DNA from: Flavobacterium sp.
GTDB lineage: Bacteria; Bacteroidota; Bacteroidia; Flavobacteriales; Flavobacteriaceae
Reading direction: 5' to 3'
DNA length: 36,830 bases
Assembly: GCF_028712645.1 (NCBI RefSeq)
Contig: NZ_JAQTPQ010000005.1
Location: 1-36,830, forward strand
The translations under genes and the position numbers were made by a program. Position 1 is the first letter of the stretch. Every line of letters starts with the position of its first letter. Positions 1-36,830 of the stretch are shown one piece after another. The notes beneath the pieces were generated by a model. It was not told the origin of the DNA. It worked only from the letters and a program-made list of their open reading frames with translations, and made no database searches.

Positions 1-2
1 AT

Positions 3-126
3 TCTTTTGTGGTTTCGGTAGATAGCCTCGAAAAAATGACTGGAATAGACTTCTTTCCAAAACTAGATGATAAGATTGAAAATAGTTTAGAGAAAAGTAG
101 CGATTATAAATCTTGGAGTTTTAATT
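3..126 (+). pseudogene. 3' end of a DNA/RNA non-specific endonuclease (NUC1/EndoG-like), truncated by the window edge, with an apparent +1 frameshift at the A5 run 59-63
   Basis: Frame 3 reads SFVVSVDSLEKMTGIDFFPK then TR-stop; the +1 frame continues LDDKIENSLEKSSDYKSWSF-stop (ending at 126), which looks like the natural C-terminus. Confidence 0.55.
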
Positions 127-129
127 AAT

Positions 130-1365
130 TTACCATTCATTTACCTTATTGGCATCCATTTTTATGAAAATAAAAAGTAAAATGGTAAAGCCCCAAAGCC
201 CAGAACCACCATAAGAAAAGAAAGGTAACGGCACACCAATTGTTGGGAAAACTCCTGCTACCATTGCGATATTTACAAAGAAATGAATGAATAAAATTCC
301 AGCAACGCAATAACCATAAACGCGACTAAATTTTGTTTTTTGTCTTTCGGCAAGATAAATTATTCTGAGAAACAATCCCGCAAAAAGAGCAATTACAACC
401 AATGAACCGATAAACCCCCATTCTTCACCTACGGTTGTAAAAATATAATCGGTGTGTTGTTCAGGAACAAATCCGCCTTTAGTTTGTGTTCCTTCAAGAA
501 AACCTTTTCCAAACCATCCACCAGAACCAATAGCTATTTCAGATTGGTTTGTGTTATAACCAATGCCTTTCATATCAACAGTTTTTCCTAGTAATATATT
601 AAATCGATCGCGGTGATGTTGTTTGAATACATGCGTGAAAACATAATTTACTGACAATACAAATCCAGAAATAAGAGTAAATAGAATTCCGCTCAATACA
701 ATATTTCTATCTGGAAGTCTTGATTTGAAATGAATAAAAACTATTACAAGCAATGCAGTTAGAATTACATATTGTGGTTGTAATACAAGTGTGAGCACAA
801 ATAAAAGTATAGTGATAAATCCTGTCCAAACATACCAAGAAGGTAATCCTTCGCGATATAAAACTATAATGAAAATACTGTAAATCAAGGCACTTCCAGG
901 ATCAGGTTGAGGTAAAATAAGCATTACGGGAAGAAATACGATGGCCAATGCCTGAATTTGCCTGTTGACATCTTTTAAATTTATTTGGGTGTCACTTAAA
1001 TATTTGGCTAATGCCAATGCTGTTGCAGCTTTAGCAAATTCTGAAGGTTGAAGTGTAAAACTTCCAAAACTATACCAACAACGTTGACCTGCAATGACTT
1101 TTCCAAAGGCAAATAATCCAACTAAGGATAATAAGGAAACACCAAAAATAATACTCGCATATTTTTCATAAAACTTTCCGTCAATTGAAAGTATAATGAA
1201 AATTAGCGGAATTGTTAATAAAATAAAAATCAACTGTTTTTCATAAGTATCTTCAATAGAGGATAACGAGGAGGAATAGATATTCAACCATCCCATTACT
1301 ACTAACATAATGTAGATGATGATACAAATCCAGTCGAGGTTATTCGTTATACTTTGATTTTTCAT
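130..1365 (-). CDS. rodA: Rod shape-determining protein RodA (SEDS peptidoglycan glycosyltransferase)
   Basis: 411 aa polytopic protein; 'GIGYNTNQSEIAIGSGGWFGKGFLEGTQTKGGFVPEQHTDYIFTTVGEEWGF' SEDS signature; next to mrdA and mre genes. Confidence 0.95.
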   Translation of the reverse strand: MKNQSITNNLDWICIIIYIMLVVMGWLNIYSSSLSSIEDTYEKQLIFILLTIPLIFIILSIDGKFYEKYASIIFGVSLLSLVGLFAFGKVIAGQRCWYSFGSFTLQPSEFAKAATALALAKYLSDTQINLKDVNRQIQALAIVFLPVMLILPQPDPGSALIYSIFIIVLYREGLPSWYVWTGFITILLFVLTLVLQPQYVILTALLVIVFIHFKSRLPDRNIVLSGILFTLISGFVLSVNYVFTHVFKQHHRDRFNILLGKTVDMKGIGYNTNQSEIAIGSGGWFGKGFLEGTQTKGGFVPEQHTDYIFTTVGEEWGFIGSLVVIALFAGLFLRIIYLAERQKTKFSRVYGYCVAGILFIHFFVNIAMVAGVFPTIGVPLPFFSYGGSGLWGFTILLFIFIKMDANKVNEW

Positions 1366-1382
1366 TTGAAATGAATCGTTTT

Positions 1383-3314
1383 TTAATTTTCCTTAGTGGA
1401 ATCTATTTCTATTTTTGGAACTATTTTTTTACTTTTCAAAATAGAATCTTGCTTTCTTAATTGCATTTTTACAACATTGGATAGACCACCTAATTTTGCA
1501 TATCGATCTTGTAAACTTCTTTCAAGTGTTCTTTTTTCTAAATCAGTTCTTGTTATTTTTCCTCTAAGATATTTTTCAATCATCAAACTGGCTATTGGTC
1601 CTGCTATTGTAGCTCCGTAACCTCCATTTTCTACCAATATTGCTATAGCAATTTTAGGATTATCTTTGGGTGCAAAAGCCACAAAAATAGAGTGATCTTC
1701 TAGTTTTGTTCGTACTCCATTAATTTTTGCGAAATTCTCGGCAGTTCCTGTTTTACCACAAATATCAATGCCTTCAACTCGAAGAGCGTATGCTGTACCT
1801 AAATTATAAACATCGAATAAACCCTCAATCATTGGTTTGAAATATTGCTTGTCTATTGTCGTAACGTGCTTAGTAGTGAACTTGGCATCAATTTTTTCTC
1901 CTTTTATTTTTTTGATAATATGAGGTGTATAATAATAGCCTTCATTAGCGACAGCCGACATCATATTAGCTAATTGGATAGGAGTCATCAATACTTCTCC
2001 TTGTCCTATGGCGTTTGAAATGATAGTTTTTCCACCCCAACCCCAATCAGGATACATTTTTTTATAGGTTTTTGAAGTTGGTATTTTTCCTTTTTTACCA
2101 GTAGGTAAATCGTAGCCCATAAATTGTCCAAGTCCAAAACTTCGTATATGATCGCTCCAAACATCTACCGCGTAAGGAGCTTTATATTTTCCTATAGTTC
2201 TTAAAAAAACATTTGAAAAATAGGCGTTACAAGATTTATAAATTCCAACGTGAAGATCACGTAGTCCGCCTCCACAGTGGCATCCTTGAAATCGACCGGG
2301 AGCATAGGCAAAACCGTGATTACAAACAAAAGTGGTTTGTTCGTCAATTACTCCTTCTTGAAGACCTACAAGTCCTGTCATAATTTTAAATGGAGAACCA
2401 GGAGGATATTCTGCTAATAATCCTCTATCGTAAAGTGGTTTTGCAATAGAATCTCTATACAATAAAGTGTAATTTTTGGAGCGCTGGCGACCAACTAATA
2501 TAGACGGGTCATAAGATGGAGCAGTGACAAGTGCTAAAATTTCACCTGTTTTAGGTTCAATAGCAACAATTCCTCCTCTTTTGTTAATCATTAATTCTTC
2601 TCCGTATTTTTGAAGTTCGGAGTCAATGGTCAAATTGATGTCTTCACCTTGCACTGCAATTGTATCGTATTTTCCTTCTTTAAAGGAACCAATTTCTCTA
2701 TTGTATTTATCTTTTTGAAAATATTTTACCCCTTTGATACCTCTCAAAATTTCTTCGTAACTCTGTTCTACGCCTTGCATACCTATTAAATCACCACTAT
2801 TATAATAGGGATTTTTTGCAATTAATTTTTCGTTGACTTGAGTAATAAAGCCAAAAACATTAGCACCATAATTTACTTGATAATCCCTAAGAGAACGTTT
2901 TTGAAAATAAAAGCCTTCGAATTTTCGAATCTTTTCTTGAAAGGCAGCAAATTCACTTTTATTTAATTGAGGTAAAAATACGGATGGTAGTCTTGGGCTA
3001 TACACTTTGCATTTAGCCAATTTCTTTATGAATTCTTCTTTTGTAATATCTAATAATTGGCAAAATTCTTGGATATTTATATTTTTAACATCTCTTGGGA
3101 TAACCATTATGTCATAAGAAGGCTGATTGGCAACCAATAACTTTCCGTTTCTATCGTAAATATAACCTCTTTCGGGATAATCATATTTTATTTTAATAGC
3201 ATTATTGTCTGATTTTAATTTAAAGGAATCATCAACAATTTGCAAATAGAAAATCCTAATTACAAGCAAGGTAGTTGCAATTATGATTAATGAAGGGAGC
3301 AATGCTTTTCTCAT
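1383..3314 (-). CDS. mrdA: Penicillin-binding protein 2
   Basis: PBP dimerisation domain followed by transpeptidase; 'YKSCNAYF', 'GKTGTAEN'; operon context. Confidence 0.95.
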   Translation of the reverse strand: MRKALLPSLIIIATTLLVIRIFYLQIVDDSFKLKSDNNAIKIKYDYPERGYIYDRNGKLLVANQPSYDIMVIPRDVKNINIQEFCQLLDITKEEFIKKLAKCKVYSPRLPSVFLPQLNKSEFAAFQEKIRKFEGFYFQKRSLRDYQVNYGANVFGFITQVNEKLIAKNPYYNSGDLIGMQGVEQSYEEILRGIKGVKYFQKDKYNREIGSFKEGKYDTIAVQGEDINLTIDSELQKYGEELMINKRGGIVAIEPKTGEILALVTAPSYDPSILVGRQRSKNYTLLYRDSIAKPLYDRGLLAEYPPGSPFKIMTGLVGLQEGVIDEQTTFVCNHGFAYAPGRFQGCHCGGGLRDLHVGIYKSCNAYFSNVFLRTIGKYKAPYAVDVWSDHIRSFGLGQFMGYDLPTGKKGKIPTSKTYKKMYPDWGWGGKTIISNAIGQGEVLMTPIQLANMMSAVANEGYYYTPHIIKKIKGEKIDAKFTTKHVTTIDKQYFKPMIEGLFDVYNLGTAYALRVEGIDICGKTGTAENFAKINGVRTKLEDHSIFVAFAPKDNPKIAIAILVENGGYGATIAGPIASLMIEKYLRGKITRTDLEKRTLERSLQDRYAKLGGLSNVVKMQLRKQDSILKSKKIVPKIEIDSTKEN

Positions 3315-3817
3315 CTTCTAGATGGCTTTATAAGATATATTATTATAACGCAGAGAATAATAGTAAATAGTGTGCTTAAAAGGGTTCGAATCAAAATATT
3401 CCAGAAAAAATTGATTTGAAATGCTTCGAAAACGAACAATACAAAATGATGAATTAAAACTGAAAATAGTATAAACGAGAATCTTTCGGGAGTTAATACA
3501 TCATTTAATTTTACGGTTTGATATTCATAACTCAGGCCAAAAGAAAACTTGAACAAATAAGGTCTGTAATAAGCCAATATTATGCACGCTGTTGTGTGAA
3601 TTCCTCCCGAGTTACTAAACATATCCATAATAAATCCTAGAAGAAAACTAGCCAAAAGCAGTCCAGTTTTGTTGCCGTTTACAGGATATAAAATGATAAA
3701 CAGCATATAAGGAAACGGACTAATGTAGCCCAAAAAATTCATATTATTAAAAATAATAATCTGGACTGACAATAACAGTATAAAACGAAAAATAGTGGTG
3801 AATAAGGTACTATTCAT
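3311..3817 (-). CDS. mreD: Rod shape-determining protein MreD
   Basis: 168 aa integral membrane protein between mreC and mrdA; overlaps neighbours. Confidence 0.85.
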   Translation of the reverse strand: MNSTLFTTIFRFILLLSVQIIIFNNMNFLGYISPFPYMLFIILYPVNGNKTGLLLASFLLGFIMDMFSNSGGIHTTACIILAYYRPYLFKFSFGLSYEYQTVKLNDVLTPERFSFILFSVLIHHFVLFVFEAFQINFFWNILIRTLLSTLFTIILCVIIIYLIKPSRR

Positions 3818-4631
3818 TTTTTCTTCTGTTTTCTAAGTTTGTAATTTCCTCCCTGTTTTTACTTTTGATGATATATACGTGACCCAAATTAGTCATATCA
3901 TTAAAAAGTTTTATGTCTAATGTATAATAATGGTTTTCTTTGTTCGTGTAACGCTTGTAAACAGTTCCTATATTAATGTTTTCTGGAAATATTAAGGATT
4001 GACCGCCAGTTACGATGGTGTCGCCTTTTCTAATGGCAGCTAATCTAGGAATATCTGTCAATTGAACAAAGCCAGTACTTTTACCATTCCAACCCAAAGA
4101 TCCAAAATGGTTTGATTTTTTTAGTTTTGCGTTTAACCGAAATTTGGTGTTTAATATGCTTATAACTGTGGAATAATTTGGCGAAGTATCGTCTATTATT
4201 CCTACAATTCCCAAACTATTGATTACACCCATATCTGGTTTTACACCTTGCAGACTTCCAGAATTCAAGGTTAAATAATTTTCATAAGAATCATAAGAAT
4301 TATGAATTACTTTAGATACTAAGATATCTGAATGTAGTCCTTTTATGCTGTCTAATTTTGGAATTGAGGTGGTGTCTTTTAGACTAAAAAGAAGACCTTT
4401 CAATTTCGCGTTTTCTTGGGCAAGTATCTCGTTTTGACTTTTTAAATTCAAATATTCACTTACATTATTTATTTTTTCATAGACACCTCCGCTCAAAAAA
4501 TTGGCTGAACTTATTATTTTGCTTCTATGATAAGAATGCGATTGAATAGTAAGAAATAATGAAATACCCAAAAGCAGCAAAAACAGCAATCTATTACTGT
4601 TTTTAAATATAAAATTAAATATTTGCTGCAT
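3810..4631 (-). CDS. mreC: Rod shape-determining protein MreC
   Basis: N-terminal TM, coiled coil and MreC beta domain ('GVKPDMGVINSLGIVGIIDDTSPNYSTVISILN'). Confidence 0.93.
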   Translation of the reverse strand: MQQIFNFIFKNSNRLLFLLLLGISLFLTIQSHSYHRSKIISSANFLSGGVYEKINNVSEYLNLKSQNEILAQENAKLKGLLFSLKDTTSIPKLDSIKGLHSDILVSKVIHNSYDSYENYLTLNSGSLQGVKPDMGVINSLGIVGIIDDTSPNYSTVISILNTKFRLNAKLKKSNHFGSLGWNGKSTGFVQLTDIPRLAAIRKGDTIVTGGQSLIFPENINIGTVYKRYTNKENHYYTLDIKLFNDMTNLGHVYIIKSKNREEITNLENRRKNE

Positions 4632-4693
4632 TTTTTACCTGTATAATGTATGTTGTAAAATTATAAACTGAATATCCTAAGTTGGATAAAGTT

Positions 4694-5722
4694 CTATTTA
4701 ATCAAAACACTTTTAAACTTTTGGATATTTTTAAGTGCCATACCTGTTCCTCTCACAACAGCTCTTAATGGATCTTCTGCTATGTAAACAGGTAAATCTG
4801 TTTTTTGGGAAATTCTTTTATCAAGACCTCTTAACATTGATCCACCACCAGCAAGATAAATCCCTGTGTTGTAAATATCAGCTGCTAATTCTGGAGGAGT
4901 TTGTGATAAGGTTTCCATAACAGCATCTTCAATTCTTTGAATCGATTTGTCTAATGCTTTTGCAATCTCTCTATGAGAAACCTCAACTTGTTTTGGTTTT
5001 CCAGTAAGTAAATCTCTACCTTGAACCGACATATCTTCTGGAGGGGTTTCAAGATCTTCAATTGCTGCTCCTACTTGAATTTTTATTTTCTCAGCAGTAC
5101 TTTCTCCAACAAAAAGATTATGTTGAGTACGCATATAATAAACAATATCATTGGTAAAAACGTCACCAGCAATTTTTACTGATTTGTCGCAAACAATTCC
5201 GCCCAAGGCGATAACAGCGATTTCTGTAGTTCCACCACCAATATCAACAATCATATTTCCTTTAGGTTGCATAATGTCAATACCTATACCAATTGCTGCT
5301 GCCATTGGTTCGTGTATCAAATAAACTTCTTTACCATTTACTCTTTCACAGGATTCTTTTACTGCTCTCATTTCCACTTCAGTAATTCCAGAAGGAATGC
5401 AAACAACCATTCTTAATGCTGGTGTAAACATTCTTTTTTTCAATGCCGGAATGCTTTTGATAAGCATACTGATCATTTTTTCGGAAGCATCAAAATCTGC
5501 GATTACTCCATCTTTCAAAGGTCTTATCGTTTTAATGTTTTCATGGGTTTTACCTTGCATCATATTGGCTTCTTTACCAACAGCAATTATTTTTCCCGAT
5601 ATTCTATCGCGAGCAACTATTGATGGACTGTCAATAACAACTTTATCATTGTGTATGATTAAAGTGTTTGCGGTACCAAGGTCTATCGCAATATCCTCGG
5701 TCATGAAATCAAAAAATCCCAT
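4694..5722 (-). CDS. mreB: Rod shape-determining protein MreB (actin-like ATPase)
   Basis: 'IAIDLGTANTLI', 'MIVDIGGGTTEIAVIALGGIV', 'LAGGGSMLRGLDKRI'. Confidence 0.98.
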   Translation of the reverse strand: MGFFDFMTEDIAIDLGTANTLIIHNDKVVIDSPSIVARDRISGKIIAVGKEANMMQGKTHENIKTIRPLKDGVIADFDASEKMISMLIKSIPALKKRMFTPALRMVVCIPSGITEVEMRAVKESCERVNGKEVYLIHEPMAAAIGIGIDIMQPKGNMIVDIGGGTTEIAVIALGGIVCDKSVKIAGDVFTNDIVYYMRTQHNLFVGESTAEKIKIQVGAAIEDLETPPEDMSVQGRDLLTGKPKQVEVSHREIAKALDKSIQRIEDAVMETLSQTPPELAADIYNTGIYLAGGGSMLRGLDKRISQKTDLPVYIAEDPLRAVVRGTGMALKNIQKFKSVLIK

Positions 5723-5775
5723 AAGTTTTAGTGGGTTTAAAAGTTATATAATTCTAACGTACAAAGCTAAACAAA

Positions 5776-7302
5776 TTAATGTTTGAAATGACGTGTTCCT
5801 GTAAATACCATTGCAACTTTATTTTCGTTGCAATAATCAATGCTTAATTGGTCTTTTATTGATCCTCCAGGTTGAATAACAGCAGTTATACCAGCGTTTT
5901 TTGCAATTTCCACACAATCCGGGAAAGGGAAAAATGCATCACTTGCCATTGAAGCACCTTTTAAACTGAATCCAAATGTACGTGCTTTTTCAATAGCTTG
6001 CAATAAGGCATCCACTCTTGAGGTTTGTCCCGTTCCTGATGAAATTAAAGTTCCGTTTTTTGCAAATACAATAGTGTTCGATTTCGTGTTTTTACAAACT
6101 TTAGAAGCAAAAATCAAATCTTTTATTTCTTGTTCTGAAGGAGTTGTTACTGTAACGGTTTTTAAGTCCGCTTTAGTATCAGTGATGTTATTTCTTTCTT
6201 GAACTAAAATTCCGTTCAAGCAAGTTCTAACTTGTTTTTGAGGCAATTCAACTTCATTTTGAATTAAAATTATTCTGTTTTTCTTTTCTTGAAGGATAGT
6301 AAGTGCTGCTTCGTCATAACTGGGTGCAATCACTACTTCACAAAATAACTTGTTAATTTCATTTGCTGTAGCTACATCTATTTTTGTGTTGGCAATCAAA
6401 ACGCCACCAAAAGCCGAGGTTGGATCGCAAGCCAATGCTACATTGTAAGCTTCACTAATAGTTTCTCTAGTGGCTAACCCACAAGCATTATTGTGTTTTA
6501 AGATGGCAAATGTTGGTCCGTCATTTTTAAATTCGTTAATCAAATTTACCGCTGCATCTACGTCTAATAAATTATTATAGGATAATTCTTTTCCGTGAAC
6601 TTTATTGAACATTGCATCGAAATCACCAAAGAAAAATCCTTTTTGATGTGGATTTTCTCCATATCTCAAAACTTGTCCGTCAGCAATACTGGTTTTAAAA
6701 ATAGTTTCGTCAGTATTAAAATAGTTAAAAATTGCTGTGTCATAATGAGAAGAAACGTGGAATGCTTTAGTAGCAAATAATTTTCTGTCTTCTAAAGTTG
6801 TTGCGCCGTTTTGATTGCTAATCAAATCTAAAAGCAAACTATATTCAGCTACCGAAGGAATAATTACGGTATCCTTGAAATTTTTGGCGGCAGCACGAAT
6901 TAACGAAATGCCACCTATGTCAATTTTTTCGATAATGTCGCTTTCACTTGCGCCAGAAGCAACAGTTTTTTCAAAAGGATATAAGTCAACAATCACTAGA
7001 TCAATTTGAGGAATATCATATTCCTTCATTTGTTGCACATCAGTTTCATTGTCTTGACGATTTAAGATTCCTCCAAAAACTTTTGGATGCAAGGTTTTTA
7101 CTCTTCCGCCAAGGATGGATGGATACGAAGTTACGTCTTCAACAGGAATGACAGGAATGCCAAGGTTTTTTATGAATTCTTCAGTACCACCAGTAGAATA
7201 AAAAATTACGTTTTGCTCGTGTAATTTCTTGATAATTGGCTCTAAACCATCTTTCGAAAAGACAGAAATTAATGCAGATTGGATTGTTTTTGTTGTGTTC
7301 AT
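5776..7302 (-). CDS. purH: Bifunctional IMP cyclohydrolase / AICAR formyltransferase; start reassigned from 7356 to the ATG at 7302
   Basis: 'ALISVFSKDGLEPI', 'LRYGENPHQKG', 'SDAFFPFPD'. A minus-strand TACTTTTG box at 7333-7326 lies inside the 5' extension of the supplied ORF, favouring the downstream ATG (MNTTKTIQSAL). Confidence 0.95.
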   Translation of the reverse strand: MNTTKTIQSALISVFSKDGLEPIIKKLHEQNVIFYSTGGTEEFIKNLGIPVIPVEDVTSYPSILGGRVKTLHPKVFGGILNRQDNETDVQQMKEYDIPQIDLVIVDLYPFEKTVASGASESDIIEKIDIGGISLIRAAAKNFKDTVIIPSVAEYSLLLDLISNQNGATTLEDRKLFATKAFHVSSHYDTAIFNYFNTDETIFKTSIADGQVLRYGENPHQKGFFFGDFDAMFNKVHGKELSYNNLLDVDAAVNLINEFKNDGPTFAILKHNNACGLATRETISEAYNVALACDPTSAFGGVLIANTKIDVATANEINKLFCEVVIAPSYDEAALTILQEKKNRIILIQNEVELPQKQVRTCLNGILVQERNNITDTKADLKTVTVTTPSEQEIKDLIFASKVCKNTKSNTIVFAKNGTLISSGTGQTSRVDALLQAIEKARTFGFSLKGASMASDAFFPFPDCVEIAKNAGITAVIQPGGSIKDQLSIDYCNENKVAMVFTGTRHFKH

Positions 7303-7433
7303 TATGTAGTTGTAGTTATATTTTGCAAAAGTAGTTTTTTTGGAGATAAAATTCAAATGTATTTATGTAACAATATTTTAAAAAACGCTACCAATAAAGC
7401 AGTAAATTTTCATTAGGTTTTTGAAAAAAAATT

Positions 7434-8720
7434 ATGGAATTTTACAATAATACAAATCAAAGGTTTATGCTAGTTTATTTTAGGCTGTTATCAGAGAGTT
7501 TCCGTTTTGCATTGAATGCTTTGCGCAATAATAAACTGCGTACACTTTTGTCATTACTTGGTGTCACTATAGGAATTTTTTCAATTATTGCAGTGCTTGC
7601 TGCTGTTGATTCATTGGATAGAAAAATCACAAAAGATTTGAGTACTTTAGATAAAAACACCATTTATTTAATGAAAATGTCTTTTGGTCCATCGGAAATA
7701 CCGCAATGGAAGAGAGAGCAATTTCCCAATGTAAAATATGACGAATACATCTATTTGAAAGGAGCTATGACCAATACGGATCAAGTGGGTTACCAAATAT
7801 TTACCAATAGAGAGTCAATTAAATACGAATCAAATACGGTAACAAATGTAAATATTGTCCCGGTTTCTCACGAGTTTATTGATATACAAGGATTAGAATT
7901 TGAAGATGGAAGATTTTATAATGAATCTGAGGCTAATTCTGCTGCTCCAGTTACGGTTATAGGATATGAAATTGCAAAATCACTGTTTGAAGATGCTGAA
8001 CCTATTGGCAAAAAGGTGCGTTTATATGGTCAACGGTTTACGGTTATTGGGGTTTTGAAAAAGAAGGGTAGTGGGTTATCTTTTGGGAATAACAATGACA
8101 CTTCAGCTTTCATTCCTGTAAATTTTGCAAGACAAATTTTTGGAGATAATAATAATTCAGTGGTAAATGTAATTATATTTAAACCTCAAAGCGGAGTGGA
8201 TATGGGAGCTTATAAAGCTGAAATTTCCCAAAAACTGAGAAATTTTAGAGGATTGAAAGCAGGCGAAATAGATAATTTCTTTATTAATGTTTTTTCAGGA
8301 CTTACTGATATGATAGATGGAATTATTTCCCAAATGAACATTGTAGGCTGGATTATTAGTGGTTTTTCATTGCTTGTTGGCGGTTTTGGAATTGCTAATA
8401 TTATGTTTGTCTCAGTGAAAGAAAGGACAAATTTGATAGGAATTCAAAAATCGCTTGGAGCTAAAAACAAATTTATATTATTTCAATTCTTGTTTGAAGC
8501 GATTATTCTCTCAGTAATTGGCGGAATTGTTGGATTGTTAATGGTTTGGATTATTGCAATGGTTTTAACCAAAGCCTTGGATTTTGAATTTGTTCTGGGA
8601 ATGGGCAACATTCTTTTAGGAACTGGATTGGCTGCTGTAATTGGTTTGATTTCAGGAATTCTTCCTGCTATCTCAGCTTCAAAATTAGATCCTGTGGAAG
8701 CGATTAGAACGGGAATGTAA
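7434..8720 (+). CDS. ABC transporter permease, MacB/FtsX family
   Basis: N-terminal 'NNKLRTLLSLLGVTIGIFSIIAVLAAVDSL', MacB periplasmic core, C-terminal FtsX domain ending 'ISASKLDPVEAIRTGM'. Confidence 0.92.
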   Translation: MEFYNNTNQRFMLVYFRLLSESFRFALNALRNNKLRTLLSLLGVTIGIFSIIAVLAAVDSLDRKITKDLSTLDKNTIYLMKMSFGPSEIPQWKREQFPNVKYDEYIYLKGAMTNTDQVGYQIFTNRESIKYESNTVTNVNIVPVSHEFIDIQGLEFEDGRFYNESEANSAAPVTVIGYEIAKSLFEDAEPIGKKVRLYGQRFTVIGVLKKKGSGLSFGNNNDTSAFIPVNFARQIFGDNNNSVVNVIIFKPQSGVDMGAYKAEISQKLRNFRGLKAGEIDNFFINVFSGLTDMIDGIISQMNIVGWIISGFSLLVGGFGIANIMFVSVKERTNLIGIQKSLGAKNKFILFQFLFEAIILSVIGGIVGLLMVWIIAMVLTKALDFEFVLGMGNILLGTGLAAVIGLISGILPAISASKLDPVEAIRTGM

Positions 8721-8762
8721 TTCCCGATTTCTCGGGAATGACAGTTGTCTTACTAGATAAAA

Positions 8763-8797
8763 AAGGCTCAAAATTGTATTAATTTTGAGCCTTTTTA
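8763..8797. terminator. Bidirectional terminator between convergent permease gene and accD
   Basis: GGCTCAAAATT-gtatt-AATTTTGAGCC flanked by A and T tracts. Confidence 0.85.
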
Positions 8798-8811
8798 TTT
8801 AAAATTGTAAT

Positions 8812-9666
8812 CTATCTAACGTCAATATTCTGTATCAAATCGATATATAAATTAATTTTGTCTTTGAGTTCTTTTCTTGGTGAAATAAAATCTAGAAAAC
8901 CGTGTTCAAGAACAAATTCGGCAGTTTGAAAACCTTCTGGCAAATCTTTTCCAGTAGTGTCTTTTACAACTCTTGGTCCTGCAAAACCTATTAATGCTCC
9001 TGGTTCCGAAATATTGATATCTCCTAACATTGCATAAGAGGCTGTTGTTCCACCAGTTGTTGGATCTGTACACAAAGAAATATAAGGAATTTTAGCTTCG
9101 GCTAATTGGGCCAATTTTGCAGATGTTTTTGCTAATTGCATCAATGAATACGCAGCTTCCATCATTCTTGCTCCACCTGATTTTGAAATCATTACAAATG
9201 GAATGTTGTTTTTAATAGAGTGGTCAACTCCTCGGGCAATTTTTTCACCCACAACGCCACCTATTGAACCTCCAATGAAGGCAAAATCCATACAGCAAAC
9301 TACTAAATCTTTCCCTTTTGATTTTCCAACTCCTGTTCGAACCGCATCATTCAATTTGGTCTTGGCCATTGTGTCTTTCAAACGCTCCGAATATTTTTTG
9401 GTATCTACAAAATGCAAGGTGTCTTTCGACGTCATTTTAGCATCTAATTCAACGAATTCATTATCGTCAAACAATATTTCGAAATATTCTTTGCTACCAA
9501 TTCTAACGTGAAAATCATCTTCTGGACTTACATATAAGTTGCGAGCAAGTTCATCCGCATCTATCACTTTTCCTGTAGGGGATTTGTACCAAAGTCCTTT
9601 TGGCACATCCATTTTGTCCTCGGTGGGAGTCGTAATTCCTTTTCCTGTTCTTTTAAACCAAGCCAT
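8812..9666 (-). CDS. accD: Acetyl-CoA carboxylase carboxyltransferase subunit beta
   Basis: '[11 protein letters not shown]...', '[30 protein letters not shown]', '[18 protein letters not shown]'. Confidence 0.95.
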
Positions 9667-9670
9667 AATT

Positions 9671-9702
9671 AAGTTGGAAGTTAGAAGTTAGAAGTTGGAA
9701 GT
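9671..9702. repeat. Heptad tandem array (ACTTCYA)x4 plus a partial unit on the minus strand, 4 nt upstream of the accD ATG
   Basis: Plus strand: aagt-tggaagt-tagaagt-tagaagt-tggaagt. Confidence 0.85.
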
Positions 9703-9738
9703 AAATCCTTTTTCTAAATTCTTATTAATATTATTTTA

Positions 9739-9766
9739 CTTCGTACTTCGTATATTGTACTTCGTA
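9739..9766. repeat. Heptad tandem array x4 just after the fbaA stop codon
   Basis: Plus strand: cttcgta-cttcgta-tattgta-cttcgta; the third unit is degenerate but keeps register. Confidence 0.8.
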
Positions 9767-9768
9767 CC

Positions 9769-10836
9769 TTATAGTGTATTTACGTTATTCAAATCAGCAA
9801 ATGCTTGCTCTAATCTTGAGATGAATGTAACTTCACCTTCACGCAACCATTTTCTTGGATCGTAATATTTTTTATTAGGAGCGTCAGCACCAGTTGGGTT
9901 TCCAATTTGAGTTTTCAAATAGTCAATATTGTCAACCATAAAGTCACGAATTCCTTCAGTAAATGCAAATTGCAAGTCAGTATCGATATTCATTTTTATT
10001 ACACCGTAACTAATACCTTCTCTGATTTCTTCTAATGTAGAACCTGAACCACCGTGGAAAACAAAATCAACAGGATTTGGTTCAGTTTTGAATTTGTCTT
10101 GAACGTAATCTTGAGAATTTTTTAAGATTTTTGGAGTCAATTTTACATTACCTGGTTTGTAAACACCGTGAACATTTCCGAAAGAAGCTGCGATTGTAAA
10201 ACGTGGGCTTACTTTTGATAATTCTTCATAAGCATAAGAAACTTCAGAAGGTTGAGTGTATAATTTTGAACTATCAACATCAGAGTTGTCAACACCATCT
10301 TCTTCACCACCAGTTATTCCTAGTTCGATTTCTAATGTCATTCCCATTTTACTCATTCTAGTCAAATAGCCTTTGCAAATTTCGATGTTTTCTTCGATAG
10401 GCTCTTCAGATAAATCAATCATGTGCGAAGAGAATAATGGTTTTCCTGTTTCAGCAAAATGTTTTTCGGAAGCATCTAATAATCCATCAATCCAAGGCAA
10501 TAATTTTTTTGCACAGTGGTCAGTATGCAAAATTACTGTTGCTCCATAAGCTTCAGCCAAAGTGTGAATATGTTTTGCTCCAGCAATTCCACCAGCGATT
10601 GCTGCTTTTTCACCAGCATTAGAAAGTCCTTTTCCAGCGTTGAATTGAGCTCCTCCATTAGAAAATTGGATAATAACTGGCGCATTCAATTTTGCTGCAG
10701 TTTCAAGAACTCCATTTATTGTGTTTGAACCAGTTACATTTACTGCTGGAAGCGCAAAGCCTTTTTCTTTAGCATATTTAAAAATTTCCTGAACTTGGTC
10801 TCCTGTAGCTACGCCTGGTTTGATATTGTGTGACAT
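9769..10836 (-). CDS. fbaA: Class II fructose-bisphosphate aldolase
   Basis: 'FALPAVNVTGSNTINGVLETAAKLNAPVIIQFSNGG', 'VILHTDHCAKKLLPWIDGL', 'FVFHGGSGST'. Confidence 0.96.
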   Translation of the reverse strand: MSHNIKPGVATGDQVQEIFKYAKEKGFALPAVNVTGSNTINGVLETAAKLNAPVIIQFSNGGAQFNAGKGLSNAGEKAAIAGGIAGAKHIHTLAEAYGATVILHTDHCAKKLLPWIDGLLDASEKHFAETGKPLFSSHMIDLSEEPIEENIEICKGYLTRMSKMGMTLEIELGITGGEEDGVDNSDVDSSKLYTQPSEVSYAYEELSKVSPRFTIAASFGNVHGVYKPGNVKLTPKILKNSQDYVQDKFKTEPNPVDFVFHGGSGSTLEEIREGISYGVIKMNIDTDLQFAFTEGIRDFMVDNIDYLKTQIGNPTGADAPNKKYYDPRKWLREGEVTFISRLEQAFADLNNVNTL

Positions 10837-10899
10837 TTTAAATTTTTTAGTTGTTGTTTTTATTGTTTTATGGTTTGCAAAAATAAGAATTAATTAGCA

Positions 10900-13455
10900 T
10901 TAGAAAGGATAATTTATTCCAAAATTAAAAACAGAGTGTGCAAAATTATATTCATTAAACCATCTTTTGTTGATTTCATTGGCGGGATTGTAGGTTTTAA
11001 ATCCAAAATCAAAACGAACTATAAAAAAACTAAAATCATATCGCAGCCCAAATCCTGAACCTAAAGCGAGTTCTTTTAAGTCTTTCATTCCAGAAAAAGT
11101 AGCTTTTTCATCAGTTACATTGTCTAAAACATTCCAAATATTGCCTGCATCTGCAAACAGCGCTCCTTTTAAAGCGCCTAATATTTTAAATCTATATTCT
11201 GCACTCATTGCAATTTTCATATTGGCTTCATTGAAATCATTTACGGCTCCGCTGCTTCCAGGACCAAGGCTGTAGGGTTGCCAAGCTCTATTGTCATTAG
11301 ATCCGCCCGAGAAATAACTCCTTGAGAATGGAATATTGTTCGAATTTCCGTAAGGAATTGCAATTCCAAAAAAGGTTCTTACTGCTAAAATTCTTTCTTT
11401 AGAAAAATCCCAATGTTTTATATAATCGAATTCTGTTTTTATGTATTCTGAATATTCTAAATTAAATATTTTATAATTACCATTTTGGTTTTTTGGTAAG
11501 CTTGCTGCATTTGAAATCAAAGATAATATAGAACCAGCTGATTCAATTTTTGTTCTAAAAAGATAAAAATTATTGTCCTGTAAATCTGTTTTGGTGGTTT
11601 TTGAAAAAGTAAAATTGGTAGCTAAAATAAAATCATCCTCGGTAAGCCTGATTCGTCGTTCTTCAATACTATTTATGGTTTTATAGTCGGCTGCGCTAGG
11701 AAAAATGGTTGGAGTAGTGCTTAATACATCATTTGTAAATCCTGTTGTTCCGCTTTCAATTATCAAATCGCCATTTGTGTTTACATAGGTAGAATTTGTG
11801 TTGTATATTTTTCCTAAATTATTTAATGCTTTATAAGAAGTGCCATACACATTAAAATAATTTGCTGGATTTAAATTTCGAACATATTGAATATTCAAAA
11901 GATCAAAACGAGCCGTATTATTCTTTTTAGGTGTCCAATTATAAGATATTGAGCCAGTTAGATTCTCTTTATTTAATCCAATGTTTCTTTGTGATGACAA
12001 TCCAGTTGAGATGAGTGTTGAGGGAATCATACTTTTGGGAATGATTTTTTCAGTATTAAAAGGAAACCATATTCGTGGAATATTTAGCTTTAAATCGATT
12101 CCATATTCAGAGACGTTAAAGAAATTATTTTGAGGATTTGCCAAATCTTTTGACGATCCAATATTTCCTCTTCCTGCAATTTCCAGTGTTTCGGCACCAT
12201 TAAACACGTTTCGAATCGTTTCGGAAATGCTATATGCAATTCCGAAGTCTTGAATATTTGAGTGAGTGACATCAAGTGAGGTTCCAAAACTGTATTTTTT
12301 TCTGGGGGTTAAGTAAATTTTCGCAATCAAGGATTGAGCGGTGGAATCTCTTTTATCTGCCGTATAAAGAATGGTTGGATAATTAAAAATTTTAAGATTG
12401 TTCAAATAACGTGAAGTCAAAACGGTTTTGTTGTCAGCAAATAAACCTCCTTTTGTAATAAATATGGCATCAGTAATTGCTCTTGGTCTGTATTTTAGCC
12501 TGTTTTGACTGTATAAATGGAAATTATTATAAGTTGTGCTGTCGGTAATTTTTGAATTTGTATTGGTTGGAGAATAATCAGTGTAAATGTTTACATCACT
12601 TATTTTAAATATTTTGAACGGTTCGGTTTTAGTTGAGTCGTTCGCTTGATACGAATAATCGTTTATATTTAAATTTACATTTACCTTGTTTTCAGTGTTT
12701 AGGGTATCTATAACAAAAGTTACATCAGTGGGTTGAAAATTATATACGCCATTATTTTTAAAATGATTTGTAATTCGGTTTTTCTCATTATCGAAGTCTT
12801 CTATTTTATATTGTTTTCCAGATTTTAAGAAAGAACCAGATTTAATTGACTGAAACATTGAATCCAAAACCTGAGTACTAATGGTTGCTTTAATAGTATC
12901 TAAAATATATGGTTTTCCTGTTGTTATAGAATATTTTATTTTAGCTTTTTTAGCACTAAGACTGTCTAGCTTATAATTTGCTTTTACATTAAAAAAACCA
13001 TCATTAAAATAAAAATATTTTAGACGAACAATGGATCTATCAGATTTTGTTGAGTCAATGATTATAGGAGCTTCCCCCGTTTTTTTTAAGAAATCGTGTA
13101 TTCCGTGATACCAAAAAGATTTTCCAAGTCTATCAACTTGTTTTGCCGACAGCAATTTTGACATTCGTTCATATTTGCCTGAGTGATTGGTAAATTTAGC
13201 TTGAAAAGTCGAGTCAGGATTTGGATTAGCTAGATTAAACAAATTTAATCGTAATCGATAGCCTAGGATGTTGCTGTTTGGTTTTTGATACAATTGATTA
13301 ATAACATCTTCAGTCTTTACGGCCTTATTATTTACCAAAATTTCATTTTTGGTAAGAAGTTGTTTGCCTTCTGGAACTCTTCTCACGGTATTACAAGCCG
13401 AGATAATTATTCCTATTACAATAAATGTTGCTATTTTTGTGCTAATCTTTTTCAA
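10900..13455 (-). CDS. tamL: TamA/BamA-family outer-membrane lipoprotein (TamL-like)
   Basis: Lipoprotein signal 'GIIISACNTVRRVPEGKQLL'; C-terminal Omp85 barrel 'SYFSGGSNDNRAWQPYSLGPGS...GLRYDFSFFIVRFDFGFKTYNP'. Confidence 0.8.
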   Translation of the reverse strand: MKKISTKIATFIVIGIIISACNTVRRVPEGKQLLTKNEILVNNKAVKTEDVINQLYQKPNSNILGYRLRLNLFNLANPNPDSTFQAKFTNHSGKYERMSKLLSAKQVDRLGKSFWYHGIHDFLKKTGEAPIIIDSTKSDRSIVRLKYFYFNDGFFNVKANYKLDSLSAKKAKIKYSITTGKPYILDTIKATISTQVLDSMFQSIKSGSFLKSGKQYKIEDFDNEKNRITNHFKNNGVYNFQPTDVTFVIDTLNTENKVNVNLNINDYSYQANDSTKTEPFKIFKISDVNIYTDYSPTNTNSKITDSTTYNNFHLYSQNRLKYRPRAITDAIFITKGGLFADNKTVLTSRYLNNLKIFNYPTILYTADKRDSTAQSLIAKIYLTPRKKYSFGTSLDVTHSNIQDFGIAYSISETIRNVFNGAETLEIAGRGNIGSSKDLANPQNNFFNVSEYGIDLKLNIPRIWFPFNTEKIIPKSMIPSTLISTGLSSQRNIGLNKENLTGSISYNWTPKKNNTARFDLLNIQYVRNLNPANYFNVYGTSYKALNNLGKIYNTNSTYVNTNGDLIIESGTTGFTNDVLSTTPTIFPSAADYKTINSIEERRIRLTEDDFILATNFTFSKTTKTDLQDNNFYLFRTKIESAGSILSLISNAASLPKNQNGNYKIFNLEYSEYIKTEFDYIKHWDFSKERILAVRTFFGIAIPYGNSNNIPFSRSYFSGGSNDNRAWQPYSLGPGSSGAVNDFNEANMKIAMSAEYRFKILGALKGALFADAGNIWNVLDNVTDEKATFSGMKDLKELALGSGFGLRYDFSFFIVRFDFGFKTYNPANEINKRWFNEYNFAHSVFNFGINYPF

Positions 13456-13491
13456 GTGTTCTCAAATATTTAATTCAAAAGTACATTTTTT

Positions 13492-14220
13492 ATGGTTAGT
13501 AAAAACCAAATAAAACTTATAACGAGTTTGCAGCAAAAAAAATATCGATTTGCCCATCAATTATTTTTTGCCGAAGGCATAAAGGTAATTCAAGAATTGC
13601 TAGAATCAAACTTTGAATTAGAACATTTGTACACAACTCAAAATGATTTTGAGGAAGTTCCGAATGCTAAAAAGACACTAATTCACGAAAGTGATTTGAA
13701 AAAAATTAGTGCCCTTTCGACTCCCAATTCCTGCTTGGCATTATTTAAAATCCCTGCCGAAAAAAACATAAAAGAATCAGGACTAATTCTCGCTCTAGAT
13801 TCTATTCGTGATCCTGGAAATTTAGGAACCATTTTGCGAATGTGTGACTGGTTTGGTATTGACCAGCTCATTTGTTCGAAAGAGACTGTTGCTATTTATA
13901 ATCCAAAAGTAGTTCAAGCAACAATGGGTTCCATCGCCAGAGTCAATGTTAATTATATAGATTTGGTTTCTTTTATTAGTAAAACTAAACTACCGGTTTT
14001 CGGCACTTTTATGGACGGAAAAAATATTTATAAATCCGTTTTTCCACAAGAAGGAATCATCATTATGGGAAATGAAGCCAACGGAATTTCGCCGGAACTT
14101 GAAAAAACAATCAAAAACAGGCTTACCATTCCTCGTTTTGGCAATCTCCAAAAAACAGAAAGTTTGAATGTAGCAACTGCCACCGCAATTGTTCTAAGCG
14201 AATTTAGAAGAAATAATTAA
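13492..14220 (+). CDS. TrmH/SpoU family RNA 2'-O-methyltransferase
   Basis: 'LALDSIRDPGNLGTILRMCDWFGIDQLICS', 'IMGNEANGIS', 'SLNVATATAIVLSEFRR'. Confidence 0.93.
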   Translation: MVSKNQIKLITSLQQKKYRFAHQLFFAEGIKVIQELLESNFELEHLYTTQNDFEEVPNAKKTLIHESDLKKISALSTPNSCLALFKIPAEKNIKESGLILALDSIRDPGNLGTILRMCDWFGIDQLICSKETVAIYNPKVVQATMGSIARVNVNYIDLVSFISKTKLPVFGTFMDGKNIYKSVFPQEGIIIMGNEANGISPELEKTIKNRLTIPRFGNLQKTESLNVATATAIVLSEFRRNN

Positions 14221-14225
14221 TCTTT

Positions 14226-14942
14226 CTAGTGAAAGGTAAAATTGATAAAAACAGCTCTGGTTTTCATCGATTCTATGTTTCCTGTCCAAGGACTATTGGG
14301 GTCATTATCGCGAATTAATTCGTCATTAATTCCAAAAACACCTCTTATAGAAGGAGAGAAAATAAAATATTCCGAAAAAATATCGATACCAAGACCCAAC
14401 TCATAATTCGTAGTCCAAGGTTTTACCCTGAAACGATTTTCTAAATTATCATCTTTTGATTTCGAATTACTCGACAAATTTAATGTTGCTGAAACTCCAC
14501 CTAGAATGTAAGGACGAATATTTCCTGTTCTGAGTGAAGAAAATTTAAGCAATAACGGAAAGTGAATATTAGTGCTGTTTACTTCCCTGATTTTCTGAGA
14601 AGATGTAGGTGTCGTTGCAAAATAGCTGTCGGGATAATTAAAAACTCTCAGCGTATAATATAAACCAGGTTCAAAACGCAAACTCACATATTCTTGAAGC
14701 TTCAAATCGGCTACAAGACCCACATTGAAACCAGTGTTTTTTTTTATGAGAATGTTCTCTCCAACGGTTTTGTAATTTATTTTGAAGTCATAGGAATTGA
14801 ATCCCAAGTAAAAACCAAAATATAGTTTTTGTTTCTGAAAATTTTCCAGATTAATAATTGGATCCTTACTAAATATACCTTTGGTTTGTGTATATCCTTT
14901 TATGGTCAAGGCAAGTAGAAGTAAGACAATTATTTTTTTCAT
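14226..14942 (-). CDS. porT: PorT-family outer-membrane beta-barrel protein (type IX secretion component)
   Basis: 238 aa with signal peptide and beta-barrel composition; directly downstream of ubiE, an arrangement I recall for Bacteroidetes porT. Confidence 0.75.
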   Translation of the reverse strand: MKKIIVLLLLALTIKGYTQTKGIFSKDPIINLENFQKQKLYFGFYLGFNSYDFKINYKTVGENILIKKNTGFNVGLVADLKLQEYVSLRFEPGLYYTLRVFNYPDSYFATTPTSSQKIREVNSTNIHFPLLLKFSSLRTGNIRPYILGGVSATLNLSSNSKSKDDNLENRFRVKPWTTNYELGLGIDIFSEYFIFSPSIRGVFGINDELIRDNDPNSPWTGNIESMKTRAVFINFTFH

Positions 14943-14943
14943 A

Positions 14944-15675
14944 TTATTTTTTGGAAGCTGAATAAATTGTTGCTACACCAAATGTTTGCGGCAAAGCTAC
15001 AACATCTATAAACCCAATTTTTTTCAAAATATTGTTCAACGCCTCTCCATAAGGGAAGGCTGCCGCGGATTCTGATAAATATCCATAAGCAACATTGTCT
15101 TTTGAGAATAGTTTTCCAATGATGGGAAGAATATTTTTACTATAAAAAGTATAAACTTGCTTGTACGGAAATTTTTCTGGAACCGAAGTTTCGAGAATCA
15201 CAAAAACGCCATTAGGTTTCAAAACTCTTACTATTTCAGCTAATCCTTTCTCAAGATTTTCGAAATTTCTAACGCCAAAAGCAACTGTAATAGCATCGAA
15301 ATAACTGTCTTCAAAAGGTATATTTTCTGAATCGCCCAAAACCATTTCAATCGTGTTGGCTAAGTTTTTTTCTTGAATTTTTTTCTTCCCCACTTCAAGC
15401 ATTCCTGCCGAAATATCCAATCCGATAATCTTTTCAGCCTTGGTTTGTGCCATTAATATCGCCAAATCACCAGTTCCTGTTGCAATGTCTAAAACTGTTT
15501 TAGGATTAGATTTGCTTACAATTTGCAACACTTTTTTGCGCCATTTAACGTCAATTCCAAAAGAAATAACCCGATTGAGGTTGTCGTAATTGCCTGAAAT
15601 AGTGTCGAACATTGTGGCTACTTGTTCTTTTTTGCTTAAAGTGGAATCTTTATAGGGGGTTATGTTTTTTGACAT
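14944..15675 (-). CDS. ubiE: Demethylmenaquinone methyltransferase
   Basis: '[26 protein letters not shown]', '[13 protein letters not shown]', '[19 protein letters not shown]'. Confidence 0.95.
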
Positions 15676-15721
15676 TTTTTAAAATTTGAGGCAAAGGTAA
15701 ACTAGATTTTTGGATAATATA

Positions 15722-15791
15722 AATTTAACCGCAGATTCACAGATTTTTTTTCTTCTATTTTTGATAAAATCGGAAAATCTGAGGTTGAATT
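15722..15791. repeat. Imperfect inverted-repeat element (16-nt arms, 14/16 match) in the ubiE-folA spacer
   Basis: Left arm aatttaaccgcagatt (15722-15737); right arm aatctgaggttgaatt (15776-15791). Confidence 0.6.
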
Positions 15792-15798
15792 AAGTAGT

Positions 15799-16284
15799 TT
15801 ATTTTCTTCTAACAAATGTTTGATAAGTATAGTCAAAAAGGTGTCTTTCGTCTTTTGGCTGAAATGATTCAGAAGTCAATTCCCAAATCGTTGGGTCGAT
15901 TTCTGGGAAATAGACATCAGCATCAAACGAATGATGCACTCTTGTAATGTCGAGTTGGTCAGCTAAATCAATGGATTGTTTGTAAATTTCGCCTCCGCCA
16001 ATAATGAATAAGTCTTCATTTTTTGGGCAGGCTGCAATAGCTTTTTCAAGATTTGGAACTACAATACATCCTTCGTACTCAAAATCTTTTTGTCGTGTTA
16101 TTATGACGTGTGTTCTGTTTGGTAAAGGTTTAGGGAAACTTTCAAAAGTTTTTCTTCCCATAATAATATGATGTCCTGAAGTAAGTGTCTTGAAGCGTTT
16201 GAAATCATTAGGCAAATGCCAAAGTAAATCATTGTTTTTTCCTAAAGCATTGTTTTCGGCGACAGCCGCAATGATGATGATCAT
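15799..16284 (-). CDS. folA: Dihydrofolate reductase
   Basis: 'IIAAVAENNALGKNNDLLWHLPNDFKRFKTLTSGHHIIMGRKTFESF', 'LFIIGGGEIYKQ'. Confidence 0.96.
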   Translation of the reverse strand: MIIIIAAVAENNALGKNNDLLWHLPNDFKRFKTLTSGHHIIMGRKTFESFPKPLPNRTHVIITRQKDFEYEGCIVVPNLEKAIAACPKNEDLFIIGGGEIYKQSIDLADQLDITRVHHSFDADVYFPEIDPTIWELTSESFQPKDERHLFDYTYQTFVRRK

Positions 16285-16287
16285 ATT

Positions 16288-16629
16288 TTATTGTGGTTTG
16301 TTTGAGGGTTCGTCTTCGACTTGTTTTTGCAATTGGTCAATTTTTCGTTGTTGTTGAGTAACAAGCCTATCAATCTGTTCTCTTTCCCAGTTTTTATTCA
16401 TAAAGCGATCTGTGATAAACACTTTAATGAAGTGCAAAATGAATAAGAAAGTCCAAACAGTAATTACCCAAATTGCCCAATTTGTAGTATAACCAAAAGC
16501 GTCAAAATGATTCGCCAAAGATAAAAAGATACTTCCTAAGAGAAATAAAACAAAATGAAAATAGAGCCTTTTTTTTTGATTTAACCTTTTTCTAGCATAT
16601 TCGTATTGCTCGTGCTGTTCTTTTTCCAT
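16288..16629 (-). CDS. 2TM domain-containing protein
   Basis: Two predicted TM helices with flanking charged/coiled regions; 'YEYARKRLNQKKRLYFHFVLFLLGSIFLSL...'. Confidence 0.75.
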   Translation of the reverse strand: MEKEQHEQYEYARKRLNQKKRLYFHFVLFLLGSIFLSLANHFDAFGYTTNWAIWVITVWTFLFILHFIKVFITDRFMNKNWEREQIDRLVTQQQRKIDQLQKQVEDEPSNKPQ

Positions 16630-16868
16630 TAATCAGAATTTAGTTCATAAAGGTAAAATTTATTTTGATTCGTCACTAATTTTGATTCGTGATTATTTAA
16701 CGAGAAAACGTTTTTGGTTTTGGAATATGAAAATTTTATCTATTTTAAATTAGGAATACGATTAAAAATTAAGGAAGTTTTTGCCATAGTCCTAAATCTT
16801 CATTCTAAATATTGGATGTCCAAAAAAAAATATTTTCTTTGTTACATAATTCTAAAAATGAAATAGTT

Positions 16869-17165
16869 ATGTCAATAAAGAAACAAGTTATAAAAACAAA
16901 ACCGGTTTGTAAAGTTACCTTTTCGGTAGAAGCTAAAGAAGCAAATGTTGCATCAGTTGTAGGAGATTTTAATAATTGGAATCCTGCTGATGGTGAATTG
17001 TCAAAATTGAAAAACGGAACTTTCAAAGGAGTTTTCGATTTACCAAAAGATGCGTCTTACGAATTCAAATACGTGATTGACGGTGTTTATGTAAACGACA
17101 GCGAAGCTGATTCTTACAAATGGAATGAATTTGCAGGAGCTGAAAACGGTGTTTTAACTGTTTAA
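16869..17165 (+). CDS. Isoamylase/CBM48-like early-set domain small protein; start reassigned to the ATG at 16869
   Basis: 'VTFSVEAKEANVASVVGDFNNWNPADGELSKLKNGTFKGVFDLPKDASYEFKYVIDGVY' is an early-set glycogen-binding-like fold. Confidence 0.8.
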   Translation: MSIKKQVIKTKPVCKVTFSVEAKEANVASVVGDFNNWNPADGELSKLKNGTFKGVFDLPKDASYEFKYVIDGVYVNDSEADSYKWNEFAGAENGVLTV

Positions 17166-17226
17166 TCTTTACTTTTGTCCCGTCCTAAAAAAACGATAGA
17201 GATTATTAGATAAAATTAAATATTAA

Positions 17227-17263
17227 ACGGTAGTAAAAAATTTTTTTTGCTACTGTTTTTTGT
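17227..17263. terminator. Bidirectional terminator between convergent CBM48-like and kinase genes
   Basis: acggtagtaaaaaa/ttttttttgctactgt imperfect dyad followed by a T tract. Confidence 0.7.
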
Positions 17264-17276
17264 TTTAGATGTTAAT

Positions 17277-19550
17277 TTATGCTCGGAAATATTTTTGAAT
17301 TAACGCCTTTAATTTATCAATGTTAATGGGTTTAGAAATATAGTCGTTGCATCCTGCAGCGATAGCTTCCTCGCGGTCGTTCGCTAATCCGTAGGCGGTT
17401 TGTGCAATTATAATCACGTCTTTGTTGAATTGTCTTATGTGTCTGGTGGCTTCGTGACCATTCATTTCTGGCATATTGACATCGATCAATATCAGGTCTA
17501 TATCTGGATTGTTAAGGCTGGTTTCTACGGCTTCGATGCCTGTGCTAGCCTTGAGAATAGTATCGCAAAATAAACTTACGGCTTTTGTAATTAGCAATTT
17601 TGAAATGGCATCGTCTTCAACAATTAATATTTTCAGATTTTTAATTTGATTTGATTCATCAACCTCCAGATTATTTTTTTTAGGAATAATTTCTTTTTCT
17701 GGTTGTGTAATATAAGGAATGGTAAAATAAAAAGTAGATCCTTTTCCTTCTTCACTTTCCAGCCAAATTTTTCCGCCCAACATTTCTACATAAGCTTTTG
17801 AAATAGAAAGCCCCAATCCTGCCCCTTGAAGGACTCTCTTATCAGTAATGCCAACTTGAATAAAGCGGTCAAACACTGCTTTTTGTTTGTCTTTTGGAAT
17901 TCCTATTCCAGTGTCTTTTACATAAAATTCGAGTTCGGGAACAGCTTTATCGATGGATTGTTTTAGTTTGTAGCCAAAATCTATAGTTCCTTTATGGCTG
18001 TATTTTATAGCATTCTTAACCAGGTTGATGAGTACAGCATAAACTTTCTCTCGGTCTGTTTTTATTATGGATTCTTTGGTGGGCAAGGAGATTGTGTAGC
18101 TAAGTTGCAGTCCATTGGAATTGACTTCTGGTTTGAAGAATGTATAAATATATTCGATTTGCTTGTTGATATTCGTTTCTGAAAGCGAAACATCCATCAG
18201 TCCAGATTCTATTTTCGAAATATCAACAATATCATTGATGATGTTCAACATTCGAACACCACTACGCTCAATAATTCGGATGTATTCCTGCTGGTCTTCA
18301 CCTGAAATTTCTGGGTTTTTGAGCAGTTCGGCAAATCCTAAAATTCCGTTCATTGGAGTTCTAATTTCGTGGCTCATATTAGCAAGGAAAGCTGATTTTA
18401 AGCGGTCGCTTTTTTCGGCTTGCTCTTTGGCTTTGATCATTTCTTCTTCAGCTTTTTTCTTTTCGGTAATATCAAAGCGGATAGACAAGAATTGGAAAGG
18501 GACACTATTGGTGTCTAGAAAAGGAATAATAGTGCCATGAATCCAATAGAATTTTCCTTCTTTATCCTTGTTTTTAATTTCTCCAATCCACACTTTTCCT
18601 GACAATATAGTGTCCCACATTTCTCTAAAAAAGGTTTTGGCGTGAAAATTTGAGCTAACCATACGGTGTGTTTTTCCTATAAGTTCTTCTCGGCTATATT
18701 TCGAAATTTTGCAAAAATTATCATTTACTGAAAGGATTACTCCATCTTTGTCAGTAATGGCAGTAATAGCAGATTGGTCTAATGCAAATTTGTAGTCTTC
18801 AAGATTCTTGATATTTTTCTTTAGAGCTATATCTGTTTTTTCTTTAGCATCCAGCATTTTATTGAATTCATTAGCCAAAATTGCTGCTTCATCGTTTCCT
18901 GTTAAATGGGATCGAGCCGAGGTTTTCCCATCAGCTACTTCGTTGATGGTTTTTTGGACAGAATGAAGTCTACGGGTAATATAATGTCCCACAAACCATG
19001 CTATTACGGATCCAATCAAAATAGCCAAAAGGCCATAAACTACTCCATTATTTGTGATATTTTTGAGTTGGTTTGCAACCTTATTTTGATTTAGACCAAT
19101 ACGCACCCAACCCACATTTTTGTTGTAGAGATTTACAGGAACGGCGACATCTACCAAGTCAGGGGTTTTGCTAAGGACAATGGTCTTAAAATTTTGAGGC
19201 AAATCGAGAAGAAACAGTCCTTCTTTAGATTCGTCAGTATGTGCTAAAATTTTGCCTTGCTCATTTGTTATTATGGCAAAAACAAGTTGAGGATAACGAC
19301 GTTGCGAATTGACTAATTCTTGAAGACCGGCAATGTCATTTGAGGTCAACCAGCTAGAAGAAGTAGTTGAAAGAGCCTGTGCAAGCCCTTGAGCTTCTTC
19401 GGTTTGATGGTCGAGAATCATCTCGCATTGACGTTGAGTTAAATCAATTATAAAAACTGACATCATTACTGCATGGACAATTGCTACGCTTAAGATGAGT
19501 CGCCCTCGTAGGGAACCAAAAAAAATTTTTATTTTATGTTGGATCTTCAT
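17277..19550 (-). CDS. Hybrid sensor histidine kinase (periplasmic sensor, HAMP, PAS, HisKA, HATPase, REC)
   Basis: 'FLANMSHEIRTPMNGILGFAELLK', 'GAGLGLSISKAYVEMLGGKIWLESEEGKGSTF', C-terminal REC 'ILIVEDD...LILIDVNMPEMNGHEATRHIRQ...YISKPI'. Confidence 0.95.
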   Translation of the reverse strand: MKIQHKIKIFFGSLRGRLILSVAIVHAVMMSVFIIDLTQRQCEMILDHQTEEAQGLAQALSTTSSSWLTSNDIAGLQELVNSQRRYPQLVFAIITNEQGKILAHTDESKEGLFLLDLPQNFKTIVLSKTPDLVDVAVPVNLYNKNVGWVRIGLNQNKVANQLKNITNNGVVYGLLAILIGSVIAWFVGHYITRRLHSVQKTINEVADGKTSARSHLTGNDEAAILANEFNKMLDAKEKTDIALKKNIKNLEDYKFALDQSAITAITDKDGVILSVNDNFCKISKYSREELIGKTHRMVSSNFHAKTFFREMWDTILSGKVWIGEIKNKDKEGKFYWIHGTIIPFLDTNSVPFQFLSIRFDITEKKKAEEEMIKAKEQAEKSDRLKSAFLANMSHEIRTPMNGILGFAELLKNPEISGEDQQEYIRIIERSGVRMLNIINDIVDISKIESGLMDVSLSETNINKQIEYIYTFFKPEVNSNGLQLSYTISLPTKESIIKTDREKVYAVLINLVKNAIKYSHKGTIDFGYKLKQSIDKAVPELEFYVKDTGIGIPKDKQKAVFDRFIQVGITDKRVLQGAGLGLSISKAYVEMLGGKIWLESEEGKGSTFYFTIPYITQPEKEIIPKKNNLEVDESNQIKNLKILIVEDDAISKLLITKAVSLFCDTILKASTGIEAVETSLNNPDIDLILIDVNMPEMNGHEATRHIRQFNKDVIIIAQTAYGLANDREEAIAAGCNDYISKPINIDKLKALIQKYFRA

Positions 19551-20587
19551 TTTCTGTCTATTTTTCGAACTTCTTTTTCAAATCGATCTATGTAAGGTTG
19601 TACCTTATTGTAATCCTCATTGGTGGCTTTTGTGAAACGTGCAGTTTCCATATTAGAAAGAATTGTTTTCCCTTCTGCAGTTTCATAAAGTTCGATTAGA
19701 TATTTTTGAACTTGATTTTTAATATCTTCAGGAATATCATTTCGAACCATTACAGAGTTATTTATCATCGATTCAGTTTCCCAAATTACCATTAATTGAG
19801 AGGCTTCCTTTGGATGTTCTTTCTGAAAAATTTTCCAAGGAGGTGGCCAGGTTACACCAGATGCTGTGGAGTTTAAATAAACATTCATTATTGAAGATTC
19901 CTGAGAACCCACATAACGGTTTTCAATATCTTTATTAATATCTATTCCATTTGTAAAAAGAAAATACTGAGGCATAACGCAGGCGGCAAGAGCTGTGCAC
20001 GAAGGATAACTTATAGCTTTGCCTTTTAGGTCAGATGGTTTGCTGATGCCACTGTCTTTACGAACCAAAAATATCCCCTTGAAATCTTTTGGGTCTCCAG
20101 CCTGTGCAATTACATTATAGCCATATTTCATAGCTTGGAGCGTTTGCCATGGATTTGGAAGAATAAATTCAGGATCTCTGTTTTTATATTTCTCTTCAAA
20201 ATTAGCGTAATCTCTTGATGTCTCAACTGAGAACTGTACTCCTTTTAATCGACTGTTTAAATAAACGATAAGAGGACGATAAACTTGTATTAGTTTTGCT
20301 GGATTATGTAGCGCATGAATGGCAAAATGATAAACAGGAGTTGTTTGTGACGAAGGAGCTATCCCATATTTTGGTTGCTTGACTTCCGTTTTTTGTTTGC
20401 ACCCCGAAATGGGCAATAAAAGAATTATCGTAAAACATAACCCAATGAATAAAGTATTGATTGAATGTGATTTTAAGGTAGTGCTGCTTTTGAAAGTTAC
20501 AATTTTTTGCTTGTGTCCAAAGATGTTGTCGATGAAGGTTGTTTTCCAAAATGATTTGTTTAGTATTCTGTAATTTTTGGGTTTCAT
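19547..20587 (-). CDS. PhnD-like periplasmic substrate-binding lipoprotein
   Basis: Lipobox 'LLLPISGC'; 'HFAIHALHNPAKLIQVYRPLIVYLNSRLKGVQFSVETSRDYANFEEKYKN' matches the phosphate/phosphonate-type SBP layout; 4-nt overlap with the kinase gene. Confidence 0.85.
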   Translation of the reverse strand: MKPKNYRILNKSFWKTTFIDNIFGHKQKIVTFKSSTTLKSHSINTLFIGLCFTIILLLPISGCKQKTEVKQPKYGIAPSSQTTPVYHFAIHALHNPAKLIQVYRPLIVYLNSRLKGVQFSVETSRDYANFEEKYKNRDPEFILPNPWQTLQAMKYGYNVIAQAGDPKDFKGIFLVRKDSGISKPSDLKGKAISYPSCTALAACVMPQYFLFTNGIDINKDIENRYVGSQESSIMNVYLNSTASGVTWPPPWKIFQKEHPKEASQLMVIWETESMINNSVMVRNDIPEDIKNQVQKYLIELYETAEGKTILSNMETARFTKATNEDYNKVQPYIDRFEKEVRKIDRK

Positions 20588-20834
20588 AAATGCAGCTTTT
20601 CGGGGGGAACGAATTTCTTCATTAACTGAGTTTACTTGTCTAATTTTAGAACTATTTATGTCACTTTAAATTATTCGAACTTAGTGTAATCAAATATAGT
20701 GAATAATTAATTATGATTAAATATTATAGCCAGTAATTTAACTGTTGAATCCTATTAAAGTAGTTCTTGAAAAGCTAATAAGAAGTTTAGTAATTTTGGT
20801 TTTTGTTATCAAATTGCGGTTGAAATTTATCTAA

Positions 20835-20870
20835 CAAAAACTAGCTCAATTAATTGATTTAATCGAGCTT
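20835..20870 (-). terminator. Terminator downstream of thyA
   Basis: Minus strand: agctcgatta..taattgagct followed by agtttttg. Confidence 0.65.
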
Positions 20871-20895
20871 TTCTAAATATAAAGGAAAGAATTTT

Positions 20896-21747
20896 TTATA
20901 CCGCCACACTTCCTTTTATCAAAGCGTGTGGTTCATAACCTTCGAGCGTGAAATCCTCGAAAGTAAAATCGAAAATGTCTTTTATAGTAGGATTCAAAAT
21001 CATTTTTGGTAATGATTTTGGTTTTCGCGATAATTGTAATTCAAGTTGCTCAAAATGGTTGTTGTAAATATGTGCGTCACCAAAAGTATGAATAAATTCG
21101 CCTGCTTGTAATCCGCAAACTTGGGCAATCATCATCGTCAATAACGCATAAGAAGCAATGTTAAAAGGAACTCCAAGGAAAATATCAGCACTTCGTTGAT
21201 ACAATTGACAAGACAACCTTCCTTTCTCCTCTCCTTTGGAGAGGTCGGGTGAGGATACATAGAATTGAAAAAAAGCGTGGCAAGGAGGCAAGGCCGCTTT
21301 ATTATTGGCTACATTTTCTGAAAATGATTTTAAATTATCTGGTAAAACACTTGGATTCCAAGCCGAAACTAGCATTCTACGGCTGTTAGGATTTGTTTTT
21401 AATTCTTGAATAAGATCAGTAATTTGGTCAATTTCTTCGCTGTTCCAGTTACGCCATTGATGTCCATAAATAGGTCCCAAATTGCCATTTTCATCTGCCC
21501 AAGCATCCCAGATTTTAACACCGTTTTCTTGAAGATATTCAATATTCGTATCCCCTTTCAGAAACCAAAGCAATTCATAAATAATAGATTTCAGGTGTAA
21601 CTTTTTGGTAGTAACCATTGGAAAACCTTCGCTTAAATCAAATCGCATTTGGTATCCAAATACACTTTTTGTTCCTGTTCCTGTTCGATCTCCTTTTTGA
21701 TTTCCGTTCTCTAAAACGTGTTTTACTAGGTCTAAGTATTGTTTCAT
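20896..21747 (-). CDS. thyA: Thymidylate synthase
   Basis: '[33 protein letters not shown]', '[10 protein letters not shown]', '[26 protein letters not shown]'. Contains an unusual insert [13 protein letters not shown]. Confidence 0.96.
21226..21256. repeat. Palindromic repeat-like sequence inside the thyA coding region
   Basis: ctCCTCTCCtttGGAGAGGtcgggtgaggat: perfect 7-bp stem with 3-nt loop (21228-21244) plus GTGAGG tail; encodes the non-consensus insert between FYV and LSCQLYQ. Confidence 0.65.
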
Positions 21748-21752
21748 TCTTG

Positions 21753-21800
21753 GTTTAATCGGTTAAACGATTAATCGGTTAACCGGTTAACCGATTAAAC
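21753..21800. repeat. Octamer tandem array (GNTTAANC)x6, containing a 28-bp perfect palindrome at 21771-21798, 5 nt upstream of the thyA ATG
   Basis: gtttaatc-ggttaaac-gattaatc-ggttaacc-ggttaacc-gattaaac; palindrome ttaatcggttaacc|ggttaaccgattaa. Confidence 0.9.
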
Positions 21801-21809
21801 AATTTGTTA

Positions 21810-22430
21810 CTATCTTTTCGAAATTTCGTCTCTAATTTTGGCAGCTTTTTCATAATCCTCGTGCTCTACCGCTTGGTCTAGCAATTCATTTAATTCCTGT
21901 AAACTATGTTTTGAATAAATTTCGCCTGATTGGTTACTTTCTTCTTGTCCAAAAGTTTCTGGATTGGAAAGAATGTCGTCAATTTCTTGGGAGTCTTTGT
22001 CGCTATCCAAAGGATTATTTTTTAAATAGATTCCAGCTTTGTCCAAGATGTTTTTGTAAGTAAAAATAGGAGCGTTAAATCGCAATGCCAAAGCAATAGC
22101 ATCGGATGTTCTTGCATCTATAATTTCCTCGATTTTATCTCTTTCGCAAATGATACTCGAATAAAAAACGCCATCAACTAGTTTATGTATAATGACTTGT
22201 TTTACTACAATATCAAATCGATCGGCAAAATTCTTGAACAAATCGTGAGTCAAAGGACGTGGTGGTCTTATTTCTTTTTCCAATGCAATTGCTATGGATT
22301 GAGCTTCGAAAGCACCGATGACGATGGGCAACTTTCGTTCGCCGTCAACCTCATTTAGAATCAATGCGTAAGCTCCGTTTTGAGTTTGACTGTAGGATAT
22401 TCCTTTTATGGATAATTTTACTAAGCTCAT
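21810..22430 (-). CDS. Bifunctional nuclease (BFN/DNase-RNase) domain protein with C-terminal UVR motif
   Basis: 'LPIVIGAFEAQSIAIALEKEIRPPRPLTHDLF', 'DARTSDAIALALRFNAPIF'; C-terminal 'LLDQAVEHEDYEKAAKIRDEI'. Confidence 0.92.
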   Translation of the reverse strand: MSLVKLSIKGISYSQTQNGAYALILNEVDGERKLPIVIGAFEAQSIAIALEKEIRPPRPLTHDLFKNFADRFDIVVKQVIIHKLVDGVFYSSIICERDKIEEIIDARTSDAIALALRFNAPIFTYKNILDKAGIYLKNNPLDSDKDSQEIDDILSNPETFGQEESNQSGEIYSKHSLQELNELLDQAVEHEDYEKAAKIRDEISKR

Positions 22431-22596
22431 ATATTGTACAATAAAAAGCGCCTAAGTGCTCTATTTATGGATTGTTTTATCTTAAAAATAAAAATGCAAT
22501 TTTAATCAAAAAATGGGAAACAAAAAAGTTACCTAGAAGCAAAGATACGAATATCTTGATTGTAGGTAACTATATTTTTTTTGAAGAATTCTAAAT

Positions 22597-23565
22597 TTAT
22601 GAATGCGAGGCTTTAAAGGCTTTTAGTTTTTCAGTTAATCTTGGAACCACATCAAAGGCATCTCCCACAACTCCATAATCTGCGACTTTAAAGAAAGGTG
22701 CTTCAGGATCTATATTGATTACTAATTTTACTTTTGATGAGTTGATTCCTGCAATATGTTGTATCGCTCCCGAAATCCCGATGGCAATATATAAATTGGC
22801 CGAAACAGGTTTTCCTGTTTGTCCTACGTGTTCTGAATGAGGTCTCCAATCTAAATCGGAAACGGGTTTTGAACAAGCAGTTGCAGCGCCAAGAACAGCG
22901 GCTAAATCTTCAATCATTCCCCAGTTTTCAGGGCCTTTCAATCCACGGCCACCAGAAACCACAATGTCGGCATCGGCAATGGAAACTTTTCCAGATACCT
23001 TTTCAACAGATTCTACTTTTATTCCAAAATCATTGTCCCCAATAGTTGGATTGAAATCCTCTTGAGTCAAAGTTGAAGTACTTTCGAAAATACCGTAGGA
23101 GTTTTTGGCTAAGCCAAGAATTTTTACATCGGTTGAAATTTCAGTGATGTTGAAAGCTTTGGTTGAAAAAGCATTTCTACGAACCTGAAAAGGTAAAGTG
23201 TTTACTGGCAATCCTACCACATTTGAAGCGAAACCAGCTTCTAGCGAAACGGCAACAAGAGGTGAGAGGTACATACTGTCAGTGGTTGATGAAAGTAAAA
23301 CTAGTTTTGCGCCTTCTTTTTGGGCAGCTTGTTTGATAACGTCGGCGTACGCTTTCGCTGAAAAGCCAGCTAATTTATCATTGCTTACTTTCAAGACTTT
23401 GTCGACTCCGTATTTTGATAATTCCGAAACATCTGCCGTGTTTATAGTTACGGCTGTAACTGTTGTTCCCAATGTTTCTGCTACTTTTTTTGCATAAGAA
23501 GCTAATTCGAAAGCTACTTTTCTGAATTTTCCTTCTGCGGATTCTGCATATATTAATATTGACAT
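22597..23565 (-). CDS. etfA: Electron transfer flavoprotein subunit alpha
   Basis: 'VSGGRGLKGPENWGMIEDLAAVLGAATACSKPVSD', 'HVGQTGKPVSANLYIAIGISGAIQHIAGI'. Confidence 0.95.
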   Translation of the reverse strand: MSILIYAESAEGKFRKVAFELASYAKKVAETLGTTVTAVTINTADVSELSKYGVDKVLKVSNDKLAGFSAKAYADVIKQAAQKEGAKLVLLSSTTDSMYLSPLVAVSLEAGFASNVVGLPVNTLPFQVRRNAFSTKAFNITEISTDVKILGLAKNSYGIFESTSTLTQEDFNPTIGDNDFGIKVESVEKVSGKVSIADADIVVSGGRGLKGPENWGMIEDLAAVLGAATACSKPVSDLDWRPHSEHVGQTGKPVSANLYIAIGISGAIQHIAGINSSKVKLVINIDPEAPFFKVADYGVVGDAFDVVPRLTEKLKAFKASHS

Positions 23566-23573
23566 AATTTTTT

Positions 23574-23636
23574 GTTTAAAGTTTCAGGTTTAAAGTTTCA
23601 AGTTGCGCACTTAACACTAAATACTGGACACTGATT
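23574..23636. repeat. Nine consecutive in-register degenerate heptads filling almost the whole etfB-etfA spacer
   Basis: gtttaaa-gtttcag-gtttaaa-gtttcaa-gttgcgc-acttaac-actaaat-actggac-actgatt. Confidence 0.75.
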
Positions 23637-23637
23637 A

Positions 23638-24384
23638 CTATATAACTTTCGCTTCGTTGTGTAATAAATTAATTAATTCATCTAAATTATCTGGAGCGAC
23701 TAATTTCACTGCAGATTTAGGAGCGGGTTTTTCAAACTTTATCGCTTTTGTATTTATCGCTGCTTCAACAGGTTCAACAACTGTTAGTGTTTTTGATCTT
23801 GCAGTCATAATTCCTCTCATATTGGGGATGCGCAAATCTTTTTCTTCGACCAATCCTTTTTGTCCACCAATTATTATTGGTAAACTTGTCGAAATAGTTT
23901 CCCTTCCTCCGTCAATTTCACGGATTGCTTTTACGTTTGAACCATCAACGGTAATATCTGTACAAGAATTCAGAAAATTATATCCCAAAATTCCAGCAAT
24001 CATTCCTGGAACCATTCCGCCATTATAGTCTAATGATTCTTTTCCTGCAATGATAACATCGAAAGCTCCATTTTTTATGACTTCAGCAAGTTGTTTGGCA
24101 ACGAAAAAACTGTCGGTTGGATTGGCATTTACTCGAATCGCATCGTTAGCACCAATAGCTAATGCTTTTCTTAAAGTAGGTTCGGTTTCTGGCCCTCCTA
24201 CATTGGCAACCGTGACTGTTGCGCCTTGTTGTTCTTGGAACCAAATAGCCCTAGTTAAGCCATATTCGTCATTCGGATTGATTACAAACTGAACACCATT
24301 GGCATCAAATTGAGAATCATCAGAGGTAAAATTAATTTTTGAAGTAGTATCAGGAACGTGGCTGATGCAAACTAATATTTTCAT
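23638..24384 (-). CDS. etfB: Electron transfer flavoprotein subunit beta
   Basis: 'MKILVCISHVPDTTSKINF', 'VQFVINPNDEYGLTRAIWFQE', 'IIAGKESLDYNGGMVPGMIAGILGYNF'. Confidence 0.95.
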   Translation of the reverse strand: MKILVCISHVPDTTSKINFTSDDSQFDANGVQFVINPNDEYGLTRAIWFQEQQGATVTVANVGGPETEPTLRKALAIGANDAIRVNANPTDSFFVAKQLAEVIKNGAFDVIIAGKESLDYNGGMVPGMIAGILGYNFLNSCTDITVDGSNVKAIREIDGGRETISTSLPIIIGGQKGLVEEKDLRIPNMRGIMTARSKTLTVVEPVEAAINTKAIKFEKPAPKSAVKLVAPDNLDELINLLHNEAKVI

Positions 24385-24443
24385 AAGAATTGGATTTTTT
24401 TTCGAAATTGGTTTTACAAAATTAAAATAATAATCGGAATAAT

Positions 24444-24463
24444 ATACTATGCATGCATAATAT
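24444..24463. promoter_or_regulatory. Dyad (possible operator) in the divergent etfB/pdhB intergenic region
   Basis: ATA-c-TATGCATGCATA-a-TAT: 12-bp perfect palindrome with matched outer triplets. Confidence 0.4.
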
Positions 24464-24597
24464 TTTTCAGTATTATATCGATTTCGTAAGGATGAAAGGA
24501 ATGGTATCTCAAACTTTTGGGTATTGATATGGCATACAATAGGATTGGCTTCAAGTTATTTTAAATAGAAATTAGGCTTTAAGTGATTTAAAATTTT

Positions 24598-24605
24598 TAT
24601 TTTTG
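24598..24605 (+). promoter_or_regulatory. Bacteroidetes -7 box for pdhB
   Basis: TATTTTTG (TAnnTTTG), 36 nt before the ATG at 24641. Confidence 0.6.
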
Positions 24606-24640
24606 CGGTTCGAAAATTACACAGATACAATTATACAACT

Positions 24641-25618
24641 ATGAGAACGATACAATTTAGAGAGGCCATTTGCGAAGCGATGAGTGAAGAAATGCGTCGC
24701 GATGAGTCCGTTTATTTGATGGGTGAAGAAGTTGCCGAATACAATGGAGCTTACAAAGCGTCGAAAGGAATGCTTGCTGAATTTGGAGAAAAAAGAGTAA
24801 TCGATACGCCAATTGCAGAACTTGGTTTTACAGGAATTGCAGTAGGATCAGCAATGAATGGTTGTAGACCAATTGTTGAATATATGACTTTTAATTTTGC
24901 TTTGGTTGGAATTGACCAAATCATAAATAATGCAGCCAAAATGCGTCAAATGACAGGAGGACAATTTAACGTTCCTATTGTTTTTCGTGGTCCGACAGCT
25001 TCGGCTGGACAATTAGGAGCAACGCATTCACAAGCTTTAGAAAACTGGTTTGCTAACACTCCAGGTTTAAAAGTAGTTGTTCCATCAACGGTTTATGATG
25101 CCAAAGGATTACTGAAATCTGCTATTCGTGATAACGATCCAGTTATTTTTATGGAATCGGAACAAATGTATGGTGATAAAGGTGAAGTTCCTGAAGGAGA
25201 ATATACCATTCCAATTGGTGTTGCTGATGTTAAAAGAGAAGGAACAGATGTTACTATCGTATCTTTTGGAAAAATTATAAAAGAAGCTTTTATTGCTGCC
25301 GATGAACTGGCTAAAGAAGGAATTTCTTGTGAAATCATTGACTTGAGAACTGTTCGTCCGATGGATAATGAAGCGATTTTGACTTCGGTTAGAAAAACAA
25401 ATCGATTAGTGATTCTTGAGGAAGCTTGGCCTTTTGCAAGTGTTTCTTCGGAAATTGCATATATGGTTCAGGAACGTGCTTTCGATTTTCTTGATGCTCC
25501 AATTCAACGTATCACAACTGCCGACACGCCTGCGCCATATTCGCCAGTTTTGCTTAAAGAATGGTTGCCAAATGCTGATGATGTTGTTAAAGTGGTAAAA
25601 AAAGTTATGTATAAATAA
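24641..25618 (+). CDS. pdhB: Pyruvate dehydrogenase complex E1 component subunit beta
   Basis: 'MRTIQFREAICEAMSEEMRRDESVYLMGEEVAEYNGAYKASKGM', 'TPIAELGFTGIAVGSAM'. Confidence 0.95.
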   Translation: MRTIQFREAICEAMSEEMRRDESVYLMGEEVAEYNGAYKASKGMLAEFGEKRVIDTPIAELGFTGIAVGSAMNGCRPIVEYMTFNFALVGIDQIINNAAKMRQMTGGQFNVPIVFRGPTASAGQLGATHSQALENWFANTPGLKVVVPSTVYDAKGLLKSAIRDNDPVIFMESEQMYGDKGEVPEGEYTIPIGVADVKREGTDVTIVSFGKIIKEAFIAADELAKEGISCEIIDLRTVRPMDNEAILTSVRKTNRLVILEEAWPFASVSSEIAYMVQERAFDFLDAPIQRITTADTPAPYSPVLLKEWLPNADDVVKVVKKVMYK

Positions 25619-25683
25619 GGTGTTAAACTTTTGAAAATATTAGATCTATTAGAAAATCTAATATCAGAAATTAACTATATTTG

Positions 25684-25723
25684 AAACTTCATCAGAAATA
25701 TATTTTGATGAAGTTTTTTTTTT
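25684..25723 (+). terminator. Rho-independent-like terminator downstream of pdhB, located before the true start of the next gene
   Basis: AAACTTCATC-agaaatatatttt-GATGAAGTTT followed by a T tract. Confidence 0.7.
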
Positions 25724-25728
25724 GGATT

Positions 25729-28215
25729 ATGAAAAGATATATTTTATTCAGTTTGTTGTTTTTATTTGCTTGTGCAAATACCATTTTTGCGCAAACAAAA
25801 GTAAGTGGAATTGTTATTGACAAGTCAAAAAATCCCGTGCCTTTTGCTAATGTGGCTTTCAAGGATTCCAATGAGGGAGTTGTGTCTAATGAAGATGGAC
25901 GTTTTTATCTTGAGTCTTCCAAAGATTATAAAACACTCGTAGTTACTTCGATAGGATTTTCGGATAAAGAAATTACATTAGAAAAAGCAGTTAACTACAA
26001 TTTTACAGTTCAACTTAATGAAATTGAAAACCTGAAAGAAGTCATTATTTATAGCGGGAAAACTTCCAAAAAAGACAATCCAGCACTCGAAATTCTTAGA
26101 AAAATTTGGGAGCATAAGCGTAGAAATGGATTGCATCTATTCAATCAATACCAAATGGGAAAGTATGAAAAGGTAGAGTTTGATATGAATACCATCGACA
26201 GTGCTTTTATGAAAAATAGACTCTTCAAAGGAATGGAATTTATTTTTAAACAAGTGGATACTTCTAGAGTTACTGGGAAAACCTACTTGCCAATTTTTAT
26301 TAATGAAGCCTTGTCTGATGTTTACGGAGACAATAAATTAAATAAAACAAAAGAAATACTCAAAGCCAACAAAAATTCTGGATTTGGCAGCAATCAACAA
26401 ATTGTGTCTTTTATAAAAGATTTATATTCGGAATATGATATTTATGATAATCATTTAACTTTTTTTGATAAAAGTTTCACCAGTCCATTATCTAAAACTG
26501 GAATTGACACTTATAATTATGTGCTAAGAGACAGTGCTTTTATTGACAAAAAATGGTGTTACAATATTATTTTTTATCCAAGGAGAAAAAACGAATTGAC
26601 ATTTAAAGGTGATTTTTGGGTGAACGACACCACTTTTGCTATTAAAAACATTAATATGGCAGCTACCAAAAGTGCCAATATTAACTGGGTAAAAGATATT
26701 TATATCGAACAAGAATTTGAAGTTTTAAATGATTCTGTTTTTCTTTTGACTAAGGATTATATGATGTCAGATTTTGCTTTGAACAAAAAAGAAAAATCCA
26801 AAGGAGTTTATGGCAAGCGAACTACTTTTTATCAAAACCATCAATTTAACCAAAAAAAGCCAGCTTCTTTTTATAAGGAAGAGGTAAATTATAGTAATGA
26901 TGAAGCTTATAAAAAATCTGATGAATATTGGCACGAAAACCGATTTGAGAATCTGAGTAAAGACGAACTTGGGGTTTATAAAATGCTCGACACCTTACAA
27001 ACGGTCAAGAAATTTAAGCAATTGTATAATTTGGTTTCTATTCTAGGGAGTGGATATGCGCAATTTGGTCATTTCGATTTTGGTCCCATTTTTTCTTCAT
27101 TTGGGGTAAATGAAGTCGAAAGTTTTCGATTGCGAGTAGGAGGTAGAACTTATTTTGGACCTAATGATGCTTGGCGATTGCAAGGATATACGGCTTACGG
27201 TTTTGGTGACAATAAATTCAAATATGGACTTTCTGGGAAATGGATGATTGACAAGGTAAACAGAATTATTTTGTCTGGTGGGAATAGGAGAGATGTGGAG
27301 CAAATTGGCGCAAGCCTAACCACTACAAACGATGTTTTGGGAAGAAGTTTTGCTTCGTCTGCATTGTTCACGACTGGCAGCAACGGAAAATTGACCAATA
27401 TTAATTTAAGCAATGTTGCTTTCGAAATAGAACCTGTAAAGAATTTGACTTTTCAAACCGGATTTTCGTATCGAACATTAATATCGGCTTCATCAAGTTT
27501 TAGTTTGGATTATTATGTAGATGCTGCAAATACGATTACCAAAAGTGATGTGAAACAATCCGAAGTTAATCTGCAAGTTGAATATACACCCAATAGGAAA
27601 ACTATTGGTTTCGGGGTCGAAAGAGATTTGGTTGATAGCCCATTTACTCGATTTTTTGTCAATTACAGTCACGGTTTCAAAGGTTTGCTTAATAGTGACT
27701 TTAAGTATGAAAAACTGCAGTTGTATTACAAACAACCCATAATTGTTGGGCCATTGGGTCGCACAAATATAATTGTAGAATTAGGTAAAACCTTTGGTAC
27801 AATTCCTTTGGGGTTAATGAGTGTTATTCCTGGAAACCAAACTTATTTTACCATTGACAATACTTTTAGCAACTTGAATTTCTATGAGTTTGTCACTGAT
27901 CAATATGCAACTTTGCAATGGAACCATAATTTTCAAGGGAGAATTTTTTCTAGAATTCCTTTTATGCGAAAGCTGAATTGGAGAGAAATTATCGAAGTAA
28001 AAGGTGTTTATGGAACCATTTCAGATGCTAATCGAGCCATTAATGCTTCGGGATTAATTTACAAAGCACCCGAAAAACCGTATTGGGAATACAGTGCAGG
28101 AATTGGAAATATATTCAAGGTTTTCCGAATAGATTTTTCTTGGAGAGGTAATTATAGAAACCTACCAGACACAAATAATTTTAGTGTAAAAGGTTCCTTC
28201 GGTTTTTATTTCTAG
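25729..28215 (+). CDS. DUF5686 / carboxypeptidase-regulatory-like domain outer-membrane protein; start reassigned from TTG 25681 to ATG 25729
   Basis: Signal peptide 'MKRYILFSLLFLFACANTIFAQ', CarboxypepD_reg-like 'KVSGIVIDKSKNPVPFANVAFKDSNEGVVSNEDGRF'; barrel-like C-terminus. Confidence 0.88.
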   Translation: MKRYILFSLLFLFACANTIFAQTKVSGIVIDKSKNPVPFANVAFKDSNEGVVSNEDGRFYLESSKDYKTLVVTSIGFSDKEITLEKAVNYNFTVQLNEIENLKEVIIYSGKTSKKDNPALEILRKIWEHKRRNGLHLFNQYQMGKYEKVEFDMNTIDSAFMKNRLFKGMEFIFKQVDTSRVTGKTYLPIFINEALSDVYGDNKLNKTKEILKANKNSGFGSNQQIVSFIKDLYSEYDIYDNHLTFFDKSFTSPLSKTGIDTYNYVLRDSAFIDKKWCYNIIFYPRRKNELTFKGDFWVNDTTFAIKNINMAATKSANINWVKDIYIEQEFEVLNDSVFLLTKDYMMSDFALNKKEKSKGVYGKRTTFYQNHQFNQKKPASFYKEEVNYSNDEAYKKSDEYWHENRFENLSKDELGVYKMLDTLQTVKKFKQLYNLVSILGSGYAQFGHFDFGPIFSSFGVNEVESFRLRVGGRTYFGPNDAWRLQGYTAYGFGDNKFKYGLSGKWMIDKVNRIILSGGNRRDVEQIGASLTTTNDVLGRSFASSALFTTGSNGKLTNINLSNVAFEIEPVKNLTFQTGFSYRTLISASSSFSLDYYVDAANTITKSDVKQSEVNLQVEYTPNRKTIGFGVERDLVDSPFTRFFVNYSHGFKGLLNSDFKYEKLQLYYKQPIIVGPLGRTNIIVELGKTFGTIPLGLMSVIPGNQTYFTIDNTFSNLNFYEFVTDQYATLQWNHNFQGRIFSRIPFMRKLNWREIIEVKGVYGTISDANRAINASGLIYKAPEKPYWEYSAGIGNIFKVFRIDFSWRGNYRNLPDTNNFSVKGSFGFYF

Positions 28216-28216
28216 G

Positions 28217-28819
28217 ATGCAAAAAGCTGTTGAATATCTCTCTAAGAAAGATGCTATTTTCAAGCTTATTATAGATAAGTATGGTTTGCCAATAATTCCA
28301 AAACGTCCTGAGGGTTTTGAAACTTTGGTGTTATTAATTCTAGAACAACAGGTTTCTATTGATTCAGCGAAATCTACTTTTCAAAAATTAAAAGCTAAAG
28401 TGCAAAACTTCATTCCTGAAAGCTTAGTTTCTTTGGATGATGAAGAATATAGAAATCTTGGTGTAAGTAGGCAAAAAACTTCCTATATAAAAGCATTGTC
28501 GCATTCGATAATCAATAATCATATAGATCTAAAAAGCCTTTCAAGTATATCTTCACAGCAAGTTCGCGAAAAACTTATCAAAATCAAAGGAATTGGTAAC
28601 TGGACAATTGATGTGTATTTAATGTTTTCACTTCAGGCGCCAGATATAATTCCACTTGGTGATATTGCAGTTGTAAATACAATTAAGGAGTTGTTAAACA
28701 TTCACGATAGGCAAGAAATGGAAGCTTATATATTAAAATGGAGCCCTTATCGTTCTATAGCTACATTTTTATTGTGGCATTATTATCTTCAAAAACGAAA
28801 TAGAAAAGTAGAATATTAA
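28217..28819 (+). CDS. DNA-3-methyladenine glycosylase (AlkA-like, HhH-GPD)
   Basis: 'LLILEQQVSIDSAKSTFQKL', 'KLIKIKGIGNWTIDVYLMFSLQAPDIIPLGDIAV' (HhH-GPD). Confidence 0.92.
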   Translation: MQKAVEYLSKKDAIFKLIIDKYGLPIIPKRPEGFETLVLLILEQQVSIDSAKSTFQKLKAKVQNFIPESLVSLDDEEYRNLGVSRQKTSYIKALSHSIINNHIDLKSLSSISSQQVREKLIKIKGIGNWTIDVYLMFSLQAPDIIPLGDIAVVNTIKELLNIHDRQEMEAYILKWSPYRSIATFLLWHYYLQKRNRKVEY

Positions 28820-28910
28820 TTTTCAACTCAAAATTGAAACAGATGATATTGTTAGTTTTTTTATAAAATAGTATTGTCAATAAAATTTATATTTGCAAAA
28901 AATAATTCAA

Positions 28911-29972
28911 ATGATTTTTGATAAAATAAGCAATTGGCTTACTCATACCGAACAATATTTTTTCACTTATCAAAAAGGATTTTTCTTCCTGTCTTATTTA
29001 TCAAACAGTCCTCAATTAGTTGTAGAAAGTTCTAAAAAACTCCCTTTTATTAAGGTTGATGAGGAAAATCAAATGTTTTTTTCTGACAATCCGTTTGTAA
29101 AAACAACGGTGCAATATATGGAACTAGAAAAAGGCTTGTGGGTATTGAATTCTAGAGTTAAGTATAAAAACAATGTGTCTTTCAAACCGATTTATGATTC
29201 GACAATGGAGGCGGATTATTATTGTTTTACAATAAATATTGTAGAAAATAATTTTAGCACTAAATTTTATGAATTTGATAATTTTAAAATAGAGGACAAA
29301 TCAATATCATTTTTAAAACCCAAAAAGGATTTTATCAATTGTCATTTTAAAGGTTCGTTTGAAAACCAATATATTATTTATTTTAATGAAGAATGGGCAA
29401 AAAACAATTTGCTTTCTATTTCTAATTTATCTCCGGAAGTAATTAATTTATTTGAAGATGATACTATAGGTTTTGTGAATTACAAATTCAACGAAAAGAT
29501 TTTTGAAAAATGCATTCATAATTTTAATGAAATTTTCAAAGAACACAAAAAACCTAACTTATTAGAGTTGAAAAAAAACACCTATAAGTTTTTTGATATT
29601 TTTATAAACTCAATAGATGAATTACAAGCTTTAGATTCAAATACTTTAAGTTTAAAAGATAGGCGAAAATTAAGAAAAATAGAGAATTTCTTAATAGATA
29701 ATATTTATAATAAGTTTCCTGGTATTGTGTTGATTTCAAATGAGTATCAAATATCTCCTACTAAACTAAAAAAAGATTTCAAAGATTTATTTGGTGTTTC
29801 TATTTTTAAATATTTTCAAGCAAAACAAATGGATTTGGCTTTGGATTTATTAAAACAAAACGATTTATTAATTAAAGAAATAGCTAATAAATTTCAATAC
29901 GAAAATATGGGTAAATTTTCAAAAGCTTTTCAAAATCATCATGGTTTTTTGCCTTCAAAAGTTAATTCTTAG
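28911..29972 (+). CDS. AraC-family transcriptional regulator; start reassigned from TTG 28893 to ATG 28911
   Basis: C-terminal HTH_18-like 'ISPTKLKKDFKDLFGVSIFKYFQAKQMDLALDLLKQNDLLIKEIANKFQYENMGKFSKAFQNHHGFLPSKV'. TTG 28893 overlaps a TATATTTG box (28888-28895). Confidence 0.88.
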   Translation: MIFDKISNWLTHTEQYFFTYQKGFFFLSYLSNSPQLVVESSKKLPFIKVDEENQMFFSDNPFVKTTVQYMELEKGLWVLNSRVKYKNNVSFKPIYDSTMEADYYCFTINIVENNFSTKFYEFDNFKIEDKSISFLKPKKDFINCHFKGSFENQYIIYFNEEWAKNNLLSISNLSPEVINLFEDDTIGFVNYKFNEKIFEKCIHNFNEIFKEHKKPNLLELKKNTYKFFDIFINSIDELQALDSNTLSLKDRRKLRKIENFLIDNIYNKFPGIVLISNEYQISPTKLKKDFKDLFGVSIFKYFQAKQMDLALDLLKQNDLLIKEIANKFQYENMGKFSKAFQNHHGFLPSKVNS

Positions 29973-29990
29973 TAAAAAATTTAAAAATAA

Positions 29991-30383
29991 TTTCCCATTC
30001 GGTCTTTTCGGGCTATTAGTGTCTTTTTGGGCTGCGGTTTTGTTCTAATGATTTTTAATTTTGCTTTTTTAATTATTAAAAATTTTTTGTTTCAAAAAAG
30101 GAGTAAAAAATAATTTATAAAAGCAATTGCTTTTTATTTAGTTTTATTTTCTATTGTCGAAATTACATATAATTATATTGGCATTTTTAAACCTAGTAAT
30201 AATTTATTCTTTTCTCATTTTTGTTTTTGGTATGCTTGATGTTGGTGCGGTTCTTATATTTCTATAGTTGATTCGTACGAAAAAACGATTACTAGTATAA
30301 ACTCCGTAATTAAAAATGGATTCCATTTTGAAGATTTTATAATGGATATCAATAATGGAACGGAAAGACTAAATCTCTTTTGA
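29991..30383 (+). pseudogene. Decayed small membrane protein: one frame with two internal stops
   Basis: FPIRSFRAISVFLGCGFVLMIFNFAFLIIKNFLFQKRSKK*FIKAIAFYLVLFSIVEITYNYIGIFKPSNNLFFSHFCFWYA*CWCGSYISIVDSYEKTITSINSVIKNGFHFEDFIMDINNGTERLNLF*. Confidence 0.5.
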
Positions 30384-30461
30384 TGTAAATTTTTTTAATT
30401 GAAAGAAAAATTGAGGTGTTGGAATTGTTTTGTGGGCGATGGGTTGTATTTATATTAAACT

Positions 30462-31991
30462 ATGTACAAAAGTATTTATAAACAATATTTCTTTTTATTG
30501 GCTTCGGCAGTGTTATCTGCTTGGGCTTTTATGGATATGAATATATTTATCATATTGTTTTCTTGGGCACCATTTATATATGTTGTTTTAAATGAAAAAA
30601 ATATTAAGTTAATCTTTTTTAAAGGTTTTGTATTTGGTTTTATTTACGGATTATGTTTATTTAACTGGACTCAAGTTTCTTTAAAAGATTATTCTACATT
30701 AGATGCATTTAGATTTTTAGTTCCATTTTTTCTTTCAATATTTTACGGGTTTATTTATTCTTTTTTTGCTATTGTTTTAAATGCTTTAAACAATATAAAT
30801 TATAAAAAGAAATATTTAATCATCATTAATAATATAGCTTTTGCAGCTTCTTTTGTGATTATAGAGTCTGTTTTGTCCTATTTATATCAAGGTATTCCTT
30901 TTTTAAATTTAAGAATTGGTTTTGTGCTTGGTAAAAGTCTATATTTTTCGCAATTAGCTTCAATTGGAGGAGTCTCTATCCTTACTTTTATTATTATTTT
31001 AACCAATGTTTTTATTGCTGATTTAATAAAATCTAAAAATAAAATTGATTTAATAGGTGCGTTTTTTGTAGTTTTTTTTAGTATTACTTTAGGGTTTGTT
31101 TTGTTTTCAACTTATGAAAATGAGAGCAACAAATCAATAAAAGTAAGTGTTGTTTCGGGTAATATAAATCCAAAAGTAAGCTGGAGTGAAACTACAGGAA
31201 ACATTCTCGCTTCAAATTATTTTTCAATTTGCAATGAAGCCACAAAAAACAATCCAGATTTTGTATTGTGGCCAGAATCAGTGTTTCCATGGGTTTATGA
31301 AGGGAATGATGATTTAATTAAAAAATTATTAAAAATTAATAACAATCAAAACTCAAATACAATTCATGTTTTTGGTTTAAATTCTAAAATTAATAATTCA
31401 AAAAATGAAATAGCAAATTCAGTCTTATTTATCAATAAAGAAAATAAAAAAGTTGCTACTTATTATAAAAACATATTGTTAGAATGTTTTGAAAAACCAT
31501 TATTTGATAAATTTCAAATTCCATTTGCGTATAGTGAAAAATGTACTTATGCAAAAACAGGGAAACCAAATCCCGTGGATTCAAAATTTGGAAAGGCAGG
31601 AATTTTAATTTGTAACGAATCAATTGAAGAAAATTTTGTAAACAGGCAAGAAAGCAATGGAGCTAATTTCTTTTTTGTGATTGCAAATGATGGTTGGTTT
31701 AAAGACACTTACATCAGTTTACATCATTTTTATATAGCACGTATTCTTGCGGCAGAAACGAGGAAAGATTTTGCAATAAGTAGTAATTGTGGTTATAATG
31801 GTTTCATAAAATCCTCAGGAGAAATAGTCTCTATGGAAAAATCTGAAAATCCTCTATCTATATCCCAAAAAATTAACGATAATAAATCTCAAACAATTTA
31901 TTGTAAAAACCCCTTTTTATTTATTTCAATATTAATTTTATTTATCTCAACAAATTTAATAATAACCCCAAAAACAAATGATTATGATTAA
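30462..31991 (+). CDS. Apolipoprotein N-acyltransferase (Lnt)-like protein, divergent
   Basis: N-terminal TM bundle and C-terminal nitrilase-fold domain: 'PDFVLWPESVFPW' (Glu), 'YYKNILLECFEKPLF' (Lys), 'AGILICNESIEENFV' (Cys), 'ANDGWFKDTYISLHHFYIARILAAETRKDFAISSNCGYNGFI'. Confidence 0.85.
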   Translation: MYKSIYKQYFFLLASAVLSAWAFMDMNIFIILFSWAPFIYVVLNEKNIKLIFFKGFVFGFIYGLCLFNWTQVSLKDYSTLDAFRFLVPFFLSIFYGFIYSFFAIVLNALNNINYKKKYLIIINNIAFAASFVIIESVLSYLYQGIPFLNLRIGFVLGKSLYFSQLASIGGVSILTFIIILTNVFIADLIKSKNKIDLIGAFFVVFFSITLGFVLFSTYENESNKSIKVSVVSGNINPKVSWSETTGNILASNYFSICNEATKNNPDFVLWPESVFPWVYEGNDDLIKKLLKINNNQNSNTIHVFGLNSKINNSKNEIANSVLFINKENKKVATYYKNILLECFEKPLFDKFQIPFAYSEKCTYAKTGKPNPVDSKFGKAGILICNESIEENFVNRQESNGANFFFVIANDGWFKDTYISLHHFYIARILAAETRKDFAISSNCGYNGFIKSSGEIVSMEKSENPLSISQKINDNKSQTIYCKNPFLFISILILFISTNLIITPKTNDYD

Positions 31992-34965
31992 AAAATTATT
32001 CCTCTTTTTATTATTGACAAGTGGTTTGTCAACTATTGCTTCTCCATCTTTTCAACAAACTGCTTATAGATGGCGAAATGATGATGGAAACGAAACCACA
32101 GCAACTTGGAAAGCAAATACAAATACAGCTTCAGTTGTTGATTTTATAAATTCTCCAATAAGATTAAGATTTCAAGTTGGTGAAACTGTAGGCATGGCAG
32201 GAGGTGCTCTTGCAACACAGTTATTGCAATATAGTAAAAATGGTGGGGCATACGTAACAATAACTGAGTCAAATACAAATGACTTTAGGTTTGTAAATTC
32301 AAGTTTTATTTCAGATGGAACTGCAACAACACAACAAATTCCTTCAGGATCATTTTTTGGTTCAGGTTTGTTTAGGTCTAATAGTTCTTCTATAAATGTA
32401 AACATAGGGGCTTCAAATGTAACGGAATTAGAGTATTGTATTGTTCCAACCTCAAATTATGACAATACAGCTACATACACTTTTCAAATTGCAAGTTTGA
32501 GTGCATATAGTCAGAATGCTACACTTTCACCAAATCCTAGTTATTGTACTACTCCAAAACCAACAATAACGAATATTGTTTTGTTTAATTTGAATCAAAC
32601 GGCAACTCCATTGGCTGCAACTGGTACAAATTTATTATGGTACACAACACCTACAGGAGGAACGGGTTCTAGTTCTGCTCCAATTCCAAATACAACTGTT
32701 GCAGGAATTACGGAATATTATGTTTCGCAAACATTAAATGGATGTGAAGGGGGACGTGAAAAAATTAAAGTTTTTGTAAGTGCACCTAATTCAACTGGAA
32801 AATCGTTGCACTTTGATGGAATAAATGATAGAATAAATGTTCAAAACTATGATTTAACTACAACTAATAATTTTACAGTTGATTTTTGGGTAAAACCAGA
32901 AAAAGCAATTAACATTCAATCAGAAAGTACAACTGGAATTAGTGGTAGCGTAAATCAGTCTTATGCTTTGTTTCCTACTTTAATATCATTGTTTTCTAAT
33001 TTTGATGACACACATGCTGGGGCTGGTATTTCAGTAGGAACAAATGGTGTTTGTGTTTTTGAACATGCCTCAGGATATTTACCTTGTTTATTGTCTTGGA
33101 CTGGAGCAATTACTGATTGGACACGAGTAACTGTAGTTTACACAAACAAACAGCCAAGTTTATATATTAATGGGGCGTTAGTACACACAGGATTAACTTC
33201 TCCAAAAAGTTTTGTTCATGCTCCAACTAGAGATTTTGGAGGCTCGGATAATAATATTCATGCTGGATACGGGCCTTTTAAAGGGTCAATAGATAGGTTA
33301 TATATATTAAACGATATAAATATTCCATCTACAACTTGTGAGCCTAATCCTAATTCGACTAATGTAGTTGCTTTTTATAACTTTAATCAAGGAATTGATT
33401 CGGGGAATAACTCAAGTGAAATATTTGCAATCGATAATACAGGAGTTTACCACGGTGATTTAATTAACTTTGATTTAAGTGGAACTACATCTAATTGGTT
33501 AGGTGGCTCAACAACTAATCAATTGACAACTCCTCCAACAGCAATGTCACAAACTTTTTGTGTTAGTGCTACTGTAGCAGATTTAATCCCTGCATCAAGT
33601 GCTACAATCAAATGGTATAATCAATTAATAGGAGGTGTAGCAATGAATTCAACAGATTTAGTAACATCTGGTAATTATTTTGTAAGTCAAATTGATGGAT
33701 CAGGATGTGAAAGTATTAGAGTTTTAGTTAGTGTAATTGTAAGTTCGGTACCAACAATACCTGTTGTGTCTACACCTGTAATATATGTTCAAAGCTCGAT
33801 AGCTACGGCTTTAACAGCTTCAACTGGAGGCGAAGGTTCATTATGGTACACAACTGCTACTGGAGGAATAGGTTCTACTACTGCCCCGACTCCTATTACA
33901 ACCGCTTTAGGTTCAACATCTTACTGGGTTTCTAGTGTCAATGTAAATGGTTGTGAGAGTGAAAGAGTTGAAATTGTAGTTACTGTAAATGCACCAATAC
34001 CAGCTACACATTTAAATTTTTCTGGTGATGTAGAATATGTTAGTTTGCCTCCAACAGCAATTAATAATTTATCCTCAGGAACTATAGAAACATGGGTTTA
34101 TGTAAACGGATTGGACAATCAAACCATTTGTGCTAAACAAAGTGATTTTGAAAATTCGTATGCTATTTTTTCTATTGGTGGAGGAAGTGCAGCAAACGGT
34201 AAAGTTTATTATCAATCAAAAAATGGTTCTTCAATAATTAGTTCTGCAACATTAGTAACTGGACAATGGTATCATTTAGCTGTTACATTTACAAGTACTC
34301 AAGCAAATTTATATATTGATGGGGTATTAGATAATACTGTAAATGCTGATTTTAGCATTCCTAATGATATAACTGTAACTGCTACATCAATTGGAGCTTG
34401 GTTAGGCAGTGGTGGTGGTCAATATTTTAATGGGAATATTGATGAATTTAGAGTTTGGAATAAAGTATTGAGTATTTCTGACATACAAAGTACTAAGGAT
34501 TGTGAATTGCAATCTTCTGAAGTAGGTATTGTAGCTTATTATAAATTTAATCAAGGTAATAATAATTTTGATAATTCTGGGATTACAACTTTAACAGATG
34601 CTACTTCAAACGGATTTGATGGAACATTATCTAATTTTGGATTAACAGGATTAACTTCAAACTGGAAGTCAGGTTCCCCTGTGATAACTGGAAGTAATTG
34701 TGCTGTATTGAATACAAATAGTTTTGATATAAATTCTAATTTAAAATTATATCCAAACCCAACAAAAGAAATGATAAATATTGACTTTTATGAAGTGGAA
34801 GATGCTAATTTGGAAGTTTCAGATATGAATGGTCGTGTTTTGTTAACCCAAAAATTGAAAAACACATCAAACAAAATTGATATTAGAAATTTGGCTACTG
34901 GAATGTATTTGTTTACAGTAACTTCTGACAAAGGAACTGCTACAAGCAAAGTAATCAAAAATTAA
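31978..34965 (+). CDS. T9SS-secreted surface protein with LamG-like and Ig-like (CHU_C-associated) repeats and type A C-terminal sorting domain
   Basis: Signal 'MIKKLFLFLLLTSGLSTIAS'; two LamG modules; three Ig-like modules; C-term 'LKLYPNPTKEMINIDF...DIRNLATGMYLFTVTSDKGTATSKVIKN'. Confidence 0.9.
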   Translation: MIMIKKLFLFLLLTSGLSTIASPSFQQTAYRWRNDDGNETTATWKANTNTASVVDFINSPIRLRFQVGETVGMAGGALATQLLQYSKNGGAYVTITESNTNDFRFVNSSFISDGTATTQQIPSGSFFGSGLFRSNSSSINVNIGASNVTELEYCIVPTSNYDNTATYTFQIASLSAYSQNATLSPNPSYCTTPKPTITNIVLFNLNQTATPLAATGTNLLWYTTPTGGTGSSSAPIPNTTVAGITEYYVSQTLNGCEGGREKIKVFVSAPNSTGKSLHFDGINDRINVQNYDLTTTNNFTVDFWVKPEKAINIQSESTTGISGSVNQSYALFPTLISLFSNFDDTHAGAGISVGTNGVCVFEHASGYLPCLLSWTGAITDWTRVTVVYTNKQPSLYINGALVHTGLTSPKSFVHAPTRDFGGSDNNIHAGYGPFKGSIDRLYILNDINIPSTTCEPNPNSTNVVAFYNFNQGIDSGNNSSEIFAIDNTGVYHGDLINFDLSGTTSNWLGGSTTNQLTTPPTAMSQTFCVSATVADLIPASSATIKWYNQLIGGVAMNSTDLVTSGNYFVSQIDGSGCESIRVLVSVIVSSVPTIPVVSTPVIYVQSSIATALTASTGGEGSLWYTTATGGIGSTTAPTPITTALGSTSYWVSSVNVNGCESERVEIVVTVNAPIPATHLNFSGDVEYVSLPPTAINNLSSGTIETWVYVNGLDNQTICAKQSDFENSYAIFSIGGGSAANGKVYYQSKNGSSIISSATLVTGQWYHLAVTFTSTQANLYIDGVLDNTVNADFSIPNDITVTATSIGAWLGSGGGQYFNGNIDEFRVWNKVLSISDIQSTKDCELQSSEVGIVAYYKFNQGNNNFDNSGITTLTDATSNGFDGTLSNFGLTGLTSNWKSGSPVITGSNCAVLNTNSFDINSNLKLYPNPTKEMINIDFYEVEDANLEVSDMNGRVLLTQKLKNTSNKIDIRNLATGMYLFTVTSDKGTATSKVIKN

Positions 34966-34987
34966 AAGCAGTAATAGTTTTGCTATA

Positions 34988-35016
34988 AGGGCTTCGAGAA
35001 ATCGAAGCCCTTTTTT
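34988..35016 (+). terminator. Strong intrinsic terminator after the T9SS protein gene
   Basis: AGGGCTTCGA-gaaa-TCGAAGCCCT-TTTTT. Confidence 0.92.
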
Positions 35017-35142
35017 GTTTTACGCTATTAAAAATATTTTTGTGAGTGCGAGTAAAATGTCAACTTGAGTGTCAATAAATTTGCAATAATAGGTTCGTTT
35101 TGATTTTATATTTAATAAAAATTGCTTTTGATTTTTCTATTG

Positions 35143-35256
35143 GATGCCGAAGTTGTTTTCAAAATCATTATAGATAAATGAGGTTTGCCAATAATTCCAA
35201 AACGCTTTCAGGGTTTCGAAATTTTGGTGTTTTTAATTCTAGAACAACTGGAATAG
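35143..35256 (+). pseudogene. Decayed duplicate of the AlkA-like glycosylase N-terminal region
   Basis: 35158-35251 aligns ungapped with 28259-28352 (80/94 identical by hand count); translates FKIIIDK*GLPIIPKRFQGFEILVFLILEQLE* vs FKLIIDKYGLPIIPKRPEGFETLVLLILEQQV. Confidence 0.85.
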
Positions 35257-35326
35257 GAAGAGGTGTTTGTCAAAATTTAATTCAGAGATAATAAAGTTTT
35301 TTGTGTTTTAATAGCATATTGTTGTT

Positions 35327-35334
35327 TATTTTTG
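35327..35334 (+). promoter_or_regulatory. Bacteroidetes -7 box for ppa
   Basis: TATTTTTG with an upstream TTG (35301-35303) at 23-nt spacing, 23 nt before the ATG. Confidence 0.65.
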
Positions 35335-35356
35335 CGGTATTAAATTTAGAAAAAAA

Positions 35357-35887
35357 ATGACAGCAGAAAAATTAAAATCTTTCGATGTGTTAATCGAAAT
35401 ACCCCGTGGAAGCAGAAATAAATATGAATATGACTTTGAGATAAAAAGAATGCGGTTCGACAGGATGTTGTTTTCTTCGATGATGTATCCTGCTGATTAT
35501 GGGTTTATACCTGAAACTTTGGCTTTAGACGGAGATCCATTAGACGTATTGGTTTTGATAAATGAACCAACATTTCCAGGATGCGTGATTGAGGTAAAAC
35601 CAATAGGTGTTTTTCATATGGCAGATGACAAAGGTCCTGATGAAAAAATTATTTGTGTTCCCGTTTCTGATCCAATATGGAATTCATTAGAAAATCTTTC
35701 CGATATTAATCCACATTTGTTAAAAGAGATAGAACATTTTTTTCAAGTTTATAAAGACCTTGAAAATAAAGTTGTAGATGTTGAAGGTTGGGGAGACTTA
35801 AGTGAAGCACATGCAATTATCACAGAATGTACCAAGCGTTTTAATCAAATTGAAAATAAACCTGATGGATTATTCAGTATAAAGTAA
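35357..35887 (+). CDS. ppa: Soluble inorganic pyrophosphatase
   Basis: 'VLIEIPRGSRNKYEYDFEIKRMRFDRMLFSSMMYPADYGFIPETLALDGDPLDVLVL'. Confidence 0.97.
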   Translation: MTAEKLKSFDVLIEIPRGSRNKYEYDFEIKRMRFDRMLFSSMMYPADYGFIPETLALDGDPLDVLVLINEPTFPGCVIEVKPIGVFHMADDKGPDEKIICVPVSDPIWNSLENLSDINPHLLKEIEHFFQVYKDLENKVVDVEGWGDLSEAHAIITECTKRFNQIENKPDGLFSIK

Positions 35888-35913
35888 TTTTTTTTCAAAA
35901 AAATAAATAAAAG

Positions 35914-35946
35914 AGCAATATTCAGAAATGAATATTGCTTTTTTAT
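35914..35946 (+). terminator. Terminator after ppa
   Basis: AGCAATATTC-agaaat-GAATATTGCT-TTTTT. Confidence 0.85.
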
Positions 35947-35960
35947 TTATAAGGTTTTGT

Positions 35961-35968
35961 TATATTTG
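35961..35968 (+). promoter_or_regulatory. Bacteroidetes -7 box for hppA
   Basis: TATATTTG; candidate -33 TTG at 35935-35937 (spacing 23) lies in the ppa terminator stem. Confidence 0.6.
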
Positions 35969-36000
35969 CAACCAATTATTTAATAATTAACAATTTTAAT

Positions 36001-36830
36001 ATGAATACAATAATGATTTATCTGCCATTGTTAATGGCAGCAATTGGATTAGCTTTTATGGCTTACAAAAAAGCTTGGGTTCTAAAACAAGATGCTGGTG
36101 ATGGAAAAATGAAAGAGATTTCAGAGCACATCTACGAAGGAGCATTAGCTTTTCTTAAAGCTGAGTATAGATTATTGTCGATATTTGTAGTTCTTGCAAG
36201 TGTCGTTTTAGCTGGTATTACTTTTTTACCAGGAACTTCAACTCATTTATTAATTGTTATTGCTTTTGTATTTGGAGCCTTTTTCTCAGCATTGGCTGGA
36301 AATATGGGAATGAAAATCGCAACAAAAACTAATGTAAGAACAACACAAGCAGCTCGTACAAGTTTGCCACAAGCACTAAAAGTTTCTTTTGGTGGTGGTA
36401 CAGTTATGGGATTAGGTGTTGCTGGTCTTGCAGTTCTTGGATTAACAGGTTTCTTTATTTTATTCTTTAACTATTTTATGGGTGGAGTTTGGACTTCAAC
36501 TGAAGATATGACTAAAGTTCTTGAAACATTGGCTGGATTCTCTCTTGGTGCTGAATCTATTGCTTTGTTTGCCCGTGTTGGTGGTGGAATTTATACAAAA
36601 GCTGCCGATGTTGGAGCTGATTTAGTGGGTAAAGTAGAAGCTGGAATTCCAGAAGATGATCCAAGAAATCCTGCTACAATTGCAGATAATGTTGGAGATA
36701 ATGTAGGTGACGTAGCCGGAATGGGTGCTGATTTATTTGGTTCTTATGTAGCAACAGTTCTTGCAGCAATGGTTCTTGGAAACTATGTGATTAAAGATAT
36801 GGGTGGAAACCTACAAGATGCTTTCGGTGG
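36001..36830 (+). CDS. hppA: Membrane-bound ion-translocating pyrophosphatase (partial, runs off the window)
   Basis: '[27 protein letters not shown]', '[56 protein letters not shown]'. Confidence 0.97.

Follow-up and report, generated by a model that had tools for sequence, protein, structure and literature searches.

In Flavobacterium, some spacers inside conserved operons, that between fbaA and accD among them, carry a cassette of short tandem repeats that is predicted to fold into a hairpin of roughly 80 nt, reaching from just behind the upstream stop codon to shortly before the downstream start codon. On comparison across species the architecture and its sites are fixed, while whole cassettes are replaced by unrelated repeat families with the predicted fold retained. 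This combination of a fixed position and shape with a swapped sequence suggests that it is the shape, and not the sequence, that acts in control of the downstream gene. We tentatively propose, at a little short of an even chance, a class of regulatory hairpin that is conserved in position but free in sequence, in which the stem from stop to start would be selected, both arms would be rewritten together by repeat-generating and strand-switching replication and by allelic exchange, and function would be inherited through shape and position with zero sequence conservation. Matching arms could also come from palindrome-making mutation and exchange alone.

Repeat arrays at three gene junctions

The window, a 36,830-nucleotide stretch of a Flavobacterium sp. 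contig (NZ_JAQTPQ010000005.1), holds three junctions with repeat arrays, all on the minus strand and all present as the initial annotation gave them. The first lies between fbaA, a class II fructose-bisphosphate aldolase (9769..10836; NCBIfam NF006628/TIGR01520 above cut-off), and accD, the acetyl-CoA carboxylase beta subunit (8812..9666; TIGR00515 above cut-off). The 102-nt spacer cassette (9667..9768), whose orthologous site has a hairpin in 74/81 Flavobacterium species, consists of a 5' arm of TACGAAG/CTTCGTA-type heptads right behind the fbaA stop (9737..9767; TRF period 7) and a 3' arm of ACTTCCA/ACTTCTA heptads that ends 4 nt before the accD ATG (9671..9702; TRF period 7, 4.6 copies, 92%; period-7 score 20). 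The two arrays are mutually inverted (GAAGT versus ACTTC), and the window's own fold is weak, with a z of -2.9 in one computation and -2.0 in another. Neither this inversion nor the two-armed architecture had been noticed in the initial annotation.

The second junction joins etfB, an electron transfer flavoprotein beta-like subunit (23638..24384; NCBIfam E 9e-24, below cut-off, adjoining etfA), to etfA, the alpha-like subunit (22597..23565; E 1e-37 to 1e-48, below equivalog cut-offs). Its nine in-register heptads are two distinct unit families: five AGTNNNN heptads overlap or follow the etfB stop (23605..23639), and four AACYTNA heptads end 8 nt before the etfA ATG (23574..23604; TRF period 7/14). 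No significant hairpin is found in this spacer of the window (fold z -0.6). At the third junction thyA, thymidylate synthase (20896..21747; NF002497 above cut-off), follows a gene at 21810..22430 that has no NCBIfam family at 1e-20 and that we take, following the earlier naming, to be bifunctional nuclease-like. Six GNTTAANC octamers stand 5 nt before the thyA ATG (21753..21800), and as the unit is self-complementary the array as a whole makes an inverted repeat, with a hairpin whose z lies between -5 and -6. Related octamer arrays occur at a few further loci of the same genome. The genome's own atpD-atpC junction has arms of mixed family, CAGTTAG with ACTTCTA, and the existence of mixed arms there and at etf indicates that perfect pairing is not required. 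A known Rfam RNA is ruled out for the window, where no family, Flavo-1 included, reaches the gathering threshold (0 matches).

Period-7 arrays in co-directional spacers

The wider sample comprised stretches of eleven genomes, seven of Flavobacterium and four from outside the genus, with gene starts taken from a home-made ORF caller, so that start distances are approximate outside the named genes. Among the 602 co-directional spacers of the Flavobacterium genomes, 30 period-7 arrays scored at least 12, compared with 0.5 expected from dinucleotide shuffles. At the same score there were 17 arrays of period 14 (0.1 expected) and 7 of period 8 (0.6 expected), the latter being rarer than those of period 7, while other periods were mostly close to expectation. 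The match excess in these spacers was 9% at lag 7 (z=15.4) and 4% at lag 8 (z=8.8), as the initial annotation had anticipated. Divergent spacers held arrays in 4/127 cases, convergent spacers in 3/126 and the four non-Flavobacterium genomes in 1/113; the lag-7 signal is mainly confined to co-directional spacers. Each genome carries several heptad units.

Clustering near start codons had also been predicted, and 20 of the 42 arrays in co-directional spacers do have their end no more than 15 nt from the ATG, where random placement would give 12.8 (p=0.003). Start proximity as the sole rule is half the story: 17 of the 42 begin within 15 nt past the stop, compared with an expectation of 12.7 (p=0.06). 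The arrays divide 21:21 by whether the stop or the start is the nearer spacer end, so the rule concerns both ends and not the start codon only. A few arrays elsewhere lie directly upstream of a TAnnTTTG box (L022, L075 and L066).

A predicted hairpin from stop to start

The initial annotation treated the arrays as leaders of the next gene, with period and placement conserved, and offered a leader-length/accessibility mechanism as one option. The usual architecture is instead an inverted pair, with two arms of opposite polarity in which the 3' arm is approximately the reverse complement of the 5' arm. The cassette opens with the 5' arm some 4 nt past the upstream stop and closes with the 3' arm, after which about 15 nt remain up to the next ATG; this gap is A-rich, G-poor and AUG-free. 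In all 81 Flavobacterium species the fbaA-accD spacer is 37–127 nt long, and its fold has a median z of -5.5 relative to shuffles, with z<-2 in 74 species and a fold at or past the best 1% of shuffles in 69. Little structure is found in L114 (z 0.3) and in L152, L153, L154, L155, L156 and L167 (z>-2). The hairpin is kept with few or no heptads in L102, L163 and L133, so it is structure that is conserved, and not leader length or period.

Both arms belong to one family in at least 65/81 species. Own arms pair at -23.0 kcal/mol, compared with -20.4 for swaps within a family (own better in 57/76) and -7.9 for swaps between families (own better in 80/81), in tests that treat species as independent and leave shared ancestry uncorrected. 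Arms at fbaA-accD and atpD-atpC are complementary across species beyond chance, with sparse two-sided compensatory change within families (2/20, 1/31 and 4/19 pairs). The fbaA-accD 3' arms contain less G than C in 74/81 species and only 2 AUG triplets, against 36 in the 5' arms and 73 were the 3' arms flipped. In the tail before the start, A stands at -3, -6 and -12 in 79, 70 and 79% versus 61, 52 and 61% genome-wide; A at such positions, together with low structure, raises initiation in F. johnsoniae (PMC6847099).

Two simple roles for this spacer are ruled out, that of a promoter (TAnnTTTG box in 1/81) and that of an intrinsic terminator (T-rich or U tract behind the stem in 3/81). An element acting on the transcript could still reduce the downstream message or set it apart, whether as an attenuator, a partial terminator or an RNase processing site, akin to REP-like segmental mRNA stability. 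It would suit strong stems between genes of differing expected dosage, such as aldolase against acetyl-CoA carboxylase, or the genes of ATP synthase, which has three beta subunits to one epsilon. Folded spacers do matter in these genomes, since genuine terminators lie in the convergent spacers, 67–90% of which have z<-2. However, the U-tract terminators of the same genomes look different from these stems, the T-rich stretch is confined to those three spacers, and arrays are also present where the flanking genes should be expressed in nearly equal amounts (etfB-etfA, nuoB-nuoC). We consider a transcript-level element quite unlikely.

Turnover and origin of cassettes

Arm sequences at fbaA-accD fall into at least seven mutually unrelated unit families, one of which (ACTGAAT/ACTGAAC) is related to TAACTGA, and family has switched at least 40 times on the fbaA+accD tree. 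Cassettes of close species are either near-identical or unrelated; sister species with 96–97% flank identity have unrelated hairpins in L164/L147, L107/L109 and L116/L128/L123. A single binding motif is ruled out by this lack of relation among interchanging families, which upholds the initial annotation on that point. The arrays might nonetheless bind an RNA- or DNA-binding protein of the S1, Csp or Csr type that acts on translation, as proposed for TAACTGA repeats, and the heptads are start-proximal, operon-internal and found upstream of rplC as in Beggiatoaceae. This is extremely improbable when at least seven families with no motif in common interchange at one site and the conserved property is complementarity, even in spacers with few or no heptads.

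An identity of at least 85% to another cassette was found within the fbaA-accD site for 42/81 species and with other sites for 0/81, the median best identity within the site being 0.86. Judged by these identities the cassettes are site-specific lineages. It is very unlikely that they are a mobile or dispersed repeat family of the REP/BIME, MITE or cyanobacterial STRR kind, with the junctions as permissive targets. Such a family would account for the related dispersed arrays in the window's own genome, where three successive ACTTNNA units have 44 matches versus 8 in the reversed control and octamers recur at several loci. Y1_Tnp transposases, of a superfamily that includes RAYTs, occur in all seven Flavobacterium genomes, and the spacers are short in other genera. 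Yet the cassettes share no common unit or end, no target duplication was seen, each site has many families, and every species has its cassette at the identical position between the same genes, so that a transposed element is unsupported. Same-family pairs have excess flank identity over the final 30 nt of fbaA (p=0.001), with a weak signal at -120..-60 (p=0.03) and none in accD; as the linkage is clear only in those 30 nt, it does not settle whether exchange was by precise transposition or homologous recombination.

Retention at other junctions

The atpD-atpC junction serves as an independent replicate. Period-7 arrays are present in 30/30 genomes and the fold has z<-2 in 29/30, with nearly the same anatomy as fbaA-accD (5' offset 4, 3' tail 14, length 77). 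Own arms pair at -20.1 versus -10.4 for swapped arms, and AUG occurs 27 times in 5' arms and once in 3' arms, against 36 were the 3' arms flipped. These two junctions are the strictest of those with a cassette. A two-armed cassette is found in at least one genome also at nuclease-thyA, etfB-etfA, metH-metF, cysH-cysD-cysN, thiS-thiC, accB-accC, rpsB-tsf, rpsJ-rplC, atpA-atpG and nuoB-nuoC. At the control junctions, z<-3 was reached in only 1/78 cases just upstream of fbaA and 1/71 at purH-mreB. The fbaA-accD spacers of other genera are short and mostly bare, so any function of the hairpin is not essential to these genes.

The cassettes could be a neutral by-product, in which slippage and template switching would yield inverted arrays and selection would only purge those that harm initiation, leaving self-folding, AUG-free 3' arms with no positive function. 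Among long simple repeats, those with a 7-nt unit are the most frequent in many bacteria, according to Mrazek 2007 as far as it is cited in PMC4679880, and template switching both creates and repairs hairpins (PMC8794818). Arrays occur at numerous junctions and extend to some divergent and convergent spacers, and in many species those at etfB-etfA and nuclease-thyA persist with their structure weak or gone. We nevertheless regard a purely neutral origin as rather unlikely, given that retention has stayed near-universal across dozens of replacements at fbaA-accD (expanded in 81/81) and atpD-atpC (30/30), next to co-directional spacers of the same loci that have no hairpin. Combined with deletion bias it predicts reversion to short bare spacers, of which none was seen at fbaA-accD (81 species) or atpD-atpC (30 genomes); nuclease-thyA has a 25-nt spacer in L135. 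A pure spacer-generating process, one of the options first considered, by itself leaves the survival of the hairpin through at least 40 fbaA-accD replacements unexplained.

Proposed explanation

Our preferred reading, to which we give an even chance, is that hairpins are supplied by slippage together with strand-switch inversion and by allelic exchange, and that selection keeps them at junctions inside operons as translational insulators or tuners. Arrays would be made and resized by 7-nt slippage, the inverted second arm would be made and repaired by short-range strand-switch copying, and whole cassettes would spread between species by same-site recombination. In polycistronic messages that presumably lack Shine-Dalgarno signals, the hairpin would fold the spacer into a self-contained stem and so bar it from pairing with the initiation region. 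The next start codon would be held in a defined, open, A-rich site, spatially near the upstream stop, and downstream initiation would be set relative to the upstream gene, perhaps with segment-specific mRNA decay as well. Any folding sequence would suffice at such a site, leaving the sequence free to turn over.

If this is true, these spacers contain a functional non-coding element that is invisible to sequence-based comparative genomics, with the same site and shape but unrelated sequence in sister species. The replacements at a single junction, at least 40 in number, would be natural experiments on how translation of neighbouring genes is separated or coupled in bacteria without Shine-Dalgarno signals, and would also inform how replication errors create and maintain palindromes. 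Scattered reports of heptamer repeats before start codons in Beggiatoaceae, Cyanobacteria and Bacteroidetes would be united.

Comparison with known systems

Our literature search found no paper on inverted heptads in Flavobacterium. The Flavo-1 RNA motif of Flavobacteriaceae is likewise a structured intergenic RNA from the same family of bacteria, but the window has no Rfam match at threshold. REP/BIME elements are also extragenic palindromes in polycistronic messages with a possible role in mRNA stabilisation. They are one or a few 20–40 bp families at many sites, whereas Flavobacterium has many unrelated sequences per site in site-specific lineages: at least seven families share one site, and cross-site identity never reaches 0.85. 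Cyanobacterial STRR are heptanucleotide arrays, and we know of no report of paired-arm hairpins among them tied to particular gene junctions. Such long simple sequence repeats, in what PMC4679880 cites of Mrazek 2007, resemble the Flavobacterium arrays in period 7, degenerate copies, intergenic position and probable growth by slippage.

In template-switch hairpins one replication event creates a perfect stem or compatibly rewrites both arms (Monttinen and Loytynoja 2022, PMC8794818), and co-turnover of the Flavobacterium arms would need just such single-event rewriting. That work concerns RNA genes, whereas the Flavobacterium arms are tandem heptads and their cassettes are apparently also exchanged between species.

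The initial annotation knew of no described function for such arrays, which is nearly right, but it overlooked a close precedent in the TAACTGA direct heptamer repeats of Beggiatoaceae, Cyanobacteria and five Bacteroidetes, for which MacGregor 2015 proposed translational regulation without experiment (PMC4679880). Both are 7-nt direct repeats, intergenic, of fixed polarity, a few nt from start codons and internal to core operons, upstream of rplC included, mostly with no ribosome binding site (PMC4679880). Related strains differ by indels in 7-nt steps in the TAACTGA repeats (PMC4679880). The units in the window are ACTTCTA/ACTTCCA, AGTNNNN/AACYTNA and GNTTAANC rather than TAACTGA. The TAACTGA repeats have one unit, with an inverted pair in one of 170 sets (PMC4679880), whereas Flavobacterium has many families, mostly folding inverted pairs, and replaces whole cassettes at fixed orthologous sites.

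Period-7 and period-8 arrays in Flavobacterium spacers

The initial annotation described three arrays of 7- or 8-nt period in the window, with differing units lying directly before the start codons of co-directional genes, and all three were recovered at the described places and distances from the start codons. The window belongs to a Flavobacterium genome, its relatives being named species of that genus. The products of accD, fbaA and thyA match NCBIfam families above cut-offs; etfA and etfB have clear matches, yet under the equivalog cut-offs, and no NCBIfam name was found for the nuclease-like gene upstream of thyA.

Genes were called with a home-made dicodon scorer in stretches of seven Flavobacterium genomes, and spacers were compared with dinucleotide shuffles. 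The anticipated excess at these periods was seen: the 602 co-directional spacers contain 30 period-7 arrays (0.5 expected) and seven period-8 arrays (0.6 expected), together with 17 period-14 arrays (0.1 expected), and lag-7 matches lie 9% over the shuffles (z 15.4). Smaller single-genome samples gave the same pattern. Arrays were found in 4/127 divergent and 3/126 convergent spacers, and in 1/113 spacers from four non-Flavobacterium genomes. Array ends cluster within 15 nt of start codons, as had been proposed (20 against 12.8, p = 0.003), but not there alone, as ends within 15 nt of a stop are weakly enriched (17 against 12.7, p = 0.06).

The fbaA-accD hairpin

The fbaA-accD spacer was compared in 81 species (the window and 80 loci). 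Most of these spacers hold two heptad arrays of opposite polarity, for example ATTTTAGATTTTAGATTTT...AAAATCTAAAATCTAAAAT, an architecture that the initial annotation missed. When folded as RNA, 74 of the 81 are more stable than their shuffles by a z below −2 (median −5.5), and 69/81 equal or surpass the top 1% of their own shuffles. The stem starts a median 4 nt past the stop, and 16 nt separate its end from the ATG. The window's copy is among the weaker folds (z −2.9) because, of the seven positions in each unit, just five or so match between its arms. In a few species (L102, L163, L133) the stem is present with few or no heptads. Most other junctions in the accD neighbourhood lack the signal, with 1/78 spacers directly upstream of fbaA below z −3, and elsewhere in the family, other genera mostly have a short fbaA-accD spacer (3–58 nt) without structure, a few spacers being long or carrying ordinary terminator-like stems. 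One compared record, L099 (CALPPA020000015.1), is titled as a Klebsiella pneumoniae MAG; with an accD sharing 92% identity with the window's copy and a position among Flavobacterium, the record is apparently mislabelled.

The arms belong to at least seven unit families, with both arms from the same family in at least 65/81 species, and on a tree of fbaA and accD these families need at least 40 changes. Unrelated hairpins can occur between species with 96–97% identical flanks. Among pairs with flanks of at least 93% identity, spacer identities form two peaks: 61 pairs lie below 0.65 and 21 above 0.75, and the interval between is empty (uncorrected for ancestry). Conversely, cassettes (the whole spacer with both arms) of the same family can exceed the flanking genes in identity between distant species (0.95 against 0.83 for L106/L122). 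For 42/81, kinship ignored, some other species has a cassette of at least 85% identity at this junction; at a different site the count is 0/81. Together, these likenesses favour allelic replacement in place rather than movement of cassettes from site to site. Same-family pairs have extra identity in the final 30 nt of fbaA (p = 0.001, shared ancestry uncorrected) and none in accD. An arm pairs better with its own partner than with a swapped one, and within a family this holds in 57/76 cases (shared ancestry uncorrected).

Other array-bearing junctions

The atpD-atpC junction was found because the window genome carries the same unit family there as at fbaA-accD, and it serves as an independent replicate, with arrays in 30/30 genomes, z below −2 in 29 and almost the same dimensions (offset 4, tail 14, length 77). 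The window genome's own copy still folds (z −4.4) with arms of different families, CAGTTAG-type on the 5′ side and ACTTCTA-type on the 3′ side. In this genome ACTTCTA-family arrays lie upstream of atpC, hisS and nuoC (C177 with L300/L321, C349 with L298 and C213 with L302). Further arrays occur in the sampled genomes at rpsB-tsf, rpsJ-rplC, cysH-cysD, cysD-cysN, thiS-thiC, accB-accC and atpA-atpG, and in three genomes at metH-metF. NCBIfam confirmed tsf, rpsB, rplC, metF, cysD, cysN, thiC, accB, accC, atpA, atpD and atpG; rpsJ, metH, cysH, thiS, nuoB, nuoC, hisS and atpC are presumptive names based on the sequences. Another inverted repeat family (AATTCCAAATTCC / GGAATTTGGAATT) lies at mreB-mreC in about seven species (examples L174, L117, L157, L162, L154 and L171).

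Heptads are frequent at etfB-etfA, with a significant hairpin in a minority of species and none in the window's spacer. The nuclease-thyA junction varies, with GTTTAATCG/CGATTAAAC octamers in many species and AAGCTTA heptads in others. Between etfA and the nuclease gene (about 22521–22572) is a terminator-like stem, GTTACCTA...TAGGTAAC plus a T run, whose loop holds a TATCTTTG box, which is the −7 element of the promoter consensus, TAnnTTTG. The arrangement recurs with other stem letters in L147, L148, L158 and L094 and is a possible overlapping terminator-promoter. Within thyA itself (21222–21262) an in-frame insert of nine residues stands where other species have SD-G. The DNA of this insert holds the palindrome CTCTCCAAAGGAGAG (21229–21243), with 13 exact copies in the window genome and 21 when one mismatch is allowed, a REP-like palindrome within an enzyme gene. 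Inserts at this position were seen in roughly every second Flavobacterium species of the comparison.

Polarity and start-site composition

The 3′ arm at fbaA-accD has less G than C in 74/81 species. AUG triplets number 36 in the 5′ arms and 2 in the 3′ arms, which would hold 73 if flipped; the counts at atpD-atpC are 27, 1 and 36. In the final 16 nt ahead of the start, A makes up 56% and G 4% of the bases; A occupies positions −3, −6 and −12 in 79, 70 and 79%, against 61, 52 and 61% for 622 genes of the sampled genomes. In F. johnsoniae, ribosome profiling found efficient initiation to be marked by A at those positions, by low structure and by few other AUGs near the start (PMC6847099).

A TAnnTTTG promoter box is present in 1/81 fbaA-accD spacers and a T-rich stretch behind the stem in 3/81, so these spacers look operon-internal rather than like promoter or terminator regions. 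Elsewhere, some heptad arrays lie directly upstream of a TAnnTTTG box and not in the leader (L022:7988–8047, L075:554–677, L066:1000–1276), and a minority of arrays could therefore affect transcription.

Origin and possible role

The best-fitting generator would be replication slippage in 7-nt steps, combined with strand-switch copying and recombination between species. In many genomes heptamers are reported to outnumber all other long simple repeats (Mrazek 2007, cited in PMC4679880), and strand-switch copying can create or mend a matching second arm in a single event (PMC8794818). The main rival explanation is that mutation and negative selection alone account for the arrays. At fbaA-accD and atpD-atpC the expanded spacer was lost in none of the species seen and neighbouring spacers rarely gained one, which argues for a job at these two junctions. 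In such a role the stem would make the spacer self-contained, leave the following start codon accessible and clear of other AUGs, and draw stop and start close together, and we infer that downstream initiation could be set in this way.

In Beggiatoaceae, Cyanobacteria and five Bacteroidetes, arrays of the heptamer TAACTGA have been described directly upstream of start codons and within core operons, with translational control as their proposed role (MacGregor 2015, PMC4679880). Our literature search, which covered few subscription journals, found no account of Flavobacterium inverted pairs with family turnover at fixed sites. Period, placement and polarity are common to the Flavobacterium elements and the TAACTGA arrays, whereas other units, inverted pairs and a turnover of families at fixed sites set the Flavobacterium elements apart.
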